Shown here piece after piece: positions 1 through 64,000 of a stretch of 64,000 nucleotides of DNA. The position numbers and the translations under genes were made by a program. The notes beneath the pieces were generated by a model. That model searched no databases and had not been told where the DNA came from. It was given only the letters and a program-made list of their open reading frames with translations. The DNA comes from Thermus amyloliquefaciens. GTDB lineage: Bacteria > Deinococcota > Deinococci > Deinococcales > Thermaceae. The DNA is taken from assembly GCF_000744885.1 (NCBI RefSeq), contig NZ_JQMV01000003.1:868001-932000 (forward strand). The letters are read 5' to 3'. Position 1 is the stretch's first letter; every line of letters starts with the position of its first letter.

Positions 1-189
1 CCCAACATGGCGGGGTCGGGCCCCATGTACCCCTTCCTCCACCACCTGAAGGCCCCGGCGGTGGGCCTGGGGGTGGGGTACCCAGGGAGCCGGGTGCACA
101 GCCCCAACGAGCACATCCGTATCCAGGACTTTGAGCGCGGGACCCTGGCCCTCCTGCGGCTTTTGGAGCTCCACTTCCTGGGCCGCTAG
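1..189 (+). CDS. C-terminal end of an M20-type metallopeptidase (partial)
   Basis: The frame is already open at base 1 and ends at a TAG at 187-189, so only about 62 residues are in the window. The tail has a glycine-rich GSGPMYP segment, then a VHSPNEH motif about 25 residues before the end. In M20-family dipeptidases and deacylases this region closes the catalytic domain and its His is a metal ligand. The upstream metal-binding part lies outside the window, so substrate cannot be judged. The next gene starts 29 bases downstream on the same strand. Confidence 0.7.
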   Translation, partial: PNMAGSGPMYPFLHHLKAPAVGLGVGYPGSRVHSPNEHIRIQDFERGTLALLRLLELHFLGR

Positions 190-218
190 GCGCCGGGGTC
201 TGCTAGGCTCTATGGGGT

Positions 219-1094
219 ATGCGCCTGGTCTTTGGTGAGCGCGATACCCCTTACCAGGAGGCCCGGGTGGTGGTCCTGCCCGTGCCCTACGACCTTTCCC
301 TGTCCTTCCTGCCGGGGGCGAGGCTTGGCCCTGAGGCCATCTTGCTGGCTAGCCGGGAGCTGGAGCCTTTTCTCCTGGAGCTCATGGTGGCCCCGGAGGA
401 GGTGGGGATCCATGCCGCGGAGCCCGTGCCCTGGGTGGCGGGAAGCGCGGAGGCCAGCCACGCCCTGATCCGGGAAGCGGCCCTTGAGCACCTGCGGGCG
501 GGCAAGTTCGTGGTTTCCCTGGGGGGGGACCACTCCATCACCCATCCCCTGGTCCAGGCCCACCGCGAGGCGCTGGGGGAGTTTTCCATCCTGCACATCG
601 ATGCCCACGCGGACCTTTACCCGGAGTGGCAAGGCTCGGTCTACTCCCACGCATCCCCCTTCCACCGGCTCCTAGAGGAGGGCTTTCCCCTGGTGCAGGT
701 GGGCATCCGGGCCATGGACAGGGAGTCCTTGGCCCTGGCCCGGGAGCGGGGGGTGGGGCTTTTCCCCGCCCACCGGCTTCACCGGGAGGGGCTACCCCTG
801 GGGGAGATCCTGGGGGCCCTAGGGGAGCGGGTCTACATCAGTTTGGATTTTGATGCCCTGGACCCTTCCCTCATGCCCAGCGTGGGCACCCCCCTCCCCG
901 GGGGCCTCACCTACCGCCAGGTGGTGGACCTCCTGGGGGCGGTGTTCCGGGAGAAGGAGGTGGTGGGGATGGACTTCGTGGAGCTTTCGCCCAATGGGCA
1001 GTTCCATGCGGAGATGACCGCGGCCCAGCTGGTCTACCACGCCATCGGCCTAAAGGGCCTCCAGGCGGGCTGGCTCGAGGCGGCCACCCCCTAA
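219..1094 (+). CDS. speB: agmatinase/ureohydrolase family protein (SpeB-like)
   Basis: This 291-residue protein belongs to the arginase/agmatinase family of binuclear manganese hydrolases, which release urea from guanidino compounds. The ligand motifs are complete: GGDHS (His105), HIDAHAD (Asp128, His130, Asp132) and SLDFD (Asp210, Asp212). Length matches the family. In Thermus thermophilus the SpeB homologue is known to act on N1-aminopropylagmatine in the polyamine pathway; that substrate is inferred here from the genus. The ATG at 219 gives the expected N-terminus, and a more downstream start would remove conserved residues. No other polyamine gene is visible in the window. Confidence 0.88.
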   Translation: MRLVFGERDTPYQEARVVVLPVPYDLSLSFLPGARLGPEAILLASRELEPFLLELMVAPEEVGIHAAEPVPWVAGSAEASHALIREAALEHLRAGKFVVSLGGDHSITHPLVQAHREALGEFSILHIDAHADLYPEWQGSVYSHASPFHRLLEEGFPLVQVGIRAMDRESLALARERGVGLFPAHRLHREGLPLGEILGALGERVYISLDFDALDPSLMPSVGTPLPGGLTYRQVVDLLGAVFREKEVVGMDFVELSPNGQFHAEMTAAQLVYHAIGLKGLQAGWLEAATP

Positions 1095-1133
1095 ACCACA
1101 TTCCTCGGCTTCCTGCCCCCTTAGCGTGGGGCC

Positions 1134-2027
1134 ATGGTCCGCTGGGTTCTTTGCCTGGGGCTCCTCCTCCACGGGTGGGTGCGGGCCGAGCCCCTTACCC
1201 TTCCCGACCTTTGGCAGAGGTCGTACGGGGAGGGGGGGTTCCGCGTGGAACGGGTTTTGGGGGAGGGGCCTTCCTTCACCCGCCTTCAGTTCTCCCACCT
1301 TTCCGATGGCCTTCGGGTCCATGGGTTTGCCAACCTGCCCAAGGGCAAGGGCCCCTTTCCCGTGGTGGTGGTCCTCCATGGCTACGTGGAGCCGAGCCGC
1401 TACCGCCTCCTGGCCTATACCACCCCTTATGCGGACTTCTTCGCCAGGGAAGGGTACCTGGTCCTGCACCCCAACTATCGGGGCCATCCCCCCTCGGAGG
1501 GGCGGCCCGCCGGGGGCCTGCGCCACGCGTATGCGGTGGACGTGCTCAACTTGCTGGCCGAGGTGCGCAAGGGTGCCCTGCCCCAAGCGGATGGGAGGCG
1601 CATCGCCCTCTTCGGCCACTCCATGGGCGGGGGGATCGCCCAGGTGGTGGCCTTGGTGGATCCCCGCCTGAAGGGGGTGGTGCTCCAGGGCAGCATGAGC
1701 GGGGACGAGAGGCGGAACCTGGAGCGGATCCATCGCTGGTCGGGGGGCGCTCGAGGCCTTGAGCTTTGGGCCTTGCCCGCAAAAACCCTGGCGGAGGCTT
1801 CCGCCTGGACCTACCTGGAGAGGGTCGCTGTGCCCTTCAGCGTCCACCACGGCACCCAGGATGCCCAGGTGCCCCCGGAGTGGTCGTGGGAGCTTTGCCG
1901 AAGGCTTAAGGCCTTGGGGAAGCCGGTGGAGTGCTTCCGTTACCCTGCGGGCCACCTTTTCCGCGGGGAGGCGGACCGGGTCTTCCGCCAAAGGGTCCTG
2001 GACTTTTTCGGGCGGGTCTTGCGCTAA
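1134..2027 (+). CDS. secreted alpha/beta hydrolase (dienelactone hydrolase / prolyl oligopeptidase type)
   Basis: A 297-residue protein that starts with a hydrophobic leader ending around the Ala/Glu at residue 19, so it is probably exported. The nucleophile elbow GHSMGGG places the catalytic Ser at 163. An Asp in HHGTQDAQVP near residue 242 and a His in PAGHLF at about 274 complete a typical triad order. The hydrolase fold is clear, but the substrate is not predictable. It follows speB by 39 bases, and a 54-residue membrane ORF starts 9 bases after it, so the three may be cotranscribed. Confidence 0.8.
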   Translation: MVRWVLCLGLLLHGWVRAEPLTLPDLWQRSYGEGGFRVERVLGEGPSFTRLQFSHLSDGLRVHGFANLPKGKGPFPVVVVLHGYVEPSRYRLLAYTTPYADFFAREGYLVLHPNYRGHPPSEGRPAGGLRHAYAVDVLNLLAEVRKGALPQADGRRIALFGHSMGGGIAQVVALVDPRLKGVVLQGSMSGDERRNLERIHRWSGGARGLELWALPAKTLAEASAWTYLERVAVPFSVHHGTQDAQVPPEWSWELCRRLKALGKPVECFRYPAGHLFRGEADRVFRQRVLDFFGRVLR

Positions 2028-2036
2028 CTTGGAGCC

Positions 2037-2201
2037 ATGAGCCTGGTGTTGGCCCACCTCGAGGCCCTCTTCTTGGCCTTGGCCTTCGGCAGCCTGGTCT
2101 TGGGGATCCTCGCCCGGCTTGTGGGGGTGCGGAGGGTTTGGCCCTTCCTCCTCGTGGCCGGGGTTTTCCTGGCCTTGGCCCTCTGGGCTGGGTTAGAATA
2201 G
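2037..2201 (+). CDS. small two-helix membrane protein, unknown function
   Basis: A 54-codon ORF starts at ATG 2037, nine bases after the hydrolase stop, with a GGAG just upstream. It encodes two hydrophobic stretches (residues about 10-28 and 36-52) split by a short basic loop GVRRVW, the shape of a small inner-membrane hairpin. It ends six bases before the next gene's GTG start. Codon use (G/C third positions) matches its neighbours. I recognise no family; the position inside a tight gene run is the main support. Confidence 0.5.
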   Translation: MSLVLAHLEALFLALAFGSLVLGILARLVGVRRVWPFLLVAGVFLALALWAGLE

Positions 2202-2207
2202 GCCCTT

Positions 2208-3110
2208 GTGGCTAAGCACGTGGTTTCCGTCTCCCTGGGAGGAAGCCGCCGGGACTCCAGGGTCCAGGTGGAGCTTCTGGGGGAAGAGGTGGTTTTGGAA
2301 AGGCGGGGCACGGATGGCGACTTCAGGAAGGCCCTTGCCCTCATCGCCGAGTTGGATGGCCGGGTGGACGCCATCGGCCTTGGGGGCATCGACCTCTACC
2401 TCTGGGCAGGGGGACGGCGCTACACCATCCGGGACGCCAAAGGGCTCAAGGAGGCTGCCCGTAAGACCCCGGTGGTGGACGGCTCGGGCCTAAAGCACAC
2501 CTTGGAGCGCCGGGCGGTGGCCCAACTGGCGGGGCTGATAGACTGGAAAAAAACCAAGGTGTTGCTGCCCTCCGCCGTGGATCGCTTCGGCTTGGCCGAG
2601 GCCCTGCACGAGGCTGGAGCCCGGGTTCTTTACGGGGATTTCATCTTTGCCCTGGGGTTGCCCATACCCCTCTACTCCCTCTCCTTCTTGCAGAAGCTGG
2701 CCTTTGTGCTCCTTCCCCTCCTCACCCAGCTTCCCTTCCAGCTCCTTTACCCCACGGGGGAAAAACAGGAGAAGCGGGTGGTGGACTGGCGGAGCCGCTA
2801 CTACCTCTGGGCGGATGTGGTGGCGGGGGACTGGCACTACCTCAAGCGCCACATGCCCGACGACATGCGGGGAAAGACGGTGCTCACCAACACCACCACG
2901 GCGGAGGACGTGGCCTTTCTTAGGGAACGGGGGGTAAGGCGCCTCATCACCACCACCCCCCGCCTCCAGGGGCGGAGCTTTGGCACCAACGTCATGGAGG
3001 CCCTTTTGGTGGCCTTGGCCGGGCGGGAGCTTGGGGAGGAGGAGTATCTTCGGTATATTGACCTCTTAGGGCTTGAGCCCCAGGTCTTGGACCTACAGGA
3101 GGAAGCATGA
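2208..3110 (+). CDS. conserved protein annotated as quinate 5-dehydrogenase in Thermus relatives
   Basis: A 300-residue protein beginning at GTG 2208 and overlapping efp by four bases (ATGA). The N-terminal half has a repeated LGG/GLGGIDLYL pattern and the C-terminal half a run TVLTNTTTAEDVAFLRERGV suggesting a Rossmann-like nucleotide fold. Deinococcus-Thermus orthologues carry the name quinate 5-dehydrogenase, but I see no shikimate-dehydrogenase signature that would prove it. The strict linkage to efp suggests a conserved operon; whether that reflects function is unknown. Confidence 0.6.
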   Translation: MAKHVVSVSLGGSRRDSRVQVELLGEEVVLERRGTDGDFRKALALIAELDGRVDAIGLGGIDLYLWAGGRRYTIRDAKGLKEAARKTPVVDGSGLKHTLERRAVAQLAGLIDWKKTKVLLPSAVDRFGLAEALHEAGARVLYGDFIFALGLPIPLYSLSFLQKLAFVLLPLLTQLPFQLLYPTGEKQEKRVVDWRSRYYLWADVVAGDWHYLKRHMPDDMRGKTVLTNTTTAEDVAFLRERGVRRLITTTPRLQGRSFGTNVMEALLVALAGRELGEEEYLRYIDLLGLEPQVLDLQEEA

Positions 3111-3661
3111 TCAGCGTGACCGATCTACGGCCCGGCACCAAGGTCAAGATGGAAGGCGGCTTGTGGGAGTGCGTGGAGTACCAGCACCAGAAGATCGGCC
3201 GTGGCGGGGCCAAGGTGGTGGCCAAGTTCAAGAACTTGGAAACGGGGGCCACCATTGAGCGCACCTTCAACTCCGGGGAGAAGCTGGAGGACATCTACGT
3301 GGAGACCCGGGAGCTCCAGTACCTGTACCAGGAGGGGGACGACCTGGTCTTCATGGACCTCGAGACCTACGAGCAGTTCCACCTGCCCAAGGACCAGGTG
3401 GAGGCGGCGCGGTTTCTCAAGGAGGGGATGACCGTCCTGGGGGACATGTACGAGGGGCGCCCCCTGAAGATCACCCCCCCCACCGTGGTGGAGCTCAAGG
3501 TGGTGGACACGCCCCCGGGGGTGCGGGGGGACACGGTTTCCGGCGGGAGCAAACCCGCCACCCTGGAGACCGGAGCGGTGGTCCAGGTGCCCCTGTTTGT
3601 GGAGCCCGGCGAGGTCATCAAGGTGGACACCCGCACGGGCCAGTACGTGGGCCGCGCCTGA
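3107..3661 (+). CDS. efp: translation elongation factor P
   Basis: EF-P binds between the P and E sites and relieves ribosome stalling at consecutive prolines. The 184 residues match the usual bacterial length, with the KOW-like domain 1 carrying the tip loop KIGRGGAK and two following OB domains ending TGQYVGRA. The tip residue is Arg32, not the Lys34-type tip of Escherichia coli. Arg32 EF-Ps in other bacteria can be rhamnosylated by EarP, but no earP is seen in this window, so modification is open. The start ATG overlaps the upstream stop by four bases and an AGGAGGA precedes it. Confidence 0.97.
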   Translation: MISVTDLRPGTKVKMEGGLWECVEYQHQKIGRGGAKVVAKFKNLETGATIERTFNSGEKLEDIYVETRELQYLYQEGDDLVFMDLETYEQFHLPKDQVEAARFLKEGMTVLGDMYEGRPLKITPPTVVELKVVDTPPGVRGDTVSGGSKPATLETGAVVQVPLFVEPGEVIKVDTRTGQYVGRA

Positions 3662-3678
3662 GGCTTTTGGGCGGGAGG

Positions 3679-3707
3679 GCCCGGGTTCACCCCCGGGCTT
3701 TTCTTTT
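3679..3707 (+). terminator. rho-independent terminator after efp
   Basis: A 7-bp perfect stem GCCCGGG / CCCGGGC (3679-3685 with 3692-3698) and a 6-base loop are followed by TTTTCTTTT. It separates efp from accB. Confidence 0.85.
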
Positions 3708-3769
3708 ACTGGGTCCAAGGGCACGGGTGGCCCTTGGTTAGGGTAAGCTTGATGCCGCGAGGTGCACCC

Positions 3770-4294
3770 ATGACGCCCAAGGAGCTGAAGCAGATCCTGC
3801 AGGCCCTGGTGGAGCACGGGGTGAGCGAGCTCACCCTGGAGACCCCGGACTACAAGCTCACCGTACGCCGAGGGGGCGAGGTGCAGGTGGTGGCCTTGCC
3901 GCAAGGGATAACCGCCCCTTCCGCCTCCACCCCGCCTCCCTTGCCCACGCCCGCCACTTCGGGCGTGCCGGTTCCTGCGGCTCCGGCCCCGGAGGCTTCC
4001 CTCGAGGCCCCCGAGGCGAAGGAGGCCAAGGGGGCAGAGGAGGGGTGCCCGGGTTGCGTGGAGGTGAGGGCCCCCATCGTGGGTACCTTCTACCGGGCCC
4101 CGGCCCCCGACGCCCCCCCTTACGTGAAGGAAGGGGACCGGGTGGAGAAGGGCCAGGTGCTCTGCATCATCGAGGCCATGAAGCTCATGAACGAGATTGA
4201 GTCGGAGGTTTCGGGCATCGTTAAGAAGATCTTGGTGAAAAATGGAGAGCCCGTGGAGTACGGGCAGCCCCTTTTCCTGATCCAGCCGCTATGA
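3770..4294 (+). CDS. accB: acetyl-CoA carboxylase biotin carboxyl carrier protein
   Basis: The biotin carrier of acetyl-CoA carboxylase, the first committed step of fatty acid synthesis. The C-terminal biotinyl domain has the EAMKLMNE motif with the biotinylated Lys at 138. A Pro/Ala-rich flexible linker (about residues 45-85) joins it to an N-terminal domain starting TPKELKQILQ. I chose ATG 3770 because GAGGTG lies six bases before it and the family N-terminus begins here; in-frame GTG 3734 and ATG 3752 would add a non-conserved leader. The gene overlaps accC by four bases, as expected for a two-subunit operon. Confidence 0.96.
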   Translation: MTPKELKQILQALVEHGVSELTLETPDYKLTVRRGGEVQVVALPQGITAPSASTPPPLPTPATSGVPVPAAPAPEASLEAPEAKEAKGAEEGCPGCVEVRAPIVGTFYRAPAPDAPPYVKEGDRVEKGQVLCIIEAMKLMNEIESEVSGIVKKILVKNGEPVEYGQPLFLIQPL

Positions 4295-5628
4295 AAAAGG
4301 TTCTGATCGCCAACCGAGGGGAGATCGCCCTGAGGATTATCCGGGCCGCCAAGGAGTTGGGGATCAAGACCGTGGTGGCCCACTCCACCGCCGACGAGAA
4401 GAGCCTGCCGGTGCTCTTGGCCGACGAGGCCATCTGCATCGGCCCGCCCCCCTCGGGGCAGAGCTACCTGAACATCCCCAACCTGCTTTCCGCGGCCATC
4501 GTGACCGGGGCCGACGCCATCCACCCCGGGTACGGCTTCCTGGCGGAAAACGCCACCTTTGCCGAGATGTGCCGGGACCACGGCATCACCTTCATCGGCC
4601 CCACCCCGGAGAACATGCGGGCCCTGGGGGACAAGGCCACCGCCAGGAAGGTGGCGCGGGAGGCTGGGGTGCCCACGGTTCCGGGGACGGATGAGCTTGA
4701 GAGCGTGGAGGAGGCCAAGCGCGCCGCCCAGGAGATCGGCTACCCCGTGATCCTCAAGGCCTCCGCCGGGGGCGGGGGCAGGGGGATGCGCTTGGTGCAC
4801 ACCGAGGAGGAGCTGGAGAGGGCGGTCCAGCAGGCCCAGGAGGAGGCCCGGGCCGCCTTTGGCAACCCCGCCGTCTATCTGGAGAAGTACATTGAGGAGC
4901 CCAAGCACATCGAGATCCAGGTCCTGGGGGATGGGGAGAACGTCATCCACCTTTGGGAGAGGGACTGCTCCATCCAGCGCCGGCACCAGAAGCTCTTGGA
5001 GGAGGCCCCCAGCACCCTGCCCTTGGAGACCCGGAAGGCCATCGCCGAGGCGGCTGCCCGGCTCGCTCGGCACGTGGGGTATGTCTCCGCGGGCACCCTG
5101 GAGTTTCTGGTGGATAAGGAGGGGAATTTTTACTTCATTGAGATGAACACCCGCATCCAGGTGGAGCACCCCGTGACCGAGATGATCACGGGGATTGACC
5201 TGGTCCAGGCCCAGTTCCGCATCGCCATGGGGGAGAAGCTCTGGCTCCGGCAGGAGGAGGTGGAGGTCCGGGGGCATGCCCTCGAGGTGCGGGTCAACGC
5301 CGAGGACCCGGAGAAGGGCTTTAGGCCCTCCATCGGCAAGGTGGAAACCCTCCTTTTCCCCGGGGGGCCGGGGATCCGGGTGGACAGCCACCTCTATGCG
5401 GGGTACCAGATCCCGCCCCACTACGACAGCTTGATCGCCAAGATCATCGCCTGGGCCCCCACCCGGGAGGAGGCCATCAAGCGCATGGAAAGGGCCCTTT
5501 CCGAGACGGTCATCGAGGGGCCCGGCCTCAAGACCACCATCCCCTTCCACCAAAGGGTGCTGCAAAACGCCTTCTTCCGCCGGGGGGCGGTCTACACCAA
5601 CTTCGTGGCCCGGCGGATGGAGATGTAG
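4291..5628 (+). CDS. accC: acetyl-CoA carboxylase biotin carboxylase subunit
   Basis: Carboxylates the biotin on AccB using bicarbonate and ATP. The 445-residue protein has the family's KKVLIANRGEIALRI start, the glycine-rich ATP-grasp loop (SAGGGGRGMR), EKYIEEPKHIE, and the catalytic FIEMNTRIQVEHPVTE segment. Length and motif order are complete. The start overlaps accB by four bases, so the subunits are translationally coupled. The carboxyltransferase genes accA and accD are not in this window. Confidence 0.97.
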   Translation: MKKVLIANRGEIALRIIRAAKELGIKTVVAHSTADEKSLPVLLADEAICIGPPPSGQSYLNIPNLLSAAIVTGADAIHPGYGFLAENATFAEMCRDHGITFIGPTPENMRALGDKATARKVAREAGVPTVPGTDELESVEEAKRAAQEIGYPVILKASAGGGGRGMRLVHTEEELERAVQQAQEEARAAFGNPAVYLEKYIEEPKHIEIQVLGDGENVIHLWERDCSIQRRHQKLLEEAPSTLPLETRKAIAEAAARLARHVGYVSAGTLEFLVDKEGNFYFIEMNTRIQVEHPVTEMITGIDLVQAQFRIAMGEKLWLRQEEVEVRGHALEVRVNAEDPEKGFRPSIGKVETLLFPGGPGIRVDSHLYAGYQIPPHYDSLIAKIIAWAPTREEAIKRMERALSETVIEGPGLKTTIPFHQRVLQNAFFRRGAVYTNFVARRMEM

Positions 5629-5637
5629 ACTGGGCGT

Positions 5638-5970
5638 GTGATGGTGGAGTACGAGATCAGCGACCATGCCCTCGAGGGGCTGGTGGCCCATGCCCTTTCC
5701 GAGGTCCAGGGGGTGCGGCTTCTGGAAACCACCCCCCGCTCCCTGGGGGAGGTTTTCCGGCGGATGAAGCCCATCAAGGTGGAGCGCACCCCCGAGGGGT
5801 TCACCGTGGACCTGGTCCTTTCCGTGGACTACGGGGTTCCCATCCCCGAGGTGGCCCAGGCGGTGCAGAAGGCCGTGAGGGAGGCCCTTTACCTGGCCAC
5901 GGGGGAGAAGGTGTTGGCGGTCAACCTCACCGTGGCCCAGGTGGAGTACCGGAAGGAGGCCCATGCTTAG
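5638..5970 (+). CDS. Asp23/Gls24 family protein
   Basis: A 110-residue protein with the alternating-strand pattern of the Asp23/Gls24 (alkaline shock) family, including the VEYEISDHALEGLVAHAL opening and a DLVLSVDYGVPIPEVAQ core. In many bacteria this gene lies between accC and nusB, exactly as here, which supports the call. The start is either GTG 5638 or the adjacent ATG 5641; neither has a strong ribosome binding site. Its end overlaps nusB by eight bases. A molecular role is not established for the stand-alone family. Confidence 0.82.
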   Translation: MMVEYEISDHALEGLVAHALSEVQGVRLLETTPRSLGEVFRRMKPIKVERTPEGFTVDLVLSVDYGVPIPEVAQAVQKAVREALYLATGEKVLAVNLTVAQVEYRKEAHA

Positions 5971-6418
5971 GCGAGCCCGGGAGCTGGCCATGCGGGCCCT
6001 GTTTGCCCACACCCAGGGGGGGGTGGACCTGGAGGAGGCCTTCCGTCACGCCTTGGAGGAGATGGGGGGGGAGGAGGACGCCTACGGCGATCCCCTGGAC
6101 CAGGAAGGGGTGGCCTTTGCCCGGAGGCTCTTGGAGGGGTACAAGGCCCATGCGGAGGAGGTGGACCGGGTGCTGCGGGAAACCGTGGAGGGATGGGATT
6201 TCGCCCAGATGTCCAAAACCGACCTCACGGTCTTGCGCCTGGCCACCTACGAGATGCTCTACGAGCCCACCCCCTTCGCCCCCCTGATCGAGGTGGCGGT
6301 GAAGATCGCCAACCGCTACGGGGGGGAGCACTCCGGGGCTTTTGTCAACGGGGTCCTTGGCCGCTTGTACCGGCGGATTAAGGGGGGCGAGCTGAAGGCG
6401 GTGCCCAAGGAGGACTGA
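5963..6418 (+). CDS. nusB: transcription antitermination factor NusB
   Basis: NusB binds boxA RNA with NusE (ribosomal protein S10) and supports antitermination in rRNA operons. The 151-residue helical protein has the Arg-rich N-terminus RRARELAMRALFA and the conserved DLTVLRLATYEMLYEP and NRYGGEHSGAFVNGVLGRL segments. It sits in the classic accB-accC-asp23-nusB-folD order, overlapping the gene before by eight bases and ending one base before folD. Confidence 0.95.
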   Translation: MLRRARELAMRALFAHTQGGVDLEEAFRHALEEMGGEEDAYGDPLDQEGVAFARRLLEGYKAHAEEVDRVLRETVEGWDFAQMSKTDLTVLRLATYEMLYEPTPFAPLIEVAVKIANRYGGEHSGAFVNGVLGRLYRRIKGGELKAVPKED

Positions 6419-6419
6419 G

Positions 6420-7271
6420 ATGACCCTTGCCCGTATCCTTTCCGGCCACGAGGTGGCGCAGGCCGTGTACCAGGAGCTAAGGGAGACCCTTAGCTCCCTG
6501 CCCTTTGTGCCCTCCCTCCGGGTGATCCGCCTGGGGGATGACCCCGCCTCGGTTTCCTACGTGCGCCTGAAGGACAAAAGGGCCCGGGAGCTGGGCCTTT
6601 TGAGCCAGGTGGAGGTGTACCCGGCGGATACCCCCGAGGAGGCCCTTTTAGAGCGGATCGCCACCCTGAACCAGGATCCCGAGGTGGACGGTATCCTGGT
6701 CCAGCTTCCCTTGCCCGCCCACATCCGCACGGATCGGGTTTTGGAGGCCATCTCTCCCCTCAAGGATGTGGACGGCTTCCACCCCATCAACGTGGGCAAG
6801 CTTTGGAGCGGGGGCGAGGGGCTTTTCCCCTGCACCCCCTTGGGCATCGTGCGCCTCCTAAAGCACCACGGGGTGGAGCTAAGGGGCAAGGAGGTGGTGG
6901 TCCTGGGCCGGTCCAACATCGTCGGCAAGCCCCTGGCCGGCCTCCTCCTGCGGGAGGACGCCACCGTGACCGTGGCCCATTCCCGCACCCGGAACCTTCC
7001 GGAGGTAACCCGGCGGGCAGAGGTGCTGGTGGTGGCGGTGGGGAAGCCCCACCTGGTGCGCAGGGAGTGGGTGCGGCCGGGGGCCATCGTGGTGGACGTG
7101 GGGGTGAACCGGGTGGACGACAAGCTCCTTGGCGATGTGCACCCCGAGGTGGCCGAGGTGGCCTCCGCCCTCACCCCGGTCCCCGGGGGTGTGGGGCCCA
7201 TGACCGTGGCCATGCTGATGGCCAACACCGTGAAGGCGGCTTTGCTCAGGCGGCATGGAGCTCCTCGCTAA
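6420..7271 (+). CDS. folD: bifunctional methylenetetrahydrofolate dehydrogenase / methenyltetrahydrofolate cyclohydrolase
   Basis: FolD interconverts methylene-, methenyl- and formyl-tetrahydrofolate for one-carbon metabolism, feeding purine synthesis (purH is also in this window). The 283-residue protein has SYVRLKDKRARE with the catalytic Lys, GILVQLPLP, VDGFHPINVGKL, and the nucleotide-binding VVVLGRSNIVGKPLAGLLL. The PGGVGPMTVAMLM tail is complete. It begins one base after nusB and overlaps the next gene by 17 bases. Confidence 0.96.
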   Translation: MTLARILSGHEVAQAVYQELRETLSSLPFVPSLRVIRLGDDPASVSYVRLKDKRARELGLLSQVEVYPADTPEEALLERIATLNQDPEVDGILVQLPLPAHIRTDRVLEAISPLKDVDGFHPINVGKLWSGGEGLFPCTPLGIVRLLKHHGVELRGKEVVVLGRSNIVGKPLAGLLLREDATVTVAHSRTRNLPEVTRRAEVLVVAVGKPHLVRREWVRPGAIVVDVGVNRVDDKLLGDVHPEVAEVASALTPVPGGVGPMTVAMLMANTVKAALLRRHGAPR

Positions 7272-7710
7272 CCAGGTCTTTTGGACGGCGATCCTGGCCA
7301 ACCTTCTGGCCCAGACCCTGAAGCTTTTCCTCTATTACCTGCTGGAGGGCCGGTTTCAGTGGGAACGCTTCTTGGAAACCGGGGGGATGCCCAGCTCCCA
7401 CTCCGCCACCGTGAGCGCCTTGGCCATGGGGGTGGGCTTCCGGGAGGGCTTTGGTAGCACCCTGTTCGCCGTGGCCGCCGTCCTTGCCCTCATCGTCATG
7501 TACGACGCCACGGGGATCCGCCGGGCGGCGGGGCTTCATGCCCAGCTCCTCAACCAGTTGGTTCAGGAACTGCAGCAGGTTTTGCAGAAGGGTCCCGCCC
7601 CGGAGCCTTTGAAGGAGCTTTTGGGCCACACGTACCTCGAGGTCCTGGTGGGGGCCCTTCTGGGCGCCTTGGTGGCCTTCCTCAGCTTTCACCTTTTCCC
7701 GGCGGCGTAG
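7255..7710 (+). CDS. divergent PAP2 family membrane protein (DUF212)
   Basis: A 151-residue membrane protein with the hallmark GGMPSSHSATVSALA segment and MYDATGIRRAAG, which define the divergent acid-phosphatase/vanadium-peroxidase group (DUF212). Four hydrophobic segments are visible. The enzymatic substrate is unknown, though a lipid phosphate is plausible. The start overlaps the end of folD by 17 bases, so it is likely cotranscribed. Its last 22 bases overlap the end of a convergent small membrane gene. Confidence 0.88.
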   Translation: MELLANQVFWTAILANLLAQTLKLFLYYLLEGRFQWERFLETGGMPSSHSATVSALAMGVGFREGFGSTLFAVAAVLALIVMYDATGIRRAAGLHAQLLNQLVQELQQVLQKGPAPEPLKELLGHTYLEVLVGALLGALVAFLSFHLFPAA

Positions 7711-7889
7711 AAGGCCAGGGTTTGCCCCAAAAGGAAGACCAGGAGCCCCAGCACCGGGGAGAGGAAGAAGACGAAAACGCTCACGAAGAGCACCAGCGCC
7801 AGGGGCAGGAGGGGCTTTTTGAAACGGTGGAAGACCCAGAGGTTCAAAAGGCCGAAGAAGAGGAGGAGGCCAAGGGCCATGGTTTCCAT
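7689..7889 (-). CDS. small membrane protein, unknown function
   Basis: A 66-residue ORF of two or three hydrophobic segments separated by a basic FHRFKKP loop, ending AAGKR. It overlaps the 3' end of the DUF212 gene by 22 bases in convergent orientation. The composition is that of a real membrane protein rather than a shadow: the antisense frame there is charged and low complexity. Start may be the ATG at 7889 or at 7880. No family is recognised. Confidence 0.55.
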   Translation of the reverse strand: METMALGLLLFFGLLNLWVFHRFKKPLLPLALVLFVSVFVFFLSPVLGLLVFLLGQTLAFYAAGKR

Positions 7890-7908
7890 GGGGCACCATT
7901 GTAAGCCC

Positions 7909-7936
7909 TTGCCAGGTGGGCGCCATGGGGTAAACT
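7909..7936 (+). promoter_or_regulatory. sigma-A type promoter for the Fe-S oxidoreductase gene
   Basis: TTGCCA (7909-7914), a 16-base spacer and TAAACT (7931-7936). A strong AAGGAGG lies just before the ATG at 7964. Confidence 0.55.
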
Positions 7937-7963
7937 TTTACTGAGTATAAGGAGGTTGGACCC

Positions 7964-9942
<1,979 letters not shown>

Positions 9943-9946
<4 letters not shown>

Positions 9947-10497
9947 GTCCCCCGTGGGGGCTTGGGCTTCTGGTAAACGGCGAAGACCCGGTAGGCCCCC
10001 ATCCACCCCTCCCCGAAGGCCCTTAGGGCCAGGCCTGGGGGAGGGGTGAGGAGTTCATAGGGTTCCCAGTAGAAGGGGCTATGGGGGCGGCCCCGGCGGA
10101 TGGCTTCCCGGCGGCTAAAGCCCTCCACCAGGACCAGCCCTCCCGGAGCCACCAGGGGAGGGAGGGCCTTAAGGAGAGGGCGGTTCACGTAATAGCTCAT
10201 GAGGACGGCGGCGAAGGGGCCCTTGGGCAGGTGGGCCAGGGCCTGGGGAGCCTCGAGGTCCAGCCCCACGGGGGTCAGGCCGCTCCTGCCCCTAAGCCTT
10301 CGCAGGGCCTCGAGGCTCCTTTCCACCAGGACCACGGGGTGGCCCCTTTGCAGGAAGTAGTGGGCGTTCCGTCCCAGGCCCCCCGCCAGGTCCAGCACGG
10401 GCCCAGGGGGGACGAGGGGCCCGTAGGCCCGCACCGTGAAGGCGGGAGACCGCTCCCCTTCGCTTTCCCGGTAGAAGGCGTCCCAATCCCTAGGCAT
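9943..10497 (-). CDS. class I SAM-dependent methyltransferase
   Basis: A 184-residue protein with the SAM-binding motif I VLDLAGGLGRNAHYF (about residues 34-48) and an acidic strand-2 end LVERS. A later LVLVEGFSRREAIR segment matches the TehB/UbiE-like methyltransferase core. The methyl acceptor is unknown. Its last four bases overlap the end of the Fe-S gene on the other strand, and its start overlaps the end of the TerC gene by eight bases, so it is the last gene of a minus-strand run of three. Confidence 0.8.
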
Positions 10498-11164
10498 GTT
10501 TCCGGAGGGCCAGAAGGCTTCCCCCCAGGAGGATGAGGAGGGTTACGCCCCAGAAGAGCGGCTTGGGCATGTGCCAGGCCAGGTCCGGACGGTGCAATAG
10601 CTCGGCCAAGGTGGCCTTTCCCTCCAGGAGGAGCTTAACCCCCGCCCAGCCCACCAAAGCGTAGGCCACCTTCTCCAGGCCCGGGTACCGTTCCATCACC
10701 GTGACCACATAGCTGGCGGCCAGGCGGATGAAGAGGATGCCCAGGGCCACGCCCACGAAGACCAGGAGGAGTTCTCTGGAGAAGGCCACCACCGCCAGGA
10801 TGGAGTCCACGGCAAAGGCCAGGTCCACCAGGTTGATGAGGAGCACCACCCGCCAGAACTCCCGGGCGGTGGCCTCGGGCAAGGGCCTGGCCTCCGGGTG
10901 GTCCCGGAAGTGCTGCACCATGAGGTAGAGGAGGTAAAGCCCCCCCAACACCTGCACCCACCATAGCCGGATCAGGTACACGGCGAAGAGAAGGGCGAGG
11001 CCCCGCAGGAGGTAGGCCCCCAGGACCCCGTAGAAGAGGGCCTTGCGGCGCAGGTGGGCAGGCAGGGGTTTGACCATCACCGCCAGGACCAGGGCGTTGT
11101 CCCCGGAGAGGAGGGCCTCGAGGGCCGCCACGGAAAGGAGCACCAAAAGGGTTTCCGGATTCAT
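10490..11164 (-). CDS. TerC family integral membrane protein
   Basis: A 224-residue protein with seven hydrophobic segments and the TerC signatures LSGDNALVLAVM near the start and DLAFAVDSILAV mid-protein, where acidic residues sit in the membrane. The family is linked to metal (often manganese) export and tellurite resistance; the ion is not predictable here. The true start is ATG 11164, overlapping the esterase stop by four bases. The longer upstream frame is a shadow of the esterase. Confidence 0.88.
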   Translation of the reverse strand: MNPETLLVLLSVAALEALLSGDNALVLAVMVKPLPAHLRRKALFYGVLGAYLLRGLALLFAVYLIRLWWVQVLGGLYLLYLMVQHFRDHPEARPLPEATAREFWRVVLLINLVDLAFAVDSILAVVAFSRELLLVFVGVALGILFIRLAASYVVTVMERYPGLEKVAYALVGWAGVKLLLEGKATLAELLHRPDLAWHMPKPLFWGVTLLILLGGSLLALRKHA

Positions 11165-12099
11165 GCTTCCCCCAGGAGGTAGCGAAGCCCCGGGGCCAGG
11201 GCTTGCTTCCACGTGACCCAGTTGTGCCCCGAGGCCCTTTCCCGGTAGGCGTGGGGCACCTTGCGGTCCGCCAGGAGGGCGGCGAAGCGGCGGGCTGGGG
11301 CCAGGAGCCACTCCAAAAGCCCCACCTCCAGGTAGATGCGGGGCAGGTCCTGGGCGTGGGCGTACTGCTCCAAAAGCCACTCCCGGTCCCGGTAGGCGTC
11401 CGTGCCCCCTGGGTGGGCCTTTAGGGCCGGGGAGAGGGCGAGGACCTTTGGGAAGCGGTCCGGGTGGCGCAAGGCCTGCCACAAGGAGAAAAGCCCCCCC
11501 AGGGAGGCCCCCACCAGGAGGATCTCCCCCAAAGGGCCCCGGAGGCGCTCCACCTCCCCCAGGACCCGGTGAAACTCCTCTTCGTAGCTTTCCGAAAAGC
11601 GGTACTCCTGGTTCCGGTCTATGGGTTCCACAAAGACCAGGCGCACCGGGGGGATCTCGCCCGCCTCCACCAGGGCTTGGGCCACCTTGTGCAGGCCCGC
11701 GGTGCGGTAGAAGGCCACCCCGTCCTGGGCCACCAGGGTGGCCTTGGGGTTTGCCCCGGCTTCCGCCACGTAGTAGCGCCGTTGCCCCAGGCGGTGGCGC
11801 TCCACTTTGGGCTCCTCCCGGGGCTCGGGGGGCGCTTCCAACCGGTGCCCGGGAAGCCGGACGGCCCGGGGGTAGGTCCACCAGGGGTTGTCCGCCCGCT
11901 CCGGGTTTTCGGGGTCGGGGAAGGGCCTACCCAGCTCGTCCAGGAAGGCGTATTCCACGTAAGCCCCCTCCGGGAACTCCAGGGTGACGGGGCCGGTGAG
12001 GGGGATGGGGTTCCTTTCCCAGTCGGTGAAGTCCCCCACCAACGCCTTGGCCCGGGGAGGGGGAAAGAAGGTGACGGTGCGCTTAGAAACCCGTACCAC
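11161..12099 (-). CDS. esterase with N-terminal early-set (CBM48-like) domain
   Basis: A 312-residue protein. Residues 1-85 look like an isoamylase-type early-set domain (KALVGDFTDWERNPIPL, GAYVEYAFLDELGRPFPDP), followed by an enterochelin-esterase-like alpha/beta hydrolase. The nucleophile elbow is GASLGG (Ser about 200), and a GHNWVTWKQAL His lies near the C-terminus. The combination is typical of Fes/IroE-type or phage-like esterases; the substrate is unknown. The start is GTG 12099. It is the first gene of the esterase-terC-methyltransferase run. Confidence 0.8.
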   Translation of the reverse strand: MVRVSKRTVTFFPPPRAKALVGDFTDWERNPIPLTGPVTLEFPEGAYVEYAFLDELGRPFPDPENPERADNPWWTYPRAVRLPGHRLEAPPEPREEPKVERHRLGQRRYYVAEAGANPKATLVAQDGVAFYRTAGLHKVAQALVEAGEIPPVRLVFVEPIDRNQEYRFSESYEEEFHRVLGEVERLRGPLGEILLVGASLGGLFSLWQALRHPDRFPKVLALSPALKAHPGGTDAYRDREWLLEQYAHAQDLPRIYLEVGLLEWLLAPARRFAALLADRKVPHAYRERASGHNWVTWKQALAPGLRYLLGEA

Positions 12100-12185
12100 G
12101 GGAATACTCTACCTGGGACGAGGAGGGACCTAGGCGCCCCGGCGGTGGCTTGCGCCGCGGCGGGGGGCTTGGGCATCGCCGGCCC

Positions 12186-13037
12186 CTAGAGCTTCTCCAG
12201 CCCCGGGTAGAGGAGGAGGAGCTCCTCTTCCGTTAGGGCCTCGCCTTCCCTTTCTGGGGTCCAGGAGAGGTACGCCCCCAGGAGGGTGTAGGGGCTGGAG
12301 CCAGCCAGGTCCATGAGGGCCTCCCGGGCCCGGGACCGGGTCAGGGGGGAGCGGGGGGGAAGGAGCCTGCGGTCGGCCAGAAGGAGGCTTACCACCAGGT
12401 AGCGTCCCCCGGGCTCCACCTGGGCCTGGTACCCCTCGGTCACCTCCTTTTTCCCCTCAAAGTGGCGGAAGGTTTCCTGGTACTTGCTCCTTTCCTCCAG
12501 CATCCAGGCGTCAAACCGGGCCAGGGCCTCCTCCTCGGAGCCCCCCGCCACCTGGTAGTCGCCAAAGCGCCAGGCGGGCTCCTCCCGGAGGAGGAGAAGC
12601 GCCGCCTCGTCCACCAGGTCCGCCAGGCCCTTGGCGGAGGTGGTCTCCGCCCCCTCGGCCAGGTGGCGGAGGGCCCGTTGCACCTGGGGGCGGGCCAGGA
12701 GGGCCAGGCGTAACCTGGCCACGCTGGCGGTGGGGCCCCTTTGCCCGGGGCTTCCCGCTTGGCGGAGGCCCTGCACCATGTAGGCGGCCACCAGGACCAG
12801 GCCGAGGAAGGCCAAAAGGGGTACAATGCCCAGGCTTCCCCCACCCCCTCCGGGGTAGACCACCACCGGGCCCGGGTAGGAGGGGTACGCGGGTGCCGGG
12901 GCGGGGAAGACGGGGGCTGGGCCAGGGCTCATGGGGGGTGGGCTTGGGACGTAGGGGCGTCCACCCACCCCACCCCCGCTTTTCTGGGCAAAGGCCAGGG
13001 CCAGCGCCAGGAGAAGGGCCCAGAGAAAGGGGCGCAT
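12186..13037 (-). CDS. DUF1517 family protein, probably membrane-anchored
   Basis: A 283-residue protein with a signal-like leader (residues 1-18), a Gly/Pro/Tyr-rich low-complexity stretch (20-68) and one membrane helix (about 69-88). A DUF1517-type helical domain with RSPLTRSRAREALMDLA follows. The family is mostly known from cyanobacteria and plastids, with no defined function. About 85 bases separate it from the esterase start. It is divergent from lon. Confidence 0.72.
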   Translation of the reverse strand: MRPFLWALLLALALAFAQKSGGGVGGRPYVPSPPPMSPGPAPVFPAPAPAYPSYPGPVVVYPGGGGGSLGIVPLLAFLGLVLVAAYMVQGLRQAGSPGQRGPTASVARLRLALLARPQVQRALRHLAEGAETTSAKGLADLVDEAALLLLREEPAWRFGDYQVAGGSEEEALARFDAWMLEERSKYQETFRHFEGKKEVTEGYQAQVEPGGRYLVVSLLLADRRLLPPRSPLTRSRAREALMDLAGSSPYTLLGAYLSWTPEREGEALTEEELLLLYPGLEKL

Positions 13038-13095
13038 GGCTTTAAGCTTACGCCAGGGAGGGGGGCTTTGTGCTAAAGCTCAAGATGCAGTAAAC

Positions 13096-13122
13096 TTGAC
13101 ATAGGTAAGCTTAGGCTATGGA
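13096..13122 (+). promoter_or_regulatory. probable lon promoter
   Basis: A perfect TTGACA (13096-13101) is followed after 15 bases by TATGGA (13117-13122). Transcription would begin near 13130, just upstream of the AAGGAGGG at 13135-13142. The in-frame ATG at 13118 would lie inside the promoter, which argues for the start at 13148. Confidence 0.5.
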
Positions 13123-13147
13123 CGAGATCAAGGAAAGGAGGGAAACC

Positions 13148-15574
<2,427 letters not shown>

Positions 15575-15598
15575 GGGTTGGCCCCCATGGCGGGAACC

Positions 15599-15628
15599 CC
15601 GCCCGGGGAAGACCCCCGGGCGGTTTTT
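15599..15628 (+). terminator. strong rho-independent terminator after lon
   Basis: A perfect 10-bp stem CCGCCCGGGG / CCCCGGGCGG (15599-15608 with 15614-15623) with loop AAGAC is followed by TTTTT. Confidence 0.93.
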
Positions 15629-15634
15629 CCCTCC

Positions 15635-16738
15635 TTAAAGGGGGTTCCCCAGGGCCTTCTGGTACACCTCCAGGTAGGCCTGGGTGATCCTTTCAGGGTG
15701 GAAATAGGCCATGGCGTATTCCCGGGCCACCTTGCGCATCCTGGGGAGTGCGGGATGGGCCAGGAGGTCCAGCACCGCCTGGGCGAAGCCTTCCAGGTCC
15801 CCCAACTCTACCAGGCGCCCCACCTCGGGCCGCACCAGCTCAGGAACCCCGCCCACGGCGGTGGCCACCACGGGGACCCCGCTGGCCAGGGCCTCGAGGG
15901 CCGCCTGCCCGAAGGATTCCTCCTCCGAGGCCAAGAGAAAAAGGTCCGCGGCTCCCAGGACCTCCTCGGGGTGGGGCGTGGGGGGGTGGAAGCTGACCCA
16001 GCGCTCCACCCCCAGCTCCGCGGCCACCCGCCTCGCCTCCCCCTCCTCCGGGCCCTTGCCCAGGAGGAGAAGCCTGGCCTTTACCTTCCTCCGCACCTTG
16101 GCGAAGGCCCGCACGATGTCCGGCACCCTCTTGATGGGGCGGAAGTTGGAGGCGTGCACCAAAAGCCACTCCCCCTCGTCCGCATAAAGCCTCTTGCGCT
16201 CCGGCCTGGGGTAGAAGCGGTCCGGGTCCACGGCGTTGTGGATCACCACGGGGTTAACCCCAAAGGCCTTCTGGGCCTCCTGGGCCAGGGCCCGGCTGAC
16301 CGCGGTGGTGGCCTTAGCCCTTTGCAGGGCCTTCCGGGTGGGGCCGTGGAAGGCGGGGTCCATCCCCAGGACCGACACGTCCGTGCCGTGAAGGGTGTGG
16401 ACCAGGGGGAGTTCCTCCCCCAGGGCCAGGTAGGCGGCGGGGGCGTGGGGAATGGCGTAGTGGGTGTGGACCAGGTCCAGCCCTAGCCCCTTGGCCTCCC
16501 GTTCCAGCACCCCGGCCAGGGAAAGGGTGTAGAGGGGGCCGGGGAAGACGGGGTAAAAGGGGAGGTCCACGGGGATGTAGACCACGGGGCTGTCCTTGGG
16601 GAGGCGGAAGGGCCTTTCCGTGGCGAAAAGGTAGACCCGGTGGCCCATCTGGGCCAGGCGGTGGGCCAGCTCCGTGGCCACGATGCCGCTACCCCCGAGG
16701 CCGGGGTAGGCCACCAGGCCGAGCCTCAGCACCCGCAC
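15635..16738 (-). CDS. bshA: N-acetyl-alpha-D-glucosaminyl L-malate synthase (bacillithiol biosynthesis)
   Basis: A GT4-family glycosyltransferase that joins GlcNAc to L-malate, the first step of bacillithiol synthesis. BshA hallmarks are present: the GLVAYPGLGGSGIVATEL N-terminus, THYAIPHA, TLHGTDVSVLG, HASNFRPIKRVPDI and the EEESFGQAALEALASGVPVV donor site. The start is taken at GTG 16738, which opens with a short strand directly before YPGLGGSG and gives 367 residues, near the usual size. The frame stays open upstream, but that leader is low complexity and overlaps the next gene. bshB and bshC are not in the window. Confidence 0.88.
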   Translation of the reverse strand: MRVLRLGLVAYPGLGGSGIVATELAHRLAQMGHRVYLFATERPFRLPKDSPVVYIPVDLPFYPVFPGPLYTLSLAGVLEREAKGLGLDLVHTHYAIPHAPAAYLALGEELPLVHTLHGTDVSVLGMDPAFHGPTRKALQRAKATTAVSRALAQEAQKAFGVNPVVIHNAVDPDRFYPRPERKRLYADEGEWLLVHASNFRPIKRVPDIVRAFAKVRRKVKARLLLLGKGPEEGEARRVAAELGVERWVSFHPPTPHPEEVLGAADLFLLASEEESFGQAALEALASGVPVVATAVGGVPELVRPEVGRLVELGDLEGFAQAVLDLLAHPALPRMRKVAREYAMAYFHPERITQAYLEVYQKALGNPL

Positions 16739-16871
16739 GCCCAAACCCGCGAAAGGGGAGAGGGCCAAACCCTTCCCAGACGCTTGCCCATGGGAGGGGC
16801 TCCTTCGTGTTCCCCGGTGGGTCGCAAGCCAAAGGTCATGCTCCCAGTTTAGCGTAGGGGCCAAGGAGCCC

Positions 16872-17375
16872 TCAGGGCCGCCAGCCCGAGGGGCTTGCGG
16901 GATAGGGGGGGTTGGCCCCGCGGGGGACCTCGAGGCGGAATAGCCGCGAGAGGAGGACCACACCCCCGGTGGTTTGGGCCTGGGTCAGGGCCTGGTGCAG
17001 GAGTTGGGATAGCTCCAGGAGGAACCGGTCTTGCCGCCCCTTGCTCACGGGAAGGGCCCCGAAGGTGAAGCAGGCGGGGTTCACCGCCGGGCAGTGGGGC
17101 TCCACCCTTAGCCTTCCCCCCAGGAAGTAGAGCCGCCAGGCCCCCAGGTCCACCCGGTACCCGGCCCGCAGATGCTCCCGGTACTGCTCCGAAAGCTTCC
17201 GCCAAAGCTCCTGGGCTTCCTTGCCGGAGGGGCTAAGGGTATACCGCCACTCCCGGGCCCCCGCCTGGGTCAGGGTTTGGCTCCGGGTAAGCCGCCAGTC
17301 CTGGGCCAGGGCTGGGGATAGGAGCCAAAGCCCCAAGAGGAGCATCCAGGGGAGGGTCTTTCCCATGGCTTCCAT
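16872..17375 (-). CDS. secreted protein of unknown function
   Basis: A 167-residue ORF with a clear signal peptide (basic start, LPWMLLLGLWLLSPALA, cleavage near AQD). The mature part has two Cys (HCPAVNPACF) that may form a disulfide and no motif I recognise. It is the last member of a minus-strand run after the VWA gene and an 83-residue ORF (20 bases apart), so it may belong to that operon. The start could be ATG 17375 or 17366. Confidence 0.6.
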   Translation of the reverse strand: MEAMGKTLPWMLLLGLWLLSPALAQDWRLTRSQTLTQAGAREWRYTLSPSGKEAQELWRKLSEQYREHLRAGYRVDLGAWRLYFLGGRLRVEPHCPAVNPACFTFGALPVSKGRQDRFLLELSQLLHQALTQAQTTGGVVLLSRLFRLEVPRGANPPYPASPSGWRP

Positions 17376-17395
17376 CTTGACATGGGGTGCCGGGG

Positions 17396-17647
17396 CTAGA
17401 GGTTTCTAAGGAGCTCCTCCCCTTCCTCCATGTAGGGGTCCCAAGGGATAAAGGTGTACCCTCCTCGAGACCTGGCGGGGTAATAGGGGAGGTCCAGGCG
17501 GAGGGGGGTGCGGACTTGGGGAAACTCCTGGATGAGGGCGGGAGGGGGCTTGGGATAGGTGTGGGGGCGCAACCTTTCCAAAAGAAGGCTTAGCCGGAAC
17601 GCCCAAAGGGCCTTCCCATTTTTTCTCCTGGGCTGGGGACCCTCCAT
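17396..17647 (-). CDS. small hypothetical protein
   Basis: An 83-residue ORF with a basic N-terminus and a Pro/Tyr-rich middle (LDLPYYPARSRGGYTFIPWDPY). It lies 12 bases after the VWA gene and 20 bases before the secreted-protein gene, on the same strand. Those tight junctions and normal codon use are the reasons to accept it. No family recognised. Confidence 0.5.
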   Translation of the reverse strand: MEGPQPRRKNGKALWAFRLSLLLERLRPHTYPKPPPALIQEFPQVRTPLRLDLPYYPARSRGGYTFIPWDPYMEEGEELLRNL

Positions 17648-17659
17648 GGCCTTTTCCCT

Positions 17660-18882
17660 TTAGCCCCTCCGGACCTTCTTGTTGAGGAAGTCCAAGAGGA
17701 GGTACCGGCCGATGTTGCCGGGGTGGGTGAGGTAGGCCTTGCCCCGGGTGATCTGGGAAAGTTTCTTGACGAAGGCCAAAAGTTCCGGCTCCCGGGCCAG
17801 CATGAAGGTGTGGATGGGGATCCCTTCCTTACGGGCCAGGGTGGCCTCCTTGAGGGTTTCCGCCAGGATCAGGGGGTCCAGGCCCCAGGCGTTCTTGTAG
17901 ATCTCCCCGCTGGGAAGGGTGAGGGCCGAGGGCTTGCCGTCGGTGATGAGGATGATCTGCCGCATCTCCCCGCCCATCTTCCTGAGGAGGGTCCTGGCCA
18001 GTTCCAAGCCCGCCTTGGTGTTGGTGTGGTAGGGGCCCACCTGGGCCAGGGGAAGCCTGGCCAGGGGGATCTCCTCGGCGGTGTCGTGGAAGAGGACGAA
18101 GCGCACCCGGTCCCCGGGGTACTGGGTGCGGATGAGGTGGGCCAGGGCCAGGGCCACCCGCTTGGCCGGGGTGAAGCGGTCCTCCCCGTAGAGGATCATG
18201 GAGTGGGAGCAGTCCAGGAGGACCACGGTGCTCATGCTGGCGGTGTACTCGGAGAGGTCGATGACCAGGTCCTCGGGGCTTAGGTTCTCCAGGCCCTTGG
18301 GCAAAGCCCGTTTGAGGGTCTCGGGGGCGTTGAGCTCCAGGGGGTCGCCCCACTTCCAGACCTTGGTCTCCCCGGTCTTCTCCACCCCGGGGGCGTGGTG
18401 GGGGTGGGGTGGAGGCCAGGGGCGTTGCGGCCCAGGGCCCCAAGAAGCTCCCTGAGGCTCTTCAGGCCCAAAAAGTCCGAGGCCTTTTCCGTGAGCTCGA
18501 AGCGGGCTTCGCCCGCCTCGCCCCTGTATCCCCCTTGGGGGGCGTTTGTGGGGTCCTCCCCGGGCAGGCGCAGGTAGCCCGCCTCCTGGAGCCTTTGCAG
18601 CATCCGCTGAAGGGCCTGGTGGAGGCGGGTTTCCTCCTTGCGCTCGGCGAAGCGGGCTTCCCGCATCCACTCCTCGGGCACCAGCTCGTTCTTGAGCAGG
18701 GCTTGTAGCAGGGCGTCGTAGAGGTCTTCCAGGGTGGGGGTGCGGTTCGGGTCCGGATCGTAGCGCTGGAAGGGGTCGGAAAACCCCGAGTCCAGAAGGA
18801 AATCCTCCAGGAGGGAGAGGATTTCCTCAGGGGAAAGGTTTTCCGGGCTCCCCTGGTAGCGGCTATAGCGGATGGCCTTCAT
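17660..18882 (-). CDS. VWA domain protein of the MoxR/VWA pair (frameshift in G/C run)
   Basis: The N-terminal helical part (starting [14 protein letters not shown] 18882, with GGGAGG upstream) and the C-terminal von Willebrand A domain lie in different frames. The VWA domain carries the MIDAS motif DCSHSM, and ITDGKPSA. Adding one base in the C4G5 run at 18385-18393 (plus strand) restores a 407-residue protein reading [12 protein letters not shown] across the join. VWA proteins of this type act with MoxR AAA ATPases, and a moxR-like gene is just upstream, apart from a small nucleotidyltransferase insert. I favour a base-calling error over a real pseudogene because the two halves are otherwise undamaged. 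Confidence 0.8.
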
Positions 18883-19033
18883 CTGACATCCTCCCGAGAA
18901 CCTTGCCCATGAGCTGGGCGTAGCCGCCAAGCCGGGCGAAGATGGCCTGGGCCAGGGCTTCGTTGTAGGTGTGCACCGTGAGGTTGCGGTCGTCGGCCAT
19001 GGTTAGGGCCAGGCGTTCTAGAACTCGGCCCAT
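18863..19033 (-). pseudogene. C-terminal remnant of an HI0074/HEPN-type nucleotidyltransferase partner
   Basis: A 56-codon frame from ATG 19033, overlapping the nucleotidyltransferase end by 16 bases and the VWA start by 20. It contains DDRNLTVHTYNEALAQAIFARL, which is the conserved C-terminal signature of HI0074-like (nucleotidyltransferase substrate-binding, HEPN-fold) proteins. Full-length members have about 130-140 residues, so roughly the first 80 are missing. It could be a degraded gene or a short surviving polypeptide. Confidence 0.6.
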
Positions 19034-19320
19034 ACGATTCCCTCCCGTAGAACCCTTTCCCGGAAGGCAGGGTCGGCTTCCCCCAGGTCCACCAGATCCA
19101 CCCGGCTGAGCACGGGCGCCTCCTCCAGGGCTTCCCTGAGGAGGGGAAGGAGCTCCCTTAGGGGTGCAGGGCCCAGGAGGGCCAGGTCCAGATCCGAGCC
19201 CCGACCGGCTTCTCCCCGGGCATGGGAGCCGTAGAGGATGAGCTTGACCCCTTTGCCCTGGAGGTGGGGCGCTAGGGCCGTGAGCACCGCCTCCCTGTCC
19301 CGTTCCAGGCTAGTTGCCAT
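19018..19320 (-). CDS. minimal nucleotidyltransferase (MNT) domain protein
   Basis: A 100-residue protein with the MNT fold signature [20 protein letters not shown], containing the GSxARG and DxD elements needed for nucleotide transfer. MNT proteins pair with HEPN proteins; several such pairs are toxin-antitoxin systems in which MNT modifies (for example AMPylates) the HEPN toxin. Here the HEPN-like partner is only a fragment downstream. The start overlaps the end of the MoxR gene by 11 bases. Confidence 0.8.
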
Positions 19321-20704
19321 AGCTCCGGGTCCTTTCCGCTGCCTGGTAGCTCATCTCCCCCCGGGCCAGCTTCCGCCGCCCCACCAGCCCCTCCAAGATG
19401 AACTCCCCCGCCGAAAGGAGCACCTCGGGTTCCTGGCTGGGGGCCAGGCTCCGGGCCGCCTCCAGGAGGCCCGGCACCGCCTCCATGGCCTTCAGAGCCT
19501 CCTCCACGCTTCCCTCGGGCAAGGTGAGGAGGTTCCCTTCCTCAAAATGGCCCACAATGGGGTCGGTCCTAAGGCGGTAGCGGGGAAGGACCAGGCCAAA
19601 GGCCCGTTGCACCAGGTCCCGGGCCACCCTTTCTGCCCCCTGGAGCTCCCCTTCGTATTCCAGCTCCAGCTTCCCCGTGATGGCGGGGAGGCCTTCGTAG
19701 AGGTCCAAAGGCCGGGCCACGGGCTTCGTCCCTTGCAGGAGGGCTCTCCTTTCGGCACTGGCCGCCACCACCTCCAGGAGGCTGATGGCCAGGCGCTGGG
19801 AGACCCCGGCGGTCTGGTCCACCCGCCGGTCCTCCCGGGCGGCGAAGGCCACGGCTTCCACGGAAAGGCGGATCCACTCGGGGAGCACCACCTCCTCGGG
19901 CACGAAGGCCTCTTGGGCGCTGATCCTGAGGCCCTCCTCGAGGGTCCTGGGGTAATGGGTGCGGATCTCGCTCCCGATCCGGTCCTTTAGGGGCGTGACG
20001 ATGCGGCCCCGGGCGGTGTAGTCCTGGGGGTTGGCGGTGAAGACCAGCCAGACGTCCAGGGGCAGGCGAAGGGGGTAGCCCCGGATCTGCACGTCCCCCT
20101 CCTCCAGGATGTTGAAGAGGGCCACCTGCACCTTGGGGGCCAGGTCCGCCAGCTCGTTCACGGCAAAGATGCCCCGGTTGGCCCGGGGAAGGAGGCCGAA
20201 ATGGATGCTCTCCAGGTCCGCCATCCCCGTGCCCTTGCGGGCGGCCTTGATGGGGTCCATGTCCCCTAGGAGGTCGGCCACGGTGGTGTCGGGGGTGGCC
20301 AGCTTCTCCACGTACCGCTCCTCCCGGCTCACCCAGACGATGGGGGCGTCGTCCCCGGCTTCCTCCAGAAGCCGCTTGCCCTCCGGGGAGATGGGCTTGA
20401 GGGGGTTGTCCCTAAGCTCGGTGGCCAGGGCGGGGATCTCCTCGTCCAGGAGGTTCACCAAGCTCCGCAGGATGCGGCTTTTGGCCTGCCCGCGGGTGCC
20501 CAGGAGGATGAAGTTTTGCTTGGCCAGGATGGCCTGGACCAGGGCGGGGATGACGGTGTCCTCGTAGCCGTGGATGCCGGGGAAGAGCTTTTCGCCCTTG
20601 CGGAGCTTTTCCTTGAGGTTTCCCCGGGCCTCGTCCTTGACGGTGCGCTTGAGCTTTGCCAAGGGATAGACGTTGCGGAGTTCGCCTAGGGTTTTGGCCT
20701 TCAC
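19310..20704 (-). CDS. MoxR-type AAA+ ATPase
   Basis: A 464-residue AAA+ protein related to MoxR and magnesium-chelatase I subunits. Visible are a Walker A-like [11 protein letters not shown] (degenerate: no GKS/T, with Lys then Ser after Ala), FAVNELADL in the Walker B position, and [17 protein letters not shown] as sensor 1. MoxR ATPases with VWA partners act as chaperones for metal-cofactor insertion or complex assembly; the client here is unknown. The C-terminal third is helical. The gene heads a minus-strand run to the VWA and secreted-protein genes, and a TAAACT lies just upstream of the start. Confidence 0.82.
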
Positions 20705-20773
20705 CCCTTCAGTTTAGGGCCAAGGAGGGGAAGGGGTTTGTGGCGGAGGGCGGCAAGGGGTTACCATGGGGGC

Positions 20774-20857
20774 GTGAACCGGGCGAGGGACTGGGAGGCG
20801 GAAGAGGCGGTGCGGCTGGCGGAAAGGGTGCTGGGCTTTGTGGAGGATTCCTTATGA
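20774..20857 (+). pseudogene. remnant of a HEPN-domain gene (tail only)
   Basis: A 27-codon frame reading RDWEAEEAVRLAERVLGFVED, the pattern at the C-terminus of HEPN-domain proteins. It ends ATGA-overlapped with a nucleotidyltransferase remnant, which is the usual HEPN/MNT gene order. Too short to be functional. Confidence 0.4.
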
Positions 20858-21000
20858 CTCGGATTTTTTCCTTTGACCCCCACGTGCGCCGCGCGGAGGT
20901 GGAGCGGGCGGGGGCTTTTTTGGGAAAACGGCCCGAGGTTTTGGCGGTGGTGCTCTTCGGCTCTCTGGCCTGGGCCCGGTTGAGAAGCTTGGCTTCTTAG
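20854..21000 (+). pseudogene. remnant of a nucleotidyltransferase (MNT) gene
   Basis: A 48-codon frame reads through EVLAVVLFGSLAWAR and then stops. The VLFGSLA element is the start of the MNT active-site loop, normally followed by RGR...SDLDL, which is absent. So the gene is cut just after its first motif. It overlaps the HEPN remnant by four bases. hslV begins 41 bases downstream, so the deletion seems to end at the hslV promoter region. Confidence 0.5.
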
Positions 21001-21040
21001 TCATCCCCCCCTAACGGCTTTCTCATGGCCACGCGGTAAG

Positions 21041-21592
21041 GTGCCCCTTGTGGAGATCCACGGCACCACCATTCTGGCCGTGCGCAAGGACGGGGTTACC
21101 GCCTTGGCCGGGGATGGCCAGGTCACCTTCGGCCAGACCGTGCTCAAGCGAGGGGCGGTGAAGGTAAGGCGCCTCGAGGTGGGGGAAGGCATTCTGGTGG
21201 GCTTCGCCGGGGGGGTGGCCGATGCCTTAAGCCTCTTGGAGCGCTTTGAGGAAAAGCTCAAGGAGGCCAGGGGCAACCTCCTAAAGGGCGCGGTGGAGAC
21301 CGCTAAGCTTTGGCGCACCGACCGGGTGCTCCGCCACCTCCAGGCCATGATCATCGCCGCCGACCGGGAGGCCATGGTGCTGCTATCCGGAAGCGGGGAG
21401 GTGATCACCCCTGAGGAACCCCTTTTGGCGGTGGGGTCTGGGGGTCCCTATGCCCTGGCTGCCGCCAAGGCCCTTTACCGCCACTCCGGGCTTTCCGCCC
21501 GGGAGATCGCGGAGGAGGCCTTGCGGATCGCCGCCGAGGTGGACCTCTACACCTCTGGCCAGGTCACGGTGTTAACCTTGGGGGAAGCATGA
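21041..21592 (+). CDS. hslV: ATP-dependent protease subunit HslV
   Basis: Threonine peptidase subunit of the HslVU protease. After a short propeptide (MPLVEIHG from GTG 21041) comes TTILAVRKDGVTALAGDGQVT, where the first Thr becomes the catalytic N-terminal nucleophile. The GSGGPYALAAAKAL and SGQVTVLTL elements match the family, and the mature part has the normal length. No good ribosome binding site precedes the GTG, so a start at GTG 21050 is possible. The gene overlaps hslU by four bases. Confidence 0.93.
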   Translation: MPLVEIHGTTILAVRKDGVTALAGDGQVTFGQTVLKRGAVKVRRLEVGEGILVGFAGGVADALSLLERFEEKLKEARGNLLKGAVETAKLWRTDRVLRHLQAMIIAADREAMVLLSGSGEVITPEEPLLAVGSGGPYALAAAKALYRHSGLSAREIAEEALRIAAEVDLYTSGQVTVLTLGEA

Positions 21593-22839
21593 ACCTCACG
21601 CCCGCGGAGATCGTTCGGGAACTTTCCAAGCACATCGTGGGGCAGGAGGCGGCCAAGCGGGCGGTGGCCGTGGCCTTGAGGAACCGGTACCGCCGGAAGA
21701 AGCTTCTCCCTGAGGTGGCCCGGGAGGTGACCCCCAAGAACATCCTCATGATCGGGCCCACGGGGGTGGGCAAGACGGAGATCGCCCGGCGCCTGGCCCG
21801 TTTGGCGGGGGCCCCTTTTGTAAAGGTGGAGGCCACCAAGTTCACCGAGGTGGGCTATGTGGGGCGGGATGTGGACGCCATCGTACGGGACCTGGCGGAG
21901 GCCAGCTACCAGTTGGTGCTGGAGGAGATGAAGAAGAAGGTGGAGGAAAAGGCCCTGGCCCTGGCGGAGGAGGAGCTTGCCACCCTCCTTCGCGCCTCGG
22001 TGGCCGAGGTGCGCTCGGGCCGGCTGGACAGCCTCTCCGTGGAGGTGCAGGTGGAGGAGGAGATGGGCCTGCCCTTCATGGGCGTTTTGGGGGCCGAGGG
22101 CTTTGGCGGCATGGGGGAGATGCTCAAAGGCCTTCTCCCCAAGCGCCCCGTGCGCAAGCGCATGACGGTGAAGGAGGCCCGGGAGGTCCTCAAGAACCAG
22201 CACGCCGAGCGCCTCATCGACAAGGAGGAGCTGAAGGAGGAGGCCCGGAGGAGGGCGCAGGAGGACGGCATCGTGTTCATCGACGAGATCGACAAGGTGG
22301 CCCGCCGGGAGGGCACCGTGGGGCCCGACGTCTCCGGGGAGGGCGTGCAGCGGGACCTCCTGCCCATCGTGGAGGGTACGGTGGTCTCCACCCGCATCGG
22401 GCCGGTGTCCACGGAGCACGTGCTTTTCATCGCCGCCGGGGCTTTTCACGTGGCGAAGCCCTCGGATCTGATCCCCGAGCTTCAGGGCCGCTTCCCCATC
22501 CGGGTGGAGCTTTCCCCCTTGGGCCCCGAGGAGTTCTACCGCATCCTGAAGGAGCCGGAAAACTCCCTGATCCGCCAGTACACGGAGCTTTTGAGGGCAG
22601 ACGGCACGGAACTCGTCTTCCATGACGATGCCCTAAGGGCCATGGCCGAGGCGGCCTACCGGGCCAACCAGGAGCTGGAGGACATCGGGGCCAGGAGGCT
22701 GGCCACGGTTTTGGAGCGGGTGCTGGAGGAGGTGAGCTTCCAAACGGACCTGGGCCGGGTGGAGATCACCCGGGCCTACGTGGAGCAGCGGCTTGAGGTG
22801 GTGTTCGCCTCACCTGACCTTACGCGGTTTGTGCTTTAG
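21589..22839 (+). CDS. hslU: ATP-dependent protease ATPase subunit HslU
   Basis: Unfoldase that feeds substrates to HslV. The 416-residue protein has the family's TPAEIVRELSKHIVGQEAAKRAVAVALRNRYRR opening (split here across residues 4-36), Walker A GPTGVGKTE, the VGYVGRDV pore motif and Walker B IVFIDEIDK. An inserted I-domain is rich in Glu/Lys, and the C-terminal RFVL resembles the tail that docks into HslV. The start overlaps hslV by four bases. Confidence 0.95.
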   Translation: MNLTPAEIVRELSKHIVGQEAAKRAVAVALRNRYRRKKLLPEVAREVTPKNILMIGPTGVGKTEIARRLARLAGAPFVKVEATKFTEVGYVGRDVDAIVRDLAEASYQLVLEEMKKKVEEKALALAEEELATLLRASVAEVRSGRLDSLSVEVQVEEEMGLPFMGVLGAEGFGGMGEMLKGLLPKRPVRKRMTVKEAREVLKNQHAERLIDKEELKEEARRRAQEDGIVFIDEIDKVARREGTVGPDVSGEGVQRDLLPIVEGTVVSTRIGPVSTEHVLFIAAGAFHVAKPSDLIPELQGRFPIRVELSPLGPEEFYRILKEPENSLIRQYTELLRADGTELVFHDDALRAMAEAAYRANQELEDIGARRLATVLERVLEEVSFQTDLGRVEITRAYVEQRLEVVFASPDLTRFVL

Positions 22840-22847
22840 GAGGGAAG

Positions 22848-23915
22848 ATGCGCTGGTTCCTTTTGGCCTTTAGCTTGCTGGCTGTATCCGGTTTGGCCCA
22901 GACCCCGCCGCCCCCGGCCAACCAGGTGGAGAAGCAGGATACCTTCCGGCTCGGGGTGCAGCTTTACGCCCTGGGTCGGTACGAGGCGGCCTTGGAGCTC
23001 TTTGAGCGCGCCCTACGGGAACGGCCCCAGGACCCGGATGTCCTTTACTGGCTGGCCCGGGCCCAGCTCAAGGTGGGGCTCCTCAACCCCGCCTTGGAGA
23101 ACGCCAAGGGGCTGGTGGCCCGGAACCCCCGGTACATCGGGGGGTACATGGTCCTTTCCGAGGCCTACGTGGCCCTCTACAGGGCCGCGGAGGACCGGGA
23201 TAAGGGGAAGGCCTACCTGGAGCAGGCCCTTACCGTGTTGCGGGATGCCGAACGGGTAAACCCCCGTTACCCTCCCCTTTACGCCCAAAGGGGCTTGGTC
23301 TACGCCCTCCTGGGCCAGGCGGACAGGGCAGAGGAGGCTTTCAAGAAGGCCCTCAGCTTGCAGGATACGGCGGAGGTGAGGGCGGCCTTGGCCGAGCTCT
23401 ACCTGGCGGCGGGCCGCTTGGACGAGGCTCTGGAGCAGTACGCCAAAGCCCTCCAGCTTTCGCCCCAGGATGGGCAGCTAAGGGTCCGCTACGCCTCGGC
23501 CCTCCTGTTGAAGGGACGGGCGGAGGAGGCGGCCAGGGTTTTGGAGGAGGGCCACCGCCTCAAGCCCTTGGACGCCGAGGGTTGGTACACCCTGGGCCAG
23601 GCCTATTTCCTCCTGGGCCGCCACAAGGAGGCGGGTGTGGCCCTGGAGAACGCGGTGGCCCTGGCCCCCTTGCGCTTCCCCGTGGCCTACTACTACCTGG
23701 GCCAGGTGTACCTGGCCCTGGGGGATGCCCAGCGGGCGAAAAGCCGCCTCACGGTGGCGGTCCGCCTCGAGCCCAAGCGGGCCGAGTACCGCTACCAGCT
23801 CTGCTTGGCCAACGAGAAGCTGGGGGACAAGGAGGGGGCCCGTTACCAGTGCCAGGAGGCCTTGAAGCTAAAGCCTGGCTACAAGGAGGCGGAGGAGGTG
23901 CTTAGACGGCTTTAG
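22848..23915 (+). CDS. exported tetratricopeptide-repeat protein
   Basis: A 355-residue protein with a signal peptide (WFLLAFSLLAVSGLAQ) and about eight TPR units, recognisable from repeated AL.LFERAL, LA.AYVALYRAAEDRDKGKAYLEQAL and YYLGQVYLALGDAQRAK patterns. TPR arrays bind proteins, and the partner is not predictable. The gene follows hslU by eight bases with GGAGGGAAG as ribosome binding site, so it is likely part of the hslVU transcript, which is unusual for an exported protein. Confidence 0.8.
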   Translation: MRWFLLAFSLLAVSGLAQTPPPPANQVEKQDTFRLGVQLYALGRYEAALELFERALRERPQDPDVLYWLARAQLKVGLLNPALENAKGLVARNPRYIGGYMVLSEAYVALYRAAEDRDKGKAYLEQALTVLRDAERVNPRYPPLYAQRGLVYALLGQADRAEEAFKKALSLQDTAEVRAALAELYLAAGRLDEALEQYAKALQLSPQDGQLRVRYASALLLKGRAEEAARVLEEGHRLKPLDAEGWYTLGQAYFLLGRHKEAGVALENAVALAPLRFPVAYYYLGQVYLALGDAQRAKSRLTVAVRLEPKRAEYRYQLCLANEKLGDKEGARYQCQEALKLKPGYKEAEEVLRRL

Positions 23916-23941
23916 CGGGCTCTGGCCAAACGGGATAGACC

Positions 23942-23967
23942 AAGGGCATCCCCATGGGGATGCCCTT
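23942..23967. terminator. 26-bp perfect palindrome after the TPR gene
   Basis: Arms AAGGGCATCCCC and GGGGATGCCCTT meet around a central AT, giving a perfect hairpin 27 bases after the stop. The downstream GATTTACC is only weakly T-rich, so it may be a poor intrinsic terminator or a cruciform/operator. The next gene is 223 bases away. Confidence 0.5.
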
Positions 23968-23970
23968 GAT

Positions 23971-24108
23971 TTACCCCTGGACGGGCCGGGGGCGCTGGGG
24001 GTTTGGCCGCGTTTCGCAGGGCCACTTCCTGGCGATGGCGCGGGTAGGCCCTTGCCCCCGGGCGGGGGTATTGGGCTGGCGGTTTTGGCGGCTCGGGGGC
24101 TTGGGCAT
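23971..24108 (-). CDS. possible 45-residue ORF in the gap before fdhD (doubtful)
   Basis: The 275-base gap 23916-24190 has no clear gene. On the minus strand an ATG at 24108 follows AGGGGGGAGG directly and opens a Pro/Arg-rich 45-codon frame beginning MPKPPSRQN. The first 15 bases are shared with the stretch near 12161-12176, where a similar MPKPP frame also starts. Composition is low complexity and no family is known, so this may be only a repeated intergenic motif. Confidence 0.18.
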   Translation of the reverse strand: MPKPPSRQNRQPNTPARGQGPTRAIARKWPCETRPNPQRPRPVQG

Positions 24109-24143
24109 CCTCCCCCCTTAGGGTTTCAGGCCGGATGGGATCC

Positions 24144-24149
24144 TATACT
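24144..24149 (+). promoter_or_regulatory. -10 element of a probable fdhD promoter
   Basis: TATACT stands 42 bases before the fdhD ATG in otherwise G/C-rich DNA. No good -35 hexamer is found 16-18 bases upstream. Confidence 0.4.
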
Positions 24150-24190
24150 GAGGGCCAAGGGGACCGGGTACGCCATGGCGGAGGAAGAGG

Positions 24191-24928
24191 ATGTGGAGGT
24201 TTGAGGGGGGGCGCTTTCTGGAGGCGGAGTTTCCGCTTCCCGAAGAGGAGCGCCTGCTCCTGGTGGTGAACGGAAAGCCCTGGGCTACCCTCAGCTACAC
24301 GCCGGGGGACGAGGCCCATCTGGCCCTGGGGCACCTTTTTCTGAGCGGGGTGGTGCAAAGCCTCGAGGGGGTGCGCTTTTGGGTGGGGGATGGCGTGGTG
24401 GCCGTGGACCTTCCCCACGAGCCGGAGCGGGGCCTAGGGGTGCGGGATAGCGGCTGCGCCGCGGGGTTTCGCTACGGGGAGCCCCGCCTTGCCCCGGTGC
24501 CCCGGGTGAGCCTGGAACCCGAGCTCCCCCAGCGCCTCCTGGCCGAACTCCGGGCGAATGCTTCCCGCTACGCCCGGACTCGAGGCATCCACGGGGCCGC
24601 CCTCTTTGACCTTTCGGGGCAGCTTCTTTACCTCAACGAGGACATCGGCCGCCACAACGCCGTGGACCGCCTCGCAGGCTACATGCTTCTGCGGGGGATA
24701 AGCCCCCCGGTCCTGGTGGCTTCCACTGGCCGGGTGAGCCAGGAGATGGCGGCCAAGGCCATCGGCATGGGCGCCGTGCTCCTGGCCAGCCGCACGGGAG
24801 CCACCGCCCCGGCCGTGGCCCTGGCCCGGGCCTACGGCCTTGCCCTGGCCACCTACGTGCGCCCCACGGGCTACCGCCTCTACGCCCCCGGGGGGATGCC
24901 CGTGGCCGAGGGAATCCTCAGGCCTTAG
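24191..24928 (+). CDS. fdhD: formate dehydrogenase accessory sulfurtransferase FdhD
   Basis: FdhD passes sulfur from IscS to the molybdenum cofactor of formate dehydrogenase. The 245-residue protein has the N-terminal [24 protein letters not shown] and the core [31 protein letters not shown] and [20 protein letters not shown] segments. In the usual CxxC region only one Cys is seen (SGCAAG, Cys89). The start ATG 24191 follows GGAGGAAGAGG. No formate dehydrogenase gene is in the window. The 3' end overlaps tatA (opposite strand) by 11 bases. Confidence 0.92.
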
Positions 24929-25082
24929 GCTCTTCCTTCGTTTCCTCGCCCTCCTGTAAACCCTTTTTGAACTCCCTGGCCGACTGCCCGATCCCCCGGG
25001 CGAGCTCAGGAAGCTTCTTGGCGCCGAAGAGGAGGAGGATGACGAGAAGGATGAGGAGGATTTCCACCGGACCTAAGCGCAT
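24918..25082 (-). CDS. tatA: twin-arginine translocase subunit TatA
   Basis: A 54-residue protein with one N-terminal membrane helix ([24 protein letters not shown]), the FGAKKLPEL hinge and an amphipathic helix [13 protein letters not shown], all standard for TatA. TatA forms the pore for folded Tat substrates, and FdhD's formate dehydrogenase clients are typical Tat cargo. Start is ATG 25082; the longer frame upstream is not TatA-like. A TACAAT seven bases before the ATG suggests a leaderless transcript. tatC is not in the window. Confidence 0.92.
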
Positions 25083-25153
25083 GGGGCTATTGTAGCACGC
25101 CTTGACCCTCCTGGGGTCTGGTGTTATCGTGGCCTTTGGGTGGCCTTTGGCCC

Positions 25154-25230
25154 CGGGGCGTAGCGCAGGCCGGTAGCGCACCTGCTTTGGGAGCAGGGGG
25201 TCGCCCGTTCAAATCGGGCCGCCCCGACCA
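25154..25230 (+). tRNA. tRNA-Pro (anticodon TGG)
   Basis: A 77-base cloverleaf: acceptor CGGGGCG pairs with CGCCCCG, discriminator A and encoded CCA at the end. The anticodon arm CCTGC-TTTGGGA-GCAGG reads TGG, and the T loop is GTTCAAATC. Confidence 0.97.
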
Positions 25231-25231
25231 T

Positions 25232-25307
25232 GCGGGAGTAGCTCAGTTGGTAGAGCATCGGCCTTCCAAGCCGAGGGTCGCGGGTTCGAGTCCCGTCTCC
25301 CGCTCCA
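25232..25307 (+). tRNA. tRNA-Gly (anticodon TCC)
   Basis: A 76-base cloverleaf: acceptor GCGGGAG pairs with CTCCCGC, then T and encoded CCA. Anticodon loop CTTCCAA reads TCC, and the T loop is GTTCGAGTC. Only one base separates it from tRNA-Pro. Confidence 0.97.
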
Positions 25308-25310
25308 ACC

Positions 25311-25340
25311 GGCCGGGGTGAAAACCGCCCCGGCCTTTCT
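25311..25340 (+). terminator. terminator between tRNA-Gly and tRNA-Arg
   Basis: Perfect 8-bp stem GGCCGGGG / CCCCGGCC (25311-25318 with 25328-25335), followed by TTTCT. It ends the Pro-Gly transcript, so tRNA-Arg probably has its own promoter or depends on readthrough. Confidence 0.75.
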
Positions 25341-25343
25341 CGT

Positions 25344-25419
25344 GGGCCCGTAGCTCAGTGGACAGAGCAGCCGCCTTCTAAGCGGTAGGTCGGGGGTTCG
25401 AATCCCTCCGGGCCCGCCA
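25344..25419 (+). tRNA. tRNA-Arg (anticodon TCT)
   Basis: A 76-base cloverleaf: acceptor GGGCCCG pairs with CGGGCCC, discriminator G and encoded CCA. Anticodon loop CTTCTAA reads TCT, and the T loop is GTTCGAATC. Accessory DNA starts right after it. Confidence 0.97.
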
Positions 25420-25438
25420 AGTCCAAGACGCAAAGCTT

Positions 25439-25466
25439 CACCCCCCGGTAGTGTGGCCGGGGGGTG
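25439..25466 (+). terminator. hairpin after tRNA-Arg
   Basis: Perfect 10-bp stem CACCCCCCGG / CCGGGGGGTG with an 8-base loop. It lacks a T tract, so it is a probable but not classical terminator. Confidence 0.5.
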
Positions 25467-25593
25467 CCTCATACGGTTTACCTACGGTTTATCGCGGGGG
25501 TTTATCCCTCCAAGACACGCTTATGGCCAGGACCAGGAAAAGCCTTGGCGCCCTAATAGAACTCCCCATGACCTCATCCGGCAGAATGTGCTT

Positions 25594-26282
25594 ATGCAAC
25601 TGGCTAAGCACCAACGCCGCCCCAGGCTGGAACTCAAGAACCCTCCCCACCCCGACAACCTCCACGCCCTCTATCGGGAGACAGAAGACCCAGTGGAACG
25701 GGCCCACTGGCACGCCCTGTGGCCTTTGGACCCTATCCCCCAGGTGGCCAAGATCCTGGGTTACTCCGATGGGCCTTGGACGAGCATCGCTTGGGCCTGA
25801 AGCCCCTCCGCCGTCGCCTGTGGGCCCTGCGGGGGAAGACCCCTCTGGTCTGGGAGAGGCCGCGCTATCGGTGGCTTTACGTCTACACCTTCGTGCGGCC
25901 CAACACGGGGGAGAACGAGCACTGGCTGTTGCCCTCCGTGGACACGGTGTCCTTTGAGGCGGTTTTGAGGGCCTTTGCCCGGGGCCGAGGGGCTGGGAAG
26001 GGCAAGGTGGTCTTGGTGGTTCTGGACCGGGCGGGGTGGCATACTTCCCCGAAGCTGCGGGTACCTGAGGGGGTGGGGTTGGTGTTCTTGCCGCCCTATT
26101 CCCCGGAGCTGCAGCCGGTGGAGCGGGTGTGGAGCTTGGTGGATGCGGGGGTGGCCAATGGGCAGGTGGAGACGGAGGAGGAGCTTTGGGAGCGGGTGGA
26201 GGCGCGGTGTGCGTACCTCCGGACCCAGCATGCCCTCATCCGGAGCTACACCCTCTTCCACTGGTGGCCTGGGGGGAGCTGA
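25594..26282 (+). pseudogene. IS630-family transposase remnant with internal deletion and frame change
   Basis: The first part (to TGA 25800) carries a helix-turn-helix region typical of IS630 N-termini (ETEDPVERAHWHALWPLDPI then KILGYS). From about 25776, in another frame, comes the catalytic part: DEHRLGLKP (first Asp), VVLVVLDRAGWHTS (second Asp) and FLPPYSPELQPVERVWS (final Glu), ending at 26282. The stretch normally between the HTH and DEHR, well over 100 residues, is gone. I could not define terminal repeats. The element is inactive. Confidence 0.7.
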
Positions 26283-26313
26283 GGGAGGGGTGTAAATTTC
26301 TTATCAAGGCGGC

Positions 26314-26490
26314 TCACCGGACCCACACGTACCCGTCCTCCCGGAAGGCGGCGGCCACGGCGGCGAGCGTCTCGGGTCGGGCCGCCTCGCCCATCCTGCC
26401 CAGGGTTTCGGCGGCCCAGGCCCGGGCGGAGGGGGCCTCGCAGGCCTTCCGGAGTCCGGGCCAGTCCTTCCTCCTGCGAGGGATGCATTG
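26314..26490 (-). pseudogene. C-terminal fragment of a helical-repeat (HEAT-like) protein
   Basis: On the minus strand a frame open from about 26490 to TGA 26314 reads KDWPGLRKACEAPSARAWAAETLG and then RMGEAARPETLAAVAAAF, a helix-pair pattern like a HEAT repeat. No start codon or upstream part is present. It lies just behind the methylase remnant on the same strand. Low confidence, because it rests on a short repetitive pattern. Confidence 0.3.
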
Positions 26491-26508
26491 GCAACACGGC
26501 CGCCGGTC

Positions 26509-27225
26509 TCATCGCAAAATCTTCTCCACCAACGCGTCTATTTCCGCCAGCTCCTCTTTCAACAAATCCCGCGCCATACGGCGTAATCGGCCGATGCTGG
26601 CGACGGTGCCTGCGCCGCCGCCGGCAAGCCATGCCTTTACCTTTTCGCTGCATCGCTTGCCCAGTTGCGCGAGCCGTCGGTGTGTCGGATCGGCGGCGTC
26701 GAATTGGGGAATAGGGAGCTCGAGAGGTTTTTTGTGAATGTCGCGCGGCCCCCAAGAGCCGCGACTTTGCATCGGCTTGAGCATCCTGTCGACCGTCGGC
26801 GCGTTGAGTATAGACGCAAGAAACGACGCCTCGTCGTAGCTGCTTAGTTCACAGTAATAAACCTTGGTATCAGTAATAAACCTTGGTATCCGCAATAAAT
26901 CCACGCACCCGGATACTCTGATCCCCAACTTTAAACTCGATGGGCTCCGGTTCCACGACGGCCGCAGTCAAAAATGTCCCAGAACCGTTGTAGAGCACCC
27001 GGTAATTCGCTTGAGGATTCTGCTCAGTCAGGTCCTTTCTGTAATCAAGCCGCTCAAGCGCCGTCATCCTTGCCGCCTTCGCGCCTCGCCGCTTCGTCCA
27101 CTCCCCCTGCACCTTGGCCAGCCACTCGGCCAGATGCACATAGCCTCTGCGACGTGCTTCCTCCTCGTTCATCAGCCTATAGCGGTTTCCCGCTGGCTCA
27201 ATCGGCAGGACGACCAGGCGGTATT
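26509..27225 (-). pseudogene. C-terminal part of an N6-adenine DNA methylase (Eco57I/type II-like), broken by a 19-bp duplication
   Basis: Two frames join into one protein tail. The first (27225 down to 26870) reads VVLPIEPAGNRYRLMNEEE, EWLAKVQGEWTKRR, LERLDYRKDL and QSIRVRGFIADTKVYY, then stops. The second continues VYYCELSSYDEASFLASILNAP and MQSRGSWGPRDIHKKPLELPIP, ending DALVEKILR at 26509. This is the target-recognition/C-terminal region of large N6-methylases of restriction-like systems: the DEASFLASILNA and GPRDIHKKPLELPIP motifs are characteristic. The catalytic N-terminal half is missing because an IS sits at 27226. Base composition is less G/C-rich than the surroundings, suggesting transfer. 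Confidence 0.65.
26852..26889. repeat. 19-bp perfect tandem duplication inside the methylase remnant
   Basis: CAGTAATAAACCTTGGTAT occurs twice back to back (26852-26870, 26871-26889). Removing one copy rejoins the two methylase frames exactly (ADTKVYY to CELSSYDE). So this duplication caused the frameshift. Confidence 0.95.
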
Positions 27226-28139
27226 CCTTCGTTTGCTACTTCAAAGCTCCACCCCTGCCATCTTCAGGAGAACCCGACTCCGGATGAGGTTGTGGGCTAA
27301 GAGGACGAGGTTCACCCTCGCCACCAGCCCCCAGTAGGAACGAGCCTCAACCCGCCCAAGCCCCAGGGAACGCACCATCACACTGAAACGCGTCTCGATC
27401 CAGTTTCTCACCCTCCCCATCCACTCCCGCCATCCCGTCTCCACCACCTGTCTCCCCCGCAGGCGATAAGGTGGGGTGAGAACGCCCTCCACCCAGCGAA
27501 AGCCTCGGTCCCCCAGAACGTGCTCCAGCCCCTCCAGAAGCCCCCTGGCCCAGGTTTCCCGGGCATTCCCGGGCAACAGGGCCCAGCGGTGAAACAGCCC
27601 CCGGTCGTTGATGACCCCCACCAGGGCGTAGCCCGCAAAGCCTCCCAGGGGCCCCACGCCAATCCCCGATCCGGGCAGGGCATAGCCCCGGATGCGGTGG
27701 CCGTGGGCCATGGGGAGGGGCTTCAGGTCTACCACGTGCAGGAGGCTGGGCCCCTGAGCCAGGCGGAGGGCCAGGTGGGCCAGGAGGGGCTGGGCGTTTT
27801 GCAAGACGCGGAGGAAGCGGGAGAGGTGGGGTAGGGAGGGGAAGTAGGGGCGGAGGAGGGATTGGGAGAGGAGGTAGCCTTTGCTGAGGTCCAGGCCCAA
27901 GAAGGTCAGGGAGAGGGCGATGGCCAGGAGTTCGGGGAGGGTGGCCTTTTGGTGCTTTTGGGGTTTTGGCAAGCGCATTCCTTGGGCTTGGAGGGCTTTG
28001 AGCTGGTCATCGACCCAGACGTAGGTAGCCACCAGGAGGGTTTCTGCGTCAATATGGTAAAGGGGATGCTCGCGATCGAGTCGCATGGCATCCCCCTTTT
28101 TTCATGTCCTGGGGGTGCAGGTCAAGTAGCAAACGAAGG
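27226..28139 (-). mobile_element. insertion sequence, about 914 bp, with 16-bp terminal inverted repeats
   Basis: CCTTCGTTTGCTACTT at 27226-27241 is matched by its exact reverse complement at 28124-28139. One full transposase ORF lies between. Flanks differ (methylase coding on the left, NurA coding on the right) and I see no target duplication. That suggests a deletion or recombination between two copies after insertion. Confidence 0.85.
27241..28086 (-). CDS. DDE transposase (IS4/IS5-like group)
   Basis: A 281-residue transposase filling the element between its inverted repeats. The likely catalytic residues are Asp in HVVDLKPLP, Asp in VLGDRGFRWVEG and Glu in WIETRFSVMVR, and the C-terminal NLVLLAHNLIRS is typical of the IS4/IS5/IS982 superfamily. 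I cannot assign a named family with certainty. The frame is intact from ATG 28086 to the stop inside the left inverted repeat, so the element may be active. Confidence 0.78.
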   Translation of the reverse strand: MRLDREHPLYHIDAETLLVATYVWVDDQLKALQAQGMRLPKPQKHQKATLPELLAIALSLTFLGLDLSKGYLLSQSLLRPYFPSLPHLSRFLRVLQNAQPLLAHLALRLAQGPSLLHVVDLKPLPMAHGHRIRGYALPGSGIGVGPLGGFAGYALVGVINDRGLFHRWALLPGNARETWARGLLEGLEHVLGDRGFRWVEGVLTPPYRLRGRQVVETGWREWMGRVRNWIETRFSVMVRSLGLGRVEARSYWGLVARVNLVLLAHNLIRSRVLLKMAGVEL

Positions 28140-28649
28140 GATGTCCTGACTCTTGTCCAACGCTTGAAAGGAGATGAGAGGGGTGGTGAGGGATCCATCC
28201 AGGAAGACAACCTCATGTGGTGCTTGCGAGGCCAGTTTCAGTTCCATGCCGATCATCAGGGCACGCAGGATCGTGCCGGTTTCGGCCTCATGAGCTTCTG
28301 TTTCAACCCAAACGAGGTGATGAGGTTCCAGCCAATAGCGTGTTTCGGAGGGAGGCATTAGGCCTTCCACCGCGACGGCCGCCGCGGCGACCAGGTCGTT
28401 GGCCGACAATCGCTCCACAGCATAGGGGCCATCTGCACCGCAAGTCGTCGGGATGGGCATATATGGAAGCTCAGCATCCCGGCGAAGCAAACCCTTATGC
28501 TCCGGGATTTCTCGCCATTCTTGGCGACGAGCGCTTATTTGCTCAAAGTTGTTGAGCAATTCCTGGCCCAGATCCCCGGTGCGTTGGCGCACCTCGTTTA
28601 CTAATGCGGCTGGGAGCTCACCAAAGGGACGCTCTGTAGGTTCCATCAT
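28122..28649 (-). pseudogene. NurA-domain nuclease, 3'-truncated by the IS
   Basis: The frame begins at ATG 28649 or 28646 and encodes about 170 residues before it runs into the IS inverted repeat, which supplies the last codons PSFAT and the stop. The DGPYAVERLSANDLVAAAAVAVEGL opening of the fold and VVFLDGSLTTPLISF (the NurA DGS metal-binding element) mark it as a NurA-type nuclease, the partner of HerA ATPases. The C-terminal part is lost. Third-codon G/C is lower than in core genes. It is probably nonfunctional. Confidence 0.68.
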
Positions 28650-28674
28650 AGGTAGCTCTGGTAGCTCTATTCTA

Positions 28675-29581
28675 ACCCAAGTTGCCACCTATCCCTTGCC
28701 AGGGACTCTGGAACTCGGAAAAAATAGTGGCCGCCATGCTGCAGCAAGCTATAGCGGCCTTCTGCATTATAGACGATGCCCTCAAGGCCATGGGACACAA
28801 GGATGACCCTCAGACCAAGGTACCCACCAGCGCCATTTTGACCCTGGCTGTTCTGGCCGCCTTGGGGCTCGGCGGCAAGCACAACCAAGCCCTGGCCTTG
28901 GCTAAGGAACTCCACCTCTTCAGCCACATCCCCTCCCCCAGCCGCTTCCACCGGCGCCTCCATCGGGCAAAGGTCTACCTCCTCCCCCTCCTCCACCTCC
29001 TGTCCCAGGTTTGGCAGAGGCTCCATACCGCCCAAAGCTATGCTCTGGACACCTTCCCCATCCCCGTCTGCGAGAACATCCGAGCCCCAAGGTCCCGCCT
29101 GGCCCCGGCAAGGGTCTACCGGGGCTACATCCCCAGCAAGCGGGTCTTCTTCACACGGCTACAAGCTTCACCTCTTGGTGGACGATGGACGGTTCATTTG
29201 CGAAGCGAACCTCACCCCAGGGAGCTTCCACGACCTCACCTCCCTCCTGCTGTTGCCCTTGGACATCCCTGAGGGCAAGGAGGTGTGCATGGACCGGGGG
29301 TACGAGAGCGCCCTTTACGAGGACCTCTTGCGGGAGGCCCAGGGTCTGGTGCCCATGCCCATCCGCAAGGTTCGGAGCAAGCGGTATGTGCCTCACCTGC
29401 AGTACCTGGCCATCCTGGGTAGGAGGGTGGTGGAGACGGTGGGGAGCATGCTCCATCAGCTTTTCCCACGGCGTATCCATGCGGTGACCGCGGAGGGGTT
29501 CGTCCTCAAGGTCTTCACCTTCATCCTGGCCCACAACCTGCGGCTCATCGCCAACAAAATCGCTTAGGTGGCAACTTGGGT
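28675..29581 (+). mobile_element. IS982-like insertion sequence, about 907 bp
   Basis: ACCCAAGTTGCCACCTA at 28675-28691 is matched by its perfect reverse complement at 29565-29581 (17 bp, 19 bp if the flanking TA is included). Ends starting with ACCC fit IS982. It lies 26 bases upstream of the NurA start. No target duplication longer than TA is visible. Confidence 0.88.
28736..29567 (+). pseudogene. IS982-family transposase, frameshifted
   Basis: The first frame (from ATG 28736) contains the IS982 hallmarks ALDTFPIPVCENIRAPRSR and VYRGYIPSKRVFF. The second frame takes over near 29153 with HGYKLHLLVDDGRF, LTPGSFHDLTSL, VCMDRGYESALYEDL and VVETVGSMLHQLFP. Removing one A from the TTCTTCACACGG at 29147-29158 joins them. 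This is not a homopolymer and needs a +1 shift, so a real mutation is more likely than the base-calling pattern seen elsewhere. Confidence 0.82.
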
Positions 29582-29739
29582 TAAAGAAACCATTTTTGCC
29601 AGGCGGAGACTTTCCTGAGGACTGGGGGCCTGGCTTCATGTCCCATCCTTGAGCGCTGGCAGGGGCATGGCTTGCTGGTTGGGAAGCTTGCGCGGGCATG
29701 GGCGTGGTATCCTCAAGGCCGGCCCTTGTGGCCCGGCCC

Positions 29740-31209
29740 ATGCTGAAACTGGAGAACATCACCAAGCGCTTTGGTCCCGTGGTGGCCAACCACCGGGTGA
29801 GCCTCGAGGTGGCCCGGGGGGAGGTGCTCGCCCTTCTAGGGGAGAACGGGGCGGGGAAGACCACCTTGGTGAGCATCCTCTATGGCCTTTATGCCCCCGA
29901 CGAGGGGCGGATTCTCCTGGAGGGCAAGGAGGTGCGCATCCCCTCGCCCAGGGCCGCCCAGCGCCTGGGCATCGCCCTGGTCCCCCAGCACCCGGAGCTC
30001 ATTGAGGCCCACAGCGTGGCGGAGAACCTGGCCCTGGGGCTGGACCTGCCCGCCTTCTTCTCCCGGCGGGCCTTGGTGCGGCGGTTGCGGGAGCTTCTTC
30101 GGGACCACCCCCTCGGCGTGGACCTGGAGGCCCCTGTAGGGCGGCTTTCCGCGGGGGAAAAGCAGAGGGTGGAGCTTTTGCGGGCCCTTCTCAACCGGCC
30201 CAAGGTCCTCATCCTGGACGAGCCCACCAGCGTCCTCACCCCCCAGGAGGCCGAGGGCCTTTTCCAAGAGGTGCGCCGCCTCAAGGGGATGGGCATGGCG
30301 GTGATCTTCATCAGCCACAAGCTGGAGGAGGTCCTGGCCATCGCCGACCGCATCGTGGTCCTGCGGGAGGGGAAAAAGGTGGGGGAGGTGCCCCGGGAGG
30401 AGGCGGACAAGGAGCTTTTGGTGCGGCTCATGGTGGGGCGGAGCGTGGCCCCGCCGCCCAAGGCACCCCCTGCGGGGGAGGAGGTGGTCTTGGAGGTGCT
30501 GGACCTCCTGGTGCCCCGGCACGGCTTCCCCTTGCAGGGGGTTTCCTTTACCCTGCGCTCCGGGGAGGTGCTGGGGGTGGCGGGGGTGGCGGGAAGCGGC
30601 CAGACGGAGCTCCTCGAGGCCCTGGCGGGCCTTAGGCCCCACCGGGGCGAGGTCCGCTTCCTGGGCAAGCCCCTTCCCCAGGACCCCGCCCGCCTTTTCT
30701 CCCTGGGCATCGCCCACATCCCCGAGGAGCGGGCCATGGGGGTGGTGGGGGGGATGAGCGTGGCGGAGAACCTGGCCCTGCGCACCTACCGGTCTTATGC
30801 CCAAGGCGGCCTCTTGGACTACCGCCGCATGGAGCGGGACGCCGAAGGGATCATCGCCCAGTACGGCATCAAAACCCCCTCGCCCCGCACCCCGGTGCGC
30901 TTCCTTTCCGGGGGCAACGTGCAGAAGGTGATCCTGGCCCGGGAGCTCAGGGGAGGCCCCAAGCTCCTTTTGGCCATGCACCCCACCCATGGGGTGGACG
31001 TGGGGGCGGCGGAGGAGGTCCACGGGCGCATCCTGGACCTGGTGCGCCAGGGGGCGGCGGTCCTCCTGGTGAGCGAGGACCTGGACGAGATCCTGGCCCT
31101 TTCCCACCGGGTGGCCGCCCTGTACCACGGGCGCCTGGTGGGGCCCGTGCCCCGGGAGGCGGTGGACCGGGAGCGCCTGGGGCGGATGATGACGGAGGGG
31201 CGGGCATGA
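29740..31209 (+). CDS. ABC transporter ATP-binding protein, BMP-type nucleoside/sugar importer
   Basis: A 489-residue protein with two ABC modules, as in RbsA/NupA-type ATPases. The first has Walker A GENGAGKT and signature LSAGEKQRVEL; the second has a weak Walker A (GVAGSGQTE) and LSGGNVQKVILAREL. The start is ATG 29740 (LENITKRFGPV follows); an extended -10 TGGTATCCT lies at 29705-29713. The ATPase, two permeases and a BMP-family binding protein follow each other with overlaps, so this is one complete importer operon, probably for purine nucleosides. Confidence 0.9.
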   Translation: MLKLENITKRFGPVVANHRVSLEVARGEVLALLGENGAGKTTLVSILYGLYAPDEGRILLEGKEVRIPSPRAAQRLGIALVPQHPELIEAHSVAENLALGLDLPAFFSRRALVRRLRELLRDHPLGVDLEAPVGRLSAGEKQRVELLRALLNRPKVLILDEPTSVLTPQEAEGLFQEVRRLKGMGMAVIFISHKLEEVLAIADRIVVLREGKKVGEVPREEADKELLVRLMVGRSVAPPPKAPPAGEEVVLEVLDLLVPRHGFPLQGVSFTLRSGEVLGVAGVAGSGQTELLEALAGLRPHRGEVRFLGKPLPQDPARLFSLGIAHIPEERAMGVVGGMSVAENLALRTYRSYAQGGLLDYRRMERDAEGIIAQYGIKTPSPRTPVRFLSGGNVQKVILARELRGGPKLLLAMHPTHGVDVGAAEEVHGRILDLVRQGAAVLLVSEDLDEILALSHRVAALYHGRLVGPVPREAVDRERLGRMMTEGRA

Positions 31210-32255
31210 GGTGGGAGCTGGACCCAAGCCCGAGCCCGGGCAAGGTGGCCTTGGCCTACGTCTTCTTCCTGCTCCTGGCCCTCGTGGCCTTGGGGGTCCT
31301 CTTCTGGGCCTATGGGGTCTCCCCCTTTAGGGCCTACGCCCTCATGTTCTCCCCCTTGGGGGACGCCTTGGGCCTGGCGGAGGTGGCCCGGCGCACCATC
31401 CCCCTTCTCCTCATCGGCTCGGGGCTTGTTTTGGCCTTCCGTGTGGGCTTTTTCAACATCGGGGCGGAAGGGCAGCTCCTCATGGGGGCGGTGGGAGCCA
31501 CCTACGGGGCGCTTTTCCTTCCCCCAGGGCCTTGGACCCTGGCCCTGATGTTCCTCCTTGGGGGCGGTTTGGGTGCCCTTTGGGCAGGGTTGGCCGCCTG
31601 GCTTAGGGTACGCTTCGGGGCCAGTGAGATCCTCACCACCCTCATGCAGAACTACCTGGCCTACTACCTGGTGGTCTACCTGGTGGCGGGGCCCTGGAAG
31701 GGCCAGCTCGTGTTCGGCTTCCTCTACACCGACCGCTTTCCCCAAGAGGCCCAGCTTCCCCGGCTCGGGGATACCCTGGTGCACTGGCCCACCCTGCTCC
31801 TGGGGGTCCTGGCGGCGGCGGCTTTGCACCTCCTCCTTTTCCGCACCCCCTTGGGCTTGGAGTGGCGGGTGCTGGGGGAGAACCCCCAGGCCGCCCGTTA
31901 CCTGGGCCTGAGGGCGGGGAGGCTCCTCCTCCTGGCGGCGCTCCTTTCCGGCACCCTGGCCGGCTTCACCGGGGTGGGGGAGGTGGCGGGGATCCACCTT
32001 AGGCTTCTGGAGCCCGCGCAAATCTCCTTGGGCTACGGCTTCACCGCCATCCTGGCCGCCTGGCTGGCCCGGGGCAAGCCCCTCTTGGTCCTCCTCACCG
32101 CCCCCCTGCTGGGCCTCATCCTGGCTGGGGGGGATGCCCTGAAGCTTTCCCTCTCCATGCCCTTTCGCGTGGTGGACGTGGTGGCGGGGCTTTTGCTCCT
32201 CGCCCTCGTGGGGGCGGAGGCCGCAAGCCGCCACCGCCTGGTCTGGAGGCGCTGA
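31206..32255 (+). CDS. ABC transporter permease 1 of the BMP-type importer
   Basis: A 349-residue BPD_transp_2 permease with about nine to ten membrane segments and the family motif FFNIGAEGQLLMGAVGATYG near residue 80. An EILTTLMQNYLAYYLVVYLV segment follows. It overlaps the ATPase gene by four bases and the second permease by one (TGATG). The pair forms a heterodimeric channel. Confidence 0.9.
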   Translation: MRWELDPSPSPGKVALAYVFFLLLALVALGVLFWAYGVSPFRAYALMFSPLGDALGLAEVARRTIPLLLIGSGLVLAFRVGFFNIGAEGQLLMGAVGATYGALFLPPGPWTLALMFLLGGGLGALWAGLAAWLRVRFGASEILTTLMQNYLAYYLVVYLVAGPWKGQLVFGFLYTDRFPQEAQLPRLGDTLVHWPTLLLGVLAAAALHLLLFRTPLGLEWRVLGENPQAARYLGLRAGRLLLLAALLSGTLAGFTGVGEVAGIHLRLLEPAQISLGYGFTAILAAWLARGKPLLVLLTAPLLGLILAGGDALKLSLSMPFRVVDVVAGLLLLALVGAEAASRHRLVWRR

Positions 32256-33088
32256 TGGAAGAGGCTTTGGTGCGCGCGGTCCTCTTTGGAACCCCCATCC
32301 TCCTGGCCGCCCTGGGGGCGTTGCTTTCGGAGCGAAGTGGGGTCGTGAACCTGGGGGTGGAGGGGATGATGGCCCTTTCCGCCCTGGCGGCCTTTGCCGT
32401 GGCCCAGGAGGCGGGTCCCCTCCTGGGGGTGGTGGCCGGGATGGGGGTGGGGGGGTTCCTGGGGCTTTCCCTGGGGGTCTTTGCGGTTTTCCTGCGGACC
32501 AACCAGTTTGTGGCGGGGCTGGCGGTGGCGGCCTTGGGCCTTGGGGCCTCGGGGCTTTTGGGGAAGCGGTACGAGGGGGTGCCCTTGGCCCACCCTCTGC
32601 CCGAGGAAGGCCTGGCCCTGGTGGCCCTGGCGCTGGCTTTGCTTTTGCACCATCTCCTCCTCCGCACCCGCTTTGGCCTTTACCTGCGCAGCGTGGGGGA
32701 AAACCCAAGGGCGGCGGACCTTTTCGGGGTGAACGTGGACGGGGTGCGCTATGGGGCCTTGGGCCTGGGAGGGGGGCTCATCGGGCTTGCCGGGGCCTAC
32801 CTCTCCTTGGCGTACCGCCCCTCCTGGACGGACGGCATGACCTCGGGCCTGGGTTGGGTGGCCATCGCCTTGGTCATCTTGGCCGCTTGGCAGCCCCTTA
32901 GGGCGGTTTTCGGTGCCTATCTCTTTGGTCTCCTTTTCTTCCTGCAGTTCCGCTTGCAGGGCAGTGTACCTATACCGTCCGAGGCCTTTGCCGCCATGCC
33001 CTACCTTCTGGTTATCCTGGTCCTGGCCCTCTCGGGCCGCGCCCGGGCCCCCAAGGCCCTGGGCGTGCCCTTTGAGCGGGGGAGGTGA
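32255..33088 (+). CDS. ABC transporter permease 2 of the BMP-type importer
   Basis: A 277-residue BPD_transp_2 permease, shorter than its partner as usual. It shows GVVNLGVEGMMALSALAAFA, then LYLRSVGENPRAADLFGVNV, which is the cytoplasmic coupling region facing the ATPase. The start ATG 32255 shares one base with the preceding stop. A GGAGGTGA at its very end serves as ribosome binding site for the binding-protein gene. Confidence 0.9.
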   Translation: MEEALVRAVLFGTPILLAALGALLSERSGVVNLGVEGMMALSALAAFAVAQEAGPLLGVVAGMGVGGFLGLSLGVFAVFLRTNQFVAGLAVAALGLGASGLLGKRYEGVPLAHPLPEEGLALVALALALLLHHLLLRTRFGLYLRSVGENPRAADLFGVNVDGVRYGALGLGGGLIGLAGAYLSLAYRPSWTDGMTSGLGWVAIALVILAAWQPLRAVFGAYLFGLLFFLQFRLQGSVPIPSEAFAAMPYLLVILVLALSGRARAPKALGVPFERGR

Positions 33089-33092
33089 GGGA

Positions 33093-34232
33093 ATGAGGAG
33101 GCTACTGGTACTGCTGGCGCTGGCCCTGGGGTTAGCCCTAGGGCAGGAGGCAAAGCTCAAGGCCTGTTTCATCTACGTGGGGCCCATTGGGGATGCGGGC
33201 TGGACCTACGCCCACGACCAGGGGCGGAAGAAGGCGGAGGCCGCCTTGCCCTGGCTGGAGACCCGGTACGTGGAGAGCGTGCCCGAGGCCCAGGCCCTGC
33301 CGGTCATTGACCGCTTCGTGAAGGAGGGTTGCCAGGTGATCTTCGCCACCAGCTTCGGGTACATGGAGGCGGTCCTCGAGGCGGCCAAGAAGTACCCGAA
33401 CGTCCTCTTCGCCCACGCCACCGGCATCAAGCGGGCCCCCAACGTGGCCACCTACATGGCGGACTTCTACCAGGTCTACTATCTGAACGGCCTGGCCGCC
33501 GGAGCCCTTTCCAAGACGGGCAAGGTGGGCTACGTGGCCGCCTTCCCCATCCCCGAGGTGAAGCGGCACATCAACGCCTTCACCCTGGGGGTGCGGGCGG
33601 TGAACCCTAAGGCCCAGGTGCTGGTGCGCTGGATCAACGCCTGGTACGACCCGGCCAAGGCCCGGGAGGCCACGGAGGCCCTGTTGGCCCAGGGGGCGGA
33701 CGTCTTCGCCTTCACCGAGGACACCCCCACGGTGATCCAGACCGCGGCCAAGAAGGGGGCGTACTCCTTCGGCCACTACACCCCCATGCTGAAGTTCGCC
33801 CCCGACCACGTGGTCTCGGGGCAGATCGTCCATTGGGACGTGATCTACACCGATTTCTTGAAGAAGGTGAAGGAGGGGGTGTACACCGCCAAGAACCTGC
33901 AGAACGTGGACTACTTCTGGCTCTTGCAGCATAAGGCGGTGGAGATGGGGGCGGACTACGGGGTGCCCATCAACCCCAAGCACGTGCCCCTTTTGCAGAA
34001 GGCCCAGATGACGGTGGACGGGAAGAAGGTGAGCGTCTACGACCGCATCATGGCCCTTCTGAAGGACATGCAGAGCCCCAACCCCACCTTTGACCCCTTC
34101 ACCGGACCCATCCGGGACCGCAAGGGGGTGGTGCGCATCCCGGCGGGGAAGAAGGCCAGCTTGCAGGAGCTCCTCAGCATGGAGTGGGCCGCCCCGGGGG
34201 TGGTGGGGGACTGGCCGGGGGAGCCGAAGTAA
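33093..34232 (+). CDS. BMP family substrate-binding protein
   Basis: A 379-residue exported protein (signal peptide LLVLLALALGLALGQ) of the PnrA/BMP family, beginning the mature part KLKACFIYVGPIGDAGWTY. The VIFATSFGYMEAVLEAAKKYPNV and GKVGYVAAFPIPEVKRHINAF stretches are typical. BMP proteins bind purine nucleosides in several bacteria, so nucleoside import is the likely role, though other ligands exist. Start ATG 33093 follows GGAGGTGAGG. A strong bidirectional hairpin ends the operon. Confidence 0.9.
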   Translation: MRRLLVLLALALGLALGQEAKLKACFIYVGPIGDAGWTYAHDQGRKKAEAALPWLETRYVESVPEAQALPVIDRFVKEGCQVIFATSFGYMEAVLEAAKKYPNVLFAHATGIKRAPNVATYMADFYQVYYLNGLAAGALSKTGKVGYVAAFPIPEVKRHINAFTLGVRAVNPKAQVLVRWINAWYDPAKAREATEALLAQGADVFAFTEDTPTVIQTAAKKGAYSFGHYTPMLKFAPDHVVSGQIVHWDVIYTDFLKKVKEGVYTAKNLQNVDYFWLLQHKAVEMGADYGVPINPKHVPLLQKAQMTVDGKKVSVYDRIMALLKDMQSPNPTFDPFTGPIRDRKGVVRIPAGKKASLQELLSMEWAAPGVVGDWPGEPK

Positions 34233-34242
34233 AGGGAAAAGG

Positions 34243-34276
34243 GGGGAGGGCTGGGGGCTACCCGGCCCTCCCCTCT
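34243..34276. terminator. bidirectional terminator between the BMP importer and the aminotransferase
   Basis: A 9-bp stem GGGGAGGGC / GCCCTCCCC (34243-34251 with 34265-34273), with AAAA just upstream and TCTT downstream, sits between two convergent genes. Confidence 0.75.
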
Positions 34277-34277
34277 T

Positions 34278-35576
34278 CTAGAGCTCACGGAACACGGCCT
34301 CGAGGATCTCCAAGCCCATCGCCGCCTCCTCCCGGCTCAGGATGAGGGGCGGGGCGATGCGCAGGGCGGAGGGCCCCGCGGGGAGGAGGAGGAGGCCCTT
34401 TTGGAAGGCGAGCTCCACCGCCTTGTCCCGGAGGTCGGGCCGTTCCTCCTCGGGGGTGCCGAAGTCCAGGCCGATCATCAGGCCCCTTCCCCGCACGTCC
34501 CCAAGGAAGGGGTAGCGGGCCTGCATCCCCTGAAGCTCCTCAAGGAGGAAGGCCCCCACCTGGGCGGCGTTTTCCATAAGCCCCCCTTCCAATAGGTCCA
34601 AGGTGGCGTGGGCCGCGGCCGCGGAAACCGCCTGCCCGCCAAAGGTGGTGCCGTGGGCCCCGGGGCGCCAGCTGCCGAGCTCCTCCCGGAAGAGGAGGGC
34701 GCTCAAGGGGTAGCCGGAGGCCAGCCCCTTGGCCAGGACGTAGACGTCCGCCCGCACCCCCTCGTGCTCCAGGGCGAAGAAGCACCCCGTGCGACCGGCC
34801 CCCGTCTGCACCTCATCCGCCACCAGGAGGATGCCGTACCGCTCCAGAAGGGCCTTGAGCTGGGGGATGAAGCCGGGCGGGGGCACCAGGTACCCCCCTT
34901 CCCCTTGGATGGGCTCCAGGAAGAAGGCGGCCACCTCCTCCGGGGGCACCACGGTGCGGAAGAGGTGCTCCAGGTACTCCAGCACGGCTTTCCCCGCCTC
35001 TTGCGGCCTGGCTCCCAGGGGCGGGCGGAAGGGGTTGGGGAAGGGCACGTGCACCACCCCGGGAAGGAGGGGGGAGAAGCCCTTGCGGTAAGCGCTCTTG
35101 CTGGCGGTGAGGGAAAGGGCTCCTAGGCTTCTGCCGTGGAAGGCCCCGGTGAAGGCCAGGAGGTAAGGCCTGCCCGTGTGGTGGCGCACCAGCTTGATGG
35201 CGGCCTCTATCCCCTCGGTGCCCGAGTTGCCGAAAAAGACCCGGAAGCCCCCGCCCAGCCTCGCCGCCAACCTTTCCGCCAGGGAAAGGGTGGGCTCGTG
35301 GGTGAAGTCGGAGAAGCACACGTGGGCGAAGCGCTCCGCCTGGGCCTTCACCGCTTCCAGCACCTTGGGGTGGGCGTAGCCGGTGGTGTTCACCGCGATG
35401 CCGGCCATGAAGTCCAGGAAGACGTTCCCGTCCACGTCCTCCAGGAACACCCCCTGCCCCCGGGCGGGGACGAAGGGGTAAGGGCGGATGTAGGAGGGGG
35501 AGAGGACGGCCTGCCCCTTTTCCAAAAGGGCTTTGGCTTTGGGACCGGGAAGCGGGGTGTGGATGCTGGGTTTCAT
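34278..35576 (-). CDS. class III PLP-dependent aminotransferase (acetylornithine/4-aminobutyrate family)
   Basis: A 432-residue class III aminotransferase. Visible landmarks are VFFGNSGTEGIEAAIKLVRHHTGR, FTGAFHGRSLGALSLTASK, EPIQGEGGYLVPP, DEVQTGAGRTG and VLAKGLASGYPLSAL, with the PLP-binding Lys in AKGL. Substrate could be 4-aminobutyrate, acetylornithine, lysine or ornithine; the family cannot be split from motifs alone. It stands alone, convergent with the BMP importer. Confidence 0.85.
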   Translation of the reverse strand: MKPSIHTPLPGPKAKALLEKGQAVLSPSYIRPYPFVPARGQGVFLEDVDGNVFLDFMAGIAVNTTGYAHPKVLEAVKAQAERFAHVCFSDFTHEPTLSLAERLAARLGGGFRVFFGNSGTEGIEAAIKLVRHHTGRPYLLAFTGAFHGRSLGALSLTASKSAYRKGFSPLLPGVVHVPFPNPFRPPLGARPQEAGKAVLEYLEHLFRTVVPPEEVAAFFLEPIQGEGGYLVPPPGFIPQLKALLERYGILLVADEVQTGAGRTGCFFALEHEGVRADVYVLAKGLASGYPLSALLFREELGSWRPGAHGTTFGGQAVSAAAAHATLDLLEGGLMENAAQVGAFLLEELQGMQARYPFLGDVRGRGLMIGLDFGTPEEERPDLRDKAVELAFQKGLLLLPAGPSALRIAPPLILSREEAAMGLEILEAVFREL

Positions 35577-35644
35577 ACGGGGCCAGTCTACCAGGGCCCC
35601 GGCCCCCTTCCCAGACGCATTTTATGCGGTTTGGGCTTGGCTTT

Positions 35645-36193
35645 TTACAGGAGCCCTTCGGCTTCCAGGTGGGGGCGGGCGTAGAAGAGGGTGAGGGCGG
35701 TGGAGGCGTCCTGGATCTCCCCGGCCTCTAGGAGGCGGTAGATGTCCCGAAGGGGTAGTTCCACGGTTTCCAGAAGCTCCCCATCCTCCAGGGCCGGCCT
35801 GGCCACCACCTCCGCCTGAAGGGCCAGGAAGGGATGGAAGACCACCGCGGTGAAGGAGGGCTGGGGGTGGAAGACGGGGAGGGGGAGAAACCGCTTGGCC
35901 TCGGCCCCCACCTCCTCCAAGAGCTCCCGCCGGGCGGCCTCCAAGGGGGTTTCCCCGGGGTCCACCTTGCCGGCGGGGATCTCCAGGAGGAACTTTCCCG
36001 TGGGGTGGCGGTACTGCCGGATGAGGAGGGCGGTGGCCCTTGGGGTCACGGGCAGGACGAAGCTGGCGGCCACCGGACCCGGGCGGTAGATGTAGGTGAG
36101 TTCCTTGCCGGTGTGGGTGCGCACCCGCTCCCGAACCAGCCTCACGGGCTCGGTGAGGATCTCCTCCAGCTGGATCCTTTGCCAGGGGCTCAT
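35645..36193 (-). CDS. Nudix hydrolase, ADP-ribose pyrophosphatase-like
   Basis: A 182-residue protein with a complete Nudix box GETPLEAARRELLEEVGAE, preceded by LLEIPAGKVD and followed by a proline some residues on (VFHPQPSFTAVV). That is the ADP-ribose pyrophosphatase arrangement. Its start overlaps the yqeY-like gene's stop by four bases, so both are cotranscribed from the divergent promoter near 36589. Confidence 0.87.
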   Translation of the reverse strand: MSPWQRIQLEEILTEPVRLVRERVRTHTGKELTYIYRPGPVAASFVLPVTPRATALLIRQYRHPTGKFLLEIPAGKVDPGETPLEAARRELLEEVGAEAKRFLPLPVFHPQPSFTAVVFHPFLALQAEVVARPALEDGELLETVELPLRDIYRLLEAGEIQDASTALTLFYARPHLEAEGLL

Positions 36194-36576
36194 GGCGCAA
36201 GCCGCTCAATCACCCGGCGGACCTTTTCCCCGGGGGCCCTGGGGCCCAGGGCCTTGGTGACCACGCCGATGGCCGCCAAGGGGGTTTTGAACTGGGAGAA
36301 GTCTATGTTTTCCCGGATCCAGGCCTCAATCTCCTCCTCGCTCATCTCCTTTGGCAGGAAGCGGTCCAGGAACTCCACCTCAAACGTGTTGCCCTGCTCC
36401 AGGGCGATCTCCCGCAGGGCCTTTAGCACCTTGACCGCCTCGAGGTCGGGCAGGGGCTTGCCGTCCCCCTTGCGGTCCAGCTCCGCCTTCACCACCCGGG
36501 CGAAGTCCAGGGTCTTCTGGTCCCGGGCCTTCATGGCCTCCTTGATGGTTTCCTTGATGGCCTCGTAGATGCCCAT
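36190..36576 (-). CDS. GatB/YqeY domain protein
   Basis: A 128-residue stand-alone YqeY protein: KETIKEAMKARDQKTLDFARVVKAEL at the N-terminus, then FLPKEMSEEEIEAWI and AAIGVVTKALG. It resembles the tail domain of the GatB subunit of tRNA amidotransferase, which contacts tRNA, but the free form's role is unsettled. Start ATG 36576 has TAGACT seven bases upstream, which fits a leaderless mRNA; the upstream frame extension is non-conserved. Confidence 0.9.
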   Translation of the reverse strand: MGIYEAIKETIKEAMKARDQKTLDFARVVKAELDRKGDGKPLPDLEAVKVLKALREIALEQGNTFEVEFLDRFLPKEMSEEEIEAWIRENIDFSQFKTPLAAIGVVTKALGPRAPGEKVRRVIERLAP

Positions 36577-36583
36577 CCCCCTT

Positions 36584-36600
36584 AGTCTAGCCCGTAGAAT
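36584..36600. promoter_or_regulatory. divergent leaderless promoter elements (yqeY-like / purH)
   Basis: On the minus strand TAGACT (36589-36584) lies seven bases before the YqeY ATG. On the plus strand TAGAAT (36595-36600) lies seven bases before purH ATG 36608. Each would start transcription at the start codon. Confidence 0.5.
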
Positions 36601-36607
36601 GCCCCTT

Positions 36608-38098
36608 ATGTGGGCGCTGCTTTCCGTTTCCGACAAAAGGGGGCTTGTGCCCTTTGCTGAGGGGCTTCTGCGCCTTGGCTTCCAGCTTTTGGCCACCGGG
36701 GGGACCTACAGGACCTTGGCGGAGGCGGGGCTTCCCGTGACCTACATCTCGGATTTCACGGGGTTCCCTGAGGTCCTCGAGGGCCGGGTGAAGACCCTCC
36801 ACCCCAAGGTGCACGCGGGGCTTCTCGCCCGGCCCGACCAGGAGGAGGAGCTCAGGGCCTTGGGCTTTGAGCGGATAGCGGTCTTGGCGGTGAACCTCTA
36901 CCCCTTCCGGGAGACCGTGGCCCGGGGGGCCTCCTTCGCGGAGGCCCTGGAGCAGATTGACATCGGGGGGCCCGCCATGCTGCGGGCGGCGGCCAAAAAC
37001 CACCTGGCGGTGCTTCCCGTGTGCGATCCCGAGGACTATCCCCGGGTCCTCGAGGCCCTGAAGGAGGGCCCAAGCCCGGAGTTCCGCCGGGAGCTTGCCC
37101 GCAAGGCCTTCGCCCACACCGCGGCCTACGATGCCGCCATCGCCGAGTGGCTGGCCGGGGAGAAGTTCCCGCCCGAGAAGTTCTTGGTCCTCAGGCGGGA
37201 AAGCCCCTTGCGCTACGGGGAAAACCCCCACCAGGAGGCGGCCCTTTACCGGGTGGAAGGGGAAGGGGGCCCCGTGCTGGAGGCGGAGGTCCTCCAGGGC
37301 AAGGCCATGAGCTTCAACAACTACCTGGACGCCGAGGCCGCCTGGAACCTGGTCTCCGAGTTTGAGGAGCCCGCCTGCGTGGCCATCAAGCACCAAAACC
37401 CCTGCGGCGTGGCCCTCGGGCAAAACCCCTTGGAGGCCTACCAAAAGGCCTACGAGGCGGACCCGGTTTCCATCTTCGGGGGTATCGTGGCCTTTAACCG
37501 CCCAGTGGACGGCTCCACGGCGGAGGCCATGCGGGAGGTCTTCCTGGAGGTGGTCCTGGCCCCGGAGTTTAACGAGGAGGCCTTGGCGGTCTTTGCCCGC
37601 AAGAAGAACCTGCGGCTTCTCCGGGTGCCTTTCCTTGCCCAAGGCCCCTACCTGGACCTCCGCCGCCTCCGGGGCGGGGTCCTCCTCCAAGACGCCGACA
37701 CTGAGGACCCCGTGGTGCCCAAGGTGGTCACGCAAAAGGCCCCCAGCGAGGGGGAGTGGGCGGACCTCCTCTTCGCCTGGAAGGTGGTGAAGCACGTGCG
37801 CTCCAACGCCATCGTGGTGGCCAAGGGTGGGCAGACCCTGGGCATCGGGGTGGGGCAGACCAACCGCTACGCCGCCGCCAAGCACGCCCTCAAGACCGCC
37901 AAGGAGAAGGCCAAGGGGGCGGTTTTGGCCTCGGACGCCTTCTTCCCCTTTGACGACGTGGTGCGCCTGGCGGGGGAGTTTGGCGTGAGCGCCATCATCC
38001 AGCCCGGGGGAAGCGTGCGGGACGAGGACTCCATCCGGGCGGCGGACGAGCTGGGCCTGGCCATGGTCTTCACCGGGGTACGCCACTTCCGGCACTAG
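36608..38098 (+). CDS. purH: bifunctional AICAR transformylase / IMP cyclohydrolase
   Basis: PurH performs the last two steps of IMP synthesis. The 496-residue protein has the N-terminal cyclohydrolase ([32 protein letters not shown]-like [18 protein letters not shown]). Its C-terminal transformylase has [26 protein letters not shown] and [25 protein letters not shown] 36608 is preferred over ATG 36599 because the family starts with this Met-Trp-Ala-Leu-Leu and the -10 fits a leaderless start. Confidence 0.96.
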
Positions 38099-38123
38099 GC
38101 GTACATGGGGTAGGATTTAAGGT

Positions 38124-38363
38124 GTGAAAGCCCATGTGCGCTATACCATAAGCCTGGACCCTACCCTGGCGCAGTACGTGGAGGAAACACGCAGCCGCCT
38201 GGGACTTACGAGAAGCGAGGTGTTCGCCTTGGCCCTTAGGCGCCTAAGGGAACTGGAGCTGGCCCAAGGGTACCGCGCCTTAGCCCGTGATGCGGATTTT
38301 CTCCAGGATCCTCTGCTGGACTCCGGCCTGGAGGAAACCTTAGCCGAGACCACGTGGAGCTGA
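38124..38363 (+). CDS. ribbon-helix-helix antitoxin-like protein
   Basis: A 79-residue protein from GTG 38124. VRYTISLDPTLAQYVEETRSRLGLTRSEVFALAL is a ribbon-helix-helix DNA-binding pattern, and the C-terminal tail is the kind that covers a toxin. A gutted MazF-like gene overlaps its end, so it looks like the antitoxin of a former toxin-antitoxin pair. The upstream TAGGATTTAAGG region may carry its promoter. Confidence 0.72.
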   Translation: MKAHVRYTISLDPTLAQYVEETRSRLGLTRSEVFALALRRLRELELAQGYRALARDADFLQDPLLDSGLEETLAETTWS

Positions 38364-38508
38364 GACGAGGGACCGGGACAGCAAAGCCCAGGTCCAACTT
38401 ATCCGTCACATCCACCGGAGAAGGGTCAAGGCGCGCTTGGGGGAGCTTCCCCAGGACCTTCTAGAGGCTTTGAACCTTCGGATACGGGAGCACCTGGGCC
38501 TTGGGTAA
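38354..38508 (+). pseudogene. MazF/PemK-type toxin remnant with internal deletion
   Basis: GTG 38354 opens with VELRRG, the usual MazF N-terminus, but the frame fails at once. In another frame the C-terminus of MazF follows, KAQVQLIRHIHRRRVKARLG then LPQDLLEALNLRIREHLGLG, ending at TAA 38508. Intact MazF is about 110 residues; some 60 in the middle, with the catalytic core, are missing. It overlaps the antitoxin gene by 10 bases as in normal mazEF. Confidence 0.65.
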
Positions 38509-38513
38509 CTTAA

Positions 38514-38537
38514 AGGGGAGCTCTGCGGAGCTCCCCT
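38514..38537 (-). terminator. terminator of the desaturase gene
   Basis: Perfect 10-bp stem AGGGGAGCTC / GAGCTCCCCT with a 4-base loop. On the minus strand it is followed by TTTAAGTT, so it serves the desaturase gene ending at 38562. Confidence 0.65.
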
Positions 38538-38561
38538 GGGCCTAAGGAGGTGCCCGGGTTT

Positions 38562-39611
38562 TCAGTAGGCCTTCTGGCCTTGGCTTTGCCGTAGGCGCTG
38601 GTGGGCCTCCTTAAAGCCCACCAGCTTCCGGCTTTCCTCGTCGTAGAGGTGCATGTCGGCGAAGGCGATCTTGAGGGCATCCTTCAGGGTGACCGTGGGG
38701 GCCACCTTCACCAGATCCACCTCCTCCTGCACCTTGGGCAGGAGGTAGTTGGGGATCTTGGGGGCCAGGTGGTGGATGTGGTGGAAGCCGATGTTCCCCG
38801 TGAGCCATTGGAGCACCTTGGGGAGCTTCAGGTAGGTGCTCCCCTCCATGGCCGCCCTCAGGTACTCCCAACGGGGGTCGTGCTCCCAGTACACATCCTC
38901 AAACTGGTGCTGCACGTAGAAGAGGAAGATGCCGATCATGCCCGCTAGATACTGGATGGGCAGGTAGACCAGAAGGAGGGTCTTGACCCCAAAGAAGGCC
39001 ACGATCCCGGCCAGCAAAAGGGCCAGGAAGAGGTTCGTTAGGGCCACGGAGTTGCGCACGGAAGGCTTGTCCGAGCCGTAGCCCAGGGGAAGGCGGTAAG
39101 ACAGCATGAAGACGTAGATGGGCCCCAGGAGGAACATCACGAAGGGATTGCGGTAGAGGCGGTACTTGAGCCTCTCCCAGGGGCTGGCCTTTAGGTACTC
39201 CTCCAGGGTCATGGTGTAGATGTCCCCCACCCCCCGCTTGTCCAGGTTGCCGCTGGTGGCGTGGTGGCGGGCGTGGGAAAGCTGCCAGTGGTGGTAGGGG
39301 ACCAGGGTCAGAACCCCGGTGAAAAAGCCCAGGAGGTCGTTGGCCCACTTTTTGGGAAAGAAGGAACCGTGGCCGGCGTCGTGCTGCAGGATGAAAAGGC
39401 GTACCAGGAAAAGGGCGGCCGCCAGGTCCAGAAGGAGGGTCAGGGCCAGGGAAACGGAAAGGGCCTTGTGGGCCAGGTAGAAGAGAAGAAGGAGGGGCAG
39501 AAGCGTGTCGGCTATCTGGCGCAGGCTCCGGGGCACGCTGGGTTTGGCGTAGGGCTTGATGAGGGGGATCCAGTCCTTGGGTTCGACTCGTTGGGGTTGG
39601 GTGTTCCGCAT
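38562..39611 (-). CDS. membrane fatty acid desaturase
   Basis: A 349-residue membrane desaturase with all three histidine boxes (HDAGH near 77, HARHH near 113 and HHIHH near 284) and four or more membrane helices. These bind a diiron centre that inserts double bonds in acyl chains. The closest type is the delta-12/omega-3 group, but regioselectivity cannot be read from sequence. It has its own terminator and is not in an operon. Aerobic desaturases are not universal in thermophiles, so it may be acquired, though codon use looks native. Confidence 0.87.
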   Translation of the reverse strand: MRNTQPQRVEPKDWIPLIKPYAKPSVPRSLRQIADTLLPLLLLFYLAHKALSVSLALTLLLDLAAALFLVRLFILQHDAGHGSFFPKKWANDLLGFFTGVLTLVPYHHWQLSHARHHATSGNLDKRGVGDIYTMTLEEYLKASPWERLKYRLYRNPFVMFLLGPIYVFMLSYRLPLGYGSDKPSVRNSVALTNLFLALLLAGIVAFFGVKTLLLVYLPIQYLAGMIGIFLFYVQHQFEDVYWEHDPRWEYLRAAMEGSTYLKLPKVLQWLTGNIGFHHIHHLAPKIPNYLLPKVQEEVDLVKVAPTVTLKDALKIAFADMHLYDEESRKLVGFKEAHQRLRQSQGQKAY

Positions 39612-39702
39612 AGGCGCTCCTCTTCCGGGGAGTAGCCCATGGTAGCCCTTTGGACCATGAGGACCATGAGGGCCGAGGCCAGGCCGCGTCCTTTTGGTTG
39701 CC

Positions 39703-40161
39703 TCAGCGGGGCTTAAGCCGCTCCTCCGAGTCCAGGACCAGGGTCACGGGGCCGTCGTTCACCAGGTGCACCCGCATATGGGCCCCGTAGACCCCGGTTT
39801 CCACGTGTACCCTCTGCGCCAAAAAGGCCTCGAGGGCCGCCTCGTAGAGCCTGCGGCCCACGTCGGGAGGGGCGGCCTTGACGAAGGAGGGGCGGTTGCC
39901 CTTGCGGGTGTCGGCATAGAGGGTGAACTGGCTCACCAAGAGCACCTCCCCCCCCACCTCCTTCAGGGAGAGGTTCATCTTGCCGGCATCGTCCTGGAAG
40001 ATGCGCAGGTTGACGATCTTGCGGGCCAGGTAAAGGGCGTCCTCCGGCGTGTCCGCCTGCCCCACCCCCAGGAGGACCAGAAGCCCCAGACCGATCCTTC
40101 CGACCTCCTCGCCCTCCACCTCCACAAAGGCCTCGGAAACCCGTTGCACCACCGCCCGCAT
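39703..40161 (-). CDS. dtd: D-aminoacyl-tRNA deacylase
   Basis: Dtd hydrolyses D-amino acids from mischarged tRNAs. The 152-residue protein has the [17 protein letters not shown] start, the active-site [17 protein letters not shown] and the [11 protein letters not shown] (GP-cis-Pro-type) motif. It lies three bases after a DegV gene on the same strand, closing a run degV-degV-dtd. Confidence 0.95.
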
Positions 40162-40164
40162 CCC

Positions 40165-41007
40165 TCACCTCCTGGGCCCGGCGAAGAGGGCCACGGTGCC
40201 CGGCCCGGCGTGGACGCTCACCGCCGCCCCGGCCGGTAGGGTGGCGCGGACCTCTACCCCTTCCGCCCGCACCTGCTCCCCCAGGGCCGCGGCCCCTTCC
40301 GGGTTCCCCGCATGGGCCAGGTGGACCAGGGCCCCTTCCGGGAAATCCCGGCGGAAGAGCCAGGCCACCTTTCGCAGCCCCTCGGCGAAGCCCCGCACCC
40401 GGGGTCCGGGAAGCACCCTGCCCCCCTTCACCTCCAAGACGGGGAGGATGCGCAGGACGCTTCCCACCAGGTTCTGCAGACCGGAGATGCGCCCGGAGCG
40501 GTGCAGGTAGGTGAGGGTTTGGGGGAGCACGTAGCCCCGCACCCTTTCCCGGTAAGGGGCCACCGCCTCCTCCAGGCGCTCCCAAGCGACCCCTTGGCGA
40601 AGGAGCCGCCTGGCCTCCTCCAGGACCAGCCAAAGCCCCCCGTTCAGGGACCAGGAGTCCAGCACCTGGACCCTATTCCCGAACTCCCGGGCCACGGCCT
40701 TGGCGGTGGCCACGGTGCCCGAGAGCTGGCCGGATACGTGCACGGAGAGCACCCGCTCGTGGGAGCCAAGAAGCCTCTCGTAGGCCGCCCGCAGGTCCTC
40801 GGGGGCCACCTGGCTGGTGGTGAGGCGTTCCCCCCGCTTCAGGAGGGACAGGACCTCCTCCGGGGTTATCTCCACCAGGTCGCGGTAGGCCTTTTCCCCC
40901 CAGACCACCTGTTGGGGCACCACGTGGATCCCGTGCCTGAGGCCCGCTTCCGGGGAGAGCCCCAGGGTGGAATCGGCCAGGAAGGCCACCTTAGAGGCTG
41001 TAGGCAT
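40165..41007 (-). CDS. DegV family fatty-acid-binding protein (copy 2 of the tandem)
   Basis: A 280-residue DegV protein: KVAFLADSTLGL at the N-terminus, LTTSQVAPEDL, VHVSGQLSGTVATAKAVA and the C-terminal AGPGTVALF. DegV/FakB proteins bind a fatty acid in a deep pocket and can present it to a FakA kinase. It overlaps the upstream DegV gene by 17 bases. The two differ clearly in sequence, so they probably bind different acyl chains. Confidence 0.88.
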   Translation of the reverse strand: MPTASKVAFLADSTLGLSPEAGLRHGIHVVPQQVVWGEKAYRDLVEITPEEVLSLLKRGERLTTSQVAPEDLRAAYERLLGSHERVLSVHVSGQLSGTVATAKAVAREFGNRVQVLDSWSLNGGLWLVLEEARRLLRQGVAWERLEEAVAPYRERVRGYVLPQTLTYLHRSGRISGLQNLVGSVLRILPVLEVKGGRVLPGPRVRGFAEGLRKVAWLFRRDFPEGALVHLAHAGNPEGAAALGEQVRAEGVEVRATLPAGAAVSVHAGPGTVALFAGPRR

Positions 41008-41833
41008 AGAAGCCGTAGGTACCGGGGCCGGTGTGGCTGGCGATCACCGCCCCCAGTTCGCTCACCAAGGCCTCCTCCACCGGAAGACCGGAGGCCAACA
41101 CCATGGCCTTCAGTTCCCTCACGGCCTCCTCCTCGGCGCTATAGAGGAAGAAGGCCCGGATCCGCCCCCGGCCCCGGGCCGAGGCCTGGAAGTCCTTGAG
41201 GATCTCCTCCCGGGCCTTCCTTTCCCCCCGCGCCCGGCCCGCCGCCTCCACCCGGCCCTCCTTGAGGGTGAGGATGGGCTTGATGCCAAGAAGGGTTCCC
41301 AAAAGGGCCTGGGCCCCGCCGATGCGCCCGCCCCGCCTTAGGAACTCCAGGGTGGCCACGCTGAAGCGCACGAAGTGGTCCTGGCGGATGCGCCCAAGCT
41401 CCTTGAGCACCTCCTCAAGCCCTTGCCCCTGGGCGAGGAGTTCGTGAGCCCTTAGGGCCATCATGCCAATGCCCAAGGAGGCCGCCTGGCTGTCAAAGAC
41501 CGTGATGCGCCCGGGGAAGCTTTGCGCCGCCAGCTCCGCCGATTGCACCGTGCCCGAGAGTTTGCTGGAGATGTGGATGGAGAGGACGTGGTCCGCCTCC
41601 TCCAAAGCGGCCTGGTAGGCCTTCAGGAAGTCCTCCGGGGAGGGCTGGCTGGTGGTGGGGAAGGCCTTCCCCTGGCGCACCTTTTGGAAGATCTCCTCGG
41701 GGGTGATCTCCTCCCAGTCCCGGTACACCTTCCCTCCCAGGTTCACGTAAAGGGGTACCGTCCGGATCCTCAGGCGCTCCCGTAGGGGCCTGGGTAGGTC
41801 GGCGGTGGAGTCCGTGACTAAGGCTACCTTCAT
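40991..41833 (-). CDS. DegV family fatty-acid-binding protein (copy 1 of the tandem)
   Basis: A 280-residue DegV protein: KVALVTDSTADLPRPL, PTTSQPSPEDFLKAY, SIHISSKLSGTVQSAELAA and SHTGPGTYGFYAY. The start is ATG 41833, eight bases or so after AAAGGAGG; the very long upstream frame is a shadow of serA. It leads the degV-degV-dtd run. A TGTGGTATCCT (extended -10 form) lies upstream on this strand, matching the one before the BMP importer. Confidence 0.9.
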   Translation of the reverse strand: MKVALVTDSTADLPRPLRERLRIRTVPLYVNLGGKVYRDWEEITPEEIFQKVRQGKAFPTTSQPSPEDFLKAYQAALEEADHVLSIHISSKLSGTVQSAELAAQSFPGRITVFDSQAASLGIGMMALRAHELLAQGQGLEEVLKELGRIRQDHFVRFSVATLEFLRRGGRIGGAQALLGTLLGIKPILTLKEGRVEAAGRARGERKAREEILKDFQASARGRGRIRAFFLYSAEEEAVRELKAMVLASGLPVEEALVSELGAVIASHTGPGTYGFYAYSL

Positions 41834-41932
41834 AGGGCCTCCTTTCGGTCCGGCCCAGGATACCACAGGGGTGCGGTGTAGTGTAGCCGTCCAGTTGTCC
41901 TGGAGGGCGAGTTTTGCTAGGGTCTGGGGTAT

Positions 41933-43497
41933 ATGTGGCGCGTCTTGGTGTCGGACGACATGCGGCTTGGGGACGTGAAGTATCCCGGGGTGCTTTTGGA
42001 CTACCGGCCGGGGATCGGGCGGGAGGAGCTTTTGGAGGTCATCCCCGCCTACGATGCCCTCATCACCCGGAGCCGGACGCAGGTGGACGCGGAGCTCCTC
42101 CGGCGGGGCAAGCGGCTCAAGGTGGTGGGCCGGGGCGGGGTGGGGGTGGACAACGTGGACCTCGAGGCGGCGAGCCGCCTGGGCATCCTGGTGGTGAACG
42201 TCCCCGAGGCCAACACCCGCTCGGCGGCGGAGCTGGCCTTTGGCCTCCTCCTGGCGGCCGCCCGGGGCATCGCCCTTTCCGACCGCAAGATCCGCGCGGG
42301 GGAGTGGGACCGGAAGTTCCTGGGCTTGGAGCTTAAGGGCAAGACCCTGGGCATCGTGGGCCTGGGGCGGATCGGGGGGCAGGTGGCCCGCTTCGCCAAG
42401 GGGTTTGAGATGCGGGTCCTGGCCTACGACCCCTACATCCCCCGCACCCGGGCGGAGAGCCTGGGGGTGGAGCTTCTGGGGGACCTTTCCGACATGCTTC
42501 GGCAAAGCCACTTCCTCACCATCCACGCCCCCCTCACCGAGGAAACCCGGGGGATGATCGGCCGGCGGGAGCTCTACCTTCTGCCCCGGGGGGCGGTGGT
42601 GGTGAACGCCGCCCGGGGGGGATCGTGGACGAGCGGGCCCTCCTTGAGGTTCTGGAGGAGGGCCACCTCTTCGCCGCCGGTTTGGACGTGTTCGCCGAGG
42701 AGCCCCCGCCCAGGGACCACCCCCTCTTGCAGCACCCCAAGGTGGTCCTCACCGCCCATCTGGGGGCGAACACGGTGGAGGCCCAGGAGCGGGTGGGGGA
42801 GGCGGTCTTGGAGCGGGTGGTGAGGACCCTGGAGGGGGACCTCTCCTACGCCCTGAACACCGGCTTTGACCCCGAGGCCCTCGAGGCCCTAAGGGGTTTC
42901 CTCCCCCTGGGGGAGGCCTTGGGGAAGCTCCTCGCCCAGATCACCCGGGGCCGGCCGGAGGTTTTGGAGGTGAGCTTCCTGGGCCAGTTTGAGAAGGACC
43001 CGGAGCCCGTGGCCAGCGCCGTGGCCAAGGGCCTTCTCTCCCGGGTGCTGGGGGAGGGGATGGTGAACCTGGTCTCCGCCAAACCCCTTTTGAAGGACCG
43101 GGGCATCCGCCTCGTCACCCGCAAGGAGGAGCAGGCGGGGGAGTACACCAGGCTTTTGGAGGTGCGCCTCTCCACGGACCAGGAGGCGCGCCGGGCCCGG
43201 GGGGTGGTGATGGGGGGCAGGCCCCGGCTGGTGGGGATTGACGATTACGCCCTGGAGGTCTTGCCCGAGGGGTACATGCTGGTCTGCGTGAACTACGACC
43301 GCCCCGGGGTGGTGGGCCAGGTGGGCACCCTTCTGGGGGAGGCCGGGGTGAACATCGCCGGGATGCAGCTGGGCCGGGACGTGCCCGGGGGGCGGGCCCT
43401 TTTTGTGCTCACCGTGGACCAGAAGCCGAGCCCGGAGGTCTTGGAGGCCCTTAGGGCCTTGCCGGTCTTGGAGCGGGTGGACCTGGCGGAGCTTTGA
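41933..43497 (+). CDS. serA: D-3-phosphoglycerate dehydrogenase (one-base frameshift)
   Basis: SerA starts serine synthesis. The N-terminal frame holds the substrate domain, the Rossmann motif GIVGLGRIGGQVA and the active-site region up to VVVNAARGG. The second frame continues VDERALLEVLEEGHLFAAGL, the catalytic HLGANT and the regulatory ASB and ACT domains (VCVNYDRPGVVGQVGTLLGEAGVNIAGMQ). One G is missing from the G7 run at 42615-42621; G8 would give ARGGIVDE and 521 residues, the normal ACT-containing length. A missing base call is likelier than a real lesion in a core biosynthetic gene. Confidence 0.92.
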
Positions 43498-43598
43498 GGC
43501 GGGGGTGGGTGTTGGCTGGCAATGGGGAGATTGTGGGCACAAGCAGGTAACATCGTGAATAAAAGCACGTAAGGTCCCCAGCCAACCCCGCCCCCTTT
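43498..43598 (+). repeat. large imperfect inverted repeat after serA
   Basis: GGCGGGG ... TTGGCTGG on the left is complementary to CCAGCCAA ... CCCCGCC on the right, closing a loop of about 60 bases, and TTTT follows. It may be an oversized terminator or a structured RNA. No ORF is seen. Confidence 0.4.
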
Positions 43599-43609
43599 TC
43601 ATGCCCAGT

Positions 43610-43646
43610 GTTCTGATTTGACAGAACTTTCCGATCGGCTTATCGT
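43610..43646 (+). promoter_or_regulatory. promoter and candidate operator of the GbsR-type regulator
   Basis: TTGACA (43618-43623), a 17-base spacer, and TATCGT (43641-43646) put the transcript start at the GTG 43653 (leaderless). A perfect inverted repeat GTTCTG-N6-CAGAAC (43610-43627) overlaps the -35, a natural autorepression site. Confidence 0.65.
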
Positions 43647-43652
43647 GGTCCC

Positions 43653-44096
43653 GTGGACCCCGCCCTGAAGCACTGGGTAGAGGAGACCGCCCTCCTTTTT
43701 GAGTCCGCGGGCTTGCCCCGGATGGCGGGCCGGGTTCTGGCCTACCTCCTGGTGGCCGATCCCCCGGAGGCCAGCGCCAGGGAGATCAGCGAGGTTCTTT
43801 CCGCCAGCAAGGGGGCCCTGAGCCCTGCCCTGAACCTTCTTGCCCGGTTGCAGCTGGTGGAGCGCCTGCGTCGTCCCGGGGAGCGCGCCGACCGGTATAC
43901 CGTGCGCCCGGGGGCTTGGCGGCGGCTTCTTCTGGAAAAGGCCCGGGCCCTTGCCCTTTACCGGGAGCAGGCGGAAAAGGGCCTGGCCCTGGTGGGAGAG
44001 GCCAAGGGCAGAAGGCTTAAGGAGATGCGGGATCTGTACGCCTTCTTTGAGCGGGAGCTTCCCAAGCTTCTGGAGAGGTTTGCGGAGGAGGCATGA
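43653..44096 (+). CDS. GbsR/MarR-type transcriptional regulator
   Basis: A 147-residue winged-helix protein. GLPRMAGRVLAYLLVADPPEASAREISEVLSASKGALSPALNLL is the GbsR-type helix-turn-helix layout, followed by a wing (RRPGERADRYTVRPG) and a helical dimerisation tail. GbsR-like proteins often control neighbouring membrane-export genes. It overlaps the first FtsX permease gene by four bases and very likely controls that operon and itself through the operator at 43610-43627. Confidence 0.83.
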   Translation: MDPALKHWVEETALLFESAGLPRMAGRVLAYLLVADPPEASAREISEVLSASKGALSPALNLLARLQLVERLRRPGERADRYTVRPGAWRRLLLEKARALALYREQAEKGLALVGEAKGRRLKEMRDLYAFFERELPKLLERFAEEA

Positions 44097-45283
44097 GCCT
44101 TCTTAGGCTGGCCTGGCGCAACGTGCTCCGGCAGAGGCGGCGCACGGCCCTGCTTTCCCTGGTGGTGGTCTACGTGACCGTGGCCGTGCTCTTCATGTTC
44201 GGCTTCCTGGACGGCTACGGCGAAAGCCTGGTGGAGGCCTACGCCCAGTACGTGGAGGCCCCGGTGGTGGTGGCCCGGGAGGCCTGGTGGGAGGACCCCG
44301 ACCCGGAAAACGGCTTCCCCTCCTTGCCCCCCCTGGCCCACCCCTTGGTCCAGGCGGCCACGCCCAGGCTCTCCCTCTACGCCCTCTTCCGCTCCCCCTA
44401 CCGGATGCAGGGGGGCGTGGTCCTGGGGGTGGACCCCGAAGGGGAAAAGGCCCTTTCCCGGGTGCCCTCCAAGGTGGGGGAGGGGCGGTGGCTTCAGGGG
44501 CCGGGGGAGGTGGTCCTGGGTTACCGCCTGGCGGAGCGGCTGGACGTGCGGGTGGGGGAGAGGCTGGTGGTGGAGACGGGGAAGGAGGCTTTGGGCCTCC
44601 AGGTAGTGGGCCTGGTGCGGGCGGGCGTGGGGAACGTGGATTTCGGCGGGGTTTACGTGCACCTGGAGGACGCCAGGCGGTTGGCGGGAGGGGGTGTGGG
44701 GGCCACCCACCTGGCCCTGAGGGTGCCCCGGGGGCGGGAGGAGGGGGTGGCGAAGGCCCTGAACCAGGTTTTGCCGGAGGGGTTTCGCGCCAAGGGGGTT
44801 TGGGAGCTCATGGGCCCCATCCGGGCCGACTACGAGGGAAGCCGCCTCTTTTACGTCCCCTTGTTGGGCCTTTTCATGCTTTTGGCCGCGGTGGCGGTGG
44901 TGAGCACCACCTACGTGAGCGTGCGGGAAAGGCTCAGGGAGTTTGCCGTGGCGGAAAGTTTGGGCCTTAGCCCGGCCCGGTTGGCGGGGCAGGTGGCCCT
45001 CGAGGCGGCCCTGGCCAGCGGCTTGGGCCTTTTGGCCGGGCTCCTCTTGGGCTACGCCCTCCTTGGGTACACCTCCACCCACGACGTCTTTGGCCCCCTC
45101 ATGCGCCTTTCCGTGGAGCTTTTGCCCGAGGCGGGCCTTTCCGAGCACCTCTACACCTCCATAAGGCCCGTCTACGCCCTTTACGCCAGCCTCCTGGTGG
45201 GGCTTTCCGCCCTCTTGGCCCTGCTCTTTCCGGGAAGGCTGGTCCTGCGCCTGGACCCCTCCCGGTACGTGAAGGGGGAGTGA
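44093..45283 (+). CDS. FtsX/MacB-type ABC permease (first)
   Basis: A 396-residue permease: N-terminal helix (RLAWRNVLRQRRRTALLSLVVVYVTVAVLFMFGF), a large periplasmic domain (about 45-260), then three C-terminal helices with VVSTTYVSVRERLREFAVAESLGLS. The layout matches LolC/E and MacB-type permeases of the lipoprotein-export and mechanotransmission class. Its partner is the permease two genes on. No ATPase gene lies in the cluster. Confidence 0.85.
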   Translation: MSLLRLAWRNVLRQRRRTALLSLVVVYVTVAVLFMFGFLDGYGESLVEAYAQYVEAPVVVAREAWWEDPDPENGFPSLPPLAHPLVQAATPRLSLYALFRSPYRMQGGVVLGVDPEGEKALSRVPSKVGEGRWLQGPGEVVLGYRLAERLDVRVGERLVVETGKEALGLQVVGLVRAGVGNVDFGGVYVHLEDARRLAGGGVGATHLALRVPRGREEGVAKALNQVLPEGFRAKGVWELMGPIRADYEGSRLFYVPLLGLFMLLAAVAVVSTTYVSVRERLREFAVAESLGLSPARLAGQVALEAALASGLGLLAGLLLGYALLGYTSTHDVFGPLMRLSVELLPEAGLSEHLYTSIRPVYALYASLLVGLSALLALLFPGRLVLRLDPSRYVKGE

Positions 45284-45284
45284 T

Positions 45285-45980
45285 ATGGGAAGGATGGCCT
45301 TTGCCCTCCTGGTCTTTGCCGCCCTGGCCCTGGCGCAAAGCCCTTCGGAGAAGCTGAAGCTGGCCCTGGACCGCCTGCGGGGGCCGGCCCACCAGGGGGT
45401 GTACGAGCTTCGGGTGGAACGGCCCAGCTCGGTGCGCACCTACCGGCTTAGGGTTTACACCGACGGCCACCGGGCCCACCTCCGGGTCCTGGAGCCCAGG
45501 AGCGAGGCGGGCCAGGCGTTCCTTTCCCTGGGGGAGGACCTTTACCTTTATGACCCCCGCCTGGGGCGGACCCTGCGCCTGCCCCCCACGGGCCGGGGGG
45601 AGCGGTTCTTGGGTTCGGACCTCACCTACCAGGACCTGATGGGCCGGGACTTAGAGGCGCTTTTCCAGGTGGCGGAGGTCCAGGGGGTTTTGGTGCTCAC
45701 CCCGAGGCCCGGAGCGCCCACCCCTTACGGCAAGGTGGAGGTGTACCTGAGGGAGGGTTTGGTGGAGCGCATCCTCTACCACGACCAGCGGAACCAGGCG
45801 GTGCGGGAGCTTAAGCTTTCCGCCTACCAGCGTCTGGACGGGGCCTACCTCCCCCGGGAGATGGAGCTTAGGGACCTGCAGAACCCTGGGTACCGTAGCC
45901 TTTTGCGGGTTCTGGAGGTGCAGGTGGGGCCCGTACCCGAGCGGTGCTTCAACCCCCTTTATCTGGAAAGGGGGTGTTAG
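45285..45980 (+). CDS. outer membrane lipoprotein-sorting protein (LolA-like)
   Basis: A 231-residue exported protein (signal MAFALLVFAALALAQS) of the outer-membrane lipoprotein-sorting family: repeated strand motifs RTYRLRVYTDG, LYLYDPRLGRTLRLPP, GRGERFLGSDLTYQDLMGRDLE. LolA-type folds form a hydrophobic half-barrel for lipid carriage. Its place between two FtsX-type permease genes suggests they work as one lipid or lipoprotein export unit. Start ATG 45285, one base after the previous stop, is preceded by GGGGGAG. Confidence 0.82.
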   Translation: MGRMAFALLVFAALALAQSPSEKLKLALDRLRGPAHQGVYELRVERPSSVRTYRLRVYTDGHRAHLRVLEPRSEAGQAFLSLGEDLYLYDPRLGRTLRLPPTGRGERFLGSDLTYQDLMGRDLEALFQVAEVQGVLVLTPRPGAPTPYGKVEVYLREGLVERILYHDQRNQAVRELKLSAYQRLDGAYLPREMELRDLQNPGYRSLLRVLEVQVGPVPERCFNPLYLERGC

Positions 45981-45981
45981 G

Positions 45982-47175
45982 GTGCTGAGGCTGGCCTGGA
46001 GAAACCTGCTCAGGACCCCGGGGCGGAGCCTGGTCACGGGGGGGGTGGTGGCCCTGGTGGTCTTCCTCTCCCTGCTCTTCCTCTCGGTTTACGCGGGGGC
46101 CTTTGACGCCTTCTTCCAGCTTCTCCTGGAGCGCACCGGGCACCTGGTGGTGCGGGTGGAGGGGTACAAGGGGAAGGAGGACCTGGAGAGCCTGGCCTTC
46201 GTCCCGCCGGAGCTCCCTTTGCCCCCTGGGGCCAAGGTGGAGGGCGTCTTGGAGGGCGGGGCCCTTCTCATCGCGCACGAGCGGAGCCGGGCGGTGGTCT
46301 TAACGGGGCTGGAGGCCTTGGGCCTGGCCCGGCAGGAGAGCTTCCTTAGGGCAGGCCGCCTGCCGGAGGCGGCGGGGGAGGCCCTTTTGGGGGAGGCCTT
46401 GGCCAAGGCCCTCAAGGTGGGGTTAGGGGACGAGGTGGTGGCCTACGCTCCTGGGAGCCTGGGCCTTGGGGTGTATGCCTTCCGGGTGGTGGGGCTTTTG
46501 GACCTGCCGGAAACCCACCTCGAGGCCCGTACCCTCCTCGTCCCCCTGGCCGATGCCCAGGCCCTCCTGGCCCCGGGCCGGGTAACCCGGCTGGAGGTGC
46601 GGCTTCCGGGCCTCGGGCTTTACCAACTAAAGCCCCTGGAGGAGCTCAAGGCGGCCTTAGGGCCCCACCTTCAGGGCCTCGAGGCCGAGACCTGGCTGGA
46701 GGCCAACCCCACCTACGCCGCCATCTTCCCCCTCTACGACACGGTGATGGGCATCTACGTGGGCTTTTTCTTCCTCTTGGGTGGGCTCATCCTGCTCAAC
46801 GCCCTCTACCTCTCCTTGGTGGAAAGGGTCCGGGAGTTCGGGCTTTTGGTCGCCTTGGGCCTCACGGGGAGGCGGCTTATCGCCCTGGTCTTCTGGGAGA
46901 GCCTCCTCCTGGTGGGGGTGGCGGCCTTGGTGGGGTTGGGGGCGGGGCTCATCCTGCAACTGGAGCTGGCCGATGGTTTCCGTCTTCCCTTGCCCCAGTG
47001 GATCCTGGAGCAGTACCGGGAGTTCGGCCTGCCGGAGGTGCTCTATGGCAGGCTGGGGGTGAAGGAGGTCCTCCTCACCCTGGGTTACGCCATGGGGGTT
47101 GGCCTGCTGGCGGCCTTGTGGCCGGGGTATGTGGCCTCGCGGCTCAGACTTGACCGATATGCGGCCTTGGGGTAA
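45982..47175 (+). CDS. FtsX/MacB-type ABC permease (second), last codons supplied by an IS end
   Basis: A 397-residue permease starting at GTG 45982 with RLAWRNLLRTPGRSLVTGGVVAL. It has a periplasmic domain and three C-terminal helices around NALYLSLVERVREFGLLVALGL. It is the second half of the pair with the 44093 gene. The CAGACTTGACCG that codes for LRLD near the end is also the left end of the ISAs1-like element, so the final residues may be IS-derived. Confidence 0.85.
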   Translation: MLRLAWRNLLRTPGRSLVTGGVVALVVFLSLLFLSVYAGAFDAFFQLLLERTGHLVVRVEGYKGKEDLESLAFVPPELPLPPGAKVEGVLEGGALLIAHERSRAVVLTGLEALGLARQESFLRAGRLPEAAGEALLGEALAKALKVGLGDEVVAYAPGSLGLGVYAFRVVGLLDLPETHLEARTLLVPLADAQALLAPGRVTRLEVRLPGLGLYQLKPLEELKAALGPHLQGLEAETWLEANPTYAAIFPLYDTVMGIYVGFFFLLGGLILLNALYLSLVERVREFGLLVALGLTGRRLIALVFWESLLLVGVAALVGLGAGLILQLELADGFRLPLPQWILEQYREFGLPEVLYGRLGVKEVLLTLGYAMGVGLLAALWPGYVASRLRLDRYAALG

Positions 47176-48305
47176 AGAGGGGGCATGACCCTACGCGAGG
47201 CCTTGTCCCAAGTCCCCGACCCCAGGGCCCGCAACCGGCGGTATCCCTTGTGGGGCTTGTTGGCCCTCATCTTGGTGGCCTTTCTCGCCCGCGTGGACTC
47301 CCTGCGCGGCGTGGAACGTTTCGCCCGGGCCAACCCTCACCTCTTGCCCCACCTGGGCCTGCGCAACCCCCCGGGCCACACCATCCTCACCCTCCTCCTT
47401 CACCGTCTGGACCCAAAGAAGCTCCAGGAGGCCCTCCTCCAGGTCTTCCCCGAGGTGGACCTGGGAGGGGTCCTGGTGGTGGACGGGAAGCACCTCCGGG
47501 GAAGCGGCAAGGGGAAGAGCCCCCAGGTCAGGCTCGTGGAGGTCCTGGCCCTGCACCTCAAGACCACCCTGGCCCAGGCCCGGGTGGAGGGGAGGGAGGA
47601 CCAAGCGCTTCTGGAGCTCCTGGACCGCCTGGGGGCGGAGGGGCTCAAAGGGAAGGTAGTGGTGGGGGACGCGGGGTACCTGTACCCGGAGGTGGCGGGG
47701 AAGGTGGTGGAAAAAGGGGGGCATACCTCTTCGTCCTGAAGGCCAACCAGGGGGAACTGCTGGAGTGGGCTCTGGAGGTATTCAAGGGGATGGAGGAAAG
47801 GCGGCTTCCCGGGGAGACGGAGTCAGCTTGGGAGGTGGTGCGGGACGGGGAGGTGTGGACCTACCGGGTCTGGGCTTCCCCTTATCTGCCGGATGCGCTC
47901 TTGGCCTTTCCCGGGTGCCGACAGGTGGTGCGGGTGGAGCGGGAGGTGGTGCACAAGGGGACGGGGGAGGTACGGCGCGCGGCGAGCTACGCCCTCACCA
48001 GCTTGGGAGCCGAGGAGGCGGACGCGAGGCGGCTTGGGGAGCTTCTCCTTTCCCGGTGGGAGGTGGAGAACCGGTCCTTTTGGGTACGGGACGTCCTCCT
48101 CCATGGTCAGCGAAGCTACCTTGAGGACGCCTGCCAGGTGCGGGGCGTGGGGGCGCAAGTCTTGGCGGTCCTCCGGGCCTTTCTGGTGTCCCTGCTGTAC
48201 CGCAGGGGGGTGCGGAAGAAGAAGGCGGCCCTGGAGACCTTCTCCTTCCATCCCCTCTCCGCCCTCAGGTTCCTGGGGCTCTATGCGGTATAACGGTCAA
48301 GTCTG
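47145..48305 (+). mobile_element. ISAs1-like insertion sequence
   Basis: CAGACTTGACCG at 47145-47156 is matched by its exact reverse complement at 48294-48305, and one transposase gene lies between. The element, about 1.16 kb, abuts the 3' end of the permease operon and the promoter of the paa-liv operon. No clear target duplication is seen. Confidence 0.65.
47185..48293 (+). CDS. ISAs1-family transposase (one-base frameshift)
   Basis: The first frame has LREALSQVPDPRARNRRYPLWGLLAL, the H-repeat/ISAs1 N-terminal pattern, then the DDE region VLVVDGKHLRGS and VVGDAGYLYPE. The second frame continues YLFVLKANQGELLEWA, SYALTSL and LLLSRWEVENRSFWVRDV, ending ALRFLGLY. A seventh G in the run 47716-47721 restores a 369-residue protein reading VVEKGGAYLFVLK. 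ISAs1 transposases are normally single ORFs, so an undercalled G is the simplest reading. Programmed frameshifting at A5G6 is an alternative. Confidence 0.82.
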
Positions 48306-48324
48306 CCCTCTACCCCTGGCTGTT

Positions 48325-48340
48325 GCGGCAACCCCCATGC
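48325..48340 (+). repeat. 16-bp repeat, copy 1
   Basis: GCGGCAACCCCCATGC recurs exactly at 60680-60695. Both copies lie in intergenic DNA just downstream of a gene or element end. Confidence 0.6.
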
Positions 48341-48352
48341 GCGGGCCATAGC

Positions 48353-48401
48353 TTGACGGGACACTTGTCCCTGGTTAAACTGGAAGGCAAACGGTCGTTA
48401 G
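48353..48401 (+). promoter_or_regulatory. promoter with PaaR-type operator for the liv-paa operon
   Basis: TTGACG (48353-48358), a 17-base spacer, TAAACT (48376-48381). At 48388-48401, over the expected start site, CAAACGGTCGTTAG matches the published Thermus thermophilus PaaR consensus CNAACGNNCGTTNG at every fixed position. A second perfect inverted repeat GGGACA-CT-TGTCCC lies in the spacer (48358-48371). Confidence 0.75.
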
Positions 48402-48450
48402 TTAGACCCAATCCGGGTCCTTCCCGGTGGGAAAGCGAAGGAGGGAGCAC

Positions 48451-49623
48451 ATGAAACGCTGGTTGGTGGCCCTGTTGGTGTTGGCCCTTTCGGCTTTGGC
48501 CCAGGAGGCCCTGAAGGTGGGCGTGGTGGTCTCCGCCACCGGTCCTGCCGCCTCCTTGGGGATTCCCGAGCGGAACACCTTCCTCATGCTCCAGGAGATG
48601 CTGGACCGCGCGGGCGGCGTGGCCGGGCGGAAGGTGCAGTTCGTGATCCTGGATGACGCCTCGGATACCACCCAGGCGGTGCGGAACACCCGCCGCCTGG
48701 TGGAGGAGGGGGTGGTGGCGGTGATCGGCACCACCACCACCCCGGCCTCCTTGGGCATGATCCCCGTGGTGGCCGAGGCCAAGGTGCCCATGATCTCCCT
48801 GGCGGCCAGCAAGGACATCATCCACCCCGTGGACGCCCAGCGCTTCTGGGTCTTCAAGACCCCCCAGACGGAGGAGCTCATGGCCCGGGCCATCGTGGCG
48901 GACATGGTGGCCCGCGGGGTGAAGACGGTGGGGTACATCGGCTTCAACGACGCCTACGGGGAGGGCTGGGCCCGCTTCTTTGAGGCCGAGGCCAAGGCCA
49001 AGGGCCTGCAGGTGGTGGTGAGCGAGCGCTACGCCCGCACGGACACCTCGGTGACCGGCCAGGCCCTGCGCATCATCGCCCGCAGGCCCGATGCCGTCCT
49101 GGTGGGGGCGAGCGGCACCCCGGCGGTCCTGCCCCAGCGCACCCTGAAGGAGCGGGGCTACCCGGGCCTCATCTACCAGACCCACGGGGTGGCCAACCCG
49201 GACTTCCTGCGGGTGGGGGGGAAGGACGTGGAGGGCACCCTGCTGCCCGCGGGGCCTATTTTGGTGGCGGAGCAGCTCCCCGGCACCTTCCCCAGCAAGC
49301 GGGTGGCCCTGGACTACATCCAGCGTTACGAGGCCAAGTACGGCATCGGCAGCTACTCCACCTTCGGGGCCCACGCCTGGGATGCCTGGCTCATCCTGAA
49401 GCCGGCCCTGGAGCGGGCCCTCAAGCGGGCCGATCCCGCCAAGGACCTGGCCGCCTTCCGCGCCGCCCTCAGGGACGAGATGGAGGCCACCCGGAACCTG
49501 GTGGCCACCCACGGGGTCTTCACCTTCACCAAGGAGGACCACCTGGGCCTGCGCTTTGAGGATGCGGCGGTGATGGTGCGGATCGAGGGAGGCCGCTGGA
49601 AGCTGGAGCGCATCTTCCGCTAA
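48451..49623 (+). CDS. branched-chain-type ABC transporter substrate-binding protein
   Basis: A 390-residue LivK/Peripla_BP_6 protein with signal peptide (WLVALLVLALSALAQ) and mature start ALKVGVVVSATGPAASLGIPERN. Such proteins bind amino acids or, in some lineages, aromatic acids. In one operon with paaI and paaK the likely ligand is phenylacetate or a relative, which is inference from context. ATG 48451 is chosen because AAGGAGGGAG is four bases upstream; the ATG at 48427 lacks one. Confidence 0.88.
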   Translation: MKRWLVALLVLALSALAQEALKVGVVVSATGPAASLGIPERNTFLMLQEMLDRAGGVAGRKVQFVILDDASDTTQAVRNTRRLVEEGVVAVIGTTTTPASLGMIPVVAEAKVPMISLAASKDIIHPVDAQRFWVFKTPQTEELMARAIVADMVARGVKTVGYIGFNDAYGEGWARFFEAEAKAKGLQVVVSERYARTDTSVTGQALRIIARRPDAVLVGASGTPAVLPQRTLKERGYPGLIYQTHGVANPDFLRVGGKDVEGTLLPAGPILVAEQLPGTFPSKRVALDYIQRYEAKYGIGSYSTFGAHAWDAWLILKPALERALKRADPAKDLAAFRAALRDEMEATRNLVATHGVFTFTKEDHLGLRFEDAAVMVRIEGGRWKLERIFR

Positions 49624-49626
49624 GCC

Positions 49627-50603
49627 ATGGACGCCACCATCCTCAGCTTCTTACTGTTGGACGGGTTGCAGAACGGGGTGGTCTACGGCCTTCTGGCCCT
49701 CTCCCTGGTCTTGGTCTTCGCGGTCACCCGGGTGATCCTGGTGCCCATCGGGGAGCTGCTCATGTTCGCTCCCCTCTCCCTGGTGTGGCTCTTGGAGGGG
49801 AGGCTCCCCGGCACCCTGTGGCTGGCCCTGGCCCTCGGAGGGGTCTGGGCCCTGATGGCCCGGGGCCGGGGGCCCTGCTGCCCCTCCTGGGGGGGGTGGG
49901 GCTTTTCCTCCTCTTCCTTCTCGCCAAAGGGGTGCCTCCCCTGGCCTACCTGGCGGCGGTGCTCCTCGTGGTCTACCTGGGGGTGGCCACCTACCGGGTC
50001 TTCTTCCAGCCCATGCGGGGGGCCACGGTGCTTGCCCTCCTCATCATGGCCGTGGGCCTCCACGTGGCCTACCAGGGTCTGGGCCTGGTCTTCTTCGGCC
50101 CCGAGCAGTTCCGTCCCGCCCCTCTCCTTGCGGGGGAGGTGGCGGTGGGCCTTTCCTGGCAGGGGGTCTTGGTCCTCTTCTTCGCCGCCCTGAGCCTGGC
50201 GGCCCTCTACCTCTTTTTCCGCTTTTCCCTCTTCGGCAAGGCCCTGTTGGCCGCGGCGGAGAACCGGCTTGGGGCCAGGCTCTCGGGGATCCGTCCGGAG
50301 GAGGCGGGGATGGTGGCGTTTGGGATCGCCAGCCTCTTGGCGGCCTTTTCTGGTCTTCTCTTGGCCCCCCTCATCAACGCCGCCTACTTCATGGGGTTCA
50401 TGCTGGGGCTTAAGGGCTTCGTGGCGGCCATCCTGGGGGGGCTTGCCAGTTACCCGGCGGCCTTCCTGGGGGCGCTTCTGGTGGGCTTCTTTGAGAGCTT
50501 CACCAGCTTCTACGCCAGCGCTTACAAGGAGGCCTTGGTCTTCTTGCTTTTGGTGCCCGCTCTCTTCTACCAGAGCCTCCGGGCGCGGACGGTGGAGGAG
50601 TGA
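49627..50603 (+). CDS. LivH-type ABC permease (one-base frameshift)
   Basis: First frame: LDGLQNGVVYGLLALSLVLVFAVTRVILVPIGELLMF, the usual LivH N-terminus. Second frame from about 49870: LLGGVGLFLLFLLAKGVPPLAYL through LAAFSGLLLAPLINAAYFMGF to the C-terminal VEE. One missing G in the G runs at 49862-49872 explains the change; with it the protein has 325 residues. The stop overlaps the next start by four bases, so the operon is otherwise tightly preserved, supporting a calling error. Confidence 0.85.
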
Positions 50604-52357
50604 TGCGCTACCTTTGGTTTTTGTTGCTCCTGGTGCCTCTGGCCCTTTCCCCCTTTCCCTACTACCTCACCCTGCTGAACTTTTTCGCCCTCGCCGCCAT
50701 GGTGGCCCTTTCCCTTTATGTGCTCACGGGCCTGGCGGGCATGACCAGCTTCGCCCAGGCGGCCTTTATGGGCATGGGGGCCTACGCCACCGCCCTGCTC
50801 ACGGTGCGCCTGGGGCTTTCCCCCTGGGTGGGGCTTTTGGTGGGGGTTTTCCTCGCCCTAGTCCTGGCCCTGGTCCTGGGAGCCCTCACGGTCAGGCTCA
50901 AGGGGCACTTCCTGCCCCTTTCCACCATCGCCTGGCAGGTGGCTCTGTACATCCTGGCGGGGAACCTGGTGGGGCTTACGGGGGGGCACACCGGGCTCAC
51001 CGACCTCCCCCCGATGGGCCTCTTCGGTTTTCCCCTGGACACGGGCTTTCGCTACGCCTTCCTCACCCTTTTCCTTTTGGTCCTCCTGATCCTAGGCCTT
51101 TACAACCTGCGCCATAGCCGCATGGGCCGGGCCCTTTTGGCCCTGAGGGGGGATGCCCTGGCGGCGGCCAGCTTCGGGGTGGATCCGGCAGCCCTCAGGC
51201 TCAAGGCCTTTTTGCTCTCCGGGGCCATCGCCGGGCTCGCCGGCGTTCTTTACGCCCACTTCCTGCGCTTCGTCAACCCCACCCCCTTCTCCCTGGAGGC
51301 CTCCATCAAGTATCTGGTGATGGCCGTGGCGGGAGGGGTGGGGAGCATCCCGGGGGTGATCCTGGGGGCGGCCTTCTTCACCGGCCTCGAGGACTGGCTC
51401 AAGGACCTCCTGCCCCTCCTTTTGGGGCGGCAGGGCAACTACGAGACCATCGGCTATGGCCTCATCCTGGCCCTGATCCTTATCCTGGCCCCCAAGGGCC
51501 TCTGGCCCGTGGTGGAACGGTACCTGCCAAGCCGGGGGTTGGGGCTACCCAAGGCGGAGCCCCTTTCCCTAAGGGGCCCTGACGGCCCCCGGGGCGAGGT
51601 GGTCCTCGAGGTGCGGGGCCTGCAGAAGTCCTTCGGGGGGCTTTTGGCGGTGGCGGGGGTCTCCTTCACCCTGAAGCGGGGGGAGATCCTGGCCCTGATC
51701 GGGCCCAACGGGGCGGGGAAGAGCACCATCTTCAACCTGGTGGCCGGGGCCCTCCTTCCCGACCGCGGCCAGGTTCGCCTCTTCGGCAAGGAAGTGACGG
51801 GGCTTCCTCCCCACCGGATCCACGCCCTGGGCCTGGGCCGCACCTTCCAACACCCCCACCTTTTCCCGGAGCTCACGGTGCTGGAAAACGCCGCCTTGGG
51901 CACCTTTAGCCGCACCCGGGCGGGCTTCCTCCAGGCCCTTTTGGGTTTTTCCCGCAAGGAGGAGGAGCGGGCCCTGGCCACCGCCTACTGGGCCCTGAAG
52001 CGGGTGGGGCTGGAGTCCTTGGCCCTGGAGAAGGCGGAGCGCCTTGCCGTGGGCCAACAGCGCCTTTTGGAGATCGCCCGGGTCTTGGCTTCGGGGGCGG
52101 AGGTGCTCCTTTTGGACGAACCGGCGGCGGGGCTAAGGGCCCAGGAGAAAAGGGAGCTGGCCTCCCTTCTTCGTTCCCTGGTCAGGGAGGGCTATACGGT
52201 CCTGATCGTGGACCACGACATGGACCTCATCATGGGCCTGGCGGACCGGGTGGTGGTGATGAACTACGGGGAGAAGATCGCGGAAGGAAGCCCTAAGGAG
52301 GTCCAGCGGAACCCCCTGGTGCGGGCGGCCTACTTGGGCGAGGAGGAGGTGGCATGA
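50600..52357 (+). CDS. fused LivM permease - LivG ATPase
   Basis: A 585-residue natural fusion. Residues 1-310 are a LivM permease with about nine helices (TGLAGMTSFAQAAFMGMGAYATALL). After a linker (about 310-330), residues 335-585 are a LivG-type ATPase with Walker A GPNGAGKS, DEPAAGL and the switch His in VDHDMDLIM. The signature motif is LAVGQQRLLEIAR instead of the usual LSGGQQ, so the second Gly-Ser part is changed. It overlaps livH and livF by four bases each. Confidence 0.9.
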   Translation: MMRYLWFLLLLVPLALSPFPYYLTLLNFFALAAMVALSLYVLTGLAGMTSFAQAAFMGMGAYATALLTVRLGLSPWVGLLVGVFLALVLALVLGALTVRLKGHFLPLSTIAWQVALYILAGNLVGLTGGHTGLTDLPPMGLFGFPLDTGFRYAFLTLFLLVLLILGLYNLRHSRMGRALLALRGDALAAASFGVDPAALRLKAFLLSGAIAGLAGVLYAHFLRFVNPTPFSLEASIKYLVMAVAGGVGSIPGVILGAAFFTGLEDWLKDLLPLLLGRQGNYETIGYGLILALILILAPKGLWPVVERYLPSRGLGLPKAEPLSLRGPDGPRGEVVLEVRGLQKSFGGLLAVAGVSFTLKRGEILALIGPNGAGKSTIFNLVAGALLPDRGQVRLFGKEVTGLPPHRIHALGLGRTFQHPHLFPELTVLENAALGTFSRTRAGFLQALLGFSRKEEERALATAYWALKRVGLESLALEKAERLAVGQQRLLEIARVLASGAEVLLLDEPAAGLRAQEKRELASLLRSLVREGYTVLIVDHDMDLIMGLADRVVVMNYGEKIAEGSPKEVQRNPLVRAAYLGEEEVA

Positions 52358-53085
52358 GTCTCCTTGCCGTTCAGGGCCTTACCGTGCGCTACGGGCCCCT
52401 CGAGGCGGCCCGGGGGGTGGCCTTTTCCCTGAGGGAAGGGGAGGCCCTCACCCTCATCGGCCCCAATGGGGCGGGGAAGACCAGCGTGCTCCGGGGGCTT
52501 CTGGGCCTGGCCCAGGCGGAGGGGCGGGTGTATATGGACGGGGAGGAGCTCAGGGCCAGGAGCCCCGAGGCCCTCTTGGAGCGGGGTCTGGTGTTGGTGC
52601 CGGAGGGCCGGGCCCTTTTCCCCGGGCTTTCCGTGGAGGACAACCTCCTCCTGGGAGGCTTCACCCGTTTCCGCCGCCGGGAGAACCTGGGGCCGGATCT
52701 GGAGAGGGTCTATGCCCTTTTCCCCAGGCTTTTGGAAAGGAGAAGGCAACCCGCGGGTACCCTCTCCGGGGGGGAGCAGCAGATGCTGGCCATCGGCCGC
52801 GCCCTCATGGCCAGGCCCCGGGTCCTCCTCCTGGACGAGCCCTCCTTGGGCCTGGCCCCCCTGATGGTGCGGGAGATTTACCGCATCCTGGGCGAGCTGA
52901 AGCGGGAAGGCACCACCCTGCTCCTGGTGGAGCAAAACGCCAAGATGGCCCTATCCCTGGCCGACCGGGGGCTGGTTCTGGAGGCGGGGGAGGTGGTCTT
53001 GGAGGGCCCGGCGGAAGCCCTGCGCCAGGACCCCAAGGTGGTGGAGGCCTACCTGGGCCTCTCCCGGGAGGTGGAGGAGGGATGA
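52354..53085 (+). CDS. LivF-type ABC transporter ATP-binding protein
   Basis: A 243-residue ATPase: Walker A GPNGAGKTS, signature LSGGEQQMLAIGRALMARP, Walker B LLLDEPSLGLAP and the VEQNAKMALSLADRG switch region typical of LivF. It pairs with the LivG domain of the fused protein. Overlaps are four bases at both ends. The pair thus has one canonical and one altered signature motif. Confidence 0.92.
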   Translation: MSLLAVQGLTVRYGPLEAARGVAFSLREGEALTLIGPNGAGKTSVLRGLLGLAQAEGRVYMDGEELRARSPEALLERGLVLVPEGRALFPGLSVEDNLLLGGFTRFRRRENLGPDLERVYALFPRLLERRRQPAGTLSGGEQQMLAIGRALMARPRVLLLDEPSLGLAPLMVREIYRILGELKREGTTLLLVEQNAKMALSLADRGLVLEAGEVVLEGPAEALRQDPKVVEAYLGLSREVEEG

Positions 53086-53453
53086 GGCCCGACCCCTTCA
53101 TGGCGGCTTTGGGCCTGGAGGTGCGGCACCTGGCCCCGGGGGAGGCGGTGGTGGCGGGCACGGTGGGGGAGAGCCACCTGAACCTCCACGGCACCGCCCA
53201 CGGGGGCTTCCTTTACGCCTTGGCGGATAGCGCCTTTGCCCTGGCCTCCAACTCCCGGGGTCCGGCGGTGGCCCTCTCCTGCCGCATGGACTACTTCCGC
53301 CCCCTTCCTGCCGGGGTGCGGGTGGAGGCCAAGGCCAAGGAGGTGAACCTCTCCCGGCGCACGGCCACCTACCAGGTGGAGGTGGTTTCGCAGGGCAAGC
53401 TCATCGCCTTGTTTACGGGAACGGTGTTTCGCCTTGGAGGTGATCAGGAATGA
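53082..53453 (+). CDS. paaI: hot-dog thioesterase PaaI
   Basis: A 123-residue hot-dog thioesterase very like the structurally studied T. thermophilus PaaI: HLNLHGTAHGGFLYALADSAFALASN, with the catalytic Asp at 49 (48 in T. thermophilus), and ALSCRMDYFRPL. PaaI hydrolyses phenylacetyl-CoA-related thioesters and rescues CoA from dead-end intermediates. It overlaps livF and paaK by four bases each, which ties it to phenylacetate activation. Confidence 0.93.
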   Translation: MRPDPFMAALGLEVRHLAPGEAVVAGTVGESHLNLHGTAHGGFLYALADSAFALASNSRGPAVALSCRMDYFRPLPAGVRVEAKAKEVNLSRRTATYQVEVVSQGKLIALFTGTVFRLGGDQE

Positions 53454-54790
53454 TGTACCAGCCGGAACTGGAAACCCTTCCTAGGGAAAAGCTTAGGGCC
53501 TTGCAGGAGGAAAGGCTTCGGGCCGTGGTGGCCTACGTCTACGAAAGGGTGCCCTTCTACCGGCGGCTTCTGGACGAGGCGGGGGTGGACCCGAAGGGGG
53601 TGCGGACCCTGGAGGACCTTCCCAAACTCCCCTTCACCCGCAAGGACCACCTGCGGGAGAACTACCCCTTCGGCCTCTTCGCCGTGCCCCGGGAGGAGGT
53701 GGCCCGCATCCACGCCAGTAGCGGCACCACGGGCAAGCCCACGGTGGTGGGGTACAGCAAAAAGGACCTCGGGATCTTCGCCGAGGTGGTGGCCCGCTCC
53801 CTGGCGGCGGCGGGGGCCAGGCCCGGGCTCATGCTCCACAACGCCTACGGCTATGGCCTTTTCACCGGCGGCCTGGGCCTCCACGCCGGGGCGGAGGCCT
53901 TGGGGATGACGGTGGTCCCCGTCTCCGGGGGCATGACCGAACGGCAACTCATGCTCATCCAGGACTTCCGTCCGGAGGTGATCTCCTGCACCCCTTCCTA
54001 CGCCCAGACCCTGGCGGAGGAGTTCCGGAAGCGGGGCGTGGCCCCGGAGGCCCTTTCCCTGGAGTACGCCGTCTTGGGCGCTGAGCCCTGGACCGAGGCC
54101 ATAAGGAAGCAGGTGGACGAGGGGCTTGGGGTGCGGAGCACCAACATCTATGGCCTTTCGGAGATCATCGGCCCCGGGGTGGCCAACGAGTGCGTGGAGG
54201 AGCGCCAGGGAAGCCACATCTGGGAGGATCACTTCCTCCCCGAGGTGGTGGACCCACAAACGGGCGAGCCCCTGCCCGAAGGGAAGGTGGGCGTTTTGGT
54301 CCTCACCACCCTCACCAAGGAGGCCATGCCCCTCCTGCGCTACTGGACGGGGGACCTCACCTTCCTCACCCGCGAGCCCTGCTCCTGCGGCCGCACCCAC
54401 GTGCGCATGGGGCCCGTCCTGGGGCGCACCGACGACATGCTCATCATCCGCGGGGTGAACGTCTACCCCACCCAGGTGGAGGCGGTCCTCCTGGGCATCC
54501 CCGAGGTGGAGCCCTACTACCAGATCGTGGTGCGGCGGGAGGGCACCTTGGACGAGGCCGAGCTCAAGGTGGAGGTTTCCGAGGCCTTCTTCCAGGAGAT
54601 CGGCAAGAAGGCCCTTTCCGACGAGGTCATTGAGGCGGACCACCGCCTGCATGCCCTCAGGGAGAAGGTGGCCCACAAGATCAAGGACACCATCGGGGTG
54701 AGCATGAGGGTGACCCTCCTGGCCCCTGGGGAGGCCCCCAGGAGCGAGGGGGGTAAGCTCCGCCGGGTTTTGGACCTGAGGAAAGCCTGA
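53450..54790 (+). CDS. paaK: phenylacetate-CoA ligase
   Basis: PaaK activates phenylacetate to phenylacetyl-CoA with ATP, the entry step of aerobic degradation. The 446-residue protein has [15 protein letters not shown] (ATP-binding loop), [48 protein letters not shown] and the C-terminal [19 protein letters not shown]. All are PaaK family marks. The paaABCDE epoxidase genes are not in the window, so the rest of the pathway must be elsewhere. Confidence 0.94.
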
Positions 54791-54792
54791 CC

Positions 54793-55209
54793 ATGCGCCC
54801 CATCCCTCTCGGCTTTGAGGCGGTGTTTGAGACCGTGGTGACCCCGGAGATGACCGTGGACTTTGAGGAGCTCGGCCCCGTGCACCCCGTCTACGCCACC
54901 TACTGGATGGCCAAGCACATGGAGCTGGCCGGGCGCAAGATCATCCTCCCCTTCCTGGAGGAGGGGGAGGAGGGCATTGGCAGTTACGTGGAGGTGCGCC
55001 ACCTGGCCTCGGCCTTGCCGGGGATGCGGGTGCGCATCCTGGCCCGGCACGAGGGCACCGAGGGGAACCGGGTGCACGCCAGCATGGTGGCCTACAACGA
55101 GCTGGGGGACCTGATCGGCCGGGGACGCACGGAGCAGGTGATCCTGCCCAAGGCCAAGGTGGCGGAGATCTTCGCCCGCCTGCGCCAGCGCTGGGAAGCC
55201 CAAGGCTAA
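54793..55209 (+). CDS. hot-dog thioesterase, FlK-like
   Basis: A 138-residue hot-dog protein, two bases after paa[46 protein letters not shown] follows the pattern of fluoroacetyl-CoA-type (FlK) thioesterases, with a conserved Thr/Glu/His region. As the second thioesterase of the operon it may clear a different CoA ester from PaaI. Substrate unproven. Confidence 0.78.
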
Positions 55210-55647
55210 CTTTTACGGGACCCTGTACATGACCCTGGCCTTCCTCACCCGGCCCACCTGGTGAACGTTTCCAGCATGGGGGGCTTTCTCCCCGTTCCCG
55301 GGCAGACCGCCTATGGCGCCTCCAAGGCGGCGGTGAAGCTCCTCACCGAGGGGCTTTGGGCGGAGCTGCAAGGTACCCCGGTGAGGGTGACCCTGGCCTT
55401 GCCCGGCGCCATGCGCACCGGCATTGCCCAGCATTCCGGGGTGGAGGCCCCCCAAGCCAGGGAGGGGGCTAAGGTGCCCCTGCTGGAACCGGATCGTGCG
55501 GCCAAGACCCTATTGGATGCGGTGGAGCGAGACGCTTTCCGCGTCCTCCTGGGCCAGGACGCAAAGGTCATGGACCTCCTGTACCGCCTGAACCCCCTTG
55601 GGGCCACCCGCCTGATCCAACTCCGGATGCGGCACCTGCTGGGCTAA
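55208..55647 (+). pseudogene. short-chain dehydrogenase remnant, 5'-truncated and frameshifted
   Basis: A fragment [16 protein letters not shown] begins right at the end of the FlK-like gene, breaks, and resumes from about 55258 as VNVSSMGGFLPVPGQTAYGASKAAVKLL (SDR catalytic Ser and YxxxK) to the stop at 55647. The NAD-binding N-terminus (about 90 residues) is missing, and a small deletion near 55250 shifts the frame. So a deletion has joined the paa operon end to an SDR gene. Confidence 0.78.
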
Positions 55648-55695
55648 GTTGGGCGTTTCCCTTTACTGGGAAGGGGGGCTGAGGGGGAAGGGTTC

Positions 55696-56831
55696 CTACC
55701 TGCCCCGCACCAGCCAGGCGGAAAGGCCCATGAGGCCTGTGAGGATGAGGAGGGTGGCGGAGAAGGCCAGGCTGGGGTTGGGGAGGAGGGCATAAAAGAA
55801 GGCCAGGGAACCCCCGGCCAAGGCGCTTCCCAGGGCCTGTCCTAAGGCGCGGGCCACGGACAGGGCCCCAGAGGCCAGGCCCTCGAGGCCCCCGGGGCCA
55901 GGGAGAGGACCAGGGCGTTGTTGGCCGCCTGGAAAAGGGCCCGCCCTATGCCCAGGAGGAGGAGCCCCAAGGCCGAGCCCCAAAGGGGATGCCATAGGGG
56001 CAAGAGGGCGAGGCCTATGCCCGCCCCTACCAGGAGGCGGGCCCCGATAAGGGCCATGCGTTGGTACCCCAGGCGGTCTGCGGTCTGGCCAGCCCAGGCC
56101 CCCAGGAGGAGAAGCTGCAAGGGGTTGATGAGGAGGAGGGTACCGATGGCGCTGGGGGAGAACCCCTCTGCCCCCAGGTGGAAGGCTAGGGCCACGGTGG
56201 TGCCCAGGGTGTGCAGGAAGTACAGGGAGGTGGCCAGAAGGGCTTTGATGAAGCCAGAAGCCCGCACAAGGTCCCCCAAGGAGCCTTCTTGCCGGGGCAG
56301 TTCCGGGAGCTTTCCCGAAAAGAGGAGGGCCAAAAGGCCGATGGGAAGGGGTAGGAGAAAGACATAAGGGAGGCCCCAGGTGGCCGCCAGGCCTCCCAGG
56401 GCAGGGCCCAGGAGGGTGCCGGTGGCCACGGTGCTGGCCACCATGCCCATGGCGTGGCCTCGAGCCTGGGGAAAGGCGCTGGTGGCCAGGCCCGGCACCA
56501 GGCCCACCACCATGGCGGTGGCCACCCCCTGGGCCAGGCGGAGGAGGACCAGGTGCGGAAGGCTGGAAGCCAGGGCCAAGGCCAAGGCCAAGGCGGCATG
56601 CAAGGCCAGGCCGAGCCGGAAGAGCCGGAGGGCCCCCAGGAACCTTGCAGCCCAGGCCACGGGCAGGTAGGCGAGGGCTGCCCCCAGCAACCCTGCCGAT
56701 ACCACCCCTTGGGCGGTGTCCGGTCCCACCCCGTAGGTCCGGGTCAGGAGGGGGAGGGCCGGGGCCAGGCTGCTTTCGCTGACCGTGCCCAGGAGCACCC
56801 CGAGGAGGAGGGCCACCAGCCTCGAGTCCAC
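55696..56831 (-). CDS. MFS transporter (one-base frameshift)
   Basis: From GTG 56831 a major facilitator protein runs for 11 helices (TVSESSLAPALPLLTRTYGV, LRLAQGVATAMVVGLVPG, FHLGAEGFSPSAIGTLLL). It changes frame after NALVLSLAPG and continues GLEGLASGALSVARALGQALGSALAGG to LVRGR at 55696. A sixth base in the C5 run at 55889-55893 restores a 378-residue, 12-helix protein. Drug or metabolite efflux is likely, with no substrate hint. A TAGGCT six bases before the GTG suggests a leaderless promoter. Confidence 0.82.
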
Positions 56832-56914
56832 GGGGAAAGCCTACCCGTAGCCGGGCGAGGGTGGGTAGGGCCCAAGGCGGTGTAGACCTGCGGGCCTTAC
56901 ACCTTTCCACGTTT

Positions 56915-56942
56915 CCACACCCGGGGGAAACTGGGGGTGTGG
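56915..56942 (+). promoter_or_regulatory. hairpin covering the proposed ppdK start codon
   Basis: CCACACCC (56915-56922) pairs perfectly with GGGTGTGG (56935-56942), which contains GTG 56939. If that GTG is the start and the mRNA begins upstream, the start codon is sequestered. Confidence 0.3.
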
Positions 56943-59545
56943 GTACGGATACGCGGGTGTATCTCCTTTCCGAGGCCCGGGGTCTTTCCCGGGACCTCTT
57001 GGGTGGCAAAGGGTATGGGCTCGTGGAGATGGCCCAGTCGGGGCTTCCCGTTCCCCCGGCCCTGATCATCACCACCGAGGCTTGCCGCCGCTTTCTCAGG
57101 GAGGGGGAGGTGCCGGGTCTGTGGGAGGAGGTCCGGGCCAAGCTGGCGGCCCTCGAGGGCCTAGTAGGGAAGCGCTTCGGCCAAGGGGAGGGGAATACCC
57201 CTCCCCTCCTCCTTTCCGTGCGCAGCGGGGCCCCGGTGTCCATGCCCGGCATGATGGACACCATCCTGAACCTGGGGTTGAACCCTGAAGGGGTGGAGGC
57301 CCTCGCCCGGGCCACGGGAAACCCCCGCTTCGCCTGGGACGCCTTTAGGAGGCTCCTGGCCATGTACGGGGAGGTGGTCTTGGGGGAGAAGGCGGAGGTC
57401 TTTGAGGGCATGCTCTCCGCCTTGAAGGAAAAACGGGGTGTGCGGAGCGACACGGGGCTTTCCCCCGAGGACCTCGAGGCCCTTTCCTTCCAGTACCTCC
57501 GCCACCTGGAGGCCCGGGGAACCCCCTTCCCCTTGGACCCTTGGGAGCAACTGCAGGGGGCCATCCTGGCGGTGTTCCGCAGCTGGCAAAACCCCAGGGC
57601 CAAGACCTACCGCCGCATCTACGGCATCCCCGAGGACCTGGGAACGGCGGTGGTGGTCCAGGCCATGGTCTTCGGCAACCTGGGGGAGGACTCGGGGACC
57701 GGGGTGGGCTTTACCCGTAACCCCGCCACCGGGGAGAAGGGCCTCTACGGGGAGTACCTGAGGAACGCCCAAGGGGAGGACGTGGTGGCGGGGATCCGCA
57801 CCCCGGAGCCCCTGGAGCGCCTCAAGGAGTACGCCCCCGAGCTTTACCGGGAGCTGGAGGAGGTGGCGGCCCTCTTGGAGCGCCACTTCCGGGACATGCA
57901 GGACTTTGAGTTCACCGTGGAGCGGGGGAGGCTTTTCCTCCTCCAGACCCGCTCCGGGAAGCGCACCGCCCAGGCCGCGGTGCGGATCGCGGTGGAGATG
58001 GCCAAGGAGGGGCTCATCCCCCGGGAAGAGGCCGTCCTCAGGGTGGAGGCCAACGCCCTCCCCGGCCTCCTCCGGCCTGCCGTGGACCGGGACAAGGCCC
58101 CCAAGCCCCTCCTCAAGGGGCTTCCCGCAAGCCCCGGGGCCGCGGTGGGGCATGCGGTCTTCAGCAACGAGGCGGCGGAGCGCTACGCCGCCCAGGGGCT
58201 TCCCGCCCTCCTGGTGCGCCCCGAGACCACCCCCGAGGACATCACCGGCATGTACCTCTCCCGGGGCATCCTCACCGCCCGGGGCGGCCTCACCTCCCAT
58301 GCCGCGGTGGTGGCCCGCGGCCTGGGGGTGCCCGCGGTGGTGGGGGCCGAGGCCCTCCGGGTTTACCCGGAGGAGGGGAGGGCCCAGGTGGACGGGGTGG
58401 AGATCCGGGAGGGGGAGATCCTCACCCTGGACGGTAGCACCGGGGAGGTCTACCTGGGGGCGGTGGCCCTGGTGGAGTCCGCGGGGGAAGCCCTCCTGCA
58501 GGAGCTCCTCGCCTGGGCCGAGCCCCACCGGCGCCTGGGGGTGCGGGCCAACGCCGACACCCCGGAGGACGCCCAAAGGGCCCGGGCCTTCGGGGCGGAG
58601 GGGATCGGGCTTTGCCGCACGGAACACATGTTCTTCCGCGAGGAGCGCATCCCTTGGGTGCGCCGCCTGATCCTGGCCCATACCCCCGAGGAGGAAGCGG
58701 AGGCCCTGGAGAAGCTCTTTGCCTTCCAGAAGGCGGACTTCAAGGAGATCCTGAAGGCCATGGACGGCCTGCCCGTCACCGTGCGCCTCCTGGACCCGCC
58801 CCTGCACGAGTTCCTGCCCCCTCTTGCGGACCTCGAGGCCAAGGTCCACGCCGGGGACGAGGAGGCCAAGGCCCTCCTGGAGAGGGCCAAGGCCCTGGAG
58901 GAGCAGAACCCCATGCTGGGCTTCCGCGGGGTTCGCCTCCTCCTTCTGCGCCCCAACGTCTTCCGCATGCAGCTAAGGGCGCTTCTGGAGGCGGCCAAGG
59001 AGCTTAGGGAGGAGGGCTTTGACCCCCGCCCGGAGGTGATGGTGCCCCTGGTGGCCGACCCCAAGGAGGTGGAAAGGGCCAGGGCCCTGGCGGAGGAGCT
59101 TTTCCGGGAGTACGGGCCCATTCCCTTCGGCACCATGATCGAGACCCCCCGGGCCGCCCTCCTGGCGGCGGAGATCGCCCCCATGGTGGACTTCTTCAGC
59201 TTCGGCACCAACGATCTCACCCAGATGGCCTTCGGCCTCTCCCGGGATGACGCCGGGAAGTTCCTCCCCCGCTACGTGGAGGAGGGTCTTTTCCCCTTTG
59301 ACCCCACGGAGCGCCTGGACGAGAAGGGGGTGGGGAGGCTCTTAAGGCTGGCGGTGGAGGAGGGGAGGCGGGCCAACCCTAGGCTCAAGCTTGGCCTTTG
59401 CGGGGAGCACGGGGGGGAGGCCAGGAGCGTGCAGTTCGTGGCCGACCTTTTGGACTACACCTCGGCAAGCCCCTTTAGGGTGCTCACCGCCCGCCTGGCC
59501 GCGGCCCAGGCGGGGATGCGGGCCTCGAGGGCGGTTTCGGGCTAG
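56939..59545 (+). CDS. ppdK: pyruvate, phosphate dikinase
   Basis: PPDK interconverts pyruvate + ATP + phosphate and phosphoenolpyruvate, for gluconeogenesis. The 868-residue protein carries the ATP-grasp region (GGKGYGLVEMAQSGLPVPP; SGTGVGFTRNPATGE). The swivelling domain has GGLTSHAAVVARGLGVPAVVG (phosphohistidine His454), and the PEP/pyruvate barrel has GIGLCRTEHMFF, FGTNDLTQMAFGLSRDD and catalytic Cys821 in LGLCGEHGG. Start GTG 56939 gives the family's N-terminus; the longer upstream frame is non-conserved. No strong ribosome binding site. Confidence 0.94.
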   Translation: MGTDTRVYLLSEARGLSRDLLGGKGYGLVEMAQSGLPVPPALIITTEACRRFLREGEVPGLWEEVRAKLAALEGLVGKRFGQGEGNTPPLLLSVRSGAPVSMPGMMDTILNLGLNPEGVEALARATGNPRFAWDAFRRLLAMYGEVVLGEKAEVFEGMLSALKEKRGVRSDTGLSPEDLEALSFQYLRHLEARGTPFPLDPWEQLQGAILAVFRSWQNPRAKTYRRIYGIPEDLGTAVVVQAMVFGNLGEDSGTGVGFTRNPATGEKGLYGEYLRNAQGEDVVAGIRTPEPLERLKEYAPELYRELEEVAALLERHFRDMQDFEFTVERGRLFLLQTRSGKRTAQAAVRIAVEMAKEGLIPREEAVLRVEANALPGLLRPAVDRDKAPKPLLKGLPASPGAAVGHAVFSNEAAERYAAQGLPALLVRPETTPEDITGMYLSRGILTARGGLTSHAAVVARGLGVPAVVGAEALRVYPEEGRAQVDGVEIREGEILTLDGSTGEVYLGAVALVESAGEALLQELLAWAEPHRRLGVRANADTPEDAQRARAFGAEGIGLCRTEHMFFREERIPWVRRLILAHTPEEEAEALEKLFAFQKADFKEILKAMDGLPVTVRLLDPPLHEFLPPLADLEAKVHAGDEEAKALLERAKALEEQNPMLGFRGVRLLLLRPNVFRMQLRALLEAAKELREEGFDPRPEVMVPLVADPKEVERARALAEELFREYGPIPFGTMIETPRAALLAAEIAPMVDFFSFGTNDLTQMAFGLSRDDAGKFLPRYVEEGLFPFDPTERLDEKGVGRLLRLAVEEGRRANPRLKLGLCGEHGGEARSVQFVADLLDYTSASPFRVLTARLAAAQAGMRASRAVSG

Positions 59546-59624
59546 GCGCACGGGCGTCGCAAAGGGGAGGGTTGCGTTCCGGCTCGCCCGCGGGTAGCCT
59601 GTAGGCGTACCCCGGAGGTGCGGT

Positions 59625-60605
59625 ATGCGTTGGTTGGCTTTGGCCTTGGTGTTGGGATTGGCCCTGGCGCAGAAGCCCCAGGTGCTCATCGGCACAGGCG
59701 GCGTGGGCGGGGTCTACTTCTACTACGGCACCGCGGTGGCGGAGATCCTCAGCAAAGCGGGGGTGGTCCAAGCCCAGGCCATGCAATCGGGCGGTTCCAT
59801 GGAGAACCTCATGCTCCTGCGGGACCGCACGGACCCGGCGAGGGGCGTTTATTACTGCGGTACCGTGCTTCCGGATGCGGCCCTTATGGCCTACCAGGGG
59901 GAGGAGCGCTTTCAGGGGAAGCCTGCCCCCGTGAGGATCCTCTTCACCATGTACCCCAACTACCTTCACGTGGTAACCACGGAGGACAGCGGTATCCGCG
60001 TCCTTCAGGACCTGCGGGGCAAGAGGGTGTCCACGGAGGTGGCGGGAGGCATCATCGAGTACGAGGCCCGGATCCTTATGGGGGCCGCCATCCCCGGGTT
60101 TGACCCCAAGGTCCACTTCGCCAAGTGGGAGCGGGTGCGGGTGGCCGAGAGCGCCCAGATGCTTTCCGAGGGGAACCTGGATGCCTTCTTCTGGTCCGGG
60201 GGGTTGCCCACGGGAAGCATCCTGGAGCTCTCGGGTAGCCTGGCCCGCAAGGGGAAGCGGCTTTTCCTGGTGCCCTTGCTGAAGGAGAGCACCCCGGTGC
60301 AGGTGCTCATGCGGCGCTTCCCTGGGGTGGTGGACACCGGGGTCATCCCCAAGGGCGTCTACAATACCCGGTTCGACGCTCCCACACTCACCTTCTGGAA
60401 CGTCTTTGTCTGCCCCGCAAGCCTTCCTGAGGAGGTGGCCTACGCCATGGTCAAGGCGGTCTTTGAAAACCTGCAGAGCCTCTACGCCGCCGTGGCCCCG
60501 GCCCGGGACACCACCTTGGAGAACGCGGTGCGCTCCCGCGGTGGCAAGGTGCCCTACCACGAGGGGGCGGTCCGCTATTTCCGGGAGCGGGGGGTGTGGC
60601 GCTAA
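59625..60605 (+). CDS. TAXI-family TRAP transporter substrate-binding protein
   Basis: A 326-residue exported protein (signal WLALALVLGLALAQ) of the TAXI family: VLIGTGGVGGVYFYYGTAVAEIL, QSGGSMENLMLL and LRGKRVSTEVAGGIIEYEARILMG. The genus has a structurally known TAXI protein that binds glutamate/glutamine, so an amino-acid-like ligand is possible. The neighbouring pxpA gene (5-oxoproline use) fits a glutamate-related ligand. Only a truncated TRAP permease is nearby. CCGGAGGTGCGG precedes the ATG. Confidence 0.88.
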   Translation: MRWLALALVLGLALAQKPQVLIGTGGVGGVYFYYGTAVAEILSKAGVVQAQAMQSGGSMENLMLLRDRTDPARGVYYCGTVLPDAALMAYQGEERFQGKPAPVRILFTMYPNYLHVVTTEDSGIRVLQDLRGKRVSTEVAGGIIEYEARILMGAAIPGFDPKVHFAKWERVRVAESAQMLSEGNLDAFFWSGGLPTGSILELSGSLARKGKRLFLVPLLKESTPVQVLMRRFPGVVDTGVIPKGVYNTRFDAPTLTFWNVFVCPASLPEEVAYAMVKAVFENLQSLYAAVAPARDTTLENAVRSRGGKVPYHEGAVRYFRERGVWR

Positions 60606-60608
60606 ATA

Positions 60609-60636
60609 CCCCGCCGTGGCCTGGGCCACGGCGGGG
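60609..60636. terminator. strong hairpin between the TAXI gene and pxpA
   Basis: Perfect 11-bp stem CCCCGCCGTGG / CCACGGCGGGG with a 6-base loop, four bases after the stop. It has no T tract on either side, so it is a hairpin terminator of the less canonical kind. Confidence 0.6.
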
Positions 60637-60679
60637 ACCCTAGAAAGACTTCGGGCATCACCTTTCTTCCCTGCCTATG

Positions 60680-60695
60680 GCGGCAACCCCCATGC
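60680..60695 (+). repeat. 16-bp repeat, copy 2
   Basis: Exact copy of the 16-mer at 48325-48340, in the gap between the TAXI hairpin and the end of pxpA. Confidence 0.6.
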
Positions 60696-60703
60696 ATCGG
60701 CGC

Positions 60704-61456
60704 TTAGAAGGCCCGGATCTCCACCCCAGCCTCCTCCAAAGCCCGGCGCACTGCCTGGGCCACCTCAGGGCCCCGGGGGTTGTCCCCGTGGATGCAAAGG
60801 GTCTCCGCCCGCACCGCCACCTCGCCGCCGTCCAGGGCCTCCACCTTGCCTTCCAGGACCATCCTCAGGGCCCTGCGGGCGGCCTCTTCGGGATCGGTGA
60901 TCCAGCTTCCCGGCAGGGAGCGGGGGGCGAGCTGGCCATTTTGCAGGTAGGCCCTTTCGGGGAAGGCCTCGAGGACCACCCTTAGGCCCGCCCTCCGGGC
61001 CTCCTCCTCGTAGGGCGTGCCCGGGAGGACCACCAGGGGCACCTCCGGGTCAAAGGCCTTTACCGCCTCGGCGATGGCCCGGGCCGTTTCCCGATCCCGG
61101 CAGGCCTTGAGGTAGAGGGCCCCATGGGGCTTCACGTGGTGGAGCTTAAGGCCCTCCGCCCTTAGGAAGGCGTGGAGGGCCCCGATCTGGTAGAGCACGT
61201 CCGCATACACCTCCTCGGGGCTTAGGGCCATCTCCCGGCGGCCAAAGCCCACCAGATCGGGAAAGCCCGGGTGGGCCCCCACCGCCACCCCGTGGGCCTT
61301 GGCTAGGGTCACCGCCTCCCGCATCCGGCTTGGGCTTCCCCCGTGAAAGCCGCAGGCCAGGTTCACCGAGGTCACCAGGGGGAAGATCTCCCGGTCGTGG
61401 CCGTAGGTGAAGGTCCCATAGGACTCCCCGGCGTCGGCATTGAGGTCAATGAACAT
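60704..61456 (-). CDS. pxpA: 5-oxoprolinase subunit A (LamB/YcsF family)
   Basis: PxpA with PxpB and PxpC opens 5-oxoproline (pyroglutamate) to glutamate. The 250-residue protein starts MFIDLNADAGESYGTF and has VNLACGFHGGSPSRMREAV, VGAHPGFPDLVGFGRR, HHVKPHGALY and CIHGDNP, the complete LamB/YcsF set. Start ATG 61456 follows GGAGG; the longer frame is not conserved. pxpB/pxpC are not in the window. It lies 13 bases after an MBL-fold gene on the same strand. Confidence 0.92.
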   Translation of the reverse strand: MFIDLNADAGESYGTFTYGHDREIFPLVTSVNLACGFHGGSPSRMREAVTLAKAHGVAVGAHPGFPDLVGFGRREMALSPEEVYADVLYQIGALHAFLRAEGLKLHHVKPHGALYLKACRDRETARAIAEAVKAFDPEVPLVVLPGTPYEEEARRAGLRVVLEAFPERAYLQNGQLAPRSLPGSWITDPEEAARRALRMVLEGKVEALDGGEVAVRAETLCIHGDNPRGPEVAQAVRRALEEAGVEIRAF

Positions 61457-61469
61457 GCTAACCTCCCTA

Positions 61470-62162
61470 TCACACCGTAAGCTTAACCTCCTTACCCCCA
61501 AAGACGAGGCCTAACTCGGCCATGGCCTCCGGTACAAGGGACTCCCCCCTCCGTACCAAAGGGGTGTCATGGCCGGGGAAAATGCGAGGGTATTCCCGGA
61601 TGCGGGCCCGGCTCTCCAGGGCCAGCTTCGGGTTCCAACAGGGGGGTGCTGGGGGGCCTTCTAGGTCAAAGCGGCTCTTGACCGCATCGCTGACCAGGAC
61701 GCCCATGCCCTCCACCTCGAGGCCCAATAGCCCCGGGGTATGCCCGGGCAGATGGAGCAGGCGGAGCCCTGGCATGATCTCCTCTTCCGTGGCCACCTCC
61801 TTGAGGTGAAGGCGCTCAAGGAGGGGGAGGAGAGGGTAGAGGCAGGCGGGGTCCTCGAGGGGATTCCGGGCCACCCTCTCGGCATGGGCCCACTCCCGCG
61901 GGTGCAGGATGACCTCTGCCCAGGGGAAAAGGTCCACGTTGGCGGCGTGGTCGAAATGGAGATGGCTTACCACCACGACCTCCACCCTCTCCGGGGGTAT
62001 ACCCAGGTCATTGAGGCGGTCATAAAGCCCTTCCCTTTCGCCGAAACCCAGGGTGTCGTAAAGAACCACCTTGGATGCCAGGATGGCGTAGGCGCTAGAG
62101 GCACCCAGGTAGCCGCGGTGGGTTCTCCCAGGAAAACCCGTCCACAAAGGGATGACCTGCAT
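61470..62162 (-). CDS. metallo-beta-lactamase fold hydrolase
   Basis: A 230-residue MBL-fold protein with the zinc motif SHLHFDHAAN, a second His in LPGHTPGLLG, Asp in LVSDAVKS and a final His in IFPGHDTPL. This is the pattern of lactonase-like members (quorum-quenching or other lactones). It sits one base downstream of a truncated TRAP permease gene and upstream of pxpA, so the three look like one operon. The substrate is unknown. Confidence 0.85.
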   Translation of the reverse strand: MQVIPLWTGFPGRTHRGYLGASSAYAILASKVVLYDTLGFGEREGLYDRLNDLGIPPERVEVVVVSHLHFDHAANVDLFPWAEVILHPREWAHAERVARNPLEDPACLYPLLPLLERLHLKEVATEEEIMPGLRLLHLPGHTPGLLGLEVEGMGVLVSDAVKSRFDLEGPPAPPCWNPKLALESRARIREYPRIFPGHDTPLVRRGESLVPEAMAELGLVFGGKEVKLTV

Positions 62163-62163
62163 T

Positions 62164-62643
62164 TCATCCTCCGGTCATGGTCCGGGGAAGCCAGAGGGCC
62201 ATATCGGGAAAGGCTACGAGGAGGGCCACCATGAGGAGGAGCACCCCCATAAAGGGAAGGGCGTAGCGGGCGATCTGGAAAAGGTCCTCCCCGGTGAGGG
62301 ACTGGATGACGAAGAGGTTGAAGCCCACGGGTGGGGTGATCTGGGCCAGCTCCACCATGATCACCAGGTAGACCCCGAACCAAAGGGGGTCCACCCCGAT
62401 GGCCTTCACCACCGGCAGGATGACGCTGATGGTGAGGACCACGATGGAGATGCCGTCCAGGAACCACCCCAGCACGACGTACACCAGGCTCAGAAAGAGG
62501 ATGAGGAGCACGGGGGTAATCCCCGCCTCCACGGCCCAGGCGGCCAGGGCCCGGGGGATGCCGGTGAAGCCCATGGCCAGGGTCAGGACCCCGGCCCCCG
62601 GCGAAGTGAGGAAGCCAAAGGGGAAGGGGTAGGAGGCCGGGGG
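62164..62643 (-). pseudogene. C-terminal fragment of a TRAP large permease (DctM type)
   Basis: The frame is open from just inside a TAG at 62646 to TGA 62164, about 160 codons. SPGAGVLTLAMGFTGIPRAL, VLGWFLDGISIVVLTISVILPVV and VELAQITPPVGFNLFVI are the C-terminal hallmarks of TRAP large (DctM) permeases, which have over 400 residues. The N-terminal two thirds are missing; the sequence ends against an oppositely oriented ABC permease fragment. Confidence 0.8.
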
Positions 62644-62647
62644 CTAG

Positions 62648-62944
62648 GTCCCCGTACCGGTAGCTTTCCGCCACCTCCTGCCCAACGCCCTCACCCCGGT
62701 CCTGGTGCAGGCCAGCTACGAGGTGGGGGCGGCCATCCTCACCGCCGCGGGGCTTTCCTTCATCGGCTTTGGGGCCCAGCCCCCTACCCCGGAGTGGGGG
62801 GCCATGGTAGCGGAAACCCGCAACTACATGGCCGAGGCCCCTTGGGCGGCCACGGCTCCAGCGGTGGGCATCCTCCTCACCGTGCTGGCCTTCAACCTCC
62901 TAGGGGATGGGCTCCGTGACGTGCTGGACCCTCGAGGGCGCTAA
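62648..62944 (+). pseudogene. C-terminal fragment of a dipeptide-type ABC permease (DppC/OppC)
   Basis: About 98 codons: AFRHLLPNALTPVLVQASYEVGAAILTAAGLSFIGFGAQPPTPEWGAMV ... then ILLTVLAFNLLGDGLRDVLDPR, the signature C-terminus of DppC/OppC. Full proteins have about 290 residues. It begins where the TRAP fragment ends, head to head, and its stop overlaps the end of nagA by four bases. Confidence 0.85.
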
Positions 62945-64000
62945 ACCCTCTGCTTTCCCCCCAGGTACACCTCCCGCACCCTGAGGTCGTGATCCAGCAC
63001 CACCAGGTCCGCCCGCTTCCCAGGGGCGATCTCCCCCCGGTCCCGTAGGTCCAGGTAGCGGGCCGGATAGGAGGAAAGCCTGCGCGCCGCCTCCTCCAAG
63101 GGCACCCCCCAGGCCACCAGGTTCCGGAGGGCCTGGTCCATGGTGAGGGTACTTCCCGCCAAGGAGCCCCCAAGCCAGACCCCGTGGCCCCGCTTCTCCA
63201 CCTGGTGGACACCCAAGGGGTACTTCCCATCCGGCATCCCCGCCGCCGCCACCGCGTCGGTGACGAAGTAAAGGCCGGGGATGCTCTTCAGGGCCAGCTT
63301 CAGGGCGGCGGGGTGCACGTGGAGGCCATCGGGGATGATCTCGGCCCACATGCCCCGCTCCAGGGCCAGGCCCACCACCCCGGGTTCGCGGTGGTGGAGG
63401 CCGGTCATGGCGTTGTAGAGGTGGGTGAAGCCAAAGGCGCCCGCTTCCAGGGCGGCTTCCCCTTCGGCATAGGTGGCGGCGGTATGGCCTAACTGGACGC
63501 GCACCCCGCCTTCTGCCAGGAAGCGGAGAAGGTCCAGGGCCCCGGGGAGCTCGGGGGCCAGGGTGAGGACCTTGACCGGGGCTAGGGAGAGGAGCCAGTC
63601 GGCGATTTCCAGATCCGGGAGGAGGGGGAAGGGGGGCTGGGCCCCGAGGCGGTCTTGGGAAATGAAGGGGCCTTCAAGATGGACGCCGAGGAGGGCTTCC
63701 CCAAGGGGGCCTGCCATGGCCTTTTGGATGCCCCTGAGGGCCTCTTCCAGCTCAGGAAGCGGCGCGGTGACGGTGGTGGCCAAAAGGCCGGTGGTGCCGT
63801 GCTGGAGGTGGAAGCGGAGGGTGGCTTCCACGCCCTCCTGGCCTTCCATCACCTCCCTTCCCCCTCCCCCGTGGACGTGGAGGTCCAGGAAGCCGGGGAG
63901 GATGTAGGGGCCCTCCACGGGGGCTTCCTCTATGGCCTCAATCCACTCGGAGAAGTGGAGCCTGCCCTGGACGAAACCGGTAGGGGTAAGGATGGTGCCT
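62941..64000 (-). CDS. nagA: N-acetylglucosamine-6-phosphate deacetylase (5' end beyond window)
   Basis: NagA deacetylates GlcNAc-6-phosphate in amino-sugar recycling. The frame is open to the window edge, so the start is outside. Visible: YILPGFLDLHVHGGGG (metal ligands), LLGVHLEGPFIS (Glu), VQLGHTAATYAEGEAAL, FTHLYNAMTGLHHREPGVVG, IIPDGLHVHP and FVTDAVAAAGMPDG, then the C-terminal GEIAPGKRADLVVLD. About 353 codons are present, close to full length (family about 360-390). The ABC permease fragment beside it may once have belonged to a peptide or sugar importer. Confidence 0.93.
   Translation of the reverse strand, partial: GTILTPTGFVQGRLHFSEWIEAIEEAPVEGPYILPGFLDLHVHGGGGREVMEGQEGVEATLRFHLQHGTTGLLATTVTAPLPELEEALRGIQKAMAGPLGEALLGVHLEGPFISQDRLGAQPPFPLLPDLEIADWLLSLAPVKVLTLAPELPGALDLLRFLAEGGVRVQLGHTAATYAEGEAALEAGAFGFTHLYNAMTGLHHREPGVVGLALERGMWAEIIPDGLHVHPAALKLALKSIPGLYFVTDAVAAAGMPDGKYPLGVHQVEKRGHGVWLGGSLAGSTLTMDQALRNLVAWGVPLEEAARRLSSYPARYLDLRDRGEIAPGKRADLVVLDHDLRVREVYLGGKQRV

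Follow-up and report, generated by a model that had tools for sequence, protein, structure and literature searches.

Layout of the locus

Behind a tRNA-Arg gene in the window (the whole stretch of Thermus amyloliquefaciens DNA that was analysed, 64,000 nucleotides, numbered from its first letter), two gene fragments lie on the minus strand on either side of one insertion sequence (IS). Read 5' to 3' on that strand, approximately the first 170 codons of a NurA nuclease gene (28649-28140) are followed by the IS (27226-28139) and by approximately 235 codons from the 3' end of an N6-adenine methylase gene (27225-26509). The features of the locus are:

25344..25419, plus strand: tRNA-Arg (TCT); in related genomes a second copy of its 3' half closes the far side of islands
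25453..26295 (borders approximate), plus strand: degenerate IS with a frame-shifted DDE_3 (IS630-type) transposase (PF13358, E 3.5e-20)
25500..29691 (borders approximate), strand unassigned: whole inserted stretch, as compared with the empty site of related genomes
26509..27225, minus strand: remnant of a type IIG-like N6-adenine methylase gene coding for the C-terminal ~235 aa, frame broken (PDLC03630, E 1e-8, and homology)
26853..26890, strand unassigned: 19-bp tandem duplication in two copies, which shifts the methylase frame
27226..28139, minus strand: IS bounded by 16-bp inverted ends, the frame of its 281-aa DDE transposase open, with near-identical copies elsewhere in the genome
28140..28649, minus strand: N-terminal ~170 of ~383 aa of a NurA of an accessory clade, start codon kept
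28673..29583, plus strand: second IS, with a frame-shifted DDE_Tnp_1 transposase, abutting the 5' side of nurA

A previous sequence-only reading had placed both gene pieces accurately and had noted a G+C content lower than that of the core; the values are 0.575 for the methylase tail and 0.573 for the NurA piece (57% in both) versus 0.67 (67%) for the window, a foreign composition. We noticed by eye a short HEAT-repeat-like scrap without a Pfam match at 26310-26470 on the minus strand, in the gap that separates the methylase tail from the DDE_3 IS relic.

Two truncated genes meet at one IS

The ATG of NurA is at 28649 and homology reaches the IS edge at about 28140; homology to the methylase extends from the other IS edge, 27225, to the end of the gene at 26509 (two segments with 51% and 59% identity, E 4e-68), confirming the earlier description of a truncated NurA and a methylase C-terminus flanking one IS on the same strand. 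A different IS flanks NurA on its other side, stopping 23 bp before the start codon.

The NurA fragment shares 53-79% identity with intact NurA proteins of bacteria, with 78% over 170 aa for the Thermanaerothrix protein (E 1e-75). Two other genomes among the 50 of the family match the piece with E-values of 5e-66 and 2e-53, so the match is not due to chance; the clade is patchy, being present in 3 of these 50 genomes with its own genome included. The NurA profile PF09376 stays under the cut-off with the fragment (E 0.12) and recognizes an intact relative from the same genus, G048 (32 bits, cut-off 21). An AlphaFold model was compared with the PDB for a relative (L019) that is 78% identical to the fragment over their common part; the eight best matches were all NurA chains from crystal or cryo-EM structures (E 6e-6 to 3e-3). 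Approximately 55% of NurA is missing from the window copy, including the conserved C-terminal motifs EPYPLY..ADR and HGYRTE, and judging by its sequence the fragment is probably inactive.

The methylase piece covers the last fifth of a large N6-adenine methylase. The catalytic motifs of the enzyme lie upstream of the cut and are lost. Its relatives (37-56% identity) are single genes of approximately 1000-1120 aa, type IIG-like, located among housekeeping genes. They carry N6-methyltransferase motifs and match the PADLOC type IIG model with E 3e-76, and by eye their N-terminus has a PD-(D/E)xK-like stretch, a candidate nuclease. The description as a single polypeptide with N6-methyltransferase motifs applies to these relatives (L067-L071) and not to the window copy, of which the tail is left.

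A different methylase operon was seen in two genomes of the same genus, G039 and G024 (L011 6883-13027 and L012 6406-12576), comprising a type IIG-like methylase, a protein of ~376 aa without a Pfam match and a HerA-like ATPase, the last being 562 aa long in L011 and broken in L012. The C-terminus of its methylase is 26% identical to the window tail.

The NurA clade belongs to a DruA-NurA-HerA cassette

In relatives, the window NurA clade is part of a three-gene cassette composed of DruA (DUF4338), NurA and HerA. An even draw of 400 Chloroflexota genomes contained 21 such loci; NurA is followed by HerA in all of them and preceded by DruA in 17, two of these divergent. Among 20 loci of our genome collection, three of which are shared with the Chloroflexota set, HerA comes after NurA wherever the contig is long enough, and of the 13 bacterial loci whose contigs include the upstream side, 12 have DruA there (one partial). 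The same order is found within the genus, in G048. Many loci have overlapping or almost contiguous genes, in the manner of an operon. The first gene matches the DruA model PDLC00002 with E 1.6e-101; the adjacent HerA-type ATPase of intact relatives belongs to PF01935, and PADLOC HerA models match it weakly. DruA is missing in G019, Pyrinomonas, Lokiarchaeota and four Chloroflexota, so that the window locus may or may not once have held it.

The cassette is spread over hot-spring Chloroflexota, a cyanobacterial MAG and Thermus, and NurA-HerA pairs without DruA occur in Lokiarchaeota. A scan of viral contigs with the NurA alignment found no relative, and a plasmid search with NurA gave two distant matches. 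We also considered whether the cassette is a transposon; homology among cassettes ends at the coding ends, without a common terminal sequence, and it is thus a set of genes rather than a recognizable transposon. No description of the cassette was found in the PADLOC models or in the literature searched (which included few subscription papers and no preprints), and no paper in that literature named both DruA and HerA.

Several neighbourhoods deserve mention. DruE-like, CARF/Csm6-like and restriction-modification genes lie near some cassettes, neighbourhood hints of a possible anti-phage role. The Thermanaerothrix cassette has a lone DruE-like gene of 1721 aa (L168 4643-9808, reverse-complement coordinates) approximately 4 kb away on the other strand. 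The G048 cassette begins with a DruA that carries the N-terminal domain of HsdM as an in-frame fusion (L009 8087-9613). In G022 (L056 315-8140), DruA lies behind genes of 1807 aa and 381 aa on a contig without HerA or NurA, which makes it a DruA locus of a different type within the family.

The tRNA-Arg site as an integration hotspot

In 7 of the 19 readable relatives, an ABC transporter gene lies approximately 90-245 bp behind tRNA-Arg, which represents the empty site. Three genomes (G025, G027 and G048; L105, L117 and L124) carry islands of 7-13 kb there, each closed by a second copy of the last 46 bp of tRNA-Arg, and the first gene of the G025 island is a phage integrase according to Pfam. 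G029 has a 3.4-kb stretch behind tRNA-Arg without the 46-bp repeat; the remaining readable relatives have other genes there and are uninformative on the site. Across these genomes, tRNA-Arg(TCT) is an integration hotspot of the genus. In the window, a 4.2-kb stretch lies between tRNA-Arg and the ABC transporter gene, and neither an integrase nor the tRNA repeat is left in the window, so we infer island integration here from the other genomes.

Origin of the two fragments

Taken together, these observations very probably describe the remainder of a decayed island that holds two separate relics, a NurA from a cassette and the tail of a type IIG-like restriction-modification enzyme encoded by a solitary gene. 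Foreign, IS-ridden DNA would have settled at the tRNA-Arg hotspot before the ABC transporter gene. The first relic would be the N-terminal half of a NurA from a DruA-NurA-HerA (or NurA-HerA) cassette, the second the C-terminal fifth of the solitary enzyme, and a putative IS-mediated deletion would have joined them across one IS. Both fragments would now be non-functional, and the window locus an inert remnant.

The sequence-only reading had linked the losses to IS activity. This link holds in that the IS is where each gene breaks off and that neither HerA nor the methylase body was found in the genome; a deletion between two IS copies, as it proposed, may be presumed, although no strain with an intact locus was found, and an IS-mediated deletion would be the simplest account of the joined fragments. 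HerA, which it had named as the missing partner, indeed follows NurA in relatives. We considered that the missing pieces might have moved elsewhere, but HerA of the cassette type, DruA and the methylase body (in a search without a positive control there) were not found in the window genome, nor were matching pieces found in the flanks of the other IS copies.

The main rival to an IS-mediated deletion is recombination between distant IS copies, by which fragments from separate places in the genome, never part of one island, would have been joined through transposition or recombination. Such an event is possible because the contig has near-identical copies of the IS, two of them incomplete, at positions 253, 289 and 999 kb. 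No target duplication was seen at the IS at 27226-28139, a weak argument for a deletion between IS copies since another full copy of the same IS lacks one as well. Both fragments share a G+C content of 57% and sit at an integration hotspot, which speaks against separate origins, as do the flanks of the other copies, and we regard such a joining as rather unlikely.

A single NurA-HerA-methylase defence operon, the middle of which was deleted between two IS copies, had been the earlier proposal. The two pieces do share strand, composition and the IS at which they are cut, and the L011 and L012 operon, with its HerA-like gene and a methylase 26% identical to the tail in its C-terminus, also speaks for it. 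Nevertheless, the tail and the L011 methylase are no more than distant relatives, the window NurA clade was not found in that operon, and neither fragment's relatives have the other alongside. The methylase family is absent from 191 kb around 15 bacterial cassettes, and NurA, HerA and the cassette DruA are absent from all methylase neighbourhoods examined; the four neighbourhoods read for plasmid relatives of the methylase (28-35% identity) were all without NurA. One MAG (G058) holds both systems on different short contigs, so that the two may or may not be linked there. Among the loci examined, the NurA clade thus occurs in DruA-NurA-HerA or NurA-HerA contexts and the methylase family alone, that is in unrelated contexts and never in one operon. 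A single operon is very unlikely. Least probable of all is that the NurA fragment is a decayed housekeeping NurA-HerA repair copy with no link to defence. In its favour, the Thermus chromosome does encode a HerA homologue, HepA, which acts in repair and in DNA transfer (PMC5448004); against it, the clade is patchy and mostly accompanied by DruA, and the fragment is low in G+C.

In summary, we favour two separate relics in one decayed island.

A putative function of the intact cassette

In the intact cassette, the HerA ring ATPase most likely pulls DNA into the NurA nuclease, a step suggested by the conserved gene order and by the established biochemistry of the HerA-NurA pair (e.g. PMC9960219). 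The fold of DruA gave mostly GNAT proteins, all weak matches with none below E 0.08, from a model of middling quality (mean pLDDT 70); the GNAT reading therefore leans on the description of DUF4338 as a GNAT domain (PMC10853773). DruA, with its weakly GNAT-like fold, may be a recognition or modification factor. The presumed target is invading DNA, with a putative anti-phage role, and we put forward a defence function of the cassette tentatively, at slightly less than even chances. With the same reserve, the relic could mark an undescribed three-gene defence system combining a DUF4338 protein, possibly acetyltransferase-like, with a HerA-NurA DNA-degrading motor. That the window relic pointed to a conserved, patchy DruA-NurA-HerA cassette is an interesting by-product that merits study, and by tying DruA, an enigmatic protein of Druantia, to a motor known to degrade DNA, the cassette would give a handle on its role.

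Comparison with known systems

Intact relatives of the NurA fragment resemble the HerA-NurA complex of archaea and Deinococcus in the NurA fold and in the adjacent PF01935 ATPase. They differ in their patchy distribution, in having DruA as a third gene and in being too distant for a sequence search of the PDB, and the window copy differs further in being truncated and without HerA. Type IIG restriction-modification enzymes (PADLOC PDLC03630) are matched by the relatives of the methylase tail, which are single large proteins with N6-methyltransferase motifs and a nuclease-like N-terminus, whereas the window copy is the frameshifted C-terminal fifth only. With Druantia type I, the cassette shares its first gene, which matches the DruA model, but it lacks the DruE helicase, and the gene behind NurA is HerA; a DruE-like gene lies approximately 4 kb from the cassette in the one locus examined (L019/L168). 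Finally, anti-phage pairs of HerA and a nuclease, such as SIR2-HerA and DUF4297-HerA, likewise have a HerA ATPase gene beside the gene of an effector enzyme, except that the cassette has NurA as its effector and DruA as an extra gene.
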